Positions 1-64,000 of a stretch of 64,000 bases of DNA are shown one piece after another (the stretch's first letter is position 1; each line of letters opens with the position of its first letter). The notes under the pieces were generated by a model, which was given only the letters and a program-made list of their open reading frames with translations, did not search any database and was not told the origin of the DNA. The translations under genes and the position numbers were made by a program. The stretch lies in NCBI GenBank assembly GCA_020851035.1, contig JADZDM010000004.1, forward strand, positions 62,001-126,000, given 5' to 3'. The DNA is from Gemmatimonadaceae bacterium (GTDB lineage: Bacteria; Gemmatimonadota; Gemmatimonadetes; Gemmatimonadales; Gemmatimonadaceae).

Positions 1-441
1 AAAGCCGAGCGTCATCACGAAGAGCTGCACGACCTCGCGGACGTCGGCGATCCACACGCGCGTCTGGCCGAAATCGACTTGGGCCTGGGCGCCAGGCGCG
101 GTCTCGTACCGCACCGTCGCCGCCGCGGGCGTCGCGGCCTTGCGCAGCGGGACCACCGCCCGTCGCACGATGATCACCGAGCCTGAGAAGCCGCGCTCCC
201 GCAGTTCCCGGAAGAGGACGGTCGCGTTGTAGTCGACCTCCGGGGCGCGGCAGGCCAGCCAGTCCTTGTACGGATCGAGGCACGACACGACCGCCCGTGG
301 CGTCCGCGGCGCGTACTGGCCGCGCCGCGTCCAGCGCTGCACCGTCTTCCGGTCGAGTCCGTAGGCCCGAGCCACGGCGGCCACCGCCTCGCCCCGCGCC
401 CGCGCCTGCACCACCTGCTCCACCACGGTTTCCGTCAACAT
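1..441 (-). mobile_element. istA: IS21-family transposase IstA, 5' part (runs off the window)
   Basis: The minus strand reads 147 codons without a stop from an ATG at 441 to the window edge. The first ~50 residues form a helix-turn-helix with an ARGEAVAAVARAYGLDRKTVQRW-like resolvase pattern (residues about 14-36), followed further on by AQVDFGQTRVWI, the start of the DDE catalytic core where the first Asp lies in VDFGQ. This N-terminal HTH plus integrase-core layout is that of IS21 IstA. The gene would continue leftwards and normally be followed by the ATPase istB, which is outside the window. The reading frame is open to position 1, so nothing suggests decay in the visible part. It is the only transposase in the window and marks the accessory edge. 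Confidence 0.9.
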
Positions 442-541
442 CGGGGCTGCTCCGAGCCAAGGCTGCTCGGAAGATGCCCCGCCATCCGGTCCTACCAGCC
501 ACTCCAGTCTGCCATCCATTGCCCAGCTCCCGCGGTGGGGG

Positions 542-592
542 TGGGGCATTTGAGACGATCACTGGGTGGGGAATTTGAGACGATCACTGACA
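542..592. repeat. IS21-type element end: two tandem 23-bp repeats
   Basis: Two near-identical 23-base units lie at 542-564 and 567-589. Both read TGGGGNATTTGAGACGATC and then ACTG, and they differ by one base (C at 547, A at 572). The period is 25 bases. IS21-family elements carry repeated terminal sequences that bind transposase and end in CA, and a CA is present at 591-592. The block sits about 100 bases upstream of the istA start, as expected for the left end of such an element. The exact outer boundary and a target duplication cannot be confirmed because the other end is outside the window. Confidence 0.75.
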
Positions 593-984
593 ACGTGAGC
601 CGTGGCGTGTTGGTTTTTGGTCATCGTCTGAGCGTTGGTCTACGAACGGTTTACGGGTCGGTCGACGGGAGTGGCGGGACTGTGATGAAATGTGCCGTGT
701 GGTACCGAGCGTACGCCCGTGGGTCTGCGAGGACCAGTGGGGGGCACGTTCGGAAGTGGCTTGTCGGAATGGACGAGGTCGCCAAGGCGCGCGTGGCCAA
801 GCCGTGCCAGGCGAAACTGAGAGGTGTTGTCAATGGGGTCGGTGCATTCAGCTCCGCCGTGACGTGAACTGCGCTTGGCCTTATCGCCCCATGCTTCGCC
901 CCAACGCGCTTCCAGCCTGACCCCGCTTTCTCGCTGTAACTCTTTGTCCCGCAATAACTTCGGCCCCAGAAACACAAAAGACGC
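593..984. other. 392-base stretch with no supported gene
   Basis: No open frame here has a recognisable domain. The overlapping frames on both strands are short and mutually inconsistent, and those running through 985-1044 merely translate the tRNA-Leu fragment. No T-arm, second tRNA half, integrase, attC site or strong terminator was found. The stretch is bounded by an IS21 tip on one side and a truncated tRNA on the other, so it is most simply read as scar DNA from earlier insertion and deletion. Confidence 0.5.
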
Positions 985-990
985 CGGGCC

Positions 991-1029
991 TTTTGAGTCC
1001 CCTGCGTCTACCGATTCCGCCACCCGGGC
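991..1029 (-). pseudogene. tRNA-Leu(CAA), 5' half only
   Basis: Read on the minus strand from 1029, the sequence starts GCCCGGG (acceptor strand), then TG, a D-arm containing GGTAGAC, and GCAGGGGACTCAAAA, i.e. the 5' anticodon stem and a loop with anticodon CAA at 995-993. That is the leucine tRNA pattern. After the loop a functional gene should continue with the complementary stem (TCCCC), a long variable arm, a GTTCRA T-loop and CCCGGGC. Instead the sequence turns into GGCCCGGCGTC and has no T-loop or acceptor complement down to position 593. It is therefore a broken tRNA gene or an attachment-site remnant rather than an active tRNA. Why it was interrupted at the anticodon loop is not visible here. 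Confidence 0.7.
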
Positions 1030-1207
1030 AGGATGACGCCCCAATTATAACCGGCGCCTGCGGCTCGCGCGAAACGGTTGCGTCGCAACGGGTTGTGCGC
1101 ATCCCCTGAGAATCCGCCGCATCAGCACACCGCGCTGCCGTGGGCATGAGCCGACGCGAGCGCAGCCGGGCCCGGCTGATACGTCGCTGCAGCGGATCGC
1201 CGCATCC

Positions 1208-2620
1208 TCACGGCGCCACACCATCCCGCCGCAGCTCCTCTGCGGTCGCTGCCCGCGCCACCGTGCCCGGCGGATCGGCATACCATCCGGGATCGGCCTG
1301 ACCCGTCACCCGGTCCCGCACCTTCAGCAGCGTGAACATCCCGCCCATGTCGATGTGCCCCTTCGGACCGGCCACCCCCGCCATCGGTACCGAGTTCGCC
1401 GGCACCGGCATCCCCATCAGGCCGTGATCGCCCATGCCGGTCTGGCCCATCGTCATGTACTGCGGCAGCAGTGACGCCGTCGCGCCATCCACCTTCGCCC
1501 GGTCCACGCCGATCAGGTTCACGCCGCTGTGGCCCATCTGGTTCATCGTGTGATGGGTCATGTGGCAGTGCATCGCCCAGTCACCGCTCGCCTCGGCCGT
1601 GAACTCCACTGTGCGCGTGGTGCCGACGGGCACGAGCGTGGTGCTCTCCGGGAACTGCGCACTGCGCGGCACCTCCCCACCGTCGGTGGCGGTCATGCGC
1701 CATGCCAGCCCGTGCACGTGGATCGGATGGTGGCTCATCGCGCCGAGATTGCCGAAGCGGATGCGCACGTCGTCCAGGCGCTGGATCACGAGCGGCGCCG
1801 TGCCCGGGAACGCGCGACTGTTGAAGGTGAGGATGTTGAAATCCGTCATCTCGTTCGGGTCCGGCCGCGCGGTGTCGAGCGCGATGCGCCACTCACTCGA
1901 CAGCAACGCGAAGTCCCGCGCCGGGCGCCGCCGCCCGCCCCGCGGGTGCACGACGATCATCCCCATCATGCCCAGTGCCTGCTGGGTCATCTCGTCGTAG
2001 TGCGGGTGGTACAGGAAGGTGCCGTGCTGCTCGAGGTCGAACTCGTACACGAAGGTCTCACCGGACCGGATCGGCGGCTGGCTCACGCCCACGGTGCCAT
2101 CCATGCCCGACGGCACGAGCAGCCCGTGCCAGTGAATGCTCGTTGCCTCGGGCAGCCGGTTGGTCACGTACACGCGGATGCGGTCACCCTCGACGGCTTC
2201 GAGCACGGGACCGGGCGTGCGGCCGTTGTAGCCCCAGCAGGTGGCGGTCAGCCCCGGCGTGAACTCATGCCGGCACTCTCCCGCCGTGAGGTGGAAGACC
2301 TTCACGCGATCCACCACGCGGAACGGCAGCGTGGCACCGTTCGGCACGATCACGGGGGTGTAGTCCCGACCCGGCACGCCGGGGGCCACGCGCGCACCGC
2401 CAAGCCGCGGGCGCGGCGCCACGGTATCGGGCGGCGTGGCCGGCGCCGCGACCTGCTCGTGCACGTGCTGTGCCCGGGCGATCGTGGCCGCGGCTGCCGA
2501 GGCGGTGAGCACCGTCACGCCCTGCCCGATCAGCGCGCGACGCGACATCGGTGCCGTCGCGCCGGTGTCGCCGTCGGCGGCGTCGCCCTGCTGCGCCTGG
2601 TCGCGCGTTTCGTCGCTCAT
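1208..2620 (-). CDS. Tat-exported multicopper oxidase (copper-resistance type)
   Basis: A 470-residue protein. The ATG at 2620 follows the upstream TolC-type gene by 10 bases. Residues about 26-50 look like a twin-arginine signal (SRRALIG, then an Ala-rich hydrophobic stretch ending ARA). All four copper motifs of cupredoxin oxidases are visible: HWHG at 163-166, YHPHYD at 204-209, HPIHVHG at 298-304, and HCHMTHHTMNQMG at 351-363, the last supplying the type 1 Cys and axial Met. The C-terminal third is Met- and His-rich. It would oxidise Cu(I) or other reductants in the periplasm. Lying in one operon with an outer-membrane channel, it fits copper or metal detoxification, although the metal itself is inferred. 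An in-frame upstream ATG would remove the intergenic gap and was not chosen. Confidence 0.88.
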   Translation of the reverse strand: MSDETRDQAQQGDAADGDTGATAPMSRRALIGQGVTVLTASAAAATIARAQHVHEQVAAPATPPDTVAPRPRLGGARVAPGVPGRDYTPVIVPNGATLPFRVVDRVKVFHLTAGECRHEFTPGLTATCWGYNGRTPGPVLEAVEGDRIRVYVTNRLPEATSIHWHGLLVPSGMDGTVGVSQPPIRSGETFVYEFDLEQHGTFLYHPHYDEMTQQALGMMGMIVVHPRGGRRRPARDFALLSSEWRIALDTARPDPNEMTDFNILTFNSRAFPGTAPLVIQRLDDVRIRFGNLGAMSHHPIHVHGLAWRMTATDGGEVPRSAQFPESTTLVPVGTTRTVEFTAEASGDWAMHCHMTHHTMNQMGHSGVNLIGVDRAKVDGATASLLPQYMTMGQTGMGDHGLMGMPVPANSVPMAGVAGPKGHIDMGGMFTLLKVRDRVTGQADPGWYADPPGTVARAATAEELRRDGVAP

Positions 2621-2630
2621 CGCTGCCCCA

Positions 2631-4064
2631 TCAGAAGTTGCGCGCATCGGTGGCGCCCGCATCGCGCTCCAATGCCGTGAGCGGCGCCAGTGAACCGCCG
2701 ACAGCGCGCTCGAGTTGTGCGCGCACCGTCCAGTAATCACGCAGCGCCTCGACGTACGCCTGCCCGGCATCGATCTCGGCCTGCTTCGCAAGCAGCAGCG
2801 TGAAGACGCTCTGCGCCATCGCGTTCACGAAGCGCTGCGACTCGGCCACCACCCGCTGCCGCAGCGGCAGCACGGTGCGACGCAGGTGATCGACCCGCGC
2901 GCGCGCCGCATCCAGCCGCGCCGCGAGCTGTTCCACCTCGGCCGAGATGTCCACGGCGAGCGCGTCGTGCCTGGCGCGCGCCTGCCGGAACTGCGCCTGT
3001 GCGCGGGACAGGCGTGCCTGCCCGCGATCGAAGAGCGGCAGCTCGAACGAGGCCGAGACGCCGCGGAACGTGCCGTCGGGATCCTGCTCCTGCGCGACGC
3101 CGATGGTGCCGTCGGGGAGGACGGCGAAGGCGCGCGTGAACCCCGCCAGCCGACCCGCCGCCTCGACGTCGAAGAACGCGGCCTGCAGGTCGAGCCGGCG
3201 GGCGCGTGCGAGCACTGCGAGATCTCGCGCAGTCGGCAGCGTGTCGGTCGCCGGTTCGAGACGTGGCGTCACGTGCCAGGCCGTGTCGGCGCCGGTGCCG
3301 AGCACACGTGTGAGCTCCGCGCGCGCGGCGCGACGCTCGGCCTCGGCGGACAGCAGTGCGAGGCGCGCATCGGCGGCGAACCCCTTCTCCAGCGACACGT
3401 CGTATTCCGACAGGTTACCGGCGTCGCGCAGCGCCTGGGCGGCCGTGGCGCTCGCCTCGGTGGCCCGCAGCACCGTCTCGCGCAGTTCCTGCATCTGGCC
3501 CGTGGCCTGTGCCTGCACGTACGAGACGCGGACCAGCGCGACGAGGTCGATCACTGAGGCGGCGACCCGCGCGCGCGTGGCCGCGAACGCACTGGCGGCG
3601 ACACGTCGGCGGAGCGGCGCCTTCAGCATGTCCAGGAACGGCACGGTGAGTCCGAGCAGCTGCAGGCCGGTGCCACCGCCGATGGTGGGGCGCAGCCGGT
3701 CACCGGCGAGGACCGGATTCGCGAACAGACCGGCCTGCACCACGTCGGCCTGCGCGATGCCGAGCTCCTCGAACGCGGCCTGCAGGTGGCGATTGCGCAG
3801 CAGGGCCACGCGCACGGCGGTGTCGGCCGCGACCTCGCCGCGCAACGCGGTGCGGGCGTAGGCGCGTGCGCTCGAATCCTCCGCGCTGCCCTGCACCCAG
3901 GCGATCGGCAGCGGCAGGCGTGCACCGACCAGTGCTTCCACCTCCCGCAGCCCACCCTTGTGCGGCCCGCTGGCGCAGCCGGTTAGGAGCAGCGTGAGAA
4001 GCACCAGCGTCCGCAGCGATCGGTCGGAGCCTTGATGCAACGTCGGGCAGCGGGGTTCGGGCAT
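2631..4064 (-). CDS. TolC-family outer-membrane efflux lipoprotein
   Basis: A 477-residue protein starting at the ATG at 4064. The N-terminus has a hydrophobic run ending in the lipobox LLTGC at about residues 27-31, so it is probably a lipidated outer-membrane channel like CusC or NodT. The body has long helical, Ala/Arg/Glu-rich segments and repeated patterns such as ADVVQAGLFANPVL and ELPLFDRGQARLSRAQAQ, typical of OEP/TolC hairpins. It would form the outer-membrane exit duct of a tripartite pump. The multicopper oxidase follows 10 bases downstream, suggesting copper export, but no inner-membrane RND pump or adaptor gene lies in the window. The same frame stays open much further upstream to 5507, but that part is antisense to the M20 peptidase and is not coding. 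Confidence 0.85.
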   Translation of the reverse strand: MPEPRCPTLHQGSDRSLRTLVLLTLLLTGCASGPHKGGLREVEALVGARLPLPIAWVQGSAEDSSARAYARTALRGEVAADTAVRVALLRNRHLQAAFEELGIAQADVVQAGLFANPVLAGDRLRPTIGGGTGLQLLGLTVPFLDMLKAPLRRRVAASAFAATRARVAASVIDLVALVRVSYVQAQATGQMQELRETVLRATEASATAAQALRDAGNLSEYDVSLEKGFAADARLALLSAEAERRAARAELTRVLGTGADTAWHVTPRLEPATDTLPTARDLAVLARARRLDLQAAFFDVEAAGRLAGFTRAFAVLPDGTIGVAQEQDPDGTFRGVSASFELPLFDRGQARLSRAQAQFRQARARHDALAVDISAEVEQLAARLDAARARVDHLRRTVLPLRQRVVAESQRFVNAMAQSVFTLLLAKQAEIDAGQAYVEALRDYWTVRAQLERAVGGSLAPLTALERDAGATDARNF

Positions 4065-4283
4065 ACTCGGGCGACTGGGATCCACGGCGTACGCACGCAC
4101 TGCGCGGGGCGGCGCACGAGGAGGCGTCCGGGGCGTGCCGGCCGGCTGACGCCGGTCCGCACAGGAACGCAACTGCAAGGTAGCGCCCAGCCACGGTGCC
4201 CGGGACAGGCGCCGGTGCGGCGTGCGTGCCATTCTTCCGCCTGCCTGCGCTTCCGACTTCCTCTCCTGCCCCGGATCCCGATC

Positions 4284-5591
4284 GTGCGTCGCTGCCTTGG
4301 CCTCCTGCTCGCACTGCCCTTCCCGCTCGCCGCCCAGTCGTCGCTCTCCCGCGCTGAACTCGCGATTCGCAGCGAAGTCGCGCGGCAGCGAGAGGACCAG
4401 GTGGCGTACCTCGAGCGCCTCGTCAATATCCCGAGCGGCACGCTGAACACCGCCGGCGTGCGCGAGGTGGGGCGCGTGGTTGCGGCCACGCTGGACTCGC
4501 TCGGCTTTCACTCGCGCTGGGTCGAGGTGGCGCCGGAGATGAAGCGGGCCGGTCACCTCGTGGCGACACACGTCGGCAAGCCCGGCACGCCGCGCATCCT
4601 GCTGATCGGCCACCTCGATACGGTCTTCGAGGGGCCGAACGCCCGGTTCGAGCGTGCGGACACGATCGCGACCGGCGCCGGGTCGAACGACATGAAGGGG
4701 GGCGACGTGGTGATCCTGTATGCACTGCGGGCGCTGCGGACGACCGGTGCGCTCCGGGACCTGAACGTGACCGTGGTGATGACCGGTGACGAGGAGTATC
4801 CCGGCGACCCGTTGCCGGCGGCGCGGGCTGCGCTCCTCGAGGCGGCCCGTGACTGTGACATTGCGCTGGCATTCGAGGGCGGCTCGCGCACGCAGGCCAC
4901 GATCGGGCGCCGATCGGCGAGTGGCTGGGTGCTCAGGGTCACCGGCCAGCAGGGGCATTCGTCCGGCGTGTTCCGCAGCGGGTATGGCGCGATCTACGAG
5001 GCCGCGCGGATCCTCGACGAGTTCCGTCGCGAGCTGGCGAGTGAGGCGAACCTCACCTTCAATCCCGGCACAATCGTCGGCGGCTCGAACGTGTCGTACG
5101 ACACGCTCACGCAGTCGGGAACGACGGCCAGCAAGACGAACATCATCGCGCCCGTGACATGGGTGCAGGGGGACCTCCGCGCGATGGATGCGGCTCAGAT
5201 TGCCCGGGCCCAGGCGACGATGCGCGAGATCGTGGCACGCCACCTCGCCGGCACCAGCGCCGAGATCACGTTCGACGAGGGCTATCCGCCGATGGCCGTC
5301 ACCCCCGGCGGCGAGAAGCTGCTGGCCTTCTACAGCGGGGTGAGCCAGGCGCTGGGCTATGGCGCGCTGACGGCCAGTGACCCGGCGCGGCGAGGTGCGG
5401 GGGACCTGAGCTTCGTGGCCCCACTCATCGATGGCATCGAGGGCCTGGGGGCGCTCGGCGCCGGTTCGCACTCCCCGAACGAGTCGGTGCACCTGCCGGC
5501 GTTGCACATGCAGACGGAGCGGGCAGCGCTGATGCTCTACCGGCTGTCGAAGGAGAAGGCGGAGGCGGTGCGCCGGGCACCGCGGATGTAA
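4284..5591 (+). CDS. Secreted M20-family metallopeptidase (carboxypeptidase G2-like)
   Basis: A 435-residue protein. The frame is open upstream, but the GTG at 4284 is the first start giving a proper signal peptide (VRRCLGLLLALPFPLAAQ), so it is preferred. M20 hallmarks follow in order: GHLDTVFEG (first metal His and Asp), GSNDMKGGD (bridging Asp), GDEEYPGDP (catalytic and metal Glu pair), an AFEGG segment, the dimerisation-domain VTGQQGHSSG, and a C-terminal GAGSHSPNESV with the last His. The family removes C-terminal amino acids, glutamate in carboxypeptidase G2, using two Zn ions. The export signal puts it in the periplasm or outside. It stands alone, divergent from the TolC-type gene and convergent with the next gene. 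The substrate is not determined by the sequence. Confidence 0.85.
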   Translation: MRRCLGLLLALPFPLAAQSSLSRAELAIRSEVARQREDQVAYLERLVNIPSGTLNTAGVREVGRVVAATLDSLGFHSRWVEVAPEMKRAGHLVATHVGKPGTPRILLIGHLDTVFEGPNARFERADTIATGAGSNDMKGGDVVILYALRALRTTGALRDLNVTVVMTGDEEYPGDPLPAARAALLEAARDCDIALAFEGGSRTQATIGRRSASGWVLRVTGQQGHSSGVFRSGYGAIYEAARILDEFRRELASEANLTFNPGTIVGGSNVSYDTLTQSGTTASKTNIIAPVTWVQGDLRAMDAAQIARAQATMREIVARHLAGTSAEITFDEGYPPMAVTPGGEKLLAFYSGVSQALGYGALTASDPARRGAGDLSFVAPLIDGIEGLGALGAGSHSPNESVHLPALHMQTERAALMLYRLSKEKAEAVRRAPRM

Positions 5592-5656
5592 GCGCCCGCA
5601 CCAGCAGCGTCGTGCGCCGAAGGGCGGCCTCGCACGGGCTGAGGCGCGACCGTCCG

Positions 5657-6187
5657 TCAGTTGTCGTCATCGTCATCGTCATCGTCATCGGCCGTGCCCG
5701 AGCGCGCCGGCTCACTGCTGCTCCCGCCCGCGGACACGGTGGCGGGCGAGGTCGCGTCGGGATACGCCAGCTTGCCGCCCGTGTGCCCGACGTTGTACCC
5801 TACCGCCAGGAGCGCCACCGTGCCGACGGTGCCGATGACGCGCGCGGCGGAGCCCGCGCGCCCGGCCAGGAAGCCGGCCGCCGAGATACCCAGCACGGCG
5901 CCCGCGAACGCCAGGAAGGCCTCGGCGGCCTCCTCGTGCGTTTCGACCACCTGTTCGCCGAGTCGGTCCTCGACGCGCTCATGGTCGGCGTCGCCGGTCT
6001 GGAGCGCAGCCCAGCCGCTGACCATCAGGACGGCGAGGAGGGCCACTGGCACCGACCAGGCCCAGCGCGGCGTGATCCCCCTCCGGATCGCCCACAGGGC
6101 CGCGAGGGCGAAGAGGGGCGCGAGGACGGCGATGGCGATGGGCAGGTGCACGATCGCCGGATGGAGCGGGGTTGGAAGGATGGACAT
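5657..6187 (-). CDS. DUF2231-like membrane protein with a poly-Asp tail
   Basis: A 176-residue protein starting at the ATG at 6187, with an AGGAG ribosome site about 7 bases upstream. The N-terminus contains HPAIVHLPIA, the signature of DUF2231-type cytoplasmic-membrane proteins, and about four hydrophobic segments follow (near 16-35, 45-65, 90-110 and 120-140). A charged loop rich in Glu and His lies between the second and third. The C-terminus ends in nine consecutive Asp residues and Asn, encoded by a GAC/GAT microsatellite. The gene is divergent from a LuxR-type regulator 131 bases away, which may control it. The biochemical role of the family is unknown; some members are haem or redox associated, but nothing here proves that. 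Confidence 0.7.
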   Translation of the reverse strand: MSILPTPLHPAIVHLPIAIAVLAPLFALAALWAIRRGITPRWAWSVPVALLAVLMVSGWAALQTGDADHERVEDRLGEQVVETHEEAAEAFLAFAGAVLGISAAGFLAGRAGSAARVIGTVGTVALLAVGYNVGHTGGKLAYPDATSPATVSAGGSSSEPARSGTADDDDDDDDDN

Positions 6188-6292
6188 CTGGAGGCTCCTG
6201 ATGTTGTGGCGGGCCGTACAACCGGCGGGGTGAAATCCCCGTGGCTTGGCCTCGACTCCATCATCGGTGCTTCCCCGACTGCAGCACATCCG

Positions 6293-6305
6293 ACAAGTGA
6301 CTTGT
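6293..6305. promoter_or_regulatory. 13-bp palindrome between the DUF2231 and LuxR genes
   Basis: ACAAGT at 6293-6298, a central G, and ACTTGT at 6300-6305 form a perfect inverted repeat 13 bases before the ATG of the LuxR-type gene and 105 bases from the divergent DUF2231 gene. The position and symmetry suit an operator for the regulator itself. Binding is inferred. Confidence 0.45.
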
Positions 6306-6318
6306 TTTCACGGGACAC

Positions 6319-6942
6319 ATGACGCATTCGCCCCCCGAACCGCCGATTTCCGCTGCCGACGACGATGCACCGGACGAGGTGATGGCCCCCGACACTCTTC
6401 AGGGTCCGCTGCCGCTGGCTATCGTCGGGTTCCTCGTGATCGTGGTGATCGGCGGCGTGACCGACCTGATCATGGACGAGCCGGCGTCACTCTGGTCGTT
6501 TCACGTCCTGTTCGAGTCGCTGATGGTGGCAATCAGCCTCGGCTTTGCGATCTACCTGTACCGGAGCTGGCATGCGGCAAGCACCCGGTTGCGGACGACG
6601 CGCGAATCGCTGCGCGCCTCGGAGCGCGCGCTCGAGGCACGCCAGGCGGAACGGGATGCATGGCGTCGGAGCGCCGAGCAGGCGCTGGCGGGGCTGTCGC
6701 TCGCGATCGATGCGCAGTTCGATGTCTGGGGGCTGACGCGCGCCGAGCGTGAGGTGGCACTGCTGCTGCTCAAGGGCGCGGGCCACAAGCAGGCCGCGGC
6801 GCACCTGGACCGGTCGGAACGCACCGTCCGCCAGCATGCGGTCGAGGTGTACCGGAAGGCGGGGCTGCAAGGTCGCGCCGAGCTGGCGGCGTTCTTCCTC
6901 GCGGACCTGATGCCGCAGCCGGCGACCAGCCCGGGCGGCTGA
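6319..6942 (+). CDS. Membrane-tethered LuxR-type transcriptional regulator
   Basis: A 207-residue protein. Two hydrophobic helices lie near residues 34-55 and 62-80, a charged coiled-coil-like linker covers about 83-125, and the C-terminal 65 residues form a LuxR/GerE helix-turn-helix (LTRAEREVALLLLKG through ERTVRQHAVEVYRKAGL). There is no receiver or sensor domain, so signal input would have to come through the membrane segments or a partner. It is divergent from the DUF2231 gene, with a 13-bp palindrome just upstream of its start, suggesting autoregulation and control of that neighbour. It is convergent with the S9 peptidase, with only 15 bases between the stops. Similar two-helix LuxR-like proteins are known in bacteria, but their signals are mostly unknown. 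Confidence 0.78.
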   Translation: MTHSPPEPPISAADDDAPDEVMAPDTLQGPLPLAIVGFLVIVVIGGVTDLIMDEPASLWSFHVLFESLMVAISLGFAIYLYRSWHAASTRLRTTRESLRASERALEARQAERDAWRRSAEQALAGLSLAIDAQFDVWGLTRAEREVALLLLKGAGHKQAAAHLDRSERTVRQHAVEVYRKAGLQGRAELAAFFLADLMPQPATSPGG

Positions 6943-6957
6943 CCGCCGGCTGCGCCG

Positions 6958-8997
6958 TCACGGCGTTGGCGCGGCGAGGTACTTGGCGTACCACCCGGTG
7001 AAGCGCTCCAGCCGGTCGCGCACGAACGACGGGCGCGAGATCTCGTGGTACTCGTCCGGGTAGATCACGAGCTGGGTCGGCACGCCATTCGAGCGGAGTG
7101 CCTGGAACATCTGCTCCCCGCCAAGGATCGGGACGTTGAAGTCACTCGCGCCGCCGAGGAAGAGCGTGGGCGTGGTGATGCGGCCGGCGTTCCAGAATGC
7201 AGCGGAGACCTTGTCCCACAGGGGCTTGGACTTCCATGGCTGCCCGAGCTCGCGCTCGTACTGCATGACGTACTGGTCGGCGCCGTACATCGACGACTGC
7301 AGCGCGCTGCCCGCGCCACTGGTGGCCGCCCTGAAGCGCGTGGTGCGGGCGATCATGTAGTCGGTGAGGATGCCGCCGTAGCTCCAGCCGCCGATGCCCA
7401 GCCGCGCCGGGTCGGCGAGCCCGGTGGCGATGAGGTGATCGACGCCGGCAGACAGGTCCTGCAGCTCCTTGTTGCCCCAGTCGGCGTAGATCGCGCGGTG
7501 CCACGCCTCGCCGCGGCCCGAACTGCCGCGGTAGTTCACCGCGAGCACGAGGTATCCCTGCGCGGCGAAGAGCTGCCGCTCGAAGGTCGGCATCCAGGCG
7601 CCGGTGTCGAACAGGTGCTCGTCCTGCCCGCTCGGCCCGCCGTGGATGCGGAGCACCAGCGGATAACGGCGTCCCGGCACGAAATCCGGCGGCTTGATGA
7701 GCAGCGCGCCGACCGTGAGCCCGTCGGGGTTGCGGAACGAGATGTCCTCGGTGGCGCCGAGCTGCAGTGAGGCGAACACGGAATCGTTGACGTGCGTGAG
7801 CGCGCGGAAGGTGCTGCCGGTGAGCTCGTGCAGCTCGGCGCCAGCGACGGCGGTGCCCATGCGCACCACGATCCGCCCGTCACGCGACACGTCGTAGGAC
7901 GTGGTGACGCGCCGGCCGGACGTCTCGCGCACCACCGCGCCGTCCGCGAGGCGGATGGTCGCGAGGTGCCCGGCACGGTCATCGGACACCAGCACGCGCA
8001 GGGCACGGCCGTCGCGCGTCCAGGTCAGCTCCGCGACATCGCGGTCGAGGGCAGTCGCCAGGAACCGCGGCGTGCCGCCGGCACTCGGCACGACGGCGAT
8101 CTTCGGCTGGTCGTAGGCGTAGAACCGTGGTTCGCTGCCCTGCAGGTAGGCGATCGACGTGCCGTCCGGGCTCCATTCCGGTCCCGAGTCGGGGCCGGGC
8201 CAGGTGGTGAGGCGGCGTGGCACGGCGCCCGCGCGGGCCTCGACCACGAAGATGTCGGTGTTGTTGGAGCGGTCGGGATCGGGCTCCTCGCGATTGCTCG
8301 TGAAGGCCAGCCGCGACCCGTCAGGGGACCACCGGATCCCGGCATCGTCGAAGTCGCCCGAGGTGACCTGCGTGACGGCCCGGGTCGCGACATCGACGAT
8401 CCAGACATGGTCGCGGCGCCGGTCGAGGTAGCCGTCGCGGTCGCGCTTGAACGCGTAGCGGTCGATGACGATCGGGCGCGGCTGCTTCTCGCGCACCGAG
8501 TCGGGGCGCGTGTCGGGTGACGGATCGTGCACGAGGACGGCGAGCCGCGTGCCATCGGGCGACCAGGCCTGCTCCGACACGCCGCCGCGGAAGTCGGTGA
8601 GCTGCTGCGGCTCGCCGCCGGTGCGGTCGAGCAGCCAGACCTGCGACGCCGGCGCGGAATCGCGGCCGGCGAGGAAGGAGAGGAACCGGTTGTCCGGGCT
8701 CCAGCGCGGGTCGGTCTCGTCCTCCGCAGAGCGGGTGAGCTGGATGTGCCGGGTGCCCGCCCAGTTCACCATCCAGACATCGGTGTCGCGCGTGTCCTTG
8801 AGCGAGTCGATGGTGGAGAGGGTGTAGGCGATCCAGCCGCCATCGGGCGACACGCGCGGGTCGCCGACGTCGCGCAGGCGGTACATGTCATCGGCTCGGA
8901 GCGGGCGTCGCGCCTGCGCGTCAAGCGCCGGTGCCAGCAGCAGCGGCAGTGCGAGCGCCAGCCAGTGCGTGGCGCGGCGTCGGATCTGTGCGGTCAT
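6958..8997 (-). CDS. Secreted S9-family prolyl-oligopeptidase-type peptidase
   Basis: A 679-residue protein from the ATG at 8997; an ATG 30 bases upstream is possible, but the shorter start gives a cleaner signal peptide (IRRRATHWLALALPLLLAPALDA). The N-terminal ~380 residues are WD/PD40-like beta-propeller repeats (VSPDGGWIAY, WSPDNRFLSF, WSPDGTRLAV, WSPDGSRLAF). The C-terminal alpha/beta hydrolase has the nucleophile motif GGWSYGG (Ser about residue 539), Asp in GGASDFNVP and His in DEYHEIS. The family cleaves dipeptides or short oligopeptides, often after Pro or acylated residues. It is exported, so it probably feeds on extracellular peptides together with the M20 and amidohydrolase genes nearby. 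It stands as a single gene, with NhaA upstream on the same strand. Confidence 0.88.
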   Translation of the reverse strand: MTAQIRRRATHWLALALPLLLAPALDAQARRPLRADDMYRLRDVGDPRVSPDGGWIAYTLSTIDSLKDTRDTDVWMVNWAGTRHIQLTRSAEDETDPRWSPDNRFLSFLAGRDSAPASQVWLLDRTGGEPQQLTDFRGGVSEQAWSPDGTRLAVLVHDPSPDTRPDSVREKQPRPIVIDRYAFKRDRDGYLDRRRDHVWIVDVATRAVTQVTSGDFDDAGIRWSPDGSRLAFTSNREEPDPDRSNNTDIFVVEARAGAVPRRLTTWPGPDSGPEWSPDGTSIAYLQGSEPRFYAYDQPKIAVVPSAGGTPRFLATALDRDVAELTWTRDGRALRVLVSDDRAGHLATIRLADGAVVRETSGRRVTTSYDVSRDGRIVVRMGTAVAGAELHELTGSTFRALTHVNDSVFASLQLGATEDISFRNPDGLTVGALLIKPPDFVPGRRYPLVLRIHGGPSGQDEHLFDTGAWMPTFERQLFAAQGYLVLAVNYRGSSGRGEAWHRAIYADWGNKELQDLSAGVDHLIATGLADPARLGIGGWSYGGILTDYMIARTTRFRAATSGAGSALQSSMYGADQYVMQYERELGQPWKSKPLWDKVSAAFWNAGRITTPTLFLGGASDFNVPILGGEQMFQALRSNGVPTQLVIYPDEYHEISRPSFVRDRLERFTGWYAKYLAAPTP

Positions 8998-9075
8998 GAC
9001 GATCAGCAGTGCGTGGTGAACCAGCAATCGGGTGCGTGAGGAGTGCGGCCGGTGCCGCGGCGCGCGGTGTCCGGG

Positions 9076-10452
9076 TCAGGCCTCTCCGGTTGCCGCGGCC
9101 GGCGCGGGAGCGGCGATTCGTGCCGGTGCCGTCGCCCACCACATGACCGCCGCGCCGACGGTGCCGGCCAGCAGCGACGCCGCCACGATACCGGCCTTCG
9201 CCTGCGCGAGCAACACGGCGTCGGGGAACGCGAGCCCGGACACGAACAGCGACATGGTGAATCCGATGCCCGCCAGGCAGGCCACGCCGGAGACACTCGC
9301 CCAGGTGGAGCCGCCAGGCAGCGTCGCGCCGAAGCGCGTCGCAAGCCAGGTGGCGAGCAGGATGCCGAGTGGCTTGCCGAGCACCAGCCCGAGGGCGACG
9401 CCCAGGCTCACCGGTCCGACGAGCGCGGTGCCGGCCGCGCCGGAATCGCCCACGAGCCGGACGCCGGCATTCGCTAGCGCGAAGAGCGACATGATCCAGA
9501 AGTTGACCGGGACGTGCAGCACGTGCCGCATCCGTGCCAGCGGCGGCTGGGCATCCTCCACCGCCGACTCGATGGCCGCGAGCGCGTGCTGCTGTCCGCC
9601 GTTCGAGAGCACGGGCCGGTCATCCTCGCCAGTGGCGGTGGCGAAGTCATCGAGGTGACGGCGCGCCTCCTCCTCGAAGCGTGCCGGCTCGATGCGCGAG
9701 CGCGCCGGCACCGTGAGCGCAAGCAGCACCCCCGCCACGGTGGAGTGCACGCCGGAGCGGAGGACGCAGTACCACAAGGCGAGGCCGAGGATGGCGTAGA
9801 CGCTGGTCCACGCCACGCCGGCGAGGTTCGCGGACACGAGTGCCAGCATCACCGCGCCGGCGAGCAGCAGGTACGTCGCATCGGGCGCGTGGCCGTAGAA
9901 CAGGCTGATCACCAGCACGGCGCCCAGGTCGTCGGCGATGGCGAGCGCGGCGAGGAACACGGTGAGCGCCGGTGGCACGCGGCTGCCGAGCAGGGCGAGC
10001 ACGCCGAGGGCGAAGGCGATGTCGGTGGCGGTCGGGATGCCCCAGCCCGCGGCGCCGTCCGTGCCGCGGTTCAACGCCACGTAGATCAGGGCGGGCGCGA
10101 GCATCCCGCCAAGCGCGGCGGCCAGGGGGAGCGATGCCGTGCGCAGGGTGGAGAGTTCACCAACCAGGAGCTCACTCTTGATCTCGAGGCCGACGAGCAG
10201 GAAGAACACGGCCATCAACCCGTCGCTGATCCACTCGCGGAGCGTGAGCGAGAACACGCTGCTGCCGAAGGTGAGCGCGAGTGGCGTCTCCCAGAACGCC
10301 TCCACCGCCGCATGCCCCGCGCTGTTGGCCAGCAGCATGGCGATGCTCGCAGCCACCAGCAGCATCACCCCCCCGCCAGCCTGCCACTCGGCGAACTGGC
10401 GGAACGGGCGGCTCAGCCTGACGGCGAGGACCGGCTTCGTGTCGGGGGGCAT
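9076..10452 (-). CDS. nhaA: Na+/H+ antiporter NhaA
   Basis: A 458-residue polytopic membrane protein with about 12 hydrophobic segments. NhaA hallmarks are present: PTATDIAFALGVLAL, holding the transport-site Asp of helix IV, and LAALAIADDLGAVLVISLFY, with the paired Asp residues of helix V that bind Na+ and protons. GLEIKSELLVGEL and the C-terminal GIGFTMSLFVSGLAF are also family-typical. A hydrophilic insert of about 50 residues (near 255-305) lies mid-protein, longer than in E. coli NhaA (388 aa). It exchanges cytoplasmic Na+ for external H+, protecting against salt and alkali. It appears monocistronic with its own TAAATT box directly before the ATG, which implies a leaderless message. Confidence 0.93.
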   Translation of the reverse strand: MPPDTKPVLAVRLSRPFRQFAEWQAGGGVMLLVAASIAMLLANSAGHAAVEAFWETPLALTFGSSVFSLTLREWISDGLMAVFFLLVGLEIKSELLVGELSTLRTASLPLAAALGGMLAPALIYVALNRGTDGAAGWGIPTATDIAFALGVLALLGSRVPPALTVFLAALAIADDLGAVLVISLFYGHAPDATYLLLAGAVMLALVSANLAGVAWTSVYAILGLALWYCVLRSGVHSTVAGVLLALTVPARSRIEPARFEEEARRHLDDFATATGEDDRPVLSNGGQQHALAAIESAVEDAQPPLARMRHVLHVPVNFWIMSLFALANAGVRLVGDSGAAGTALVGPVSLGVALGLVLGKPLGILLATWLATRFGATLPGGSTWASVSGVACLAGIGFTMSLFVSGLAFPDAVLLAQAKAGIVAASLLAGTVGAAVMWWATAPARIAAPAPAAATGEA

Positions 10453-10458
10453 GCGGGG

Positions 10459-10464
10459 AATTTA
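10459..10464 (-). promoter_or_regulatory. -10-like TAAATT box 6 nt before nhaA
   Basis: Read on the minus strand, TAAATT is followed by CCCCGC and then the nhaA ATG. With transcription starting about 7 bases after a -10 box, the message would begin at or next to the start codon. No convincing -35 box is seen 16-18 bases further upstream. The call rests on matching hexamers before truA, rplU, rlmN and the U32 gene. Confidence 0.4.
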
Positions 10465-10491
10465 GCCGTCTGCACGCCCCCGTGGGCCGCG

Positions 10492-11091
10492 TCACTCCTC
10501 GGGGTCGGTCCCGCCGCGGGCACTGTCCGCGCGCTCCTGGATCCGCCGGCGCAGCTGTTCCATCATCGCGATGTAGCGTGCCCGCTGTCCCGGCGTCAGG
10601 AACTCGCTCAACGCGGCCTGCTCCTTCTGCTGCACGTCCAGGCGCTGCCGCTGCGACTCCAGCAGCTCGTCGAGCAGGCGGGCCGTGGCGGGCGAGCGCG
10701 ACGAGTCACCCGCTGCGAGCGAGCGGCGCAGCTCGCGCCGGATGCGCATCTCGTTGCGGGCGATGGTGAGCCGTTCGTCGCCGAAGCGGCGGTTGACGTC
10801 CATCAGCTTGTTCGCCTGGTCGTCGTTCAGGTTCAGGCGCTGTCGCACCGCGCGGGCGAGGGCCTGGCGCAGTGCGTGCTCGACGCGCTGCCGCTCGGCA
10901 ATCGCCTTGTTGTTGCGCACCGGGTCGTCGGCATCCTGGCGCGCGGCGGCGGCGGCTTCGCGGCGCGCCTCGCGACGGGCACGGATCGCCTCGCGCGTAC
11001 CCGCATCGACCTGCTGTGCATGCACCACCAGCGGTGACAGCGCGAGGACGGCGGCCAGCAGCGTGACGCGGAGTGCGGGTCGTGCGGTCAT
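10492..11091 (-). CDS. Periplasmic Spy/CpxP-like helical protein
   Basis: A 199-residue protein with a signal peptide (about residues 1-25, ending VVHAQ). The mature part is almost wholly helical and rich in Arg, Glu and Gln, with long amphipathic heptads (RLNLNDDQANKLMDVNRRF, RQRLDVQQKEQAALSEFLTPGQRARY). LTPGQRARY matches the LTxxQ pattern of Spy/CpxP and heavy-metal-sensor proteins. Its ATG overlaps the stop of the anti-sigma gene by 4 bases, so it is the third gene of the sigma/anti-sigma operon. That context suggests a periplasmic sensor or chaperone feeding an envelope-stress response, by analogy with CpxP or the ZraP group. The assignment is by pattern, and no metal-binding cluster is obvious. 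Confidence 0.65.
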   Translation of the reverse strand: MTARPALRVTLLAAVLALSPLVVHAQQVDAGTREAIRARREARREAAAAARQDADDPVRNNKAIAERQRVEHALRQALARAVRQRLNLNDDQANKLMDVNRRFGDERLTIARNEMRIRRELRRSLAAGDSSRSPATARLLDELLESQRQRLDVQQKEQAALSEFLTPGQRARYIAMMEQLRRRIQERADSARGGTDPEE

Positions 11092-11669
11092 GCTCCCTCC
11101 CCTGCCATCAGGTCCATACCCGACTCCGGCTCCGCCGACGGGATTCCGTCGAGCGCGCGGATGTCGTCCTCGAGTGCGCGGAGCTGCTCCACCGAGAGTT
11201 CGTCGGTGGACGTCCCGAGTCCGAGCTGCATCGTCTCGCCGGCGACGGCGACACTCTCCGCCGTCGTGACGGCCGGGGTGGTGACGGGCTGGTCGCGGCC
11301 GGTGCCGTAGATCGTGGCGAGCGTTCCGCCGCCGACCACCACCAGCAGTGCGGCCGCACGCGCAAAACGCTGCGAGATCGCCGGCCGCCGTGCGGCGCGC
11401 CGCGCCGCCAGGTCATCGAGCACCGGCGCCGGGTCCGCGTGGGACGCCATGGAGGGTGCCGGCGGTAGCGCAGCCACGATCCGGCCGATGTCCAGGACGG
11501 GCGCGGCACGGCGCGACGCGTGCACGGTGCGCAGGAGTGCCAACTCCGCGGCCAGCTCCGCATCCGCCTCGACGGCCGCGCGCACCGACCGCGCCAAGTC
11601 GGCATCGAGTCGGTCGTGCAGCAGGTCGGGCAGCAGGTCCTGCACCTCGAACTTCGTCAGCTCACGCAT
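11088..11669 (-). CDS. Putative anti-sigma factor, single-pass membrane protein without zinc-finger cysteines
   Basis: A 193-residue protein. The N-terminal ~50 residues (KFEVQDLLPDLLHDRLDADL and following) resemble the helical start of the zinc-type anti-sigma domain, but the protein contains no Cys, so it cannot form the usual HxxxCxxC finger. A hydrophobic segment near 105-122 (AAALLVVVGGGTLATIYG) would span the inner membrane, leaving an acidic, Ser/Thr-rich periplasmic tail. Its ATG overlaps the 3' end of the ECF sigma gene by 8 bases, and its stop overlaps the Spy-like gene by 4. Gene order and topology are the main support. It would hold the sigma factor inactive until an envelope signal arrives. 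Confidence 0.65.
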   Translation of the reverse strand: MRELTKFEVQDLLPDLLHDRLDADLARSVRAAVEADAELAAELALLRTVHASRRAAPVLDIGRIVAALPPAPSMASHADPAPVLDDLAARRAARRPAISQRFARAAALLVVVGGGTLATIYGTGRDQPVTTPAVTTAESVAVAGETMQLGLGTSTDELSVEQLRALEDDIRALDGIPSAEPESGMDLMAGEGA

Positions 11670-12225
11670 CGAGAAACTCCTTCACGGCCTTCATCGCATT
11701 GTGGTAGTGCACCCGTGCCGCTCCCTCCGTCGTGCCGGCAACGCCGGCGATCTCCCGGTACGACAGTCCCTCGACCACCCGCAGCAGGAACACCTCGCGC
11801 TGCGTCGGGGAGAGCCGGTGCACGGCGGCCCTGACCCGCGCTTCCGACTCGTCGGCCACCACGCCCCCGAGCACGTCGTCCCCCGACACCAGCTCCGACC
11901 CGGCGTCGTCGATCGCCACGTGCAGGCGATCCCGGCGACCGGCGCGCCGCTGGTCCAGCACCAGCCGTCGCGCGATCGTGAACAACCACGAGCGGAGCGA
12001 CGATTCCCCCCGGTACCCGTCGAGCGCGCCAAAGGCACGGACGAAGGTGTCCTGCACCAGCTCCCCAGGGTCCCCGGCAGGCCCCAGGCTCGCCACGAAC
12101 CGCGCCAGTGGCGCCGCGTGGCGCTCCACCAGCTCGGTCGCCGCCCGCTGATCCCCGTCGTACCAGCGGGCGATCAGCGCTCGGTCTGTCTCTGCGTCGT
12201 CGCCTGCCAGGGTCGTGTCGGTCAT
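11662..12225 (-). CDS. ECF-type RNA polymerase sigma factor
   Basis: A 187-residue protein starting at the ATG at 12225. Region 2 is visible around residues 20-90: LVQDTFVRAFGALDGYRG corresponds to the core-binding helix, and SLRSWLFTIARRLVLDQRR to the -10 reading part. Region 4 lies near 130-183 (LSPTQREVFLLRVVEGLSYREIAGV, then a recognition helix with TEGAARVHYHNAMKAVKEFL). Regions 1 and 3 are absent, as in ECF factors. It is followed by an overlapping membrane anti-sigma gene and a periplasmic Spy-like protein, a typical transmembrane signalling operon. The frame is open further upstream, but those codons overlap the divergent phosphodiesterase region and carry no sigma homology. Confidence 0.9.
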   Translation of the reverse strand: MTDTTLAGDDAETDRALIARWYDGDQRAATELVERHAAPLARFVASLGPAGDPGELVQDTFVRAFGALDGYRGESSLRSWLFTIARRLVLDQRRAGRRDRLHVAIDDAGSELVSGDDVLGGVVADESEARVRAAVHRLSPTQREVFLLRVVEGLSYREIAGVAGTTEGAARVHYHNAMKAVKEFLDA

Positions 12226-12340
12226 CGCGGTCACCTGGGCAGACGCAGGCCAGCCGGCGATGTTAAGGCCGGCATGCTCGGGCTCCTCGTCGTCGTCCGG
12301 GTTCCCGGCTCCCTCGTCCACGCCCCCTCCCGTCACCGCC

Positions 12341-13045
12341 ATGGTCCACCCCGCCCGCCCCGCCCTGATCGCACACCGCGGCATGCCCCGGCAGCACCGC
12401 GAGAATACCCTGCCCGGCTTCCTCGCCGCTACAGCGGCCGGGGCCGATGGCTGGGAGCTGGATGTGCACCTGACCCGTGACGAGGTGGTGGTGGTGCACC
12501 ACGACGCTGTCTTGCCCGCGCTGGCGGGCCGCCTGGCCGGCGCCGCCATCAGGGAGCTGGACTGGGACACCCTGGCAACCGCTGTCGTCGGAGCCGCCGG
12601 CGAGCGTGTGCCGTCGCTGGACGCCGTCCTGCTGGCGGCGCCGGAGGACTTCGCGGTCTACGTGGAGGTGAAGGCGCCAGGCCTGGCGCAGCCGGTGCTC
12701 GAGTGCCTCAGGCGGCGGCCGCAGGTGCGGGCGGCGGTGCACTGCTTCGATCACCGGGTGTCCCTCCAGGTGCACGGGCTGGACCCATCGGTGCCGGTGG
12801 GCGTGCTGAGCGAGAGCTATCCGGTGGACATCCCCCACCTGCTCCGCAGTGCGGCGGCCCGGGACTACTGGCCGCACCACACGATGGTGGATGCGGCCCT
12901 GGTCGCGGCGGTCCATGGGGCCGGCGGCCGTGTCATCGTGTGGACGGTGAACGACACGGCGACGGCGCTCCGACTCGCCCGGCTGGGTGTGGACGGGCTC
13001 TGTTCCGATGTGGTGGATGAGTTGCGGGCGGCGTTCGGCGGCTGA
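12341..13045 (+). CDS. Glycerophosphodiester phosphodiesterase (GDPD family)
   Basis: A 234-residue protein, about the minimal size of a bacterial GDPD catalytic barrel. The ATG at 12341 precedes the first strand directly. Residues 10-22 give AHRG and ENTLPGF, and DGWELDVHLTRDEVVVVHHDA supplies the metal-binding Glu and Asp and the second catalytic His. VYVEVK carries another Glu, and VWTVND near 205 is the usual C-terminal motif. It hydrolyses glycerophosphodiesters to sn-glycerol-3-phosphate and an alcohol, recycling phospholipid head groups. No signal peptide is present, so it is cytoplasmic. It is divergent from the ECF sigma operon, with 115 bases between. Confidence 0.88.
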   Translation: MVHPARPALIAHRGMPRQHRENTLPGFLAATAAGADGWELDVHLTRDEVVVVHHDAVLPALAGRLAGAAIRELDWDTLATAVVGAAGERVPSLDAVLLAAPEDFAVYVEVKAPGLAQPVLECLRRRPQVRAAVHCFDHRVSLQVHGLDPSVPVGVLSESYPVDIPHLLRSAAARDYWPHHTMVDAALVAAVHGAGGRVIVWTVNDTATALRLARLGVDGLCSDVVDELRAAFGG

Positions 13046-13153
13046 TCCGGAGCCGTCACGGTGTGGCGGCGCTGGTGCATGGCGCGATCCGGTGCGTTCG
13101 CGCACATTCGCCGGGCCCCTTGCTCCAGGTCACCACCATGTGGAGGTCGAGTC

Positions 13154-14578
13154 GTGCGATACCCCTTCGTCCTGCTGTCTGCCGTCGGGACGCTCCTGCA
13201 GGCACAATCACCGGCACCGCCGGCACCGGCGCGGCCCGCGGTGGCGCCGGGCATCGGTGCCGTGGCGCTGCCCAATGCCGACCCGTTCCCAAGCACGTAC
13301 CGGGCGCCGGCGTCGCGGGCCGTCCTCATCACGAATGCCACCATCCTGACCGCCGCCGGCCCGCAGATCGACCGCGGGTTCGTGCTCATGCGCGATGGCC
13401 GGATCGTGAGCGTCGGTGCCGGACCGGCGCCATCAGCGGGTGATGCGGAGGTGATCGATGCGAACGGTCGCTACGTGACGCCCGGCCTGATCGACACGCA
13501 CTCGCACCTGGGTGTCTACGCCGCGCCGGGCGGCGAGGCGTTGAGCGATGGCAACGAGGCGACGGCGCCGATCACGGCGCGAGTGTGGGCCGAGCACAGC
13601 GTCTGGCCGCAGGACCCGCAGTTCCCGCGTGACCTGGCCGGCGGCGTGACGACGCTGCAGATCCTCCCCGGATCCGCCAACCTCGTGGGCGGGCGCAGCG
13701 TGGTGCTGAAGGTGGTGCCGAGCGTGAGCGTGCAGGGGATGAAGTTCCCGGGCGCGAAGTACGGGCTGAAGATGGCGTGCGGCGAGAACCCGAAGCGGGT
13801 GTACGCCAGCCGCGGCCCCTCCACCCGGATGGGCAACGTGGCCGGCTACCGCGCCGGCTGGATCCAGGCGGAGGCGTACCGGCGCCGCTGGGACAAGTGG
13901 CTCGCCGACCGCAGCGGTGACCCGCCGCAGCGCGACCTCGAGATGGAGACGCTGGCGGAGGTGCTGCGCGGGAACATCCTCGTGCACAACCACTGCTACC
14001 GCGCCGACGAGATGCTGCAGATGGTGGACGTGGCGCGCGAGTTCGGCTACCGCATCCGCTCGTTCCACCACGGCGTGGAGGCCTACAAGCTGGCGGACGT
14101 GATGGCCCGCGACAGCATCTCCGGCTCGCTCTGGAGCGACTGGGGCGGCTTCAAGATGGAGGCGATCGACGGCATCCGCGCGAACCTGTCGCTGGTGCAC
14201 AATGCGGGGGCCCGAGCCATCGTCCACAGCGACGACCCGAGCGGCTCGCAGCGCCTGAACCAGGACGCCTCCAAGGCGCGTGCGGCGGGTGCGGCGATCG
14301 GCATCGCCGTCGACGACGCGACGCTCATCCGCTGGATCACCATCAACCCGGCCTGGGCGCTGGACCTGCACGATCGCATCGGCTCGCTGGAGGCGGGCAA
14401 GAACGCGGATGTGGTGCTCTGGTCCGCGAACCCGTTCAGCGTGTACGCGCGCCCGGATCGCGTCTGGATCGACGGCGCGCTGCGCATGGACCGCGCCGAC
14501 CCGCGACAGCACTGGCGCACCGACTTCGAACTCGGGTTCGTGCCGCCCGCCACCCCGATGGCCGGAGGGCGCCGCTGA
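13154..14578 (+). CDS. Secreted amidohydrolase with intact metal site
   Basis: A 474-residue protein. The GTG at 13154 is preceded by a GGAGG ribosome site at 13142-13146 and starts a signal peptide (VRYPFVLLSAVGTLLQAQ). The metal-dependent amidohydrolase motifs are intact: PGLIDTHSHLG with His116 and His118, a VHNHCYRADEM segment (His278, His280), FHHGVEAYK (His305-306), and VHSDDPSG with His358 and Asp360. The C-terminal GSLEAGKNADVVLWSANPF closes the small beta domain. It is likely an exported imidazolonepropionase-, prolidase- or dipeptidase-like hydrolase; the exact substrate cannot be read. The stop overlaps the start of a paralogous gene by one base (TGATG), so the two are translationally coupled and probably work together. 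Confidence 0.85.
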   Translation: MRYPFVLLSAVGTLLQAQSPAPPAPARPAVAPGIGAVALPNADPFPSTYRAPASRAVLITNATILTAAGPQIDRGFVLMRDGRIVSVGAGPAPSAGDAEVIDANGRYVTPGLIDTHSHLGVYAAPGGEALSDGNEATAPITARVWAEHSVWPQDPQFPRDLAGGVTTLQILPGSANLVGGRSVVLKVVPSVSVQGMKFPGAKYGLKMACGENPKRVYASRGPSTRMGNVAGYRAGWIQAEAYRRRWDKWLADRSGDPPQRDLEMETLAEVLRGNILVHNHCYRADEMLQMVDVAREFGYRIRSFHHGVEAYKLADVMARDSISGSLWSDWGGFKMEAIDGIRANLSLVHNAGARAIVHSDDPSGSQRLNQDASKARAAGAAIGIAVDDATLIRWITINPAWALDLHDRIGSLEAGKNADVVLWSANPFSVYARPDRVWIDGALRMDRADPRQHWRTDFELGFVPPATPMAGGRR

Positions 14579-15882
14579 TGCGCACCACGACACAGGCCCG
14601 CGCACGCCGGACGTCACTCGCCGTGGCGCTGGCGCTGACCGCGACCCTCGCCGCCACGGCGGGCGCACAGGAAACCGTGGCGATCACCGGTGGCACGATC
14701 TACCCGGTGAGCGGGCCGCGGATCGAGAACGGCACCATCGTCTTCACCAACGGCGTCATCACCGCGATCGGGGCGAACGTCGCGATCCCGGCCGGCGCGC
14801 GGCGCGTGGACGCAGCGGGCAAGTGGATCACGCCGGGCCTCGTTGCCACCGCCACCTCGCTCGGCGTGGTGGAAGTGGGCGCGGTGCGTGACACGCGCGA
14901 CCAGGGTGCGCGCGGCACGGACAACATCGCAGCCGCGTTCCGGGTGTGGGATGCGTTCAACCCCGCCGCAGTCACGATTCCAGTGGCCCGCCAGGACGGC
15001 GGGATCACGACCGTCGGCGTGATGCCCGCCGGCGGCCTCGTGGCGGGACTGGGTGCGGTGTACGACCTGCGGAGCGGGAGCACCGCCGACGCGATGCTGC
15101 GACGGGCGCCGGCCGCGATGGCGGTCACCCTCGATGCGTCGGCGAACGCGGGCACGGGGTCGCGCGCCGAGGCGCTGGCCAAGCTCCGCACCCTGCTGCG
15201 TGATGCCCGCGAGTTCAACCTCACGCGCGCGCGGTACGATGCGGGGGCCATGCGGGAGCTCAGCGCCACCCGGGCCGACCTGGAGGCGATGCAGCTGGTG
15301 CTGAAGGGCACCGTGCCGATGGTGATCGCGGCCGATCGCGCCAGCGAGATCCTGAACGCGATCGCGCTCGGTCGCGAGTTCGGCGTGCGGGTGGTGATCG
15401 CCGGCGCCGCCGAGGCGTGGAGCGTGGCGCCGCAGCTCGCCGCAGCGAAGGTCCCGGTGCTCACCGGGGCGATGAACAACATCCCGGAGTCGTTCTCCTC
15501 GCTCGGGCAGCGCCAGGAGAACCTGGCCATGCTGCGCGCCGCCGGTGTGGCAGTGGCCATCCTCGGCAACGGCCCCGGTGGCGAGGACAACTTCAACGTC
15601 CGCAACCTGCGCTACGAGGCGGGCAACGCCGTGGCCTACGGCATGAGCTGGGACGATGCGCTGCGAGCCATCACCCTGGCGCCGGCGGAGATCCTCGGCG
15701 TGGCGGACAAGGTCGGCTCGCTGGCCGTCGGCAAGGCGGCGAACGTGGTGGTCTGGAGCGGAGACCCGTTCGAGTATGCGACACAGCCGGAGAAGGTCTT
15801 CGTCGCGGGCAGTGATGCCCGCGTGATGACGCGCCAGGACCTGCTCACCGCGCGCTACCGCACGTTGCCCGTGCGATACTGA
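14578..15882 (+). CDS. Amidohydrolase-like pseudoenzyme lacking all histidines
   Basis: A 434-residue protein with a signal peptide (about 1-30, ending AGAQ). Its fold pattern parallels the preceding gene: an N-terminal TGGTIYPVSGPRIENG strand region, ITPGLVATATSLG where the partner has ITPGLIDTHSHLG, a KGTVPMVIAADRASEIL segment aligned with the partner's His-rich region, AILGNGPGG in place of VHSDDPSG, and a C-terminal GSLAVGKAANVVVWSGDPF. The metal ligands are replaced (Ala92 and Ser94 at the HxH site), and the whole protein contains no His residue, so binuclear metal catalysis is impossible in the usual way. The frame is intact and coupled to the active paralogue, which argues for a retained structural or regulatory role, perhaps as a heteromer subunit. 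Confidence 0.8.
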   Translation: MRTTTQARARRTSLAVALALTATLAATAGAQETVAITGGTIYPVSGPRIENGTIVFTNGVITAIGANVAIPAGARRVDAAGKWITPGLVATATSLGVVEVGAVRDTRDQGARGTDNIAAAFRVWDAFNPAAVTIPVARQDGGITTVGVMPAGGLVAGLGAVYDLRSGSTADAMLRRAPAAMAVTLDASANAGTGSRAEALAKLRTLLRDAREFNLTRARYDAGAMRELSATRADLEAMQLVLKGTVPMVIAADRASEILNAIALGREFGVRVVIAGAAEAWSVAPQLAAAKVPVLTGAMNNIPESFSSLGQRQENLAMLRAAGVAVAILGNGPGGEDNFNVRNLRYEAGNAVAYGMSWDDALRAITLAPAEILGVADKVGSLAVGKAANVVVWSGDPFEYATQPEKVFVAGSDARVMTRQDLLTARYRTLPVRY

Positions 15883-15908
15883 CCACCAGCTCCGCACGAC
15901 CGACGGGC

Positions 15909-15948
15909 CACCGCCCCCGCCACGCGATCCTGCGTGGCGGGGGCGGTG
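15909..15948. terminator. Strong bidirectional terminator hairpin
   Basis: A perfect 17-bp stem (15909-15925 pairing with 15932-15948) encloses the 6-base loop GATCCT. It sits between two convergent stop codons, 26 bases after the amidohydrolase-like gene and 3 bases before the TonB receptor stop. No long T-run follows on either side, but the stem is very GC-rich and its position serves both genes. Confidence 0.8.
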
Positions 15949-15951
15949 TGT

Positions 15952-18102
15952 CTATCGGGCCACGCCCAGCTCCAGGCCCACGTACCAGTTGCGGCGCGGG
16001 CTGGGCTCGAGCACCCGCCCGAACGCCCCGTTGACCGTCACGGCACCGATGTAGGCCACGTTCCGGGCGTTGAGCAGGCCGGCGAACGGTTCCACCCGGT
16101 AGCCGTGCCACGTCCCGGTCCATGCCGCGCGGAGGTTCGTCACGCCCGACCCCCAGCCCGGCACGCGGATCGTGTTCAGGTCGTCGGCGAACAGTGCGCT
16201 GGTCCAGGTCTGGTCGGCGTCGAACGAGACGCCGTGGAACGTGGCCGAGCGCAGCCCGATGCGGAGCTGCTGGGGCGGCACGCCCGGCACCTGCTTCCCG
16301 TCGAGTGTATCGACGCGTGTGCCGGTGGTCTGTCGGTAGTCCACGAAGGTGAGGTCGGACCAGGTGTAGGCGACGTTGACTGATGCGAGCTGCGCGAGCT
16401 GCAGGCTGCCACCGGCCTCGATCCCGATGTTGCGCGTGCGTCCCGCGTTCTCGAAGAAGGCGGTGCCGTCCACCACGCGTGACTGCACGATCGCGTTCCG
16501 CACCCGCGCGTGGTAGGCCGCGACGTTCCAGCTCGCGCGGCTGCCGACGGCGCCGCGGGCGCCAAGCTCGGTGCTCACCGTGCGTTGCGGTCCGAGCGCG
16601 GGATTGAAGCCGCCCTGTCGATCGGGGCGCACCTGCAGCTCGGTGGTGGTGGGCGTCTCGAAGCTGGTGGCGATGTTGCCGTACGGCGCGAATGCCGGCC
16701 AGCCGGTGAGCGTGACGCCGGCATGGCCGCTGGTGGCCGCCAGCAGGCGTGCGCCGCTGTTGTCACCGCCGTTCACGCCGCCGTCGGCGAGGAACAGGTC
16801 CCGCACCCGGAACCGGATGCGATCGTGGCGCATGCCACCGCTCAGCAGCACCCGTGTGGTGGGCTGCCATTGCGCCTGCACGAATGGCGCCAGGCTGCGC
16901 ACCGTCTCGCGCTGGTCGAGGATGGTGGTGTCGGTGGCCGCAGTGGGCCTTCCCGCGGTCGCGCGCTGGTTGGCGCGACGGTCGTGGAACTGCTGCAGGT
17001 CTGCGCCTGCCGTCAGCACGGGGTCCGTTGGCGCCTCACCGAGCGTGCGGCGCGCGCTGATGCGGACGCCGGTGAAGACGCGATCGATGGTGGAGTAGAT
17101 GCCGCTGGCCGGCGTGACGGTACCCGGCGGCGGCGTGGCGAGGGCGTTGCGGACATCACGCGTGCCGTACCAGGCGGTCACGGCCAGCTCGGCGCGCTGG
17201 CCGGGGGCGCCACGGTGATACGAGGCGCTCAGCTGGTCCTGCCGCACACGCTTGTCGGCGCCGCGACGGATGTTCGTCGCGCTGGCGGAGTCGGGCCGGA
17301 TGGCATACTCGGCGACGGTCAGCGCACCGGGATTGAAGGCGTTCGGCACGTCACTCGCCTGCGCGCGCAGCTCGAGGCGGCTGTCGGCGCCGAGTGCGTA
17401 GTCCACGGCGGCGTTCAGCTGGCGCGACTCGGCGGCGCTGCGCTGCCGGAACCCGTCGATCGTGAGCCGGGAGAGCGAGAGTGCGCTGATCGCCTTCCCT
17501 GCCCGCCCCACGGAACGGAGTTGCAGCTTCCGCTCGCCGAACGAGCCGCTGAGCATGCGGACCGACTGGGCGAACGGGGTCGGCGCCCGGAGGTCGTTCG
17601 AGAACGACAGCACGCCGGCGGCCCCGTTCCCGTAGAGCGACGACGTGCTGCCACGCAGCACCTCGACGCGATCGATGTTGCCGAGGTCGATGTTGGTGAG
17701 CTGGCTCTGCCCGTCCGGCAGCGTCTGCGGCACGCCGTCGAGGAACACCTGCACGCCACGCAACCCGAAGTTCGCGCGCGCACCGGCACCGCGGATCGCG
17801 ATCCGGCTGTCGGTGGCGAAGTTGTAGCGACTGCCGACGAACACGCCGGGGATCGAGCCGAGCGCCTCGTCGAGGTTCACGGTGGGCTGCGCGCGACGCA
17901 GCTCGCGGATGCCGACCACGCCCACCGCCCACGGCACGGCATCGAGTCGCCGCGCATCGGCCAGCACCCGCACGGTGACGGTGGTGAGTGGCTGGATGCG
18001 CAGGCTGTCGGTGCGGAGCGAGTCAGGGCGTGGCGCGCGCTGGGCCGCTGCGGGGAGCGCGATCAGCGTGACGGCCGCGATGGCACGGAGTGTACGGGGC
18101 AC
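15952..18102 (-). CDS. TonB-dependent outer-membrane receptor
   Basis: A 716-residue protein starting at GTG 18102, with a signal peptide (residues 1-20, ending AAAQ). The plug domain (about 40-165) contains NLDEALGSIPGVFVGSR, IAIRGAGARANFGLRGVQVFLDGVP and NIDRVEVLRGSTSSLYGNGAAG, the standard TonB-receptor signature. The rest is the beta-barrel, with alternating hydrophobic strands ending RNWYVGLELGVAR. It would import a large or scarce substrate such as an iron chelate or peptide using TonB energy. A separate TonB box is not clear, though LTTVTVRV near residue 40 is a candidate. The exported amidase gene lies 50 bases upstream on the same strand, so the pair may take up and process the same compound. 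The substrate is unknown. Confidence 0.9.
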   Translation of the reverse strand: MPRTLRAIAAVTLIALPAAAQRAPRPDSLRTDSLRIQPLTTVTVRVLADARRLDAVPWAVGVVGIRELRRAQPTVNLDEALGSIPGVFVGSRYNFATDSRIAIRGAGARANFGLRGVQVFLDGVPQTLPDGQSQLTNIDLGNIDRVEVLRGSTSSLYGNGAAGVLSFSNDLRAPTPFAQSVRMLSGSFGERKLQLRSVGRAGKAISALSLSRLTIDGFRQRSAAESRQLNAAVDYALGADSRLELRAQASDVPNAFNPGALTVAEYAIRPDSASATNIRRGADKRVRQDQLSASYHRGAPGQRAELAVTAWYGTRDVRNALATPPPGTVTPASGIYSTIDRVFTGVRISARRTLGEAPTDPVLTAGADLQQFHDRRANQRATAGRPTAATDTTILDQRETVRSLAPFVQAQWQPTTRVLLSGGMRHDRIRFRVRDLFLADGGVNGGDNSGARLLAATSGHAGVTLTGWPAFAPYGNIATSFETPTTTELQVRPDRQGGFNPALGPQRTVSTELGARGAVGSRASWNVAAYHARVRNAIVQSRVVDGTAFFENAGRTRNIGIEAGGSLQLAQLASVNVAYTWSDLTFVDYRQTTGTRVDTLDGKQVPGVPPQQLRIGLRSATFHGVSFDADQTWTSALFADDLNTIRVPGWGSGVTNLRAAWTGTWHGYRVEPFAGLLNARNVAYIGAVTVNGAFGRVLEPSPRRNWYVGLELGVAR

Positions 18103-18152
18103 GACGAGGGGACGGCGGGACGAATGGGCGCGCGGGGCCGCGACGGATGGCG

Positions 18153-19793
18153 TCAGCGCGGCGTGGCGGTGATGGTCGGAAGGAAGGCGGGCCGCACGCG
18201 GTGCGTGGTGGCCTGCTCGAAAGCAAACCCCGCGCGGAAGAGCTGCGGTTCACTCCACGCCGCGCCGAAGAACGAGATGCCCACCGGCAACCCAGCCACG
18301 CGGCCGGCGGGGACGGTGAGGTGCGGGTAGCCCGCGACCGCCGGTGCCGTGGAGACGCCGCCGCCGAAGTGATCACCGGTGACGAGGTCGATCATCCACG
18401 CCGGGCCACCGGTGGGCCCCACGAGCAGGTCGCAGCGCGTGCGCCGCAGCACCGCGTCGATGCCCTCGCGACGCGAGAGGCGCACACAGGTCTCACGCGC
18501 CGTCCGATAGACGCGGCTGCCGAGCGAGCCGCGCTTCTGCGCCAGCGTGAACGTCTCCTGCCCAAACCACTGCAGTTCCGCCTCGTCGTTCCGCTCGTTC
18601 CAGAGGATCAGCTCGGCCAGTGAATGCACCGGGTCGGCGGCGGGCAGCGCCCCGAGGTAGGCATTGAGACCGGCCTTGAACTCGTGCAGCAGCACCTCGA
18701 ACTCCTCACGGCCGTACTTGTCGGCGTTGGGCACGTTCGCATTGTCCACGATGACCGCGCCGCGGTCGCGCATCACGCGGATGGCGTCCTCCATCAGCGC
18801 GTCGACGCGCACGTCGAACCCGAAGTAGTTGCGCGCGATGCCGATGCGCATCCCGCGCAGCCCGTCCACGTCCAGCGTGCGGGTGTAGTCGGCGGGCAGC
18901 GCAGCAGGCGCAGTGCGGGTGGCGGCATCGGCGGGATCGCGGCCGATCATGCCGTTGAGCAGGAGCGCTGCGTCCCGCACCGTGCGGGCCATCGGGCCGG
19001 CGGTGTCCTGGCTGGCGCTGATGGGGATGATGCCGCTCCGGCTCACCAGCCCGACGGTCGGCTTGAGGCCGACGATGCCGTTGAGGGAGGACGGGCACAC
19101 CACCGAGCCGTCGGTCTCGGTGCCGACGGCCGCGATGCAGAAGTCGGCGGCGACGGCCGCCCCGCTTCCGGAACTCGAGCCGCACGGCGAACGATCGAGG
19201 ACGTGCGGATTGCGCGTCTGGCCGCCGCGCCCGCTCCAGCCGCTGCTCGAGCGGTTCGAGCGGAAGTTGGCCCATTCGCTGAGGTTGGTTTTGCCGAGGA
19301 TCACGGCGCCGGAGGCCCGCAACAGCGCCACGACGCCGGCATCGCGACGCGCGCGGTGCTCGGCGAGCGCCAGCGAGCCGGCACTGGTGCTCATGCGATC
19401 CGCCGTGTCGATGTTGTCCTTGAGCAGGATCGGCATGCCGTGCAGCGGGTGCAGGGCGCGTCCCCCCGGATTGGCGTCGGCGGCGTCGGCCTGCGCGAGT
19501 GCGTCGGGATTGGCCTCGATGACGGCGTTCACCCGCGGCCCGTCGGCATCGAGCGTGCGGATGCGGCGCAGGTAGTGCTCGGTGAGGGCGCGCGACGTGA
19601 GGCGGCCGGCGGCGATCTCGGCCTGCGCCGTGGCGATGGTCAGGTCATCGAGCGGGTCGAGTGCCAGCCGCTGCGCGGCAGCCGTCACGATGGTGCCGGA
19701 GGGCTGGGTGGCCGGGAGGAGCGGTGTGAAGCGGCGCAGCGACCCGGCGGCCGAGAGTGCGACTCCGGCGGCGAGGAATTCCCGGCGTTCCAT
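18153..19793 (-). CDS. Exported amidase-signature hydrolase (Tat-type leader)
   Basis: A 546-residue protein. The ATG at 19793 is preceded by AGGGGA and begins MERREFLAAG, a twin-arginine leader followed by a hydrophobic stretch. The amidase-signature Ser-cisSer-Lys triad is visible: Lys125 in LLKDNIDT, the cis-Ser in CGSSSGSG at 204-211, and the nucleophile Ser230 in GTETDGSVVCPSS. The Ser/Gly-rich signature core covers about 200-240. The C-terminal half (SGDHFGGGVSTAP-like segment, PVGISFFG) is family-typical. The enzyme hydrolyses carboxamides or N-acyl amino compounds in the periplasm. It is longer than GatA, has a leader, and has no gatB or gatC nearby, so it is not a tRNA amidotransferase. 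The TonB receptor gene follows. Confidence 0.87.
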   Translation of the reverse strand: MERREFLAAGVALSAAGSLRRFTPLLPATQPSGTIVTAAAQRLALDPLDDLTIATAQAEIAAGRLTSRALTEHYLRRIRTLDADGPRVNAVIEANPDALAQADAADANPGGRALHPLHGMPILLKDNIDTADRMSTSAGSLALAEHRARRDAGVVALLRASGAVILGKTNLSEWANFRSNRSSSGWSGRGGQTRNPHVLDRSPCGSSSGSGAAVAADFCIAAVGTETDGSVVCPSSLNGIVGLKPTVGLVSRSGIIPISASQDTAGPMARTVRDAALLLNGMIGRDPADAATRTAPAALPADYTRTLDVDGLRGMRIGIARNYFGFDVRVDALMEDAIRVMRDRGAVIVDNANVPNADKYGREEFEVLLHEFKAGLNAYLGALPAADPVHSLAELILWNERNDEAELQWFGQETFTLAQKRGSLGSRVYRTARETCVRLSRREGIDAVLRRTRCDLLVGPTGGPAWMIDLVTGDHFGGGVSTAPAVAGYPHLTVPAGRVAGLPVGISFFGAAWSEPQLFRAGFAFEQATTHRVRPAFLPTITATPR

Positions 19794-19930
19794 GCGATGC
19801 GTCCCCTGGTGTGAGTGGCCCGCGAGTTCCGGCCCCGCGGCGGAGTGTGCGCTGCCGGGCACGGTGGCGCCAGTGCCGTACTGCGGATGCGGGAGGCGCG
19901 TCACACCGTGGTGGACGGGGGGAAACGCAA

Positions 19931-19956
19931 AACGCCTCCGCAGTGGCGGAGGCGTT
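19931..19956 (-). terminator. Terminator of the rplU-rpmA operon
   Basis: An 11-bp perfect stem (19931-19941 with 19946-19956) closes a 4-base loop. It lies 21 bases after the rpmA stop. On the minus strand the hairpin runs into TTGCGTTTCCCC, a weak U-tract. It also separates this operon from the amidase gene. Confidence 0.8.
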
Positions 19957-19977
19957 CGGCACGACCGGGTGGTGCGC

Positions 19978-20262
19978 TCAGTCGGCGGCGATCGCGTCGG
20001 CGACGGCAGCGAGCGGCGTGACGCTCACCTTGGTGCGGCGCTTGTCCTTCGGGGAGAACTCGACGTGGCCATCGACGAGGGCGAAGATGGTGTAGTCGCG
20101 GCCAAGGCCGACGTTCTTGCCCGGGTGGACCTTGGTGCCGCACTGGCGGATGATGATGCCGCCGGCGCGCACGAACTCGCCACCGAACTTCTTCACGCCG
20201 CGGTACTGCGGGTTCGACGTGCGGCCGTTGCGCGATGAGCCGACGCCCTTCTTGTGTGCCAT
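19978..20262 (-). CDS. rpmA: 50S ribosomal protein bL27
   Basis: A 94-residue protein beginning [22 protein letters not shown], the near-invariant L27 start, with [18 protein letters not shown] and [17 protein letters not shown] following. The N-terminal tail reaches the peptidyl-transferase centre and stabilises tRNA ends. There is no cleavable N-terminal extension of the Firmicutes type. It follows rplU by 7 bases and is the last gene before a terminator. The C-terminal tail is a little longer and more Ala-rich than in E. coli (85 aa). Confidence 0.97.
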
Positions 20263-20269
20263 ATCTGCC

Positions 20270-20587
20270 TCAGCCCAGCGTGATGTCGGTGATCCGGACT
20301 TCGGTGAAGCCCTGGCGATGGCCCTGCTTCTTCGCGTAGTTCTTGCGGCGGCGGAACTTGAAGACGATGATCTTCTCGCCGCGGCCGTGCTTGACGATCT
20401 GGGCCGAGACCCTGGCACCGGAGAGCGTGGGCACGCCGGTCTTCACCGCGCTCCCGTCCGAGCCGAGCAGGACCTCGTTGAATTCGACGGCGGTACCGGC
20501 CTCACCGAGCAGCGTCGGGATGCGGTAGGTCTGGCCAGCACTCACGCGGAATTGCTTTCCGCCGGTGCGAATGATCGCGTAGCTCAT
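20270..20587 (-). CDS. rplU: 50S ribosomal protein bL21
   Basis: A 105-residue protein, the standard bL21 length. [19 protein letters not shown], then [24 protein letters not shown] near the C-terminus, are diagnostic. It binds 23S rRNA near the exit side of the large subunit. The gene has its own promoter (20621-20649) in the gap after rng, so ribosomal protein output can exceed that of the upstream RNase. The order rng-rplU-rpmA is common in many bacteria. The leader between the predicted transcript start and the ATG is about 27 bases, too short for an L21 leader structure. Confidence 0.97.
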
Positions 20588-20620
20588 GGATGTACGGCGT
20601 GTAAGGGTAATGAGCCCACG

Positions 20621-20649
20621 AAGTTAGCCGACCCGGACGTCAGTGTCAA
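20621..20649 (-). promoter_or_regulatory. Sigma-70-type promoter for rplU-rpmA
   Basis: On the minus strand TTGACA (20649-20644) is separated by exactly 17 bases from TAACTT (20626-20621). This is the best -35/-10 pair in the window and sets the TANNTT form of the -10 box. Transcription should begin near 20614, giving a leader of about 27 bases. Confidence 0.8.
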
Positions 20650-20696
20650 CGGCTGGGCGGTTGCGCGGGCGGCTGGCCGGGACGGTCCGGCGTGGG

Positions 20697-22292
20697 TCAG
20701 GCCAGGGCGTACTGGGCCGTGACGTCCCGCTGGGCCCCCTTCACGACCAGCTTGTACTCGTCGGGCCGCAGGAGGGGATCGTCGCGCAGTTCCAGCGGGA
20801 AGGCCACCACCTTCTCCAGCCGCGAGAGGATGTCGGGCTCCTGCTCCAGCACGTACATGGCCACGTCCGGATGGAGCTTCACGACCATCGGGTCGCGCCG
20901 CCCCTCCACCCCGATCCGCTTCACCGAGCGCTCCACCCGGCGGACGATCGTCTCCGGGGTGAAGATGCGCCCGGTGCCGTTGCAGGTCGGGCACGGCTCC
21001 GTGGTGGCCTGGAGGTGGCTCGCCCGGACCCGCTGGCGGGTCATCTCGATCAGGCCCAGCTCGCTGACCTGGAAGGCCTTGGTGCGCGCCCGGTCGCGGC
21101 CAAGGTGCGTCCGCAGCTCCTGCAGCACCCGGTCGCGGTTGGCACGCGTCTCCATGTCGATGAAGTCGCAGACGATGATTCCGCCCACGTCCCGGAGCCG
21201 GAGCTGGCGCGCCACCTCCCGCGCCGCCTCCATGTTCGTCTTCATGATCGTCTTCTCGGGGTCCTTCTTGCCGGTGTAGCGCCCCGAGTTGATGTCGATC
21301 GAGACGAGCGCCTCGGTCGGCTCGATGATCAGGTACCCGCCCGACGGGAGGTCGCAGCGCCGCTTGAAGATGTCACGGATCTCCGCCTCGACCTCGTGCT
21401 TGTCGAACAGCGGCTGCGTCTCCTCGTACAGGTGCACCCGGTCGACCAGCTCCGGGCCGACCCCCTTCAGGTACTCGACGATCTCGTTGTAGAGCTGCCG
21501 GCTGTCCACCACCAGCTTGTCGACCTTGGCGCTGAAGAGGTCACGGATGATCCCGCGCGCCAGGTTGGTCTCGCGATGCACGAGCGCCGGGGCGCGCATG
21601 AACTGCCGCTTCCGGTTGATGCGCTTCCAGTTGTTGATGAGCCCCGTGAGCTCGCGCTCGAAGGTCTCCGCCGTCACGTCCTCGCCCACCGTGCGGACGA
21701 TCACGCCGCCGGCATCCTTCGGCAGGAACTCGGCCACCTGCTGCTTGAGCCGCTGGCGCTCGGCACGTTCGCCGATCTTCCGGCTCACGCCCACGCGGGA
21801 CGCGAACGGCATGTAGACGAGGAACCGGCCGGCCATCGAGACCTGGGCGGTGACGCGGGGTCCCTTGGTGGAGATCGGTTCCTTGCTCACCTGCACGAGG
21901 ATGGTGTCGCCGCGCTTCAGGACGTCCTGGATCTGCGGCGCCTCCTTCTTCGGCGGACGGCCGCTGGTCGGCTGCTCGCTGCCGCGGGCGGCGGCGTCCT
22001 GCGCGGCGTCGGCGGCCTCGTCGGCGTCACCCTCGTCGTCGTCATCGTCGTCGTCGTCGTCCGTCTCGTAGACGAGGTCCGAGGCGTGCAGGAACGCACT
22101 CTTCTCGGTGCCGATGTCCACGAACGCGGCCTGCAGCCCGGGCTGCACGGCCTCGACGCGGCCGAGGTAGATGTCGCCGATCATCCGGCGGGCCTCGGGA
22201 CGCTCGACGAGCAGCTCCACGAGCTGGTCGTCTTCCATGATCGCCACGCGCACTTCCCGTGCGGCGGCGTTGATCAGAATGTCACGCTTCAT
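20697..22292 (-). CDS. rng: Ribonuclease G/E family endoribonuclease
   Basis: A 531-residue protein, close to RNase G length. The ATG at 22292 gives [21 protein letters not shown], the normal start. The S1 RNA-binding domain (about 38-145) carries an unusual acidic insert: nine Asp at 78-86, then an Ala/Glu/Gln-rich linker to about 120. The catalytic core includes DFIDM, with the metal-binding Asp, and [10 protein letters not shown], the Zn-link cysteines. The long C-terminal scaffold of RNase E is absent. It processes rRNA and degrades mRNA. It heads the rng-rplU-rpmA cluster, and the 449 bases upstream of its start contain no gene and may include a long 5' leader. Confidence 0.93.
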
Positions 22293-22741
22293 GCACGCCT
22301 CGCGGCACCGCGTGAGGCGACCCGTACACACGCAGCCCGTGGGCTGACCAACGTGAGAACCGGCTGTCACGCAGACACGTGCAAGCCACCAGCGTCCGCC
22401 GCACTGCGCGCCGCACCCGGTCGAACCAGCGTCGCCCACCCGCGCGTGAGGCGCGGCTCCGTGAGCTCGACTGCGACCGGTGGTCATCACAGATGACCGG
22501 TGCGACGAATGCGGCCCGACCGCCTGACGCCGCCACTCCAGCGCCAGCATTCGATCGGGGTCCTGCACACCGGCACGGGGGTCGCTCCGCGCCAGCGATC
22601 ACGCGCAGCGCACTCAGGCGCGCCGCACATGGAACGGAAGGCTATCGCGCCGCACGCCGCTGCGGCACCCCGAGGAAGCTGGACGCCGGCCCCCCGGATT
22701 GGGCCCAGCTCATCCTCAACCCACCGGGGCCGGACGGCGCG
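22293..22741. other. 449-base gene-free interval upstream of rng
   Basis: No frame shows a recognisable protein, and frames on both strands are arbitrary Arg/Pro-rich translations. A small hairpin (GGTCAT at 22482-22487, loop CACAG, ATGACC at 22493-22498) is the clearest structure. GAGGCG just before the rng ATG may serve as its ribosome site. The length is notable in a genome whose other gaps are mostly below 150 bases, and it could hold a long rng leader or an unrecognised small RNA. Confidence 0.45.
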
Positions 22742-23302
22742 TCAGCGGAACGGGCTGAAGAGCAGCCAGCCGAGCACGACGAGGAAGCCCAGCCCCGCCT
22801 GCCACTCGTTGTGGCGGAGATAGAGTGGGAGGCTGAATCCGCTGCGCCGGTCCGCACCGGCCGGCCCACCCCACGCCGTGAGACGCGGCAGGAAGGCCGG
22901 CACGTTGGACTCGTAGTCCGTGTACGCCGCACCGTACACGCCGCGCAGGTAGTCACGCTCACGCGTGATCGTCGGCCCGTACACCGCGATCCAGAACCCG
23001 ATCACGAGCACCACCGCCAGCCAGTGCGCCGCGAGCGCGAATCCGAGCGCCAGCAGGAAGCTCCCGAGGTAGAGCGGGTTGCGCGTGTGCGCGTATGGCC
23101 CGGTGGTGGTGAGCTCGTGGTTCTTCACGATGTGCCCGGTGGCCCAGGCGCGGATCAGGACGCCGATGAAGGCCACCCCCCCGCCGATGGCGAGCATCCG
23201 CGGCGTGGTGTGGCGCGGGGCCAGCCAGAGGAACGCGGCACCCAGCACGAAGCCGAGCGGCACGCGCGCCCGCTGCACGATCGACTGCGAGCCGTCGGTC
23301 AC
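22742..23302 (-). CDS. Isoprenylcysteine carboxyl methyltransferase-like membrane protein
   Basis: A 186-residue protein starting at GTG 23302, which overlaps the acyl-CoA dehydrogenase stop (GTGA). Four to five hydrophobic segments surround the ICMT/PEMT signature [20 protein letters not shown] at about 68-87, where S-adenosylmethionine is bound, with [12 protein letters not shown] and YEAYTDY-like acidic residues after it. Bacterial members methylate lipid or small-molecule targets in the membrane; isoprenylcysteine itself is not expected here. The coupling to an acyl-CoA dehydrogenase hints at a lipid substrate, but this is inference. Confidence 0.75.
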
Positions 23303-24516
23303 CCGGCCATCTCGCGGACCAGGTGGCGGGCGATGACGAGGCGCTGGATCTCGGACGTGCCCTCGCCGATCTCGCAGATCTTCGCATCGCGCATGTAGCG
23401 CTCCACCGGGTAGTCGCGGGTGTAGCCGTAGCCGCCATGCACCTGGATCGCCTTGATCGTCGCCCGCATCGCGAGCTCGGAGCAGAACAGCTTCGCCATC
23501 GCGGCCTCCTTGCCGTACGGGCGTCCCTGCTGCGCCAGCATCACGGCGTGGTAGGTGAGGTGCTTCCCCGCCTCGATCTCGGTGGCCATGTCCGCCAGCG
23601 GGAACGAGACACCCTGGAAGTTGACGATCGCCTGGCCGAACTGCTTGCGCTCCATCGAGTACTTCATCGACTCCTCGAACGCTCCCTCGGCGATGCCGAG
23701 CGAGAGGGCCGCGATGCCGATGCGGCCCGCGTCGAGCGTCTTCATGAAGTTGATGAAGCCACGCCCCTCCACACCGAGCAGGTTCTCGGCCGGAACCTCG
23801 ACGTTCTCGAAGATCAGCTCGCGCGTGTCGCTGGCGCGCCAGCCGAGCTTGTCCTCCTTCTTGCCCGAGCGGAATCCTGGCATCGGCTGGATCGCGTCGT
23901 CGTGCCCCACACCAACGGCGCGCGCGGCATCGAGGTCGCAGGTCTCCTTGGTGAGGATGAAGGAGCTGATGCCCCGGGTGCCGGCTCCCGGCTCCGTGAC
24001 GGCGGTGACGATGAAGATCTCCCCGACGCCGGCGTGGGTGATGAACCGCTTGGTGCCGTTGAGGACGTAGTGCCCGTTGCGGCGGACCGCGGTGGTCTGC
24101 GTGCCCCCCGCGTCGCTGCCCGCGTTCGGCTCGGTGAGGCCGAAGCCGCCCAGCACCCGGCCGGACGCCAGCAGCGGCACGTAGCGCTGCTTCTGGGCCT
24201 CGTTGCCGAAGTACACGATCGGCGAGGTGCCGAGCGTGGTGTGCGCGGAGATGGTGATCGAATGGCTGGCGCAGACCTTGGCCAGTTCGTGGATCGCGAT
24301 GATGAACGCCGTGGTGTCGAAGCCGCTGCCGCCGAGATCCTCGGACCAGGGGATCCCGAAGAGCCCGAGGTCGGCCATCTTCGCGATGTTCGCCCAGGGG
24401 AAGGAGGAGTCGGCGTCGTGCATGCCGGCGACGGGTCGCACATGATCGTTCGCGAAGGCGCGAACCATCTCGCGGACCGCGAGGTGCTGCTCGTTGAAGT
24501 ACAGCGCGTCGTCCAT
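23299..24516 (-). CDS. Acyl-CoA dehydrogenase (short/branched-chain type)
   Basis: A 405-residue FAD enzyme. The ATG at 24516 gives the canonical [19 protein letters not shown] start; an in-frame codon 27 bases upstream adds nothing conserved. [16 protein letters not shown] and THAGVGE are the FAD and substrate loops, and the C-terminal [22 protein letters not shown] leads to GEGTSEIQR, whose first Glu after Gly is the position of the catalytic base in short- and medium-chain enzymes. A slightly long insert ([20 protein letters not shown]) sits in the beta domain. It introduces a 2,3-double bond into an acyl-CoA and passes electrons to ETF. It is coupled to the membrane methyltransferase and lies about 6 kb from the carboxylase/mutase cluster. 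Confidence 0.92.
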
Positions 24517-24662
24517 GACCCAGTGAGTTGGGGGCTGCCGCACGCGGGCGCCCGTAAAACGCGGAAACTACCGAAGGAGCGGGTGGCGCGAAGTGTCGGC
24601 CGAGGTGCGGGTCGGCAATCGTGCCGTGGCCGGAGCTGGACGCCTTCGTGCCGCCGGTGGTA

Positions 24663-26738
24663 TCAGCGCCGATGGGCCCGGATCACGTCGAGGAACGGCT
24701 CGGCGTAGCGGTCCAGTTTCACCGGGCCGACGCCCGGGAGGCCGGCCATCGCCGCGGGCGTGAGCGGGCGCCGGGTGGCGAAGGCCACCAGGGTGGCGTC
24801 GGGAAAGACGACGTAGTGCGGCACCTTGCCCTTCAGGGCGAGCTGGGCGCGACAGGCCTTGAGCGCGTTGAACAGCTCGACGTCGGCCTCGTCCACGCCG
24901 CCGGCCTTCTCGCTGGACTTCCGCCGTGACTCCCGGGCGGCATTCGGGTCGCGCGGCGCCCGCTCGCGGCGCGGTGCCCCGCCCTCTGCCCCCCAGCCGC
25001 TGCGCACCGACGGGGCCGCGCGCCGCTCGCCGAGGCAGTTGTCACACGACCCGCACTCGGCGCGTGCCGCCGGGTCGCCGAACCACTTCAGCAGCGCCTG
25101 CCGGCGACAGGTGGTCGCATACGCGTAGCGCTGCACCGCCTCGAGCTTGTCGAACTCCCGCTGCCGGCGGCGGTCGAGCGCGCGCCAGTCGATGGCCACC
25201 CGGTCCAGTGACATCCCCGCCTCCACCAGCCGGAGGCCACCGCCGACGCGCTCCACCTGCACGAACTGGCGTTGCTCGAGCCACTCCAGCACCTGGAAGG
25301 CACCGGCGAAGCCATTGAACCCCGGGGGCAGGCCATCGAGGTCGATGATGGCACCACGGTGGAGCTGGTCCTTCGCGACGCGCCAGCAGGCGCGCAGGAG
25401 TTCGCGTTCCATCTCGAAGCCCTCGCCCAGCTCGTCGCGGATCCGCTCCGGCGTGGCCAGCAGGCGGAGCGAGACGAGGCCGGCCGTGTCGGGATCCCAC
25501 CGCAGCACGCTGGCCTCCGCGAGCACGCGAAGCGCCGACTCGACGGCCTTCGGCGACACCTTGCCACCGATGCCAGCCGCCAGTTCCTCGGCGGTGGCGT
25601 TCACCACGCCGCCACGGTCCGCCTCGCGCTGGCAGCGTCGGTGCACGCTCTCGATCAGGGCGCGGTCCGGCAGCGCCGACTTGATGAAGAATTCGTGCGT
25701 GAAGCGGTCCGGGAAGGCGTGCAGCATGATGCAGCGGCTGGGCTGCCCGTCGCGACCGGCGCGGCCGGCCTCCTGGTAATACGCCTCGAGCGTCCCCGGC
25801 ATCGCGTAGTGGATGACGAGCCGCACGTTCGACTTGTCCACGCCCATGCCGAAGCTGTTGGTGGCGACGATCACCTTGATCCGCTCGGCCATGAACTGGT
25901 CCTGCACCCGCCGGCGCCGGTCGTCATCGAGGCCGGCATGGTAGGCGCTGGCGGCGATGCCCTGATCGTCCAGGAACTGGGCCAGCCGCTCGACCGTCTT
26001 GCGGGTGGACGCGTACACGATCCCGGTGCCGTCCCCCAGTTCGCGCAGCAGCGAGACCACCACCCCGTCCTTCTCGCGGTCGCCCTTCGCCGAGACGACG
26101 CCATAGGACAGGTTGGGTCGGTCGAAGCCGGTGACGATGATCTCCGGGTCCTGCAGGGCGAGGATGCGCGCGATGTCCTCGCGCACCATCGGGGTTGCCG
26201 TGGCCGTGAGCGCGATGGTGGGCGGGTTGCCGAGCCGCTGGCGCACCTCGCCGACGCGCCGGTAGCTGGGGCGGAAGTCGTGGCCCCACTCGCTGATGCA
26301 GTGCGCCTCGTCGATGGCGAGCAGTGCCACGCCGATCGCCTTCAGGCGCTCCGCCGTCGCGCCGGCGTCGAACCGCTCCGGCGCGACGTAGAGCATGCGC
26401 AGCTCGCCGCGCTGGGCGCGGACGAGCCGGTCGCTCACCTCGCCGGTGGTGAGGGTGCTGTTGATGAACGCGGCCGGGATGCCGCGCCGCTCGAGCGCGT
26501 CCACCTGGTCCTTCATCAGCGAGATGAGCGGTGACACGACCACCGTGAGGCCGCGCAGCGCCATGGCCGGCACCTGGTAGCAGAGCGACTTGCCCCCGCC
26601 GGTGGGGAGCACGACGAGGGTGTCGCGATGGGCGAGCACGCTCTCGATCGCCCGCTCCTGGCCGGCGCGGAACTCGCCGTAGCCGAAGCTGGTGCGCAGG
26701 ATCGCGCGCGCGTCGTCGATGGTGGGGGCAGTCAGCAT
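24663..26738 (-). CDS. recQ: ATP-dependent DNA helicase RecQ
   Basis: A 691-residue protein with the full bacterial RecQ layout. Walker A TGGGKS is at 46-51, DEAHCISEWGHDFRP at 143-157, and helicase C motifs ATNSFGMGVDK and QEAGRAGRDG follow. A zinc-binding segment has AECGSCDNC, with an earlier Cys in YATTCRRQ. A winged-helix part is followed by a basic low-complexity linker (about 595-625) and a C-terminal HRDC domain ending FLDVIRAHRR. It unwinds DNA in the 3'-5' direction during recombination and fork repair. It has its own start 109 bases after the preceding hypothetical gene. Confidence 0.95.
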   Translation of the reverse strand: MLTAPTIDDARAILRTSFGYGEFRAGQERAIESVLAHRDTLVVLPTGGGKSLCYQVPAMALRGLTVVVSPLISLMKDQVDALERRGIPAAFINSTLTTGEVSDRLVRAQRGELRMLYVAPERFDAGATAERLKAIGVALLAIDEAHCISEWGHDFRPSYRRVGEVRQRLGNPPTIALTATATPMVREDIARILALQDPEIIVTGFDRPNLSYGVVSAKGDREKDGVVVSLLRELGDGTGIVYASTRKTVERLAQFLDDQGIAASAYHAGLDDDRRRRVQDQFMAERIKVIVATNSFGMGVDKSNVRLVIHYAMPGTLEAYYQEAGRAGRDGQPSRCIMLHAFPDRFTHEFFIKSALPDRALIESVHRRCQREADRGGVVNATAEELAAGIGGKVSPKAVESALRVLAEASVLRWDPDTAGLVSLRLLATPERIRDELGEGFEMERELLRACWRVAKDQLHRGAIIDLDGLPPGFNGFAGAFQVLEWLEQRQFVQVERVGGGLRLVEAGMSLDRVAIDWRALDRRRQREFDKLEAVQRYAYATTCRRQALLKWFGDPAARAECGSCDNCLGERRAAPSVRSGWGAEGGAPRRERAPRDPNAARESRRKSSEKAGGVDEADVELFNALKACRAQLALKGKVPHYVVFPDATLVAFATRRPLTPAAMAGLPGVGPVKLDRYAEPFLDVIRAHRR

Positions 26739-26847
26739 GCGGGCCGGTCCCGGACGGGGCGCGCACGCAACGCACGCGCTCCCGCCACCTTCGGGGCACC
26801 GGTCAGCACTGCGTCACGCCATCGTGCACGGGTATGCACCGGCACCC

Positions 26848-27294
26848 TCAGGCGATGAAGCCCGCCTTGGTGGCCTGCTGCGCTTCCCAGCGCGCCCGGA
26901 GCCGCTTCCGGCGGGCCTCCATCTCGGCCTCGGCATCGGGAATGGCCATCACGACCTGCTCGATGTTCGCGGCGACGGCGGGCCCGATGCGCCCCCGCAG
27001 CTCCGTGAGGTACGGCTGGACCTTGGCGAACGTGCCGATGATCTCGGTGTGCGCGGCCACGAACGACTCCTGCGAGATCGCCCCCTGGACGACCATCGAC
27101 GCCGCCATGTCCCAGTAGCCGACCACCATGCGGATCCACGAGTTCTTCTCGCCCAGCATCTCCTTCATGTACTCGTCGAAGGATGCCGGATGGAACTCCG
27201 TCAGGAACCAGTCGCGCGCCTTGCGCAGTGTCGGCTCGCGCCGCAGGTCGAACAGCTGGATGTTGAGCTGCGCGGATTCGAATGGAGTGGGCAT
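26848..27294 (-). CDS. Hypothetical helical protein
   Basis: A 148-residue protein with no signal peptide and no clear membrane span. It is predicted mainly helical, with aromatic- and Met-rich central helices (SWIRMVVGYWDMAASMVVQGAI) and a charged C-terminal helix (EMEARRKRLRARWEAQQ). The pattern resembles small uncharacterised DUF4760-type proteins, but the match is weak and no function is proposed. It starts 26 bases after the U32 gene stop, so the two are probably cotranscribed. Codon use is like its neighbours, and the frame is well supported by length and composition. Confidence 0.7.
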   Translation of the reverse strand: MPTPFESAQLNIQLFDLRREPTLRKARDWFLTEFHPASFDEYMKEMLGEKNSWIRMVVGYWDMAASMVVQGAISQESFVAAHTEIIGTFAKVQPYLTELRGRIGPAVAANIEQVVMAIPDAEAEMEARRKRLRARWEAQQATKAGFIA

Positions 27295-27320
27295 GGGACT
27301 GGGCTGGGGATGGGCGGCAG

Positions 27321-29807
27321 TCAGACGGCGCGGGCGAAGTGCCCACGCGTGAAGGCCTGGCCGAACAGGGTGCGCACGCGATCGGTGCCGGCACGCTCGC
27401 CGGCGGCGAGTTCGTCGAGCATCGCGCGGTAGCCGGCAACGATCTCCGCCACCGGATCACCGGGCACGTTGAAGAGCATGCGGTACTGGCGCACGCCACC
27501 GCGCCAGAGCCGCGGCAGGTATTCCCCGGCCTCGATCGGGCGCGAGTGGAGCAGGCGGTTGCGACAGGCACTGTCGGTGGCCACCGGGAAGGTGTAGCCG
27601 GCCGGGTCGGTGATCGAGATGGCCGGGTGCTTCTGCACGCAGAGGTCGCGGCAGGTCGTGACGACGCGATCGAAGGCGGCGGAGAGCACGCAGTGCTCGA
27701 TGGTCATGCCCTCGGGCCGCCCGAAGATCACGGCATCGAACCCGGTGCCGCTCCATGGCGCGCTGGTCGCCAGCATCTCCTCGACGGTCTGCTCCACCGA
27801 CAGCGTGAGACGGCGTGCGCCGAGTCCGAAGAGTTCCGCTGCCGTGTGCTGGTTGAAGACGTTGAGGGCGTAGTCGCCGGTCACGTCCCGCCCCTCGGCC
27901 GCCATCTCCGCGAGCACGCCGAGGTGGCCGGTCTGCACCGGCAGCATCAGTCCGAAGAACTTCGCGGCGGCGCGGCTGTCGGCGGGCCGGATGATCGTCG
28001 GCGTGCGGAGGCGCAGCGTCACGCCGGCGCCGGCGAGGGTGTCATGGAGCGCGAGCAGGCTGCTGCGCGACGGTGCCGGGTGCCGCAGGAATGGATCGAA
28101 CACGACCTCGGTCGCACCGGCGGCGGCGGCGGTGTGTGCATCGGCGACGGTGTGCACCTCGGCCACGAGCCGCGCCGTTTCCGCACTGGTGTCGTGCCGC
28201 GGCTCGATGATACCGGCCGCGATGGTCGCCAGGCGCTCAGCGAGCCGCGCCTGCTCCGCCCAGTCACGCTGCAGGAGCAGCTGGTCGACCAGGTCCTGTC
28301 GCACGCGATTGAGCGCACTCACCGGCAGGAACAGGTCGGTCCCGAGCCCGCCCCGGTCGACGGCCCCGAGGGCGAAGGGCGTCTCTCCGAGGCGCCCGAG
28401 CTGTTCGCGGAGCACGGCGTCGTCGAGCGCCCGCTTCGTGGCCGGCGCGAGTGATACCTCGCTCCGCGCACTCACCTCATGGCCGTCACAGGCGGCGATC
28501 GCCTTGAGCGGTCCCCCGGCACTGCCGAAGAGCCGCAGGTCGACGCGGTGGCGTCGCTCCTGCACCGTGGCGGGCAACGCCGCGAAGCTCTCCCTGGCGC
28601 GCACGAGCAGCGCGGCGTGTGAGGAACGCACGACCGTCCATCCCGCGGGAATGCGCTGGCGTGACGCGAGCACCTGCCGCGTGCGCCCGTCGCGCTCCGA
28701 CACCGTGCGCACCGCGGTGAGCGCAAAGCCGATCGCCTTCGTGCCTCCCGCTGCGGGGGGCTCGAATCCGACGCCGTCGCCCACCGCGAGGGCGTGCGTG
28801 ACCTCGACCGTGACCTCGGAGGCGGTGCTGTCGATGACCTCACCGAGCACCATGCCGTGGTTGTCGGGCTGGCTGCGGGTGATGTAGTTGCGCCCCGCGC
28901 GCCCGCCGTACATGCCGCCGGTGTTGCCGCGGCTGTAGATCTGCACCAGTGGTTCCGTCTCGCGCACATCCGGCGGCGTGCGATCGCCGGTGGCGAGGCG
29001 AGTGAGGAAGCGGCGGTAGCCGTCGGTGACGGTAGCGACGTACTCGGGCTTCTTCTTGCGTCCCTCGATCTTCAGGCACCCCACGCCGGCGTCGGCGATG
29101 TCGGCGAGGTGATCGTGCGCCGCGAGGTCCCGCGCGCTGATGAGGTATCCGCGGTCGAGTTCGAGCCCGGTGCGCTCATCGGTGAGCACATAGTCCTTGC
29201 GGCAGCTCTGTGCGCAGGAGCCGCGGTTCGCGGAGCGCTCGGAGATCATCCCCGACATGTAGCACTGGCCGCTGTACGAGATGCAGAGCGCCCCGTGCAC
29301 GAAGGTCTCGAGCCCGAGTCCCGGCACGGCGGCGCGGATCGCACGGATGTCGTCGAGGGTGTTCTCGCGGGCGAGGACCACGCGCTCGACGCCGAGCCGC
29401 TGGAGCACGAGCGCGGCGGAGGCGTCGTGCACGGTCATCTGGGTGGAGCCGTGGATCTCGAGGTCCGGATAGACGCGGCGGATGAGCCGCACGATCCCGA
29501 TGTCCTGGACGATGGCGGCGTCGATGCCGCGGTCGATGCACTCGCCGAGGTAGGCCAGCGCGTCGGCGAGTTCGTCGGGCTTGACCAGCACGTTGAACGT
29601 GAGGTAGACGCGCACGCCGTGCTGGTGCGCCAGGCGGCAGGCCGCGCCGAGCTCGTCGAGGGTGAGCTGGGCACCCTCGTCCCGTGCGTTGAAGCGTTCG
29701 GCCCCGAGGTAGACCGCGTTGGCCCCGTTGGCGACCGCGGCGCGCACGGCGTCGAGGGAGCCCGCCGGGGCAAGCAGTTCAGGGATGGGGTGCGCGGGCG
29801 AGGGCAT
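27321..29807 (-). CDS. U32 family protein, RlhA-like (tRNA/rRNA hydroxylation type)
   Basis: An 828-residue protein. The first ~300 residues form the U32 TIM-barrel: ELLAPAGSLDAVRAAVANGANAVYLG, then a cluster of four Cys (175, 182, 198, 202) in CISYSGQCYMSG and SCAQSCRKDY, which binds an iron-sulfur centre in this family. The next part matches the DUF3656/collagenase-like region, and the C-terminal ~200 residues look like a second degenerate barrel ending with another Cys-containing stretch. Family members RlhA and TrhP hydroxylate C2501 of 23S rRNA or U34 of tRNA using prephenate; peptidase activity is doubtful. At 828 residues it is longer than E. coli RlhA (about 650). A TATCTT box lies directly before the ATG. 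Confidence 0.8.
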   Translation of the reverse strand: MPSPAHPIPELLAPAGSLDAVRAAVANGANAVYLGAERFNARDEGAQLTLDELGAACRLAHQHGVRVYLTFNVLVKPDELADALAYLGECIDRGIDAAIVQDIGIVRLIRRVYPDLEIHGSTQMTVHDASAALVLQRLGVERVVLARENTLDDIRAIRAAVPGLGLETFVHGALCISYSGQCYMSGMISERSANRGSCAQSCRKDYVLTDERTGLELDRGYLISARDLAAHDHLADIADAGVGCLKIEGRKKKPEYVATVTDGYRRFLTRLATGDRTPPDVRETEPLVQIYSRGNTGGMYGGRAGRNYITRSQPDNHGMVLGEVIDSTASEVTVEVTHALAVGDGVGFEPPAAGGTKAIGFALTAVRTVSERDGRTRQVLASRQRIPAGWTVVRSSHAALLVRARESFAALPATVQERRHRVDLRLFGSAGGPLKAIAACDGHEVSARSEVSLAPATKRALDDAVLREQLGRLGETPFALGAVDRGGLGTDLFLPVSALNRVRQDLVDQLLLQRDWAEQARLAERLATIAAGIIEPRHDTSAETARLVAEVHTVADAHTAAAAGATEVVFDPFLRHPAPSRSSLLALHDTLAGAGVTLRLRTPTIIRPADSRAAAKFFGLMLPVQTGHLGVLAEMAAEGRDVTGDYALNVFNQHTAAELFGLGARRLTLSVEQTVEEMLATSAPWSGTGFDAVIFGRPEGMTIEHCVLSAAFDRVVTTCRDLCVQKHPAISITDPAGYTFPVATDSACRNRLLHSRPIEAGEYLPRLWRGGVRQYRMLFNVPGDPVAEIVAGYRAMLDELAAGERAGTDRVRTLFGQAFTRGHFARAV

Positions 29808-29813
29808 CCCTGA

Positions 29814-29819
29814 AAGATA
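29814..29819 (-). promoter_or_regulatory. -10-like TATCTT box 6 nt before the U32 gene
   Basis: On the minus strand TATCTT is followed by TCAGGG and the ATG at 29807. The spacing predicts a transcript with almost no leader. CAGGG could also act as a weak ribosome site on a read-through transcript. No clear -35 box is seen. Confidence 0.4.
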
Positions 29820-29864
29820 GCGAGCCCGGCTCGCTGGCGGGCCGGACCGTGTCCCGCAGCGGGG

Positions 29865-30029
29865 TCAGCGGTCGGGCTGCCCCGAGCGCTGGCGCACGAA
29901 CCGGAGGACGAGCGCCACGGCGAGCGTGCCGATGGCGGCGAGTCGGAACTGGTCGCTGTCCTGCAGCACGCCGTAGCCGAACATGCCGGCACCGATCAGC
30001 GTGAGCGCGATCTGGACGCGTAGGATCAT
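29865..30029 (-). CDS. 54-residue membrane protein
   Basis: A short frame begins at the ATG at 30029, which shares one base with the stop of the enoyl-CoA hydratase gene (TGATG), and ends at TGA 29867-29865. The product has a hydrophobic N-terminal helix (VQIALTLIGAGMFGYGVL, about 5-22), a short polar turn, a second hydrophobic helix (LAAIGTLAVALVLRFV) and a basic C-terminus (RQRSGQ). The two-helix hairpin, good codon composition and exact coupling to the upstream stop support it being real. It is the last gene of the long minus-strand run. Function is unknown. Confidence 0.65.
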   Translation of the reverse strand: MILRVQIALTLIGAGMFGYGVLQDSDQFRLAAIGTLAVALVLRFVRQRSGQPDR

Positions 30030-30832
30030 CAGGAGGACCGGGTGCGGTCCAGGAAGCGCCGGACACCGGTGCGGAAGTCGTCGGTGGCGCGGGACTCGAC
30101 GTTGGTGCTGATGCCGATGCCGATGCCCTCCTGGAAATCGAGGTCGTCGAGGCGGTAGAGCAACTGCTTGGTGAGGCTGAGCGCGGTGCGCGGCGCCTTC
30201 ACGAGGGTGTCGAGCGCGCGGGCCACCTCGGCCGGGAAGGTCGCGGTCGGGATGCTGCGGCTGACGAGCCCGATCTGTGCGGCCTCGGGTGCACTGATGA
30301 TGCGCCCGGTGAGCACCAGCTCGGCGGCGCGCTTCTCACCCACCGCACGGCGCAGGATGGTCATGACCATCGCGGGGACGAAGCCGATCCGCACCTCGGG
30401 GTAGCCGAACTGTGCGGTCTCCTCGGCGAGCACGATGTCGCAGGCGGTGGCGAGGCCCGCACCACCGGCGAGCGCGCGGCCGCGCACGATGGCCACCGTC
30501 GGCTTCGACATCGCCCGCATCGTGGTGAAGACGCGGCCGAGCGCGCGTGCGTCGTCGATGTGGGCATCGACGCCGGCGTCGAGCGTGGCCTCGATGGCGG
30601 CGAGGTCGGCGCCGGCGCAGAAGTCATCGCCGTCACCCTCGAGGATCACGACGCGCACGTCGTCGGACGCCTCGAGTTCGTGCAGGGCGCGGACGAGCTC
30701 CACGGCGGTCTGGCGGTCGAGGGCGTTCCGCTTCTCCGGGCGCGCCAGCGTGATCACGCCGAGGCCGTCGGCGTGCACGGCGCGGATGCGGGTGAACTGC
30801 GTGGGGCTGGCGAGTGGGGTCGGTGCGCTCAT
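30029..30832 (-). CDS. Enoyl-CoA hydratase/isomerase family protein
   Basis: A 267-residue crotonase-fold protein. ARPEKRNALD, FCAGADLAAIE (first oxyanion-hole region) and GRALAGGAGLATACDIVLA with QFGYPEVRIGFVP (second region) are family hallmarks. The acid/base Glu expected in the hydratase active-site loop is represented by the Glu in YPEVRIG. It would hydrate or isomerise an unsaturated acyl-CoA. It lies 4 bases after the AtuA C-terminal-like gene, in one operon with the carboxyltransferase and the mutase. An AtuE- or methylglutaconyl-CoA hydratase-like role is suggested by that context but not proved. Confidence 0.87.
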   Translation of the reverse strand: MSAPTPLASPTQFTRIRAVHADGLGVITLARPEKRNALDRQTAVELVRALHELEASDDVRVVILEGDGDDFCAGADLAAIEATLDAGVDAHIDDARALGRVFTTMRAMSKPTVAIVRGRALAGGAGLATACDIVLAEETAQFGYPEVRIGFVPAMVMTILRRAVGEKRAAELVLTGRIISAPEAAQIGLVSRSIPTATFPAEVARALDTLVKAPRTALSLTKQLLYRLDDLDFQEGIGIGISTNVESRATDDFRTGVRRFLDRTRSS

Positions 30833-30836
30833 CGGA

Positions 30837-31217
30837 TCAGCCCTCCGCCGGTGACAGGACCGGCAGGCCGAGCGTCGTGGCCTCGGATGCCGGCACGGTG
30901 AGCACCATGCGCAGCATGGCCGTGGACACGACCTTGCCCTGCGCATCGGTCTTGAGCGAGAGGGTCCCGCCGCCGTCGAGCGCGCCATGGAGCAGGAAGT
31001 TCAGCGCATGGAGGTTGGGGAGCTCGAAGCGCTGCACGTCGCCGTCGATCAGTGCACCGTAGTGGGCCCTGACGCGGTCGGCGGTGAGTTCGCGCGCGAT
31101 CAGCGGGTACCACTCCGGGCGCAGCGCGATCACGCCGCAGTTGGCGGTGTCGCCCTTGTCGCCGGAGCGGGTGTGCGCGATGTCGAGCAGGCGGACCTGC
31201 ACGGTGGCCGCACTCAT
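30837..31217 (-). CDS. AtuA C-terminal-like protein
   Basis: A 126-residue protein whose sequence ([24 protein letters not shown], then [24 protein letters not shown]) matches the C-terminal domain found in full-length AtuA proteins of acyclic terpene utilisation. Here it is a separate gene whose ATG overlaps the AtuA large part by 4 bases (ATGA), so both are made together. The family is conserved with acyl-CoA carboxylases and hydratases, but its chemistry is not established. No membrane segment or signal is present. Confidence 0.75.
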
Positions 31218-32575
31218 GACACCACCTCCACGTGCGTCGTGACGACGCGCTTGTCGATGAGGGCCGGCCAGTAGGCGATGACTTCCTCGACCTTCGGCCG
31301 CCCGCCGGCGAACCCGGTGACGCTCGGTGGGCCGTTCAGCACCAGCGGGGCGATCTCGCGGGTGAAGCGCTCGACGCTGGCGCGATCCTCACCGCGCACG
31401 CCGATGCGGTACTGCACCTCGGGGGCGTCGCGGCCGTCGCCGGCGAGATGGCCATGCGTGGCGTTGGCACCGACGAACTCCGAGAGGATCGTGTCGAACT
31501 TCAGGCCAAGGCGGTCGAGACGCTCGCGCAGGATGCGATTCGCGAGTTCCGCCTTCTCCATGGCGTCGGGCCAGGAATAGACCAGGGACCCGACCGCCTT
31601 GAAGCCGGCGCGGTAGGCGATGGACACCTTCAGGAACGGCGTGGCCGGTCCGCCGGTGATGCCATGCACCTTCACGCGGTTCTCCCCGTCGGCGGCGACA
31701 CGGATCGAGGTGAAGTCGGCCACGACGTCGGGCGTGATGTAGGCGTGCGGATCGCCCATCTCGTAGACCAGCTGCTCACTCACGCTCGGCACGCTGACGC
31801 GGCCGCCGGTGCCGGGGTGCTTGGTGATCACGAAGGTGCCGTCGGCCTGCACCTCGGCGATCGGGTAGCCGACGTTCGCGAGGTCGGGGATGTTGCGCCA
31901 GTCATGGAGGCAGTTGCCGCCCGAGGACTGCGCGCCGCACTCGAGGATGTGGCCGGCGACGATGCCGGCCGCGAGCTGGTTCCACGCATCAGCGGCCCAG
32001 CCGAACTCGTGGCGGAGCGGCGCCATGGTGAGCGCCGTGTCGGTGCTGCGTCCGGTCACGACGACCTGCGCGCCCCGCTGCAGCGCCTCGACGATCGGCG
32101 TGGAGCCGATATAGGCGTTGGCGGAGAGCACCCGCTGGCGCACCGTGGAGAGCGGCGCGCCGGTGTCCATGTTCTTCAGCTCGTGCCCGGCCGCGAGCAG
32201 CTCGTCGAGGCGTGGCAGCAGGTCGTCGCCGGTGACGACACCGATCTTCACCTCGCCGGCGTGGCCCGCCTTCGCGATCGCCGCCACCAGCGCGCGCGCG
32301 CAGTCGGCCGGGTTCACGCCACCGGCGTTGGCGATCACCTTCACGCCGCGCCCGGTGATCCCCGGCAGCACGCTCTCGATCGCCCCGATGAAGTCGCGCG
32401 CATAGCCCATTGCCGGGTCACGTTCCTTCTGCTTCTGCAGGATGGACATGGTGACTTCGGCGAGATAGTCGAGCATGAGGTAGTCGATCGGGCCGCCGTC
32501 CACCTGCTGGCGCGGCGCGTCGAGCGAATCGCCCCAGAACCCCTGCCCGCTGGCCACGCGGATCGTCCGTGTCAT
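31214..32575 (-). CDS. AtuA-like (DUF1446) acyclic terpene utilisation family protein
   Basis: A 453-residue cytoplasmic protein beginning [17 protein letters not shown], with [40 protein letters not shown] and GGNCLHDW segments that define the DUF1446/AtuA family. In Pseudomonas atu clusters AtuA accompanies geranyl-CoA carboxylase, but its reaction is unknown. The C-terminal domain is split off into the next, overlapping gene. The upstream neighbour, 22 bases away, encodes a carboxyltransferase, the usual partner. The ATG at 32575 is chosen because the longer frame upstream is antisense noise over that gene. Confidence 0.83.
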
Positions 32576-32597
32576 CGTGTCTCCAGGCGCGAGTTGC

Positions 32598-34220
32598 TCA
32601 CGCCATCTCCATCGGTTGCGGCGGGAGCACGAAGGCTCCCAGGTGAGGTCCCGGATTGCGGCGCACGGCGCGCAGCGCGAGGGCCAGCATCGTCCGGGTG
32701 TCCTCGGGATACACGATCGCGTCCACGAACCCGCGCGCAGCGGCGTGGCGCGCATCGAGCTGCGCCTCGTAGTCCTCGCGCATGGAGGCGATCGCGGCCT
32801 GCAGCTCGTCCGGGGGGGTGGCACCGGCCTGGCGGAGCTTCTCGAGCGCCGGTCCGTGCACGGCCGCGACGGCACTCTCCCCCTCCATCACGGCCATGCG
32901 ACCGGTCGGCCAGGACAGGATGAGGTCGGGATCGAAGCCCTGTGCCGCCATCGCATAGTAGCCGGCGCCGGAGGCGTGATTCACCGTCAGCACCAGCTTC
33001 GGCACCCGCGCCGTCGCCATCGCCTCCACCCAGCGGGCGCCGGCACGGATGATCCCCTCGTGCTCCGCCTCGGGACCCACCATGAAGCCCGACACGTCCT
33101 GCACGAACAGCAGCGGGATGCCCTGGCGGTCGCAGCGATCGATGAAGTACGCGACCTTCTCCGCACTCTCGGCGTAGATGATGCCGCCGAAGCGCGGCTT
33201 CTCGCCGGGCCGTCCCTTGATCAGGCCACGCTGGTTGGCGATCACGCCGACCGCGATGCCGTCGATGCGGGCATCGGCGCAGATGACCTCGCGCGCCAGG
33301 TCCGCCTGGAACTCCTGCATCGAGCCGGCATCCACCACCGCGTCGAGGACATGGTGCATGTCGTACGACATGCGGTGGTCGGACGGCAGCACGTCGTAGA
33401 GCGACTCCGGCGCGCGGGCCGGTGCCTGCACCGCGATGTCGGCCGTCCGCGCGTCGTGGTGCGCGCCGGGGAGCCGTGCGATCATGTCGCGCAGGAGCTG
33501 CAGGCAGTGTGGATCATCGTCCGCCGTGTAGTGCGCCACGCCGCTGACGGCGGTGTGGGTGGCGGCCCCGCCCAGCGTCTCCCCGTCGATGACCTGCCCG
33601 GTGGCGCCCTTCACCAGGTTCGGCCCGCCGAGCCCCATGAATGCGGTGCCCTTCACCATCACGATCACGTCGCTGAGCGCCGGCAGGTAGGCACCACCGG
33701 CGATGCACGGGCCCATGACGGCCGCGAACTGCGGGATGCGCAGGTACCGCCGCATGACCGAGTTGTAGTGGAAGATGCGCGCGGCGCCGTACTGCCCGGG
33801 GAAGACGCCGCCCTGGTAGGGCAGGTTCACGCCGGCGCTGTCGACGAGGTAGACGATCGGCAGGCGGCACCGCATCGCGAGTTCCTGCGCACGGAGGATC
33901 TTGCGGATGGTCTCCGGCCACCACGAGCCCGCCTTGACCGTGGCATCGTTGGCCACGACCACCACCTCGCGGCCGTGGACCATGCCGAGCCCCGTGACCA
34001 CGCCGGCAGCAGGCGCCTGGCCCTCGTACTGGTCATAGGCGACGAGCAGGCCGAGTTCGAGGAACGGGGCGCCGGCATCGCAGAGCCCCGTCACCCGCTC
34101 GCGGGCGGTGAGCTTGCCGCGGGCATGCTCCTTCGCGGCGCGCTCCGCCCCGCCCCCTTCCCGCACCCGAGCCTCGACCGCACGCACTGCGTCGCTGAGC
34201 TGTCGCAGGCGCGTGGTCAC
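32598..34220 (-). CDS. Acyl-CoA carboxylase, carboxyltransferase (beta) subunit
   Basis: A 540-residue protein with two crotonase-like carboxyltransferase halves. [12 protein letters not shown] at the N-terminus, [20 protein letters not shown] and [15 protein letters not shown] in the first half, and [18 protein letters not shown] and [18 protein letters not shown] in the second are typical of propionyl-, methylcrotonyl- or geranyl-CoA carboxylases. It transfers carboxyl from carboxybiotin to an acyl-CoA. The GTG at 34220 overlaps the mutase cobalamin-subunit stop (GTGA). No biotin carboxylase or biotin carrier gene lies in the window, so that subunit must be shared or encoded elsewhere. The AtuA neighbour favours a branched or terpenoid acyl-CoA. 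Confidence 0.92.
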
Positions 34221-34630
34221 GTCGGCTGCGACTCCCTGTCCGCGAACCAGGTGCGGATGAAGTCCACCAGGTCGGCGGTGCTGGTGCCGGGGCCGAAGAG
34301 CTGGCCGACCCCCTGCGCGCGGAGCGCCTCCATGTCCTCCTTCGGGATGATGCCGCCGCCGGTGAGGAGGATGTCGTCGCGCCCCTGCTCCCGCAGCAGG
34401 GCCAGCACCCGCGGGAAGAGCGTCATGTGCGCCCCGGACAGGATCGAGAGGCCGACGACGTCCACGTCCTCCTGGACGGCGGCTGTGGCAATCATCTCGG
34501 GCGTCTGGTGGAGCCCTGTATAGATCACTTCCATGCCGGCGTCACGGAGGGCGGCGGCGACGACCTTGGCACCACGGTCGTGGCCGTCGAGCCCCGGTTT
34601 CGCCACCAGCACGCGAATGGGTCGAGTCAT
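34217..34630 (-). CDS. Cobalamin-binding small subunit of an acyl-CoA mutase
   Basis: A 137-residue B12-binding domain. [10 protein letters not shown] carries the DxHxxG motif whose His ligates cobalt from below, followed by GLSILSGAH and LTGGGIIP, the remaining parts of the B12 signature. It is a stand-alone subunit, matching the separate small subunit of isobutyryl-CoA-type mutases and archaeal methylmalonyl-CoA mutases. The large subunit lies upstream, with a methyltransferase gene in between. The leader just before the ATG is pyrimidine-rich and shows no Shine-Dalgarno site. Confidence 0.93.
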
Positions 34631-34669
34631 CGGGAGGAGGTCGTGGGAACGTGGGACAGGTGGGAAAAT

Positions 34670-35362
34670 CTAGCGTGCCGCCCGGCGGGCCCGCTGGCGG
34701 GGCCGGACCAGCTTCCGCGCGACCAGCAGCATCTCGGCCGAGGTGCGCCGGAGCGGCCGGTCCTCGAGGCCATCGTACACCGCCTCGACCGCCAGTCCGG
34801 CGGCGGCACAGAGCTCGACCAGCCGGGTGGCCGTGTAGAGCCGGATCCGGTGCATCCGCTGGCCGCTGCCGGACGGTCCGTGCCAGGTGGTCTGGATGGT
34901 GATCTCCCCGCTGAGCGGATCGAACGCGCGATCGTGGCTCACCGTGGTGCCATCGGCCGTCTTCCAGCTGTCGCGGCCCACCCAGCGCGCCACGACGCCG
35001 TCGCGGCTCCCGCCGTACCACACCAGGCGCCCGCCCGGGGCCAACACCCGGGCGAACTCGCCGATGACCCGCGCATCGTCCTGCGCGTCGTCGAAGAACC
35101 CGAAGGAGGTGAACAGGTTCAGCACGGCGTCGAAGCGCCCGGTCCACTCGGCGGGGAGGGCGCGCATGTCGCCGCGCTTGTAGCGGAGACGCCGGCCGGT
35201 GCCGCGCGCCCGGGCCAGCCGCAGGAGCGGCAGGGAGTAGTCGAGCCCCGTCACGTCGTAGCCCGCCTCGGCCAGCAGGTGGGCGTGCCGTCCCTGGCCG
35301 CAGGGACAGTCGAGGATGCGCGCCCCGTCAGGCAGTTCGAGCAGTTCCTGCAGCCGCGTCAC
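34670..35362 (-). CDS. Class I SAM-dependent methyltransferase between mutase subunit genes
   Basis: 230 residues from GTG 35362. ILDCPCGQGRHAHLLAEAG is motif I of SAM binding, GLDYS motif II, and DAVLNLFTSFGFF and FARVLAPGGRLVWYGG later motifs. The frame stays open upstream and reads GDEPWWATYFDESYLLEF, a typical N-terminus for this methyltransferase group, back to a CTG at 35470 that overlaps the mutase stop (CTGA). The true protein is therefore probably about 266 residues with a non-canonical CTG start. Its substrate is unknown. Its place between the two mutase subunit genes suggests a link to the same pathway. Confidence 0.75.
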   Translation of the reverse strand: MTRLQELLELPDGARILDCPCGQGRHAHLLAEAGYDVTGLDYSLPLLRLARARGTGRRLRYKRGDMRALPAEWTGRFDAVLNLFTSFGFFDDAQDDARVIGEFARVLAPGGRLVWYGGSRDGVVARWVGRDSWKTADGTTVSHDRAFDPLSGEITIQTTWHGPSGSGQRMHRIRLYTATRLVELCAAAGLAVEAVYDGLEDRPLRRTSAEMLLVARKLVRPRQRARRAAR

Positions 35363-35466
35363 CTCGGCCCGGTTGATCGTCTCGTGGAAGAGCGGCTCGA
35401 ACTCGAGCAGGTAGCTCTCGTCGAAGTAGGTCGCCCACCACGGCTCGTCCCCGCCCGTGCGGCGCG

Positions 35467-37154
<1,688 letters not shown>

Positions 37155-37158
<4 letters not shown>

Positions 37159-38291
37159 GTCTGGAGCCCCGCCATCAGGGTTGCACTGCGCGCCAGGAGC
37201 GCATCAGCGATCGCGAAGGGCGTGGACTCACCACGCTCCAGCGCCGGGATCGCGGCGTCGATGAACGCCTGCGTGCCGGCATCGGACCAGAGCCGCCGGC
37301 GCAGCCGGTCCTCGGCCACCTCGACGATGCGCTCGCGCATCCGGCTGCGCCGGCGCGCCGCCAGCCCTCCGGACGCCGCAAGGTAGTCGAAGTGCCGGGT
37401 GATGGCCGCGGCCAGTTCCGGGATGCCGCGGCCGTCGGCGGCGACGGTGTTCACCACCGCGGGCACCCAGTTCCCGGTGCCATGCGGATCGGCGCTGGCC
37501 TCGCGCGCGGCCCGTCCGGGCGAGAGCGCCTTGCGGGCCTCCTCACGCGCCTCGGCTCCCAGGGCGCGCAGGTCCACGCCGTGGTGCGATGGCACGCCGC
37601 GCATCACGTCGCCCATCCGCATGCCGAGCATCAGTTCGATGTCGCCGCGCAGCCGGTCGGCCCCGGGGCGGTCGCTCTTGTTCACCACGAAGAGGTCGGC
37701 GATCTCCATCACCCCCGCCTTGAGCGTCTGGATGCTGTCCCCGCTTTCCGGGACGAGCACGACGACGCTGGTGTCGGCGGTGCGCGCCACATCGAGCTCA
37801 CTCTGGCCCACGCCGACCGTCTCGATCAGGATGCGATCGAAGCCGAATCCGTCGAGCACGTCGCAGGTTTCGCGGGTGGCGGCCGCCAGCCCGCCCAGCG
37901 AGCCGCGGGTGGCCATCGAGCGGATGTAGACCCCCGGGTCGAGGGCGACCCGCTCCATGCGGATGCGGTCGCCGAGCAGCGCGCCGCCGGTGAACGGCGA
38001 CGTCGGGTCCACCGCGACCACCGCCACCGTCAGTCCCTCCGTGCGCATCGCCTCGACGAGTGCCGTGGTGATGGTGCTCTTGCCGGCGCCAGGCGGGCCG
38101 GTGATGCCGATGCGGCGCGCACGCCCGAGCCGCGGGTGCAGCGCCGCCAGCAGCGCATCGAACCCGTCGCGATGGTTCTCGACGATGGAGATGGCGCGGG
38201 CGAGGGCCGCGCGCTGCCCGGCATCGAACCGCGCCAGCAGCGACGCGATGGCGGGAGGCGGGGTGAGGGACTGCGCGACGGGCTCGGTCAT
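37155..38291 (-). CDS. meaB: MeaB/ArgK-family GTPase, mutase chaperone
   Basis: A 378-residue G3E-type GTPase. Walker A is GPPGAGKST near 63-71; [30 protein letters not shown] and ETVGVGQSE are the switch regions, and NKSDRPGA is the guanine-specificity motif. MeaB loads and protects adenosylcobalamin on methylmalonyl- and isobutyryl-CoA mutases. It is translationally coupled to the mutase on one side and to a CBS-domain membrane protein on the other. The C-terminal ~80 residues are the usual dimerisation arm ([19 protein letters not shown]). Confidence 0.95.
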
Positions 38292-39265
38292 GGCAGCGGC
38301 GCGTGTGGGTGGTGCTCGTCGTGCTCGTCGTCGATGTCACCGACGACCTCCTCGAGCAGGTCCTCCAGCGTGACCAGCCCGAGCACAGGCCCGTCGCCCT
38401 CGCGCACGATGGCCAGGTGCTGGCGGTTCTGGAGCATCGCGAACAGCTGGTCGCTGCACTTGCGGTCGATCGAGGCGGTGCCGACGGGCCGCAGCGGCAG
38501 CGCCTCCTCGCCTTCACTGGTGAGGACGTCGCGCACGTGCACCATCCCGACCACGCGGTCGAGCGAGCCGGCATAGACCGGCACGCGACTGTACCCCGAC
38601 TGCGCGATCTGGCGCGCCTGGTCGGCATGCGAGAGCCCGACCTCGAGCGCGAAGACCTGGTCGCGGGGCGTGAGCACGTCGCGCAGCGTCTTGTCGCCGA
38701 ACTCCACCAGCCCGGTGATGATCTCCCGCTCCCCCGGCAGGCTCACGCCCTCACGCTCGCCCTCGCGGAGCAGCACCTCGAGCGCCTCGCGCTCCACCTC
38801 GGCGGGCGTGCCGGCGAGCTCCGGTCGCAGCAGTCGCTCGAGCGCGCGGGCCGGCAGGAGGAACACGCCGAGCAGCACTTCCACCACCTGCAGCAGCGGC
38901 AGGAGGAACGGTGACAGCGGCACGGCCCAGCGCTGCCCGATCGCACGGGGGATCGCGAGGCCGGCGACCAGCACGCCGACCGCCGTCACCACCAGCCAGG
39001 CCGCCAGCGCCGTCGGCCGTGCCTGCAGCGTGATGGCGAGCATGGCCCCGCCCGCGAGGACGATCGTGGCGGCGCCGGCGCCGGCGGCGAGCTGGAGGCG
39101 TTGCGGCTGCTCGAGATACGCCTCCGCCAGCGCGGCACCACGCAGCCGCTGTTCCACCCAGTGGCGCAGCCAGATGCGGCTCACCGCCCGCACGGCGTGT
39201 GAGGCGAGTGTCATCGACGCCACGCCGGCGACGATCAGGATCACGAGCAGGAGCGGGCCGATCAT
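38288..39265 (-). CDS. CNNM/CorC-type CBS-domain membrane protein
   Basis: A 325-residue protein. About three hydrophobic segments (1-22, 65-85, 90-150) form a shortened DUF21-like membrane part, followed by [16 protein letters not shown] and two CBS domains ([52 protein letters not shown]). The C-terminal transporter-associated CorC_HlyC domain is missing and the protein ends in a His/Asp/Glu-rich tail. The family is linked to Mg2+ or Co2+ export. It overlaps the next paralogue by 4 bases, so the two may form a heteromer. A Co2+ link to the neighbouring B12 enzymes is speculative. Confidence 0.83.
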
Positions 39266-40500
39266 GCCTCATCCCCCTCGTCGGCGGGCTCCGCCACCGG
39301 GTCCAGCCGCTCGAAGTACACGCGCAGCACCTGGCGCCGCCGCACCTGCTCGACCACCACGCGGAACCCCGCGATCTCGAGGCGCTCCCCGGGACGCGGC
39401 ACGCGACCCAGCCGCTCCATCACCAGGCCGCCCACCGTGCCGACTTCCTCGCTCTCGATGTCCACCCCGAGCGTCTCCGAGAGCTCGTCGAGCGTCACGC
39501 GGCCGTGCACCCAGAACTCGCGCCCGTCGCGGCTGTCGAACTGCCGCTCCGCCTCGGCATCGTGCTCGTCGTCGATCTCGCCGACGACCTCCTCGAGGAT
39601 GTCCTCGATGGTCACGACGCCGGCGGTGCCGCCGTATTCATCCATCACGATCGCCATGTGGGTGCGCTGAGCGCGGAATTCGCGCAGCAGTGCGTCGATC
39701 GGCTTCGTCGGCGGGATGTAGAAGCCGGGCCGCATGCGACGGATCCAGCCCCCCTCCGGCTCGGCGTCGTCGAGGATGTCGGCGAGCAGGTCCTTCACGT
39801 ACAGCACGCCGATCACGTCGTCGATCTGCTCCTTGTACACCGGCAGGCGCGAGTGCGCCGACGCGCGGAAGCGGTCGACCACCTCGGACCATGGCGTGTC
39901 GCGGTCCAGCGCCACCAGCTCGACGCGCGGCGTCATGATCTCCTGCACCTGCGTCTCGCCGAGGGAGAAGGCCCCTTCGAGGAGGGTCTTCTCCTTGCCG
40001 GTGACATCCGCCTCGGCGGCGACCACGTCGAGGAACTGCTCGGTTGCGACATCATCGGCATCGGCATCGGCCTTTGCCACCGGGAAGCTCGCGGCGAGGC
40101 CGTGCTCGGTCTTCTCCATCAGCAGCACGATCGGGGTCGCGAGCAGCGTGATGAAGGCCGCCCAGCCCGACAGCCAGTTGCTGGGCGTGGCGGCCCGCGT
40201 TGCGCCGACCGTGCGCGAGAACGTCTCGGCGGCGCCCACGGCCACCAGCAGCAGCACGAGCGTGGCGAGCAGTTCCGGGCCGTCCTCGCCCCACAGGGTC
40301 GGGGCGGCGGCACCGGCGCCGAGGAAGCAGAGCAGTCGCGTGCCACTGAGCGCGCGGTGGACACGATCGCGATCGCGCACGAGCCAGGCACGCCGGACGT
40401 CGTCGGCGGGTCCGGCCGTGAGGCTCGAGACGAGCCCGTCCGCGGCGACGCATGCGCCGGCGGCGAGCATGAGCGATGCGAAGAGGAGCCAGGGCAGCAT
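39262..40500 (-). CDS. CNNM/CorC-type hemolysin-family protein, full-length
   Basis: A 412-residue protein from the ATG at 40500. Hydrophobic segments lie near 1-20, 55-75, 85-105 and 115-135 (DUF21-like), then [15 protein letters not shown], two CBS domains ([54 protein letters not shown]) and a complete C-terminal CorC_HlyC domain ([18 protein letters not shown]). It would sit in the inner membrane with cytoplasmic CBS domains sensing nucleotides and take part in divalent-cation efflux. It follows ybeY by 5 bases, the widespread phoH-ybeY-corC order, and precedes a shorter paralogue. Confidence 0.88.
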
Positions 40501-40505
40501 GTCGC

Positions 40506-40955
40506 TCAGACGAGGCCGCGACGGATGGCGGCGCGCAGGTACTTCTCCTGCGCGCGCCACATCGGCGACGTGAGTCGGCCGTCACCCTCCGGATGCTCGT
40601 TACCCAGCGCGTGCAGGGCACCATGGATCACCAGGCGGGCGAGCTCCTCGCGCACCGGGACCTTCCACGCCTTCGCGTTCGCGCGCGCGACATCGGGACA
40701 GATGTACACGTCGGCGGTCACCGGCGCGTCGGCGGAGGGGCGCGTGAGCTCGAAGGTGATGATGTCGGTGGCCCCGGGATGCCCGAGCTGCTCCCGGTGC
40801 ATGCGCGCCATGGCGCGCGACGTCAGGAACGTCACGCTGATCACGGCATCGGGAACCTGCTCGGCCCGCAGCGTGAGGTGCACCAGCGCCGTCACGCGCG
40901 CCGCACTGAGGGGCGCACGCATGCCGGGCGCGCTCATCTCGACCTGGACGGCCAT
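40506..40955 (-). CDS. ybeY: Endoribonuclease YbeY
   Basis: A 149-residue protein with the zinc motif HGALHALGNEH near residues 110-120, i.e. H-G-x-L-H-x-x-G-x-x-H, and GATDIITFEL upstream. YbeY matures the 3' end of 16S rRNA and takes part in ribosome quality control. It lies between phoH and the CorC-type genes, as in most bacteria. It starts 45 bases after phoH. Length is normal. Confidence 0.95.
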   Translation of the reverse strand: MAVQVEMSAPGMRAPLSAARVTALVHLTLRAEQVPDAVISVTFLTSRAMARMHREQLGHPGATDIITFELTRPSADAPVTADVYICPDVARANAKAWKVPVREELARLVIHGALHALGNEHPEGDGRLTSPMWRAQEKYLRAAIRRGLV

Positions 40956-41000
40956 CAGCGCCGCCCCGTGGTGCGAGCGGCGCTGCGTCGCTGTGGAGGC

Positions 41001-41954
41001 TCAGTTGCCGCTGTCATGTGCATAGGCCCGGATGATGTCGCGCACGAGCCGGTGCCGGACGACGTCGGCCTCGCTGAAGTAGTGGAACGCGATGCCCTCG
41101 ACGCCGGGCAGGATGCGCTCGACCTGCATCAACCCGGACTGCTCGCGCGTCGGCAGGTCGATCTGGGTCTTGTCGCCGGTGATGACGATCTTCGAGTTCA
41201 CGCCGAGGCGCGTGAGGAACATCTTCATCTGCGCGTTGGTGGCGTTCTGGGCCTCGTCGAGGATCACGAATGCGTCACCGAGCGTGCGGCCGCGCATGAA
41301 CGCCAGCGGGGCGATCTCGATCACGCGGGTCTCGAGCGCCTTGATCACGCGCTCGGGGGGCATCATCTCGTCGAGCGCATCGTAAAGCGGGCGCAGGTAC
41401 GGGTCGACCTTGGCCTGCATGTCACCCGGCAGGAAGCCCAGGGACTCCCCGGCCTCCACCGCCGGCCGGGCGAGCACGATCTTGCGCACGCGCTTGCGCA
41501 TGAGGGCATCCACGGCAGCCGCCACGGCCAGGTACGTCTTGCCGGTGCCGGCCGGCCCGATGCCGACCACGATGTCGTGCTCGGCGATCTTCTGGAGGTA
41601 CTCCGCCTGGCCGGGGGTCTTGGCCTGCACGACGCGCTTGATGCCGGGCAGCGCCAGCCGCGACGGGTCGATCGGCCCGGCGTCGCTGCCCGCGTCCTCC
41701 GACATGCGCAGCACGTCGTCGGCGGTGAACGAGGCCCGCTGCCGGGCCGCCTCCACCATGCGCTGCGCCGTGTGCATGGCGCGGTCCACCGCGGTCGGCT
41801 CACCCGCGAGCGTGATCGCCTCGCCCCGCATGCCGACGCGCACCCCGTGGATCCGACCCAGCTCGACGAGGTTCGAGTCGTTCACGCCCGCCAGCGTGAG
41901 CAGGTCGGCGCCTTCCGTCGACACCTTCTGCGTCACCAGGGTGGTTCCCGTCAC
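41001..41954 (-). CDS. phoH: PhoH-like ATPase
   Basis: A 317-residue protein starting at GTG 41954, overlapping the aspS stop (GTGA). An N-terminal KH-like region with LVELGRIHGVRVGMRG is followed by the P-loop GIGPAGTGKTYLAV, VLARPAVEAGESLGFLPGDM and the Walker B FVILDEAQNAT. The C-terminal EADVVRHRLVRDIIRAYA is also typical. Its probable role is RNA metabolism together with YbeY. It lacks the PIN domain of PhoH2. Confidence 0.93.
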   Translation of the reverse strand: MTGTTLVTQKVSTEGADLLTLAGVNDSNLVELGRIHGVRVGMRGEAITLAGEPTAVDRAMHTAQRMVEAARQRASFTADDVLRMSEDAGSDAGPIDPSRLALPGIKRVVQAKTPGQAEYLQKIAEHDIVVGIGPAGTGKTYLAVAAAVDALMRKRVRKIVLARPAVEAGESLGFLPGDMQAKVDPYLRPLYDALDEMMPPERVIKALETRVIEIAPLAFMRGRTLGDAFVILDEAQNATNAQMKMFLTRLGVNSKIVITGDKTQIDLPTREQSGLMQVERILPGVEGIAFHYFSEADVVRHRLVRDIIRAYAHDSGN

Positions 41955-43744
41955 GAGGGCTCCTTGATCTGCACGGCGATGTTGAGCGCGCTGAGGTCGC
42001 GCTCACTGACCGGACTCGGTGCACCCTCGAACAGGGCGCGGGCCGCAGTGGTCTTGGGGAATGCAATCACGTCGCGCAGCGATGTGGAACCGGCCAGCAG
42101 CATCGCGATCCGGTCGAAGCCCAGCGCGAAGCCGCCGTGGGGCGGCGCGCCGGCGCCGAGGCCGTCGAGCAGGAAGCCGAACCGGCGCTGGATCTCATCC
42201 TTCGGCACCTTGAGCAGGCGGAAGATCGTCTCCTGCACGACGGGATCGGTGATGCGGATGGAGCCGGAGCCGAGTTCGTTGCCGTTGTAGACGGCGTCGT
42301 AGTGCATGGCGCGGCATTCCCACGGGGCGGACTCGAGCTTGCCGGTGTCGTCAGGGTGCGGTGCGGTGAAGGGGTGGTGCGATGGTGTGTGCTCGCCTGT
42401 GGCCGCATCCAGCTCGAACAGCGGGAAGTCCACGATCCAGCAGAAGGCGTGCGCCGTGGTGGGCGCCTGTCCGGGGCGGCGGGTGAGCTCGAGGCGCACC
42501 TGGCCCAGCGCGGGGAGCACCGCGGCGTTCGCCCCGACGCCGGCGACCAGCAGGTCGCCCACGGTGCCGCCGATCGCCTCGAGGGTCGCCGTGCCGAACG
42601 CCTTCGTGCCCTGCCCTTCCCAGCCGGCATCGGTGCGCTTCGCCCAGAGCAGGCCGCCAAGCCCGTTCGCCTTCGCGATCGCGGCCAGCGCATCGACCTC
42701 CTTCCGCGACAGCGCAGCACCACCGGGCACCCGGATCCCGCGCAGGGTGCCGCCGGTGGCGAGGCCATCCTGCACGAATGCCGCCGCATCACCCTGCACC
42801 TGCGCCGTCCAGTCCTCCAGCTCCAGGCCAAAGCGCATGTCGGGCTTGTCGATGCCGAAACGCTCCATCGCCTCGTGCCACGACAGGCGCGGGAACGGCG
42901 TCGCCACCGCGTGGCCCGCCTCCGCCCAGAGTGCCACGAGCACGCGCTCGATGGTGGCCTGCACGTCCTCCTGTGTCACGAACGCGCACTCGATGTCGAT
43001 CTGCGTGAACTCCGGCTGGCGGTCGGCGCGCAGGTCCTCGTCGCGGAAGCAGCGCGCGATCTGGAAGTACCGATCGAAGCCCGCCACCATCAGCAGCTGC
43101 TTGTAGATCTGCGGCGACTGCGGCAGCGCGTAGAACTCGCCCGGGTGCACGCGGCTCGGCACGAGGTAGTCGCGGGCGCCCTCGGGCGTGGTCTTGGTGA
43201 GGATCGGCGTCTCGATCTCGAGGAAGCCGTGCGAGGCGAGGGCGTGCCGCGCCACCTGCAGCAGCCGGTGCCGCAGGATCAGGTTCGCCTGCAGTTCCGG
43301 GCGGCGCAGGTCGAGGATGCGGTGCTTGAGCCGCAGTTCCTCGGCCGCGAGCTTCTCGTCCTTGCCGCGTGCCACGGGGATCGCCGGCGTCGCCGCCGGG
43401 CCGACCACCCGCAGCGCCGTGACCTGCAGCTCGATGGTGCCCGTCTCGAGGTCGCGGTTCACCATCTCCACCGGGCGTGCCGCCACCACCCCCTCGACCT
43501 CCACCACCGTCTCCGCGCCGAGGCGGCCCGCGAGGGCGATCACCTCCGGGGGGGAGAAGCGCGGGTCACAGGTGGCCTGGAGCAGCCCCGCGCGGTCGCG
43601 CAGGTCCAGGAACACGATCGAGCCGAGGGAACGGTTGCGATGCACCCAGCCGCCAAGCCGGACGGTCTCACCGGCGTGACCGGCACGCAGTTCGCCGCAG
43701 AGATGGGTGCGACGGGCAGTGGCGAAGAGCGAGGGAACGGTCAC
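41951..43744 (-). CDS. aspS: Aspartyl-tRNA synthetase
   Basis: A 597-residue bacterial-type AspRS. The GTG at 43744 overlaps the VanZ-like gene stop (GTGA) and removes a long spurious upstream frame. The N-terminal OB fold (VRLGGWVHRNRSLGSIVFLDLRDR) binds the anticodon. RCFRDEDLRADRQPEFTQID is class II motif 2, a GAD insertion domain covers about 290-420, and GFALGFDRIAMLLAGSTSLRDVIAFPK is motif 3. It charges tRNA-Asp; whether it also charges tRNA-Asn cannot be told here. It is in the middle of a coupled operon with vanZ-like and phoH. Confidence 0.97.
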   Translation of the reverse strand: MTVPSLFATARRTHLCGELRAGHAGETVRLGGWVHRNRSLGSIVFLDLRDRAGLLQATCDPRFSPPEVIALAGRLGAETVVEVEGVVAARPVEMVNRDLETGTIELQVTALRVVGPAATPAIPVARGKDEKLAAEELRLKHRILDLRRPELQANLILRHRLLQVARHALASHGFLEIETPILTKTTPEGARDYLVPSRVHPGEFYALPQSPQIYKQLLMVAGFDRYFQIARCFRDEDLRADRQPEFTQIDIECAFVTQEDVQATIERVLVALWAEAGHAVATPFPRLSWHEAMERFGIDKPDMRFGLELEDWTAQVQGDAAAFVQDGLATGGTLRGIRVPGGAALSRKEVDALAAIAKANGLGGLLWAKRTDAGWEGQGTKAFGTATLEAIGGTVGDLLVAGVGANAAVLPALGQVRLELTRRPGQAPTTAHAFCWIVDFPLFELDAATGEHTPSHHPFTAPHPDDTGKLESAPWECRAMHYDAVYNGNELGSGSIRITDPVVQETIFRLLKVPKDEIQRRFGFLLDGLGAGAPPHGGFALGFDRIAMLLAGSTSLRDVIAFPKTTAARALFEGAPSPVSERDLSALNIAVQIKEPS

Positions 43745-44082
43745 GCAACGAGCTCCCGGCGCCGCATGAGCGCCGACACGAGAGAGAGTCCGGTCACCGC
43801 GCCCGCGGTGTCGGCCATCCAGTCGCGCGCATCCATGCGACGACTGGGAATGAACTGCTGGTGCCACTCATCGAGCGCACCGAGCGCGGAGACGACGACC
43901 ACCCAGAGCAATGCGCGGCGCACCGACCCGGTCATCGCCGCCCACGCGACGGCGGCGCCGAGGATGGCGTAGGCCGTGAAGTGCACGACCTTGTCGCTGT
44001 TGTGCGGCATAGCGGGTGGACGTGGCCACGACGTCGCCGTCGCGATCCCGATCACGACGGCCAGCGGGAGCAGCCAGCGCAT
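43741..44082 (-). CDS. VanZ-like membrane protein
   Basis: A 113-residue protein with four hydrophobic segments (about 3-20, 32-50, 57-72 and 88-104). KVVHFTAYAILGAAVAWA and DEWHQQFIPSRRMDARDWMADTAGA are the VanZ family motifs, with the conserved His/Phe and the Glu-Trp-His-Gln cluster. The family's role is uncertain; VanZ gives low-level teicoplanin resistance, and small VanZ-like proteins are widespread in envelope operons. It overlaps aspS by 4 bases. Confidence 0.85.
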   Translation of the reverse strand: MRWLLPLAVVIGIATATSWPRPPAMPHNSDKVVHFTAYAILGAAVAWAAMTGSVRRALLWVVVVSALGALDEWHQQFIPSRRMDARDWMADTAGAVTGLSLVSALMRRRELVA

Positions 44083-44129
44083 CCAGCGCGGGACGCCGCC
44101 ACGCCCGGGCGCACCACCCGGCCTGCCGT

Positions 44130-44585
44130 TCAGGGAACCTCCGCGCCGACGAGCCGCTGCATGAACGCCTCCGCGCTGCCGGCGCGGGCCAGATCATCCC
44201 GCACCGCCTCGTTGCGGAGCATGCGCGAAATGCGGCCGAGCGCGCGGACATGCGCGCCGGCGGCATTCTCGGGGCCGAGGAGCAGGAAGAAGAGCGAGAC
44301 CGGCTGTCCGTCGAGTGCATCGAACGCGATCGGCTCCGGTGCGACGCCGGCGGCGAGCACCACCCGATCCACCTCTCCCGTCCGGCCGTGCGGAATGGCG
44401 ATCGCGCTCCCGATGCCTGTGCTGAGGAGCCGCTCGCGCTCCAGCACGGCGGCGACGATGCGTTCGAGCGCGTCAGGTCCGGCCGACGGCAGCGCGAGCT
44501 GGACCAGCTCACGCAGCACGTCGCCCTTCGTATGACTCGCCAGCGGAACCTTGACGCGCTCCGGTATCAGGAGATCGGACAGCAC
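44130..44585 (-). CDS. PTS EIIA domain protein (PtsN-like)
   Basis: A 151-residue protein beginning at GTG 44585. GIGSAIAIPHGRT holds the phospho-accepting His of PTS_EIIA type 2 domains near residue 67, and VSLFFLLLGPENAAGAHVRALGRISRML is the rest of the fold. No EIIB or EIIC gene is near, so a regulatory PtsN-like function is more likely than sugar transport. It heads the long minus-strand run and has a TAGCTT box 27 bases upstream. It is divergent from rlmN. Confidence 0.85.
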   Translation of the reverse strand: MLSDLLIPERVKVPLASHTKGDVLRELVQLALPSAGPDALERIVAAVLERERLLSTGIGSAIAIPHGRTGEVDRVVLAAGVAPEPIAFDALDGQPVSLFFLLLGPENAAGAHVRALGRISRMLRNEAVRDDLARAGSAEAFMQRLVGAEVP

Positions 44586-44612
44586 TGCTCGATGGTGTCG
44601 GGGAAAAGGTGA

Positions 44613-44618
44613 AAGCTA
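44613..44618 (-). promoter_or_regulatory. -10-like TAGCTT box upstream of the PtsN-like gene
   Basis: TAGCTT on the minus strand is preceded by GC and followed by TCACC, the same context as the truA box. The predicted transcript begins near 44606, leaving a leader of about 21 bases before GTG 44585. It probably starts the long minus-strand transcript. The -35 region is not recognisable. Confidence 0.45.
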
Positions 44619-44738
44619 GCAGCCCCGGCACCTCCCGGGTAGCGACGCAGCGCGCAACGCATTGCGGGACATGGCCTTGGCGCACTTCGCCGGGTCCCGG
44701 CGCGCGCGTCCGGGCACCCCCGGCCGCACGGTGCCCGT

Positions 44739-44744
44739 TAGCTT
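44739..44744 (+). promoter_or_regulatory. -10-like TAGCTT box 5 nt before rlmN
   Basis: TAGCTT is followed by GCGGA and GTG 44750. If it is used, the message starts at or inside the first codons, so rlmN would be leaderless. It is divergent from the similar box at 44613-44618. No clear -35 box is seen. Confidence 0.4.
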
Positions 44745-44749
44745 GCGGA

Positions 44750-45808
44750 GTGACCGACCCAATCAACCTCCTCGACCTGACCCCGGCCGCAGCCGCGGCG
44801 ACGCTGCGCGACGCGATGGAGGCGCTCGGTCAGCCGGCCTACCGTGCCGCTCAGGTGCTGCGACGGCTGTGGGTGAACCCGGCGCCCGATTTCGCCGCCA
44901 TGCGCGAACTGCCGCCGTCGCTGCGGGAGGCGCTCGCCGCGCGCTTCACGCTCCCGCGGCTGACGCTCGCCGTGCGCCAGGCATCGACCGACGGCACCGA
45001 GAAGTTCCTCTTCACGCTCGCCGACGGCCAGTCGATCGAGACGGTCGCCATTCCCGACGGCGACCGGATGACGTTCTGCCTCTCGTCACAGGCCGGCTGC
45101 GCGCTGGCCTGTGCCTTCTGTGCCACGGGTGTGATGGGGTTCCAGCGGAACCTCGCGGTGCACGAGATCGCCGGTCAGGTGCGGGAACTGGCGCTGCTCG
45201 ACCCGCCCGTGCGGGCGTCGAACATCGTGTTCATGGGTATGGGCGAGCCGCTCATGAACTGGCGCGCCGTGGACCCGGCGCTGACGATCCTCAATGCCCC
45301 CGAGGGGTTCGGGATCGGCGCCCGCCACATCACGGTGAGCACCGTCGGCGTGCTTCCCGGCATCGTCGCGCTCGGTGAGCGCCCGGAGCAGTTCCGGCTC
45401 GCCATCTCGATCCATGCCCCGAACGACGCGCTGCGCCAGGAGCTGATGCCGGTGAACACGAAGTTCCCGCTGGCCGACGTGATCGCTGCCGCCGCGACCT
45501 TCGACCGCCGCGTCACGTTCGAGTACGTGATGCTCGGCGGCGTGAACGACCGGCGGACCCACGCACAGCAGCTCGCCGCCCTGGCGCGGGACTGCAAGGC
45601 GTTCGTGAACCTGATCCCGTTGCACCCTGGTGGCGGACTCGGGTTCGAGCCGACGCCGCGCGACGGCATCCATCAGTTCGCGACGATGATCCGCGATGCC
45701 GGTGTGGAGGTGGCCATCCGCCGCAGCCGCGGCCTGGACATCAGCGCCGCCTGCGGGCAGCTGCGCGTGGAGAAGCTCGGCCGCAGGCGCATCGCGTCAC
45801 CATCCTGA
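44750..45808 (+). CDS. rlmN: Dual-specificity RNA methyltransferase RlmN
   Basis: A 352-residue radical SAM enzyme. The GTG at 44750 is the first sensible start; the open frame upstream overlaps the promoter region. CALACAFCATG is the CxxxCxxC cluster loop, MGMGEPLMNW and SIHAPNDALRQELMPVN are RlmN motifs, and the C-terminal RSRGLDISAACGQL carries the Cys that forms the transient methyl adduct. An upstream Cys lies in LSSQAGC. It makes m2A at 23S rRNA A2503 and tRNA A37. It is convergent with the LytR_C gene, 27 bases between the stops. Confidence 0.95.
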   Translation: MTDPINLLDLTPAAAAATLRDAMEALGQPAYRAAQVLRRLWVNPAPDFAAMRELPPSLREALAARFTLPRLTLAVRQASTDGTEKFLFTLADGQSIETVAIPDGDRMTFCLSSQAGCALACAFCATGVMGFQRNLAVHEIAGQVRELALLDPPVRASNIVFMGMGEPLMNWRAVDPALTILNAPEGFGIGARHITVSTVGVLPGIVALGERPEQFRLAISIHAPNDALRQELMPVNTKFPLADVIAAAATFDRRVTFEYVMLGGVNDRRTHAQQLAALARDCKAFVNLIPLHPGGGLGFEPTPRDGIHQFATMIRDAGVEVAIRRSRGLDISAACGQLRVEKLGRRRIASPS

Positions 45809-45835
45809 GCCGGGTGGGGGCCGGGGGACGCCCGG

Positions 45836-46270
45836 TCAGGGATGGAACGCGTCGGCTGGTGGGCGATACGACGTGCCGAGTTTCACCGTGAGGTCCAGTC
45901 CCCGGTCGAGCGAGTCGCGCCCACGCTCCACCTGCGCGCCGCCGAGCACGCGCGCCATCCGTTCGGCAGCCTCCGGCTTGTTGCTGTAGTCCACGACGAC
46001 GGTCCCGCTTCGCCGCCCGCCCGGATCGGTGCCGTAGGTGACGACGTCGAAGCCGCGGTCGCGGATCAGGAACGTGGCACGTCGTGCGAGCCCGGCGACG
46101 CCGCTGGCATTGAGCACCTCGACCAGCACCCGCTGCCCCTGCGGCGCGCTGGTGGTGTCGCCGGTCGCAACGATGGAGTCGCGCTGCGTGAAGCGGCGCG
46201 CACCGAACACACCGACCGCGATCACGGCAAGCGCGAAGCCGCCCAGCAACAACTGCCGGCCACGCGTCAT
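45836..46270 (-). CDS. LytR C-terminal domain protein, membrane-anchored
   Basis: A 144-residue protein with one N-terminal membrane helix (LLLGGFALAVIAVGVFGA, about 7-24) and a periplasmic LytR_C domain (VLVEVLNASGVAGLARRATFLIRDRGFDVVTYG through the C-terminus). The LytR-CpsA-Psr catalytic domain is absent. It overlaps the YqeK-like gene by 4 bases. Such short LytR_C proteins are frequent beside yqeK and rsfS in several phyla, but no rsfS is present here. A role in cell-envelope assembly is presumed from the domain only. Confidence 0.82.
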   Translation of the reverse strand: MTRGRQLLLGGFALAVIAVGVFGARRFTQRDSIVATGDTTSAPQGQRVLVEVLNASGVAGLARRATFLIRDRGFDVVTYGTDPGGRRSGTVVVDYSNKPEAAERMARVLGGAQVERGRDSLDRGLDLTVKLGTSYRPPADAFHP

Positions 46271-46794
46271 CGGACCGCGTTCCACATCGCGACGGTCTCG
46301 GGGTGCAGTCCCTTCCCTTCTCGCAGCGACCATTCGAGCCGCACCTTCACGACCTGGCGGAAGACTCCTGCGAAGTCGCCGGGGACCATCTGCGCCAGCC
46401 AGGCCCGTTCTGCCAGCATGAACTTGCGGCCGGGCTCGAGGAAATCGGCCATGAAGAGCGCCTGGCCGGTGCGACCCCACCCCGGATTGCCGAGGGTGTG
46501 CCAGCGGATGGCGTCGAGGACGTCACGGCGTGGCTCACCGAGCGCCTCGAGGCGCGCCGCCGCCGCCGGCCCGTGCAGGATCTCGACCGGCGCATGGAGG
46601 TCGCCGGAGAGTTCGCGCAGCAGTTCCTCGTCGGCATCGCGCAGGGCGTCGTGCCAGATGCCGGCATCGTGCCAGGCGGTGCGCTCGCCGGCCGGGATGT
46701 CCATGGCCCTTGCCCAGCCATCGAGCAGGTCGGTCACGCGAGCGATGTGCTCGCGGCGCTTGGGCGAGGCGACGGCCCAGGGAGGCAGCTTCAT
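46267..46794 (-). CDS. yqeK: YqeK-like HD-domain phosphohydrolase
   Basis: A 175-residue HD protein. REHIARV, WHDAGIWHDALRD (the HD pair), IRWHTLG and MADFLEPGR are spaced as in YqeK, which hydrolyses diadenosine tetraphosphate symmetrically to ADP. The C-terminal part is typical, with ...VVKVRLEWSLREG. The ATG at 46794 overlaps the panC stop (ATGA), so it is translationally coupled to pantothenate synthesis. The name rests on motif spacing, and the Ap4A activity is inferred from the family. Confidence 0.8.
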   Translation of the reverse strand: MKLPPWAVASPKRREHIARVTDLLDGWARAMDIPAGERTAWHDAGIWHDALRDADEELLRELSGDLHAPVEILHGPAAAARLEALGEPRRDVLDAIRWHTLGNPGWGRTGQALFMADFLEPGRKFMLAERAWLAQMVPGDFAGVFRQVVKVRLEWSLREGKGLHPETVAMWNAVR

Positions 46795-47678
46795 GACGTG
46801 AGCGGGGACGGTGCGCATTCGGACGGCGGGAAAGGTTCGCCAAGTCGGTGGTTGTCGAGCAGTCGGGTGGAGCCGACGCGCACCGCGAGGATGATGCACC
46901 GCCCGGGTGCGGCGGTGGTGGAGGGCGCGAGGTCGGTGGGGTCGACGATCGCGAGGTAGTCGACCGTCGCGCGCGGCTCGGCGGCGAGACAGGCCAGGCC
47001 GATGGCGCAGAGTGCGGCGCCGTCCCGTTCCCCGCCGGTGAAGGCGTCGCACATCGCGCGCAGCGTGTCAGGCAGCACACGGGCGGCGCGGCGCTGTGCC
47101 GCGTCGAGGTAGCGATTGCGGCTCGACATCGCGAGTCCGTCAGGCTCGCGCACGATGGGTGCGATGTCGAGGGTGACCGGGATGTCCAGGTCCCGCACCA
47201 TGGCGGCGATCAGCGTCGCCTGTTGCAGGTCCTTCTGGCCGAACACCGCGACATCCGGCTGCACGAGGTTGAAGAGCTTGGCGACGACCGTGAGCACGCC
47301 GGCGAAGTGCCCGGGCCGCACGGCACCCTCCCAGCGATCGGCGATTGCCTCCGGGACCACGCTCACGGCGCGCGGGCCCGGGTACATCACCGCCACCGGC
47401 GGCACGAAGGCCACCTGCGCCCCGCGGGCCATCGCCGCCGCAAGGTCCTCCGCCTCGGTGCGCGGATACGCGGCGAGGTCCTCGGTGGGTGCGAACTGCA
47501 GCGGGTTCACGAAGATGCTCACCACCACGCAGCCGGCCTGCGCCGTCGCGCGGTCGACCAGCGACAGGTGGCCGGCATGCAGCGCGCCCATCGTGGGCAC
47601 GAACGCGATGCGTTCGCCGGCCGCGCGTGCGGCCGCCACCGCTGCGCGCAGCGATCCGACGTCCCGGACCACGAGCAT
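46791..47678 (-). CDS. panC: Pantoate-beta-alanine ligase
   Basis: A 295-residue protein. VPTMGALHAGHLSLVD is the HxGH nucleotide-binding motif, FVNPLQFAPTEDLAAYPR and FGQKDLQQ the substrate loops, and REPDGLAMSSRNRYL the KMSKS-like segment. It joins pantoate and beta-alanine with ATP to give pantothenate for CoA. It follows panB by 2 bases, and the HD-domain gene overlaps its end. A C-terminal extension of about 15 residues is rich in Pro and Ser. Confidence 0.96.
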   Translation of the reverse strand: MLVVRDVGSLRAAVAAARAAGERIAFVPTMGALHAGHLSLVDRATAQAGCVVVSIFVNPLQFAPTEDLAAYPRTEAEDLAAAMARGAQVAFVPPVAVMYPGPRAVSVVPEAIADRWEGAVRPGHFAGVLTVVAKLFNLVQPDVAVFGQKDLQQATLIAAMVRDLDIPVTLDIAPIVREPDGLAMSSRNRYLDAAQRRAARVLPDTLRAMCDAFTGGERDGAALCAIGLACLAAEPRATVDYLAIVDPTDLAPSTTAAPGRCIILAVRVGSTRLLDNHRLGEPFPPSECAPSPLTS

Positions 47679-47680
47679 GG

Positions 47681-48520
47681 TCAGCCGAAGCTCGTGCTGT
47701 CGTCGGGGTAGCGGCCCGCGCGGACATCATCGGCGTAGGCGCTCACGGCACTCTTCACGATGCCCGCCACGTCCGCGTACCGCTTCAGGAACTTCGGGCG
47801 AAACCCTTCGTTGAGGCCGATCAGGTCGGGGAGGACGAGGATCTGCCCGTCGCAGCCGGCACCGGCACCGATGCCGACGGTGGGAATGCGCAGCGACGCC
47901 GAGATGCCGCGCGAGAGGTCGGTCGGCATCAGCTCCAGCACGATCGCGAAGCAGCCTGCCTCCTGCAGGGCGAGTGCATCGGCGCGGAGGCGTTCCGCGA
48001 CGTCGTCCTCACGCCCCTGCACACGGGCACCGCTGAGAGCCGGGTCACTCTGCGGGGTGTAGCCGATGTGGCCCATCACGGGGATCCCGGCATCGACGCA
48101 GGCCCGGATCGCCGCCAGTGCCGCGGCGCCCGCCCCCTCCAGCTTGACGGCGGTGCAGTCGGTCTCGGACATCGCGCGGCCGGCGTTGCGCACCGCCTCG
48201 GTGGCCGACACCTGGTAGGTCATCCAGGGCATGTCGAAGATCAGCATGGCGCGACGCACGCCGCGGCGCACCGCGGCGCAATGCCAGATCATCTGGTCGA
48301 GCGTGACGCGGCGCGTGGACTCGTGGCCTGCGACCACCATCCCCAGCGAGTCGCCGACCAGCACCATGTCCACGCCGGCGGCGTCCACCATGCGGCCGAA
48401 CAGCACGTCGTAGGCGGTGGTGGCCACGATCTTCTCGCCCGCGACCTTCTTCGCCTGGAGGTCACGGATCGTCACCGGCTTGCCGGTGGAAGCCGGCGGG
48501 GGTGTCATGTGCGCGCTCAT
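47681..48520 (-). CDS. panB: 3-methyl-2-oxobutanoate hydroxymethyltransferase
   Basis: A 279-residue protein. The ATG at 48520 has GAGG about 7 bases upstream; a second ATG at 48508 is possible. TTAYDVLFGRMVDAAGVDMVLVGDSLGM is the metal- and substrate-binding signature, and GIGAGAGCDGQILVLPDLIG is conserved near the end. It transfers a one-carbon unit from methylene-tetrahydrofolate to ketoisovalerate, the first step of pantothenate synthesis. That need for folate gives meaning to its place after folB-folK. Confidence 0.96.
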   Translation of the reverse strand: MSAHMTPPPASTGKPVTIRDLQAKKVAGEKIVATTAYDVLFGRMVDAAGVDMVLVGDSLGMVVAGHESTRRVTLDQMIWHCAAVRRGVRRAMLIFDMPWMTYQVSATEAVRNAGRAMSETDCTAVKLEGAGAAALAAIRACVDAGIPVMGHIGYTPQSDPALSGARVQGREDDVAERLRADALALQEAGCFAIVLELMPTDLSRGISASLRIPTVGIGAGAGCDGQILVLPDLIGLNEGFRPKFLKRYADVAGIVKSAVSAYADDVRAGRYPDDSTSFG

Positions 48521-48527
48521 CGGAACC

Positions 48528-49076
48528 TCATCGAAGACTGGCGTCCCAGGTGCCGGAGGGGCGACGCACGCCGTGTGCATCGTCGTGCGGCGCGGTGTCC
48601 ATGCCGGCATGGACCTGCGCGGATGCGATGGCCTCGCGTGCGGCCTCGACGCCGAGCAGCACGGCGAGCTCCCGGTGCCAGAAATCCCGGTCGAGCAGTC
48701 CCGGGTGCGGCACGAGGAGTTCCCGCGTCGTGATGATCGTGTCACGGACCCAGACGATGTCCAGGTCGAGCGTGCGCGGCCCCTTCGGCTGGAGGCGCGT
48801 GCGTCCGTGCTGCTCCTCGATCACCTGCAGCAGGGCGAGCAGTGCCGGCAGGCTGCAGTCGGTGTCCAGCAGCAGCATCTGGTTGAGGAACGGCGCCTGC
48901 GGTGGCCCGATGGCGATCGTCTCATCGGTCGGCGTGACGGCGAGCACCGTGACCGACTCGAGGGCGGCGATGGCCGCGATGGCGCTCGCGAGCGTCTCGT
49001 GCCGGTCCCCGACATTGGAGCCGAGGGCGATGGCCACGCGCAGGTGGACGGCGCCGTAGTCCGCGGCGATGGTCAT
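48528..49076 (-). CDS. folK: 2-amino-4-hydroxy-6-hydroxymethyldihydropteridine pyrophosphokinase
   Basis: A 182-residue HPPK. VAIALGSNVGDR is the glycine-Asn motif, FLNQMLLLDTD the pterin-binding strand, and GPRTLDLDIVWVRD the Asp pair for two Mg ions, with VPHPGLLDRDF after it. It pyrophosphorylates the pterin for folate synthesis. Its ATG overlaps the folB stop (ATGA). The C-terminal ~35 residues beyond the usual fold are Ala/His/Asp-rich and of unknown value. Confidence 0.94.
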   Translation of the reverse strand: MTIAADYGAVHLRVAIALGSNVGDRHETLASAIAAIAALESVTVLAVTPTDETIAIGPPQAPFLNQMLLLDTDCSLPALLALLQVIEEQHGRTRLQPKGPRTLDLDIVWVRDTIITTRELLVPHPGLLDRDFWHRELAVLLGVEAAREAIASAQVHAGMDTAPHDDAHGVRRPSGTWDASLR

Positions 49077-49429
49077 GCGCGCGCGCCGTCCTCGACGACC
49101 ACCTCGGCGTGGTCGAGCGGGCCGCCGAGTGCCACCTGCGGCTTGCGCAGTGCCACGCGCGCGCCCCGCACGCCGGGCAGGGCCACCGCGCCGGCCGCGA
49201 TCTCCTGGCCGAGGGTCTCGAGATAGCGCAACGGCCCGGCCGCGACGCAGCGCGCCGTCAGGTCGTAGAGCGCGCGGTAGTCCACGGTGATCGCGCCCAG
49301 GGGCGCCGGCGTCGCCCACACGGTCAGGTCCACCTCGAGCGGCTGGCTGAACTCCGCCTCGTGCGGCAGGATGCCGACGCGGCAGTGGAACCGCATGTTG
49401 CGGAGCGTGATCTCGACGGGAGCGGGCAT
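49073..49429 (-). CDS. folB: Dihydroneopterin aldolase
   Basis: A 118-residue protein of normal size. ITLRNMRFHCRVGILPHEAEFSQPLEVDLTV at the N-terminus includes the usual G-x-x-x-x-E motif, VDYRALYDL follows, and LETLGQEIA carries the second conserved Glu. It converts dihydroneopterin to 6-hydroxymethyldihydropterin and glycolaldehyde. It is the first gene of the folB-folK-panB-panC-yqeK-LytR_C run. A TATCTT box lies 38 bases before its ATG. Confidence 0.92.
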   Translation of the reverse strand: MPAPVEITLRNMRFHCRVGILPHEAEFSQPLEVDLTVWATPAPLGAITVDYRALYDLTARCVAAGPLRYLETLGQEIAAGAVALPGVRGARVALRKPQVALGGPLDHAEVVVEDGARA

Positions 49430-49467
49430 TCAGCGTGGCGCAGGGGGACGGCCGGCGGCGGCCCCCA

Positions 49468-49473
49468 AAGATA
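49468..49473 (-). promoter_or_regulatory. -10-like TATCTT box upstream of folB
   Basis: On the minus strand GGTATCTTTG lies in the 92-base gap between trpA and folB, the only gap available for a promoter of the folate/pantothenate operon. A short leader of about 31 bases is predicted. The -35 site is not clear. Confidence 0.4.
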
Positions 49474-49521
49474 CCGCCGGCGCGCCCGTGATGGACCACG
49501 GGCGGGTGCCGGCCCCGCCGC

Positions 49522-50315
49522 CTACGATCCCGCCGCCTCGTCGAGCCCCGCGCGCAGGTCCCGCACCAGCGCCAGCGCGTCATCGACCGAGGCCTCGGCA
49601 GCCCGCACGATGGCGCTCCCGACCACCACACCGTCGGCCAGCGACGCCACGCGACGCGCCTGCTCCCGCGTGCTGATCCCGAAGCCGACGCAGATGGGCA
49701 GCGTGGTGGCGCCACGCAGCCGGCCGATCACCTCGGGCAGGTCGGTCGCCAGTGCATCCTGGGCGCCCGTGACACCGAGGCGGCTGATGAGGTACACGAA
49801 GCCGCTGCCGTGCCGCGCGATCTCGGCCATGCGGGACGCGGGTGTGGTGGGCGCGACGAGGCGGACGTAGGCCAGCGGCGAGCTGCCGAGCCACGCCTCG
49901 CGCTCCGGATCGGCGCCAACCGGCATGTCGGTGACCAGGATGCCCGACACGCCGGCATCGGCGGCGCGCTGGAGCACGTCGGCGCCGGCGTTGAGGATCG
50001 GGTTCAGGTAGCTGAAGAGCACGACCGGGATGCCGACACGTGCGCGGCGCACCATGTCCAGCACGCCGTCGAAGGTCATGCCGTGCGCCAGGGCGAGCTG
50101 TGAGCTGCGCTGGATCACCGGGCCATCGGCGAGCGGGTCGGAGAACGGCACCCCCAGCTCGATGCAGTCGGCGCCGGCGGCCTCGAGGCCCTGCAGGAGC
50201 GCCATCGACCGCTCCGGGTCGGGATGGCCGGCGGTGATGTACGGCACCAGCGCGCGACGCCCCGCGCTGCGCAGTGCGAGCATCCGCTCGGTGAGGTGCA
50301 CCGCAGCCGCCGCCG

Positions 50316-50319
<4 letters not shown>
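49522..50319 (-). CDS. trpA: Tryptophan synthase alpha chain
   Basis: A 265-residue TIM-barrel protein. [18 protein letters not shown] is the signature with the catalytic Glu and Asp; [20 protein letters not shown] and VGFGIST are conserved. It cleaves indole-glycerol phosphate to indole and passes it to TrpB. The GTG at 50319 overlaps the trpB stop (GTGA). It is the last gene of trpC-trpF-trpB-trpA. Confidence 0.96.
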
Positions 50320-51521
<1,202 letters not shown>

Positions 51522-52211
51522 CTACTGGACTCCTGCGAGGGACAATTGCTCATCCACGCCGTCGCCGCGGACGGCGGCGATGAATCGCTGCACGCGCGCG
51601 TGATCCTTGATTCCGGGCGCGGATTCCACACCCGACGAGACATCCACAACGTCCGGCGACAGCAGGGCGATCCCGGTGCGCACGTTGTCCGGCGTCAGGC
51701 CGCCGGCCAGCACCAGCAGGGCGCTGGTCTCCGCCGACTCACGGATCGCCTGCAGCGGCGCCTGCAGCGCGCGCCAGTCGATCGTCACGCCGGTGCCGCC
51801 GAGGGCCCCGGGCACGAAGGCATCCAGCACGATGCCGTCGGCGACGCTGAAGAGCGCCGTGGCGCGCTCGCGGTCGAGTGCACCGGCGGCCACGCGCATC
51901 ACCGCCCAGATGCCGCCGGGCCAGCGTTCGCGCAGGTCCTGCACCATGCGTGGCGACGGATCACCATGGAGCTGCACGATGTCGGCGCCGGCGGCCATGG
52001 CGCCACGGACGATGTCGTCCACCGGTTCATGCCCCACCACCACCACGCGGGTGGCAGTGCCGGCCATGCTGAACACCGCGCGGGCCCCCTCCGGTGAGAC
52101 CAGGCGCGGGCCGCCGGCGAGGATCGCACCGGCGTAGCGCGCTCCGGCGGCGACGGCGGCCGCCGCGTCGTCGGGGCGCACGAGGCCGCAGATCTTCACC
52201 GCGGGGTGCAT
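51522..52211 (-). CDS. trpF: Phosphoribosylanthranilate isomerase
   Basis: A 229-residue barrel. VKICGLVRPDDA is the diagnostic N-terminal motif with the catalytic Cys, VQLHGD the middle motif, LDAFVPGALGGTGVTIDW the substrate loop, and LVLAGGLTPDNV and VDVSSGVESAPGIKD the C-terminal phosphate site. It carries out the Amadori rearrangement in tryptophan synthesis. It sits 2 bases after trpC. Confidence 0.96.
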   Translation of the reverse strand: MHPAVKICGLVRPDDAAAAVAAGARYAGAILAGGPRLVSPEGARAVFSMAGTATRVVVVGHEPVDDIVRGAMAAGADIVQLHGDPSPRMVQDLRERWPGGIWAVMRVAAGALDRERATALFSVADGIVLDAFVPGALGGTGVTIDWRALQAPLQAIRESAETSALLVLAGGLTPDNVRTGIALLSPDVVDVSSGVESAPGIKDHARVQRFIAAVRGDGVDEQLSLAGVQ

Positions 52212-52213
52212 CG

Positions 52214-53044
52214 TCAGGCCCTGCGCCGCCGCCGCGCGACGCCGGTCAGGCCGGCGACGTCGTCGGCCGGCGTGCCCGAGGCGGAGATCGTCGAGCCCAC
52301 GAGCACCGCATCGGCGCCGCAGTCCGCGGCCCGTTCGACGTCGGCGCGGGAGCGCACGCCGCTCTCGTAGATCGCGATGTGCGTGACCGGGATGCGCGGG
52401 AGGAGGCGCGCGCTCACGCTGTCGTCGAGTTCGAGGGTCTCGAGGTTGCGGTTGTTGACGCCGATCAGCAGCGCGCCGGACTCCAGCGCGAGCTCGAGCT
52501 CGTGCTCGTCCCGGACTTCGACCAGCGGCTCGACGCCGAGCTTGCGGGCGGTGAAGACGAGGGCGTGGAGGTCGGCGGCGGGCAGGGCGCGCGCGATCAG
52601 CAGCGCCGCGGAGGCACCGGCCTGGCGCGCCTCCACCAGCTGGACGGCGTCGGTGATGAAGTCCTTGCGGATGCAGGGCCCGAGGTCGAGTGCGGCCGCG
52701 ATCCGCAGGTCATCGAGGGCGCCCCCGAACTCGCTCGGCTCGGTGAGGATGGAGAACGCAGTGGCCCCTCCCGAGGCGTACTGCCGCACCTGCAGGGCGG
52801 CATCGAGCGCCGTGTTGATCTCGCCCTTCGACGGCGAGCTGCGCTTGAGCTCCGCGAGGACGGCCACGTCGCTGCGGCGCGTGATGGCGGCGAGGATGTC
52901 GACCGGTGGCGGCACGAGGAGGGCGGCCGCCTCACGCGCCTCGAAGGGCATCGCCGCGCGTGCCGCGGCCGCGCGGGCCGCGCTTGCCGAACTCAGCCGA
53001 CCGAGGGGGCCGACGGGTGCGGTCCAGAGGCGAGCCACTTGCAT
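52214..53044 (-). CDS. trpC: Indole-3-glycerol phosphate synthase
   Basis: A 276-residue protein. VLAELKRSSPSKG has the catalytic Lys, ALDLGPCIRKDFI the second, VEVRDEHELELAL and IGVNNRNLETLELD later motifs, and IAIYESGVRSRADV the C-terminal phosphate site. The N-terminal ~45 residues are an Ala/Arg-rich helix that replaces the usual start. It closes the indole ring. It is the first gene of the trpCFBA run, divergent from lexA. TGCCGAAG repeats lie in its short leader. Confidence 0.95.
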   Translation of the reverse strand: MQVARLWTAPVGPLGRLSSASAARAAAARAAMPFEAREAAALLVPPPVDILAAITRRSDVAVLAELKRSSPSKGEINTALDAALQVRQYASGGATAFSILTEPSEFGGALDDLRIAAALDLGPCIRKDFITDAVQLVEARQAGASAALLIARALPAADLHALVFTARKLGVEPLVEVRDEHELELALESGALLIGVNNRNLETLELDDSVSARLLPRIPVTHIAIYESGVRSRADVERAADCGADAVLVGSTISASGTPADDVAGLTGVARRRRRA

Positions 53045-53110
53045 TTCGGGATTCCTTCGGCAATAGTCTTCGGCAGTTCTTCGGGGTGAACTCCCTGCCT
53101 CGGCAATCTA
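53045..53110. promoter_or_regulatory. trpC-lexA divergent control region with TTCGGCA repeats and a GTTC-N8-GAAC palindrome
   Basis: Read on the plus strand, TTCGG-core units begin at 53045, 53056, 53069 and 53080, plus CTCGGCA at 53099, so the first four are spaced 11, 13 and 11 bases, close to one helical turn. GTTC at 53076-53079 and GAAC at 53088-53091 form an inverted repeat that overlaps the place expected for the lexA -35 box. A TAGCGA at 53109-53114 may be the lexA -10, and TAGATT on the opposite strand (53110-53105) may be the trpC -10. LexA usually represses its own gene, so these elements are candidates for its operator. Confidence 0.5.
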
Positions 53111-53151
53111 GCGAAGTCCATCCGTCCTCTGCATCAGCGGGAGCCCGACAC

Positions 53152-53763
53152 ATGTCGCTCACCAAGCGCCAGCGCGAAATCCTCACCTTCCTCTCGTTGT
53201 ACGCCGACGAGAACGGGTACGCGCCGAGCTTCGAGGAAATTGCCGAGAACTTCGGGTTCACGAGCCTCGCGACGGTGCACGAGCACCTCAGCAATCTCGA
53301 ACGGAAGGGGTACATCCGGCGTGGCTACAACGAGAGCCGCGCGATCGAGATCCTGCCGTCCGAGTCGTCACCCCGCTTCGTGGAATTGCCACTGCTGGGC
53401 CTGGTTGCGGCCGGCATGCCGATCGAGGCGTCGGGCACGGGTGAGACGATGGCCATCCCGCCGGACATGCTTCGCAAGACGGGCAACCACTACGTCCTCA
53501 AGGTGCGCGGCAACTCGATGATCGACGAGCAGATCCGCGACGGCGACTTCGTGGTGGTCAACGAGCGGAAGAGCGCCGACAACGGCGAGATGGTGATCGC
53601 GCTGCTCGAGCGCACCTCCGCCACGGTGAAGCGCTACTATCGCGAGAAGGACGGCCGCATCCGGTTGCAGCCGGCCAACGAGACCATGGAGCCGATCTTC
53701 ACCGACGAGCGCAACCTGCTGATCCAGGGCGTGGTGGTCGGCGTGCTCCGGCGGTACGCATGA
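53152..53763 (+). CDS. lexA: LexA repressor
   Basis: A 203-residue protein from the ATG at 53152. The N-terminal winged helix (MSLTKRQREILTFLSLYADENG, then SLATVHEHLSNLERKGYIRR) binds operators. The self-cleavage site is Ala87-Gly88 in GLVAAGMP, with Ser122 in GNSMIDEQIRDGD and Lys160 in SATVKRYY forming the dyad. It represses SOS genes until RecA filaments trigger autocleavage. The open frame upstream of the ATG overlaps the control region and is not used. A VOC-family gene overlaps its end by 4 bases. Confidence 0.96.
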   Translation: MSLTKRQREILTFLSLYADENGYAPSFEEIAENFGFTSLATVHEHLSNLERKGYIRRGYNESRAIEILPSESSPRFVELPLLGLVAAGMPIEASGTGETMAIPPDMLRKTGNHYVLKVRGNSMIDEQIRDGDFVVVNERKSADNGEMVIALLERTSATVKRYYREKDGRIRLQPANETMEPIFTDERNLLIQGVVVGVLRRYA

Positions 53764-54143
53764 CCAGCCCGACCTCCATCCGGGGGCTGCGGACGGCGAT
53801 CTACGCCGTTCCCGACCTGGCGGCCGCGAAGGCCTGGTACACATCGGCCCTCGAGCGGCCGCCGTACTTCGACGAGGAGTTCTACGTCGGCTACAACGTC
53901 GGGGGCTTCGAACTGGGCCTGGTGCCGGAGCCCGAGGCGCCGGCGGAGCGGGACGCCGCCGGTGTGGCGTTCTGGGGGGTGGACGACGCCGAGGGCGCCT
54001 ACGCCAGGCTGGTGGGCCTCGGTGCGGCCGACCATGAGCCAGTCCAGGATGTGGGCGGCGGAGTCCGGATCGGCGCCGTGCGCGACCCGTTCGGCAACAT
54101 CCTCGGCGTGGTGCAGAACCCGAATTTCCGCATCGAGGGCTGA
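53760..54143 (+). CDS. VOC (glyoxalase/bleomycin-resistance) family protein
   Basis: A 127-residue protein with the paired beta-alpha-beta-beta-beta modules of the VOC fold: AIYAVPDLAAAKAWYTSAL and, in the second half, GVDDAEGAYARLVGLG through RDPFGNILGVVQNP. A single domain of this size dimerises to make metal- or drug-binding sites. Possible metal residues are few: no His in the first strand, and Glu in FELGLVPEPE. The reaction is not assignable. The overlap with lexA (ATGA) implies cotranscription and perhaps SOS control. Confidence 0.82.
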   Translation: MTSPTSIRGLRTAIYAVPDLAAAKAWYTSALERPPYFDEEFYVGYNVGGFELGLVPEPEAPAERDAAGVAFWGVDDAEGAYARLVGLGAADHEPVQDVGGGVRIGAVRDPFGNILGVVQNPNFRIEG

Positions 54144-54245
54144 CCCGGCAGACCTCAAGTCGCCGGCGCAAACATCCGACACTCGGCGGAGATCATTCCC
54201 CGGCTTCCGGGCCGGATCGGGACCCCCCTTGTTGGACCAGCGGCC

Positions 54246-55436
54246 ATGCGCCTCGTTCTCGTTGACAACGAACACCACGTGGCCGACGCCCACCGGCGCG
54301 CGCTGCGAAGCGTCAGGCCGGAATGGGACGTGGTGCTCGCCAGCACCCCGGCGGCCGCGCTCGAGGCACTCGAGGCAGGCCGCACTGATGTCTTCATCTC
54401 GGAACTGGGCGCCCCCGGCAGCGGGTGTGTCGAGCTGTTCGAAACGGTGAAGGCGCGCTGGCCCTCGATCGTCCGCATCGCGCTGTCGGAGTTCGCGGAC
54501 CGCGCGGTGGCGCTGCGCCTCGAGCGGAGCGTGCACCGCTTCCTCCACAAGCCCTGCGACACTTACACGCTGGCGATGCTGATCGAGCGCAACAGCACGT
54601 TACGTGACGTCGTGCACGATCCCTCGGTGCTGGCTGCCATCGGCGGGCTCGAGGCCATCCCGCGACCACCGGTGACGGTGCAGGCGCTGGAGAAGGTGCT
54701 CGCGGATCCGGATGCCGGCGTGATTGCAGTGGCTGCCGTGATCAGTCGCGACGCCGCACTCACCGCGCGGCTCCTGCGCGTGGTGAACAGTTCGTTCTTC
54801 GGTGTCGGCCGGCAGGTCACGCGCGTCGACGCCGCCGTGAACTTCATGGGCGTCTCGCTGGTGCGGTCGATCGCGCTCGCGGATGGTGCGGTGCGGTCGT
54901 TCACGGTCGATCCGGCGGTGCTCGACCTCGACGACTGGAACATGCACGCCGTGCGCGTGGCCACCGCCTCCCGCGACATCGCACTGGCGATCTGTCCGCA
55001 GGATCGCTCGCTCGCCGACGAGGCGTTCCTCGCCGGCCTCCTGCACGACGTCGGCCAGGTGGTGGTGGCGGGCGTGTCACCGACCCGGTGGCGCGCGCTG
55101 GAAGCCGATGCCAGCGAGGCCGGTGTGTCGGTCGACGTGGTCGAACACCGCACCGGCGCCGTGGCGCATTCGCTGGTGGGCGCGTACCTGCTCAGCCTGT
55201 GGGGACTGCCCTCGGGCGTGATCGAGGCGGTGGCCTTCCACCACACGCCGGAACGCCTGGCGGGCTCCATTTTCGATGCCGCGATTGCGGTGCACATCGC
55301 CGATGCGATGGCAGCGCGCGCCCCGGGACGCATCGCCCCCGCGCTTCACCTGCCGAGCATCCGTGCTGCCGGCATCACCGACGAGCAGCTGCAGGGCTGG
55401 CGCATGCGCTACGGCGCGCTCGACGCCGCGGCCTGA
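54246..55436 (+). CDS. HDOD signalling protein with a degenerate receiver domain
   Basis: A 396-residue protein. Residues 1-120 form a response-regulator receiver: VLVDNE keeps Asp7 of the acid pocket, Ser81 and Lys102 (LHKP) keep the switch and Lys positions, but the phospho-acceptor Asp is Glu53 (FISELGAPGSG). Residues about 140-340 are an HDOD domain (AVAAVISRDAALTARLLRVVNSSFFG, LLHDVGQVV, FHHTPE), a regulatory relative of HD-GYP enzymes. It is probably a cytoplasmic protein acting by protein contacts. It starts 102 bases after the VOC gene and may share its transcript. Confidence 0.85.
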   Translation: MRLVLVDNEHHVADAHRRALRSVRPEWDVVLASTPAAALEALEAGRTDVFISELGAPGSGCVELFETVKARWPSIVRIALSEFADRAVALRLERSVHRFLHKPCDTYTLAMLIERNSTLRDVVHDPSVLAAIGGLEAIPRPPVTVQALEKVLADPDAGVIAVAAVISRDAALTARLLRVVNSSFFGVGRQVTRVDAAVNFMGVSLVRSIALADGAVRSFTVDPAVLDLDDWNMHAVRVATASRDIALAICPQDRSLADEAFLAGLLHDVGQVVVAGVSPTRWRALEADASEAGVSVDVVEHRTGAVAHSLVGAYLLSLWGLPSGVIEAVAFHHTPERLAGSIFDAAIAVHIADAMAARAPGRIAPALHLPSIRAAGITDEQLQGWRMRYGALDAAA

Positions 55437-55448
55437 CGCTCCGCGGCG

Positions 55449-56489
55449 TCAGCCCGCCGGGACCGTCGACGCCGCGACGAGGTCCTGCAGGACGCGCTGC
55501 GGCGCACCGGTGCGCAGCGTCTCGCGCACCTCGTCCACCAGCGCGGCGTAGGTCGACGTGCCGCGGTGCACGAAGAGGGCCGCGGCCGCGTTGAGGATCA
55601 CCGCAGCGCGGGCCGCCGGATTCCCGCCTCCGCCCAGCACCTCGCGCACGAGCACGGCATTCTCGAGCGGCTCGCCACCGGCGAGCTCGGGGGCCCCGAG
55701 CCCGGCGAAGCCGAGGTCCGCGGGATCGATGGTCCATTCCCGAACCGGCGCATCACCACGCAGTTCGCGCACGTGTGTCACGCCGATCGGGGAGATCTCG
55801 TCCATGCCCGGCTCGCCGTGCACGACGAGGGCATGTTCGGTGCCGAGCGTGTGCAGCGCGCCGGCGATCAGGTCGAGCCGGTTGCGGTCCGCGACGCCGA
55901 TCACCTGGCGGCCGGCGCGCGCCGGGTTCGCGAGCGGCCCGATCATGTTCATGACCGTGGGGATCGCGAGCTCGCGGCGCACCGGTCCGACATGCCGCAT
56001 GGCCGGATGCATCAGCGGTGCGAACATGAAGACGATGCCGACCTCGCGCAGGATGGCGGCCATCCGCGCCGGCGTGAGCTCGATCCGCATGCCGAGCGCC
56101 TCGAGCAGGTCGGCACTGCCACTGCGGCTGGTGAAGCTGCGGTTGCCATGCTTGGCGATGCGCACGCCGCACGCCGCGGCCGCGAGCGCGGCGGCCGTGG
56201 AGATGTTGAACGTGGGCACGGCGCCGCCGCCGGTGCCGCAGGTGTCCACCAGCGCGGCGGGGGTGTCGGCGTCGATCGTGATCATGGCGCGGCGCAGGGC
56301 GCGCGCGGCACCCGCGACCTCCGCCGGCGTCTCGCCCTTGACGCGCAGCCCCATGAGCAGCGCCGCCACCTGCGCCGGCGTGGCGCCGCCGCCCATCACG
56401 ACATCGAAGGCCGCGCCGGCTTCGTCGGCGCCGAGGTGATGGCCCCCGGCAAGGCGGCGCACCGCATGGCGCAGCGCCTCGTCGGTCAT
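55449..56489 (-). CDS. trpD: Anthranilate phosphoribosyltransferase
   Basis: A 346-residue protein from the ATG at 56489. DTCGTGGGAVPTFNISTAAALAAAACGV is the PRPP-binding glycine loop, KHGNRSFTSRSGSADLLEALG the anthranilate channel, and PLMHPAMRHVGPVRREL and TVMNMIGPLANPA further motifs. It joins anthranilate to PRPP. It is separated from trpCFBA by lexA, the VOC gene and the HDOD gene and lies on the same strand as trpCFBA, convergent with the HDOD gene (12 bases between stops). trpE and trpG are not in the window. Confidence 0.95.
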   Translation of the reverse strand: MTDEALRHAVRRLAGGHHLGADEAGAAFDVVMGGGATPAQVAALLMGLRVKGETPAEVAGAARALRRAMITIDADTPAALVDTCGTGGGAVPTFNISTAAALAAAACGVRIAKHGNRSFTSRSGSADLLEALGMRIELTPARMAAILREVGIVFMFAPLMHPAMRHVGPVRRELAIPTVMNMIGPLANPARAGRQVIGVADRNRLDLIAGALHTLGTEHALVVHGEPGMDEISPIGVTHVRELRGDAPVREWTIDPADLGFAGLGAPELAGGEPLENAVLVREVLGGGGNPAARAAVILNAAAALFVHRGTSTYAALVDEVRETLRTGAPQRVLQDLVAASTVPAG

Positions 56490-56529
56490 CCTGCCGGCCG
56501 CACTGCGCGCCCGCCGCCGCGCGGCCCGG

Positions 56530-57834
56530 TCACGTCGCCGAGAGCTCGGGCAGCAGACGCTCGGCGAGGCCCGCCTGCGTGGCCACCAGCGCGATGATGA
56601 GGCCCAGCAGCCGGACGCGGTCCACATCGGCCTCGGTGAAGACACCCTGCTGGTTGCGGTTCGCCACGTTCACGACGCCCACCAGGTCCTCGCGGTAGAC
56701 GAGCGGGAAGGCGATGAAGCTGCCGCTGGTGAAGTACTCGTCCTTCAGCAGCGGATGGCGGCTGGCCTGGGTGGCGTCGGTGACGAGGATCACCTGCCGG
56801 CTGGCGGCCACCTTGCCGGCCACACCGCTGCCGATCGCCACGCGGTAGCCGTCGCGCACGTCACGCGCCACGCCGCGGGCCGCGGCCAGGTAGAGCATGC
56901 CCGGCTCCGGCGCCCGCATCATGAGCGACACACGCTGCGCCTGCATGTCCTCGCCGACGAGGTTGAGCAGTTCGTCGGCCAGCCGGCGCGGGTCGGGATC
57001 GCTCGCATCCATCGACAGCACGCGGTCAATCAGCAGCACCGTGCGCTCGCGGTCGCGCAGCTCCTCGTTGCGGCGGTGCAACTCGATGTGCGCCTGCTCG
57101 GTCTGGCCCAGCGCGGACTCGAGCTGCTTCTGCAGCGATTCCGACTTGCGCTGGAAGCGGCGTGCGTCCTCCTCGATGCGGCTCGTCTCGCGCTCGAGCT
57201 GGACGATCCTGGCGTGGTCCGCGCTGCTGGTCTGCGCCGGTGCCAGTGCCGAGAACTTCTGCTCCAGTTCCCCGAGCTTGCGGTCGTACTCGCCGTGGAT
57301 GCGCTGCGTGACGGATTCAAGGGTCACGACTGCCTCGCGGCGGGCATCCATCTCGGCGAAGCGGGCGAAGGCGAGGTCGAAGAGCGCGGCGTTCGGCAGG
57401 AACTTCTCGATGGTCCGGCCGCCGAAGAATTTCTTCGGCTCGACGACGGTCAGGACCCCACCGAGGGCGCCGTCGAAGCGCAGGCCACGAATCGAGAGGG
57501 TGGCGTTCTCCACGGGCGGGAGGCCGAGGAGTCGCGCGAAGTCGGCGGCCCGCTCGGTGACGTCGACGAAGGTCGAGCCGGCCGCGATGCCCTGCCGGAC
57601 GGCAATCGGCAGCTGGTCGAAGGCCACCTCGAGCTGGGTGGGACGCGACGACCCGACCGAGGACGGGCTGAGACGGTCGGTGAGCAACTCGCGGCGTCCG
57701 TCGTATCGGAAGTACGCGAGGTAGGCTCCACGGTCGAGCTCGGCAAGGGCTTCACCCAACACGCCGATCGCGCCGCCCAGGTCGGGCGCGACGGCGAGGG
57801 AGTGCGCCAGGGACGCGAGCGTGCGAGGAGCCAT
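56530..57834 (-). CDS. GAF-domain protein with long coiled coil
   Basis: A 434-residue protein from the ATG at 57834. An N-terminal region of about 175 residues looks like a degenerate GAF or sensor fold, a coiled coil covers about 175-275 (RIHGEYDRKLGELEQKFSAL, QLERETSRIEEDARRFQRKSESLQKQLESAL), and a C-terminal GAF domain follows (about 280-425, GSGVAGKVAASRQVILVTDA and LVGVVNVANRNQQGVFTEADV). There is no kinase, cyclase or HTH, so output must be by protein contact. It starts 40 bases upstream of trpD on the same strand and is divergent from truA. A TTGACA lies upstream at 57916-57911 without an obvious -10 partner. Confidence 0.8.
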   Translation of the reverse strand: MAPRTLASLAHSLAVAPDLGGAIGVLGEALAELDRGAYLAYFRYDGRRELLTDRLSPSSVGSSRPTQLEVAFDQLPIAVRQGIAAGSTFVDVTERAADFARLLGLPPVENATLSIRGLRFDGALGGVLTVVEPKKFFGGRTIEKFLPNAALFDLAFARFAEMDARREAVVTLESVTQRIHGEYDRKLGELEQKFSALAPAQTSSADHARIVQLERETSRIEEDARRFQRKSESLQKQLESALGQTEQAHIELHRRNEELRDRERTVLLIDRVLSMDASDPDPRRLADELLNLVGEDMQAQRVSLMMRAPEPGMLYLAAARGVARDVRDGYRVAIGSGVAGKVAASRQVILVTDATQASRHPLLKDEYFTSGSFIAFPLVYREDLVGVVNVANRNQQGVFTEADVDRVRLLGLIIALVATQAGLAERLLPELSAT

Positions 57835-57944
57835 CTGGATCGTGGAAGGCGGTGCGGGCAACGTCACGGGAGCGCGCGCGGTCCCCAAGGGTGACGGGCT
57901 CGTGCGGGCTTGTCAATCCGTTGTCTTATCACGACTTGTCTCGC

Positions 57945-57973
57945 TTGAAGTCACTTCCCGGGCGGCCTAGCTT
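57945..57973 (+). promoter_or_regulatory. Sigma-70-type promoter directly before truA
   Basis: TTGAAG (57945-57950), a 17-base spacer, and TAGCTT (57968-57973) are followed by 7 bases and the truA ATG at 57981. The expected start point is the base next to the ATG, so the transcript is near-leaderless. Three TTGTC units lie just upstream (57910, 57921, 57936). Confidence 0.7.
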
Positions 57974-57980
57974 TCAGCCA

Positions 57981-58772
57981 ATGTCGCGGCGCACTCTCCA
58001 GCTTGTCGTCCAGTATGATGGCGGAGCCTTCTCTGGATGGCAGCGGCAGCCGGCACAGCGGACGGTCCAGGGCGCGATCGAGGACGGCCTCGCGCGGCTG
58101 ATGCAGTCACACGTGCCGGCCATCGGTGCCGGCCGCACTGACGCCGGGGTCCACGCGCTCGGGCAGTCTGTGAGCGTGGTCGTGCCCGACTCCTGGACAC
58201 CGGGGCGCCTGCAGCGTGCCCTCAACGCCGTGATGCCCCGGGACGTGCGGTGCGCCGCCGCCTTCGAGATGGCGGAAGCCTTCCACGCCCGCTACAGTGC
58301 CACCGAGCGCGCGTACCGGTACCTGCTCGGCACGGACGCCGACGCGGGGAGCCCGTTTCGGTACAATCGCGAATGGGCGCTCGGGCGCGCCCCGGACCTG
58401 GCGCTCCTGCGGGCGGAGGCGGCTAGCCTCGCAGGCGAGCACGCCTTCCACGCCTTTGCCGTGAAGGGGACGGCTCCGGCCAGCGACGATCACCGCTGCG
58501 AGATCCGGCGCTGTGCCTGGCTGGAGCGCGACGGCGGGCTCACCCTGGAGATCGCGGCCAACCGGTTCCTCCATCACATGGTGCGCTTCCTCGTCGCCAC
58601 AATGGTCGAGGTCGGTGTGGGGCGACGCCCGCCCGGGACGATCCGTGCCCTCCTCGCGGCGGTCGACAACCGCGATGTCGCGGCCCCGGCGCCCGCCTGC
58701 GGCCTGTACCTTGAACGCGTCACGTATCCACTCACCCTCTATCTCGCCGACGCTCCGGCGGCGGCCGCCTGA
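57981..58772 (+). CDS. truA: tRNA pseudouridine synthase A
   Basis: A 263-residue protein from the ATG at 57981. QYDGGAFSGWQRQPAQRTVQGAIE is the N-terminal motif, GAGRTDAGVHALGQ has the catalytic Asp54, and FLHHMVRFLVATMVEVGVGRRP is the C-terminal motif. It isomerises U38-40 in the tRNA anticodon arm. The upstream extension of the frame overlaps the promoter and is rejected. HtrA follows after 5 bases. Confidence 0.96.
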   Translation: MSRRTLQLVVQYDGGAFSGWQRQPAQRTVQGAIEDGLARLMQSHVPAIGAGRTDAGVHALGQSVSVVVPDSWTPGRLQRALNAVMPRDVRCAAAFEMAEAFHARYSATERAYRYLLGTDADAGSPFRYNREWALGRAPDLALLRAEAASLAGEHAFHAFAVKGTAPASDDHRCEIRRCAWLERDGGLTLEIAANRFLHHMVRFLVATMVEVGVGRRPPGTIRALLAAVDNRDVAAPAPACGLYLERVTYPLTLYLADAPAAAA

Positions 58773-58777
58773 CGGGT

Positions 58778-60292
58778 ATGCGGATCCTTCACCAGCCCGG
58801 CCCCACCTTGCACCGCGCGCTCAGGCGCATTCCCTCCCTGCACACGATGGCCTTCCGTCTCACCCTGCTGTCCGGCGCCGTGCTCGTCCTCGCCTGTGAG
58901 GGCGTGCCGGCCGCCTCGAGCGAAGCGCAACGGCCGGCGGTGTCCACGCCCGCCGTCGCCAATGCCCCGTCGCGCGCCGAGCAGGCGTCGGCCTCGCTGC
59001 CGCTGTCGCGGCGCACCGCCATCACCGAGGCCGTCTCGAAGGTCGCACCGGCGGTGGTGACCGTGCAGACCGAGACCGTGCAGGACGTGCCGGTCGATCC
59101 GTTCGAGATGTTCTTCGGCGGGGCACGCAGCGGCCAGCGCCGGCAGTCGGGCATCGGCTCGGGCTTCATCGTGCAGGCCGACGGCGTGATCGTCACCAAC
59201 GCGCACGTCGTCAACGGCGCGACGAAGATCGTGGTCGCGCTGCGTGACGGCCAGACCTACGATGCGAAGCTGGTCGGCATGGACGAGATGAACGATCTCG
59301 CGGTGCTCCGCATCAACGCGAACCGCCTCCCGGTGGCGCCCATCGGCTCGTCCGGTGACCTCGCCATCGGCGAGTGGGCCATCGCGATCGGCAACCCGTA
59401 CGGATTCCTCCTCGGGAACACGGAGCCGAGCGTCACGGCCGGCGTGATCAGTGCGACGGGACGGAACCTCGTGCCGCAGCAGGGACAGTCCGAGACGGGG
59501 GGCACGTACGTGGACATGCTCCAGACCGACGCGTCGATCAATCCCGGCAACTCGGGTGGCCCGCTGGTGAATGCGCTCGGCCAGGTGATCGGGGTCAACA
59601 CCTCGATCTTCTCCCCCAGTGGCGGGAGCATCGGCCTCGGCTTCGCGATCCCGATCAACCGGGCCATGCGGGTGGCCGACGACCTGCTGAAGCACGGTGC
59701 GGTGCGGCACCCGTGGATCGGCCTGCGCATCGCACAGCCGGCCGGCAACACCCCGCGCGAGGTGCTGCGGTCGGGCGTGGTGGTGCGGAGCGTGGTCCTC
59801 GGCTCGCCGGCGGCGCAGGCCGGCATCAAGCCCGGCGACCAGATCGTCCGGAGCCGCGGCCGGTTCCTGCGCAACATGTTCGACTGGGAAGGCGAGATGC
59901 TGGAACTGCGCGTCGGCGAGGCGGCGGCGATGGTGATCAGCCGCGACGGGCGCGAGGAGACGGTGTCGGTCACGCCGGCCGACATGCCGGAGGTCGGCGC
60001 GAAGAAGGTCGAGGTGCTGCGCGATGTGCAGCTGGTGACGCTCACGCCCGCCATCCGGCAGGAGCGCAACATCCGCTCGACGCGCGGGGCGCTCGTCGTG
60101 AACGCCAGCGACCGCGTGATGGACCAGCTCGGGGTCATGCCCGGGGACGTGATCATCGGCGTGAACCGCGTGTCGGTCAGCTCGGCCGAGGAAGTGGCGC
60201 GGGCCATCGACCAGCTCGCGGGACGCGGCATGATCCAGCTCATCATCGAGCGGCGCGGCGCGATGTACTCCACCCAGTTCTACATCCAGTGA
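58778..60292 (+). CDS. HtrA/DegP-type periplasmic serine protease, probable lipoprotein
   Basis: 504 residues from the ATG at 58778; an internal ATG at 58847 gives a neater lipoprotein signal ending LVLAC, so the true start may be there. The trypsin-like domain has His143 (TNAHVVNG), Asp173 (NDLAVLRI) and Ser259 (GNSGGPL). Two PDZ domains follow, the first with AAQAGIKPGDQIVRSRGR and the second with DRVMDQLGVMPGDVIIGVNRV. It degrades or refolds damaged envelope proteins. The LA-loop region (about 100-125) is short. It is cotranscribed with truA and coupled to purB (TGATG). Confidence 0.92.
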   Translation: MRILHQPGPTLHRALRRIPSLHTMAFRLTLLSGAVLVLACEGVPAASSEAQRPAVSTPAVANAPSRAEQASASLPLSRRTAITEAVSKVAPAVVTVQTETVQDVPVDPFEMFFGGARSGQRRQSGIGSGFIVQADGVIVTNAHVVNGATKIVVALRDGQTYDAKLVGMDEMNDLAVLRINANRLPVAPIGSSGDLAIGEWAIAIGNPYGFLLGNTEPSVTAGVISATGRNLVPQQGQSETGGTYVDMLQTDASINPGNSGGPLVNALGQVIGVNTSIFSPSGGSIGLGFAIPINRAMRVADDLLKHGAVRHPWIGLRIAQPAGNTPREVLRSGVVVRSVVLGSPAAQAGIKPGDQIVRSRGRFLRNMFDWEGEMLELRVGEAAAMVISRDGREETVSVTPADMPEVGAKKVEVLRDVQLVTLTPAIRQERNIRSTRGALVVNASDRVMDQLGVMPGDVIIGVNRVSVSSAEEVARAIDQLAGRGMIQLIIERRGAMYSTQFYIQ

Positions 60293-61731
60293 TGTCCCAG
60301 CCACACGTGTTGTACTCGTCGCCGCTTGCCGAGCGATATGCCTCCCCCGCCATGCTCGAGCTGTGGGGGGCGCAGAACCGCTACAGCCTCTGGCGGCGCC
60401 TGTGGCTCGCGCTGGCCGAGAGCCAGCAGCGCCTCGGCGTCGACATCCCCGACGCGGCGATCGCCGCGATGCGTGGCGCGCTGGACGACATCGACTTCAC
60501 CGCCGTCGCCGCCTATGAGAAGCGGTTCCGCCACGACGTGATGGCGCACGTGCATGCCTTCGGGGATGCCGCGCCGGCGGCGAAGGCGTTCATCCACCTC
60601 GGGGCGACGTCGGCCTACGTGACCGACAACGCCGACCTGATCCTGATGCGGCGGGGGCTCGAGATCCTGCGCGCGAAGCTGGCGGCGGCGCTGCGCGCGA
60701 TGGCCGGGTTCGCGCGGGACTGGCGTGCTGAGCCCACCCTGGGCTACACGCACCTGCAGTCCGCGCAGCTGACGACGGTGGGCAAGCGCTGCACGCTCTG
60801 GATGCAGGACTTCCTGCTCGACCTGGCCGACCTCGAGCACCGCATCGCGACGCTGCCGTTCCGCGGCGTGAAGGGCACCACCGGCACGCAGGCCAGCTTC
60901 CTCACGCTGTTCGACGGCGACCACGGGCGGGTGCGGGAGCTGGACCGCATGGTCACCGCGGCGATGGGCTTCCCGCGGCCGCTGCCGGTGACGGGCCAGA
61001 CTTACAGCCGGAAGCTCGACGCGCAGGTGCTGGGCGTGGTGAGCGGGATCGCGTCCAGCGCGTCGAAGTTCAGCGGCGACATCCGGATGCTGCAGGCGTT
61101 CGGCGAGATCGAGGAGCCGTTCGAGAAGGAGCAGATCGGCAGCTCGGCGATGGCGTACAAGCGCAACCCGATGCGGGCCGAGCGCATCGCATCGCTCGCG
61201 CGGTTCGTGCTGTCGCTGGAGCCGAATGCCAACCAGACGCACGCGGTGCAGTACTTCGAGCGGACGCTGGACGACTCCGCCAACCGCCGGCTGGTGATCC
61301 CGGAGGCCTTCCTCGCCTGTGACGCGATCCTGATCCTGGTGGCGAACATCGCCCGCGGCCTGGAGGTGCATCCCGAGCGGATCCGGCGTCGGGTGGACGA
61401 CGAGCTGCCGTTCATGGCGACCGAGGAACTGATCGTGAATGCGGTGCGCGCCGGCGGCGACCGCCAGGCGGTGCACGAGGTGATCCGCCGGCACGCGATC
61501 GCCGCCGCGCGCGCGGTGAAGGACGAGGGCGTGCGCAACGACCTGCTGGAACGCCTGACCGCCGACCCGGAGTATCCCGTGGACCTCGAAGTGCTGCAGC
61601 GCGTGATGTCCCCTGCCCGCTTCGTCGGGCGGAGTGCCGAGCAGGTGGACGAGTTCCTGGCCGAGGAGCTGGAACCGGCGCTGGCCGGGATCGCCACCGA
61701 CGAGACGGCGGCCGGGGCGGTCCGTGTTTGA
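60292..61731 (+). CDS. purB: Adenylosuccinate lyase
   Basis: A 479-residue fumarase-superfamily protein. [17 protein letters not shown] is the signature loop with the catalytic Ser, [14 protein letters not shown] the substrate segment, and [13 protein letters not shown] a conserved helix start. It acts twice in purine synthesis, on SAICAR and on adenylosuccinate. The length is like the animal-type PurB group (about 480) rather than the 430-residue form. Its ATG shares one base with the htrA stop, and its end overlaps purC by 8 bases. Confidence 0.95.
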
Positions 61732-62668
61732 CGCGCGGCTGACGCCGGCCGGCATCCCGACCACGCGCCTGCCGCTGTTCCATGCGGCGCGCGGCAAGGT
61801 GCGTGACGTGTACGAGGTCGACGAGGAGCGCCTCCTGCTGGTGGCCACCGACCGTGTCAGCGCGTTCGACGTGGTGATGCGCGAGGCGGTGCCGTACAAG
61901 GGCATCGTGCTGACGCAGATGACGGCCTGGTGGCTGCGCCAGCTGGAGGCGGAGGTGGCCCACCACATGATCAGTGCCGATGCGTCGGAGATCATCGCCG
62001 AGGTGCCGGAACTCGCGCCGCACCGCGCCACGATCACGGGGCGCTCGATGCTGGTCAAGCGGGCGCGGATCTTCCCGGTGGAGTGCGTCATCCGCGGCTA
62101 CTTGAGCGGCTCGGCGTGGAAGGAGTACGCGGCGCAGGGCACGCTGGCGGGCGAGCGCCTGCCGGCAGGGCTCGTGGAGAGCGCGGTGCTGCAGCCGGCG
62201 ATCTTCTCACCGGCGACGAAGGCGGTGACCGGGCACGACGAGAACATCACGATCGACCGGATGAAGACGGTGGTGGGCGACGTGCACGCCCGCGAGCTCG
62301 AGGAGCTCACGCGCCTGGTCTACGACCGCGGCGGGCGCATGGCACAGGCCCGCGGCATCATCATCGCCGACACCAAGTTCGAGTTCGGGCTCTGGCGGGA
62401 CCGCGTGATCCTCTGCGACGAGGTGCTCACGCCTGATTCGTCACGGTTCTGGCCCGCCGAGGCGTACGCGCCCGGCGGACCGCAACCCAGCTTCGACAAG
62501 CAGCCGCTGCGTGACTGGCTGCAGGACGAGCGGAACGCCGGTCGCTGGAATGGCGAGGCGCCGCCGCCGTCGCTGCCGGAGGAGGTCGTGGAGGCCACCA
62601 GCCTGCGCTACCTCGATGCCTTCCGGCGCATCACCGGCGCGGCGCTCGACCTGACGCAGTTCTCATGA
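61724..62668 (+). CDS. purC: SAICAR synthetase
   Basis: A 314-residue protein starting at GTG 61724, inside the last codons of pur[29 protein letters not shown] is the nucleotide-binding start, [29 protein letters not shown] and [13 protein letters not shown] are the standard motifs. It joins CAIR and aspartate. At 314 residues it is the long, yeast-like class instead of the 237-residue E. coli class. It is coupled by 4 bases to a small membrane protein gene. Confidence 0.95.
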
Positions 62669-62898
62669 GCTTCTCGCGCGATGGCGCTGCGCTGATGGCG
62701 ATCTGCGGCGGGATCGCCGTCGCCGTGCTGGCGCTGGCCGTCTGGCGCCGGAGCTGGGCGCTCTGGATCGTGGGCGTCGTCCTGCTCGTCGCGACCCTCG
62801 GCGTGGCCTGGGTGTTCCGCACGCCGGCCGGCCGCGTGGCGCACGAGACACCGTCGGCGGCGACGGCGGCGGCGACGCGTGCCGGAGGGTCCCCGTGA
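62665..62898 (+). CDS. Small two-helix membrane protein
   Basis: A 77-residue protein whose ATG overlaps the purC stop (ATGA) and whose stop overlaps the pssA start (TGATG). It has two hydrophobic helices (about 8-26 and 32-51) and an Ala/Thr-rich hydrophilic tail. No family is recognised. The tight coupling on both sides in a purine and phospholipid operon supports it being translated. It may assist the membrane enzyme PssA, but this is a guess. Confidence 0.7.
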
Positions 62899-63851
62899 TG
62901 CGCGTGCAACCAGGGCGCCCCGAGCGGCCGACGGGCATGCGGCGCGCGGTGGTGCTCTTTCCCGGCGGGCTGACGCTGGGCAACCTGTTCTTCGGCATCT
63001 TCGCGATGATCAGTGCAAGCCGCGGCGAGTTCGGCCGGGCGGTGCTGTTCATCGTGTGCGGCGGCGTCTGCGACATGCTCGACGGCCGCGTGGCGCGGGC
63101 AACGAACTCGGGCACCGAGTTCGGCGAGCAGCTCGACTCGCTGGTGGACGCGATCTCGTTCGGGCTGGCGCCGGCGATGATCACGTACTTCGCCGTCCTC
63201 GCCCCGACGGAGCCGGGCCGCGACCGGTGGTCGTGGATCCTGGTCTTCTTCTTCTGCATGTGTGCCGTGCTGCGCCTGGCACGCTTCAACGTCACGCAGG
63301 CCGGCTCGAAGAAGAGCTACTTCCTGGGTCTTCCCAGCCCGGCGGCCGGCGGCACGCTCGCCACCTACCACTGGTTCGCGCAGACGCCGCTGTACCAGCA
63401 GACGATGATCGGCGACCTGCCGTGGCACGAGCTCGTGAAGTACCTGATGGTCGGGCTGTCGCTGCTGATGATCAGCAACGTGCGCTACCCTGCCTTCCCC
63501 CGGACGGGCTTCCGCGACTGGAAGGGCATCCTCGGCTCCGTCACGGTGATCACCTGCCTGGTCGGCGCGATCGTGGTGCCGCGGCAGTTCTTCTTCCCGG
63601 CGGGGCTCGTGTACGTGCTGGTCGGCCTGATGGGCACGATCCTGCAGTCGCTGGCCGATCGCCCGGAGCCGCTGGCCGCCGAGGACATCGCGGGCGAACG
63701 CGCGGTCGCGGCCTCCGATGCGCTCACGATCGTGGACGCCAACCGGCGCCGCAAGCGCCGGCGCTCGCGCGACGACACCCCGCTGGTCCCCCGCTCGCCC
63801 ACCGCCCCGCCTCCCCCACCCCCATCCCGCTCGCCCGAGCCCCCAGAATGA
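62898..63851 (+). CDS. pssA: CDP-diacylglycerol-serine O-phosphatidyltransferase
   Basis: A 317-residue integral membrane protein. The CDP-alcohol phosphotransferase motif is CDMLDGRVARATNSGTEFG followed by QLDSLVDAISFG, i.e. DGxxARxxxxxxxxGxxxDxxxD. About eight hydrophobic segments follow, and the C-terminus is a basic and Pro-rich tail (RRKRRRSRDD, then PPPPPPS). It makes phosphatidylserine, the precursor of phosphatidylethanolamine. GTG at 62895 is an alternative start in frame. purS overlaps its end (ATGA). Confidence 0.93.
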   Translation: MRVQPGRPERPTGMRRAVVLFPGGLTLGNLFFGIFAMISASRGEFGRAVLFIVCGGVCDMLDGRVARATNSGTEFGEQLDSLVDAISFGLAPAMITYFAVLAPTEPGRDRWSWILVFFFCMCAVLRLARFNVTQAGSKKSYFLGLPSPAAGGTLATYHWFAQTPLYQQTMIGDLPWHELVKYLMVGLSLLMISNVRYPAFPRTGFRDWKGILGSVTVITCLVGAIVVPRQFFFPAGLVYVLVGLMGTILQSLADRPEPLAAEDIAGERAVAASDALTIVDANRRRKRRRSRDDTPLVPRSPTAPPPPPPSRSPEPPE

Positions 63852-64000
63852 GCCGCTACCGCGTCAGTGTGCACATCGTCCCGCGCAAGGGACTCCTCGA
63901 TCCGCAGGGCAAGGCCGTGTCCGACGCGCTGCACGCGCTGGGCTTCCCGGAGGTCGAGGACACCCGCATCGGCCGGCACCTCGTGCTCGACGTGAGGGCG
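63848..64000 (+). CDS. purS: FGAM synthase subunit PurS, 5' part (runs off the window)
   Basis: The first 51 codons are present and open to the window edge. MSRYRVSVHIVPRKGLLDPQGKAV, then ALGFPEVEDTRIGRHLVLD, matches the ~80-residue PurS. PurS helps PurL and PurQ convert FGAR to FGAM, so purQ and purL are expected beyond the window. Its presence means the split three-subunit form of the enzyme is used. It overlaps pssA by 4 bases. Confidence 0.93.
   Translation, partial: MSRYRVSVHIVPRKGLLDPQGKAVSDALHALGFPEVEDTRIGRHLVLDVRA

Follow-up and report, generated by a model that had tools for sequence, protein, structure and literature searches.

Receiver domains in which the phosphorylatable aspartate is replaced have been described as aspartate-less receivers (ALRs; Maule et al. 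2015, PMC4395418) and as pseudo-receivers (Bourret et al. 2025, PMC12632262). In these papers, glutamate is the most frequent natural substitute, accounting for 26% of substitutions in ALRs, and HDOD is among the output domains highly associated with them (PMC4395418); in pseudo-receivers the second acid is often replaced by asparagine and the aspartate by glutamate, alanine or glycine at position T+1 is rarer, and negative charge is enriched in those loops (PMC12632262). The first acid and the lysine are usually kept, and the characterised members are mostly orphans. Constitutive activity and other means of regulation are the options discussed in both papers, and for a small number of constitutively active pseudo-receivers regulation seems to act on availability, synthesis included (PMC12632262). 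The 2025 review terms the switching of bacterial pseudo-receivers a mystery, and the term HDOD is absent from it. On the output side, the best fold match to the HDOD part of the protein reported here is SadB of Pseudomonas (9qzk), which has no receiver but carries a YbaK-like domain at its N-terminus. c-di-GMP is a ligand of the P. fluorescens SadB, whose HDOD domain was described as non-catalytic (PMC6543031).

Here we describe a REC-HDOD protein encoded in a 64-kb window, the whole stretch of DNA that was analysed (Table 1). Like the ALRs and pseudo-receivers, it lacks the phospho-aspartate, carries glutamate at that site and asparagine at the second acid, keeps the first acid and the lysine, has an HDOD output and is encoded with no kinase motif nearby; unlike them, its gene sits behind lexA. 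This linkage and a parallel case at a dnaK–htrA locus make a member of a published class more than routine. We think it fairly probable that the protein is a phosphorylation-independent regulator with a fixed receiver, controlled by SOS-driven synthesis. LexA-dependent synthesis would be a concrete and testable answer for one pseudo-receiver case.

Table 1 Features of the lexA region and of the REC-HDOD gene, in window coordinates.
Feature	Coordinates	Strand	Evidence
trpC, divergent left-hand neighbour of lexA	52214..53044	-	Pfam IGPS PF00218, 208.5 bits; synteny
Putative LexA operator copy 1, TTCGG-N6-TTCGG	53045..53060	+	Motif search
Putative LexA operator copy 2, TTCGG-N6-TTCGG	53069..53084	+	Motif search
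lexA, at the head of the probable transcription unit	53152..53763	+	TIGR00498, 205.3 bits (cut-off 110.95)
Glyoxalase/VOC-fold gene	53760..54143	+	Pfam PF00903; start overlaps lexA stop (ATGA)
REC-HDOD protein, 396 aa	54246..55436	+	ORF translation
Receiver (REC) domain, residues 4-110	54255..54575	+	Pfam PF00072 Response_reg, 34.0 bits (cut-off 30.2); model
Asp7-Asn8, first metal-binding acid retained and Asn in place of the second	54264..54269	+	Alignments
Glu53 codon GAA, phospho-acceptor position	54402..54404	+	Alignments
Ser81-Glu82, switch Ser kept, small T+1 residue replaced by Glu	54486..54491	+	Alignments
Lys102, conserved	54549..54551	+	Alignments
HDOD domain, residues 138-335	54657..55250	+	Pfam PF08668, 158.5 bits (cut-off 22.9); fold as in SadB 9qzk and 3hc1
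trpD, convergent right-hand neighbour	55449..56645	-	TIGR01245, 368.2 bits (cut-off 199.05); synteny

Receiver pocket and domain architecture

An earlier note on this DNA had described an HDOD protein with a receiver, in which Glu53 occupies the phosphorylation site while Asp7, Ser81 and Lys102 are kept. Both domains score above their Pfam cut-offs, the alignments place Glu53 exactly at the acceptor position, and the other three residues are all present under these numbers. Beyond that description, the pocket departs at two more positions: the second acid is Asn8 and the T+1 residue is Glu82. The five-residue catalytic set of canonical response regulators is incomplete, as both Asn8 and Glu53 deviate from it. 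With a Response_reg domain recognised by profile and its phospho-aspartate replaced, the protein is, as judged from its sequence, a member of the published aspartate-less/pseudo-receiver class, and it shows every pseudo-receiver trend cited above from PMC12632262 and PMC4395418, in agreement with that class.

The pocket is also unusual within the organism's own genome, a draft assembly of 4.97 Mb in 34 contigs. A PF00072 search (E ≤ 1e-5) returned 64 REC domains, all of which could be aligned. The phospho-site is aspartate in 63 of them and glutamate in the REC-HDOD protein alone, which is likewise the only one with asparagine at the second acid (two others are gapped at the acids) and the only one with glutamate at T+1. 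That position is mostly glycine or alanine in the genome's other receivers (46 of 65 rows, the window protein having been entered beside its own genome copy). The REC-HDOD protein has the lowest REC score of the 64, as might be expected if its receiver were a decaying relic and the HDOD domain alone mattered, a reading that the conservation reported below makes improbable.

The AlphaFold2 model (mean pLDDT 83.1, pTM 0.79, 11-row alignment) contains a receiver fold, which further argues against a relic. This fold matches many solved receivers, among them HupR (2jk1) and its D55E mutant (2vuh), whose receiver is 26–29% identical in structure alignments. According to its title, 2vuh has glutamate at the corresponding site; there the glutamate is engineered, and HupR, a hydrogenase transcriptional regulator according to the PDB, belongs to another output class. 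The presence of the D55E receiver among the nearest solved ones, together with the retained Ser81 and Lys102, is what would be expected if Glu53 were a true phosphomimic that contacts these two residues, locks a phosphorylated-like state and is itself the reason why the HDOD output is always on. The frequency of glutamate in ALRs and its ability to activate some regulators without phosphate, as given in PMC4395418, point the same way. The same paper, however, states that an Asp-to-Glu change alone is often insufficient and that the activity of ChxR survives replacement of its glutamate. Moreover, asparagine at the second acid and glutamate at T+1 make the pocket unlike that of a simple Asp-to-Glu mutant, and a relative described below (L023) carries the glutamate with serine changed to alanine and lysine to arginine, so that glutamate can be present even when the residues it would contact have been replaced. 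We therefore regard the phosphomimic as a somewhat unlikely explanation.

For the HDOD part, SadB 9qzk was matched with Z 21.4 over 274 residues (rmsd 3.8, 20% identity), tied with 3hc1 (Z 21.3). His234, His267, Asp268, His308, His332, His333 and Asp353 are all present in the protein and in its orthologue; the full set occurs in 4 of 32 rows overall, several of which are short at the C-terminus. We take this set (residues 234–353) to resemble the metal ligands of HD-type domains, and metal binding is possible on that account. By analogy with SadB, the HDOD domain might act by binding c-di-GMP or another ligand, or through a protein contact.

The orthologue and selection on the receiver

A single orthologue was found, on contig JACMPK010000227.1 of a metagenome-assembled genome of the same genus (G001), with 73% identity. 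Asp7, Asn8, Glu53, Ser81, Glu82 and Lys102 are all retained in it. The earlier note had proposed that orthologues with aspartate would reveal a private mutation; the sole orthologue found carries Glu53, and a private mutation is ruled out. Sequencing or assembly error, which a draft source assembly in 34 contigs might suggest, is ruled out as well by the identical residues and synteny in the second assembly, and together these readings keep only a negligible probability. Family-wide, 2 of 179 genomes gave a match at E ≤ 1e-30, both from this genus. In the genus's third genome (G002), neither the REC-HDOD gene nor lexA was matched, so the region may be absent from its assembly and the genome is uninformative.

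Between the source genome (G000) and G001, identity is 75% over residues 1–120 and 77% over the HDOD domain (residues 138–335), and the alignment of the two proteins is gap-free. The corresponding NG86 dN/dS ratios are ~0.10 for residues 1–120 and ~0.13 for residues 121–335, rough values in view of a dS of 1.2–1.9, with synonymous sites near saturation. These figures, from the one pair of genomes that carries the orthologue, indicate that the receiver is being kept under purifying selection, and they are the main argument against a relic. Since the receiver is under such selection, it probably provides the HDOD part with a structural or dimerising module held in a fixed state.

The constraint is unevenly distributed: residues 81–120, which the AlphaFold2 model assigns to the final helices and strand of the receiver, are 85% identical between the species versus 62.5% for residues 41–80. 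This pattern, and a receiver under much the same constraint as the HDOD part, would also suit a receiver that serves as another kind of sensor, through which a partner protein, a kinase acting without phosphotransfer or a small ligand regulates the HDOD part; such mechanisms are discussed in PMC12632262. Against this stand the facts that no candidate partner was found and that the comparison comprises two sequences only, and we consider the sensor reading unlikely.

REC-HDOD relatives and their kinase neighbours

Two sets of relatives were assembled. A profile search of 395 genomes of the phylum (E ≤ 1e-60, best four candidates per genome scored) identified 11 REC-HDOD proteins, the window protein included, spread over 10 genomes; the phylum's members are 30–34% identical to the window protein. 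A search of 369 genomes from the class of a Gallionella MAG (E ≤ 1e-70, five candidates scored) added 21 proteins in 17 genomes, four of which match profile positions 4–275 only. Among the 32 proteins, the phospho-site is aspartate in 24, glutamate in five, and cysteine, alanine and asparagine in one each; glutamate is hence the most frequent replacement in this sample. As the distant proteins mostly have aspartate, Glu53 looks derived, and it is not private. On a tree of the 32 proteins, glutamate requires four changes, at least two of them forced by well-supported branches, although with 12 of 29 inner branches open the number of changes is unsure. One common glutamate ancestor for all glutamate forms was rejected on these grounds. 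The tree and the site counts suggest that loss of the aspartate recurs in the REC-HDOD architecture.

Regulators with a canonical pocket (e.g., L134 and L137) share the domain order and a similar length with the window protein, but keep both acids (DD), the phospho-aspartate, the serine or threonine and the lysine. They also differ in their gene neighbourhood. Kinases were recognised by a motif that we take to be that of the ATPase domain, and Pfam confirmed such a domain in one example (L134). A narrower pattern, which misses GTGQGL, matched in 1 of 32 loci, and a wider pattern was used for the counts; flanks of ~1.5 kb were inspected, some contigs ending earlier. A kinase motif lies directly upstream of 19 of 22 genes with a canonical pocket versus 1 of 10 genes with an atypical one. 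Fisher's test of kinase against pocket state gave 7e-5, a value that ignores relatedness and counts both orthologues separately. When relatedness was allowed for, three well-supported independent pairs resulted, of which on average 1.8 agree, 0.0 oppose and 1.2 show no difference; three pairs permit no significance, and the kinase association is therefore a trend. The exceptions are a glutamate form with a kinase upstream (L152) and three canonical pockets with no kinase motif upstream (L140, L165 and L166). Two atypical pockets retain the aspartate (L135 and L150), and one glutamate form (L164) is followed by a partial kinase ORF on the opposite strand, which raises the atypical count to 2 of 10 if either flank is considered.

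Searched with the wider pattern and with a second one, the 64-kb window and the orthologue's 12.3-kb contig (L015) gave no match to a kinase ATPase motif. By motif, the usual, though not obligatory, co-encoded partner kinase of canonical response regulators is thus absent at this locus; a distant kinase could act on the REC-HDOD protein in trans.

A probable lexA transcription unit

In both G000 and G001, the gene order is lexA, VOC and HDOD gene, with trpC before lexA; in the window, trpD follows next after the REC-HDOD gene. At 21 other lexA loci from the family and order (flanks ≤1.5 kb), neither a VOC nor an HDOD gene was found; one of these contigs ends 36 bp past lexA and is uninformative (L049), and another ends 319 bp past it, where trpD begins (L040). 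In 18 of the 21, trpD follows lexA convergently and trpC precedes it divergently. The best reading of this synteny is that the VOC and REC-HDOD genes were inserted as a pair at the ancestral lexA/trpD junction and became part of the lexA unit.

The ATGA overlap of the lexA stop and VOC start is found in both species (the window and L015), and 102 bp separate the VOC and HDOD genes. A gap of this size could hold a private promoter for the HDOD gene; its predicted RNA fold is unremarkable (z 0.27). No terminator-like site was detected from lexA to the HDOD gene. Nor did a sigma-70 scan find a promoter before the HDOD gene, but it equally missed the lexA promoter, so its silence carries little weight. 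Taken together, the arrangement suggests that lexA, the VOC gene and the REC-HDOD gene are probably co-transcribed as a lexA operon. Within the literature collection searched, no paper combined HDOD and LexA.

A candidate LexA operator

Of 26 genomes searched, 23 gave a lexA match, and all 23 (L030–L052) carry a direct repeat, TTCGG-N6-TTCGG, upstream of the gene, 21 of them in two copies. As read from the sequence, one copy falls between a −35-like TTGC and −10-like elements and the other just after. A search for an inverted repeat upstream of lexA gave nothing consistent; the conserved element is the direct repeat. The two copies at lexA are the only ones in the 64-kb window, where 0.12 were expected and two were reached in 1 of 100 shuffles. 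In the whole genome, the pattern occurs at 12 sites versus 2 for a reversed control. Apart from the two at lexA, one site precedes a DNA polymerase IV-like gene by 18 bp, another an ImuA-like gene by 46 bp and a third a gene with a weak Y-family match by 94 bp, names that rest on 260-residue stretches. The first two have Pfam matches above cut-off (IMS and RecA), Pfam gives nothing for the last, and all three stay below the NCBIfam cut-offs. Seven of the 12 genomic sites (L120, L124 and L127–L131) have no assigned SOS gene.

TTCGG-N6-TTCGG looks like a LexA operator and is a candidate operator for the phylum; the literature collection searched for LexA in Gemmatimonadetes or Gemmatimonas yielded no paper on such an operator. 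Given the operator-like repeats at the lexA promoter, lexA and the genes downstream are probably SOS-induced.

Proposed control of the REC-HDOD protein

We propose the following course. The ancestor would have been one of the REC-HDOD regulators mostly encoded beside a histidine kinase. With aspartate replaced by glutamate, the second Mg-binding acid by asparagine and the T+1 residue by glutamate, the receiver is probably no longer phosphorylated in the usual way. Control probably shifted to synthesis, REC-HDOD being the third gene of a lexA-VOC-HDOD unit with a putative LexA operator at its promoter; upon DNA damage, LexA would be cleaved and the REC-HDOD protein made. Such control by synthesis has a precedent in the pseudo-receivers that appear to be regulated by availability (PMC12632262). 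The earlier note had held that the protein may be permanently active or regulated by other means; the second option is the one favoured by the absence of a nearby kinase motif, the probable lexA operon and the conserved acceptor-less pocket.

A parallel case at a dnaK–htrA locus

A second glutamate form allows a close comparison. In G186 (L167, 574–6805), the gene order is dnaK, kinase, REC-HDOD (aspartate), second regulator and htrA, whereas in G373 of the same genus (L168, 5659–9863) it is dnaK, REC-HDOD (glutamate and asparagine) and htrA. G373 thus lacks the kinase and the second regulator that flank the REC-HDOD gene it has kept. The matching DNA forms three blocks: dnaK, the REC-HDOD gene, and a stretch before and into htrA. 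Protein identity is 97.7% for dnaK (443 codons) and 95.7% for the start of htrA (47 codons); in the REC-HDOD protein, the receiver is 56% and the remainder 81% identical. The G373 receiver (L023) has asparagine at the second acid, glutamate at the phospho-site and the serine and lysine replacements mentioned above. Its dN/dS is 0.43 versus 0.13 for the rest of the protein, so this receiver is less constrained, unlike that of the window pair; such faster divergence in the parallel case speaks for the reading of the receiver as a decaying relic.

A third genome of this genus (G054) has the kinase, REC-HDOD and second regulator genes together, with no dnaK or htrA match within the 16 kb read, which suggests that the three-gene module is probably older. 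The G373 state fits a loss of neighbour genes. The L023 gene has a higher dS (0.85) than either dnaK (0.47) or the htrA start (0.40), and this elevation makes allele replacement an alternative to neighbour deletion. G186 (aspartate, with kinase) and G373 (glutamate, no kinase) offer a natural comparison of a receiver after kinase loss. Tentatively, the lexA operon and the dnaK/htrA locus of G373 may be instances of a broader course in which kinase-less REC-HDOD regulators are rewired to stress-induced synthesis while the receiver repeatedly changes to a Glu/Asn pocket.

Two other relatives depart from the canonical pocket in a different manner: L159 and L160 have cysteine or alanine at the phospho-site, with leucine replacing the lysine. 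In L159, the REC-HDOD gene comes after an inorganic pyrophosphatase gene (Pfam).
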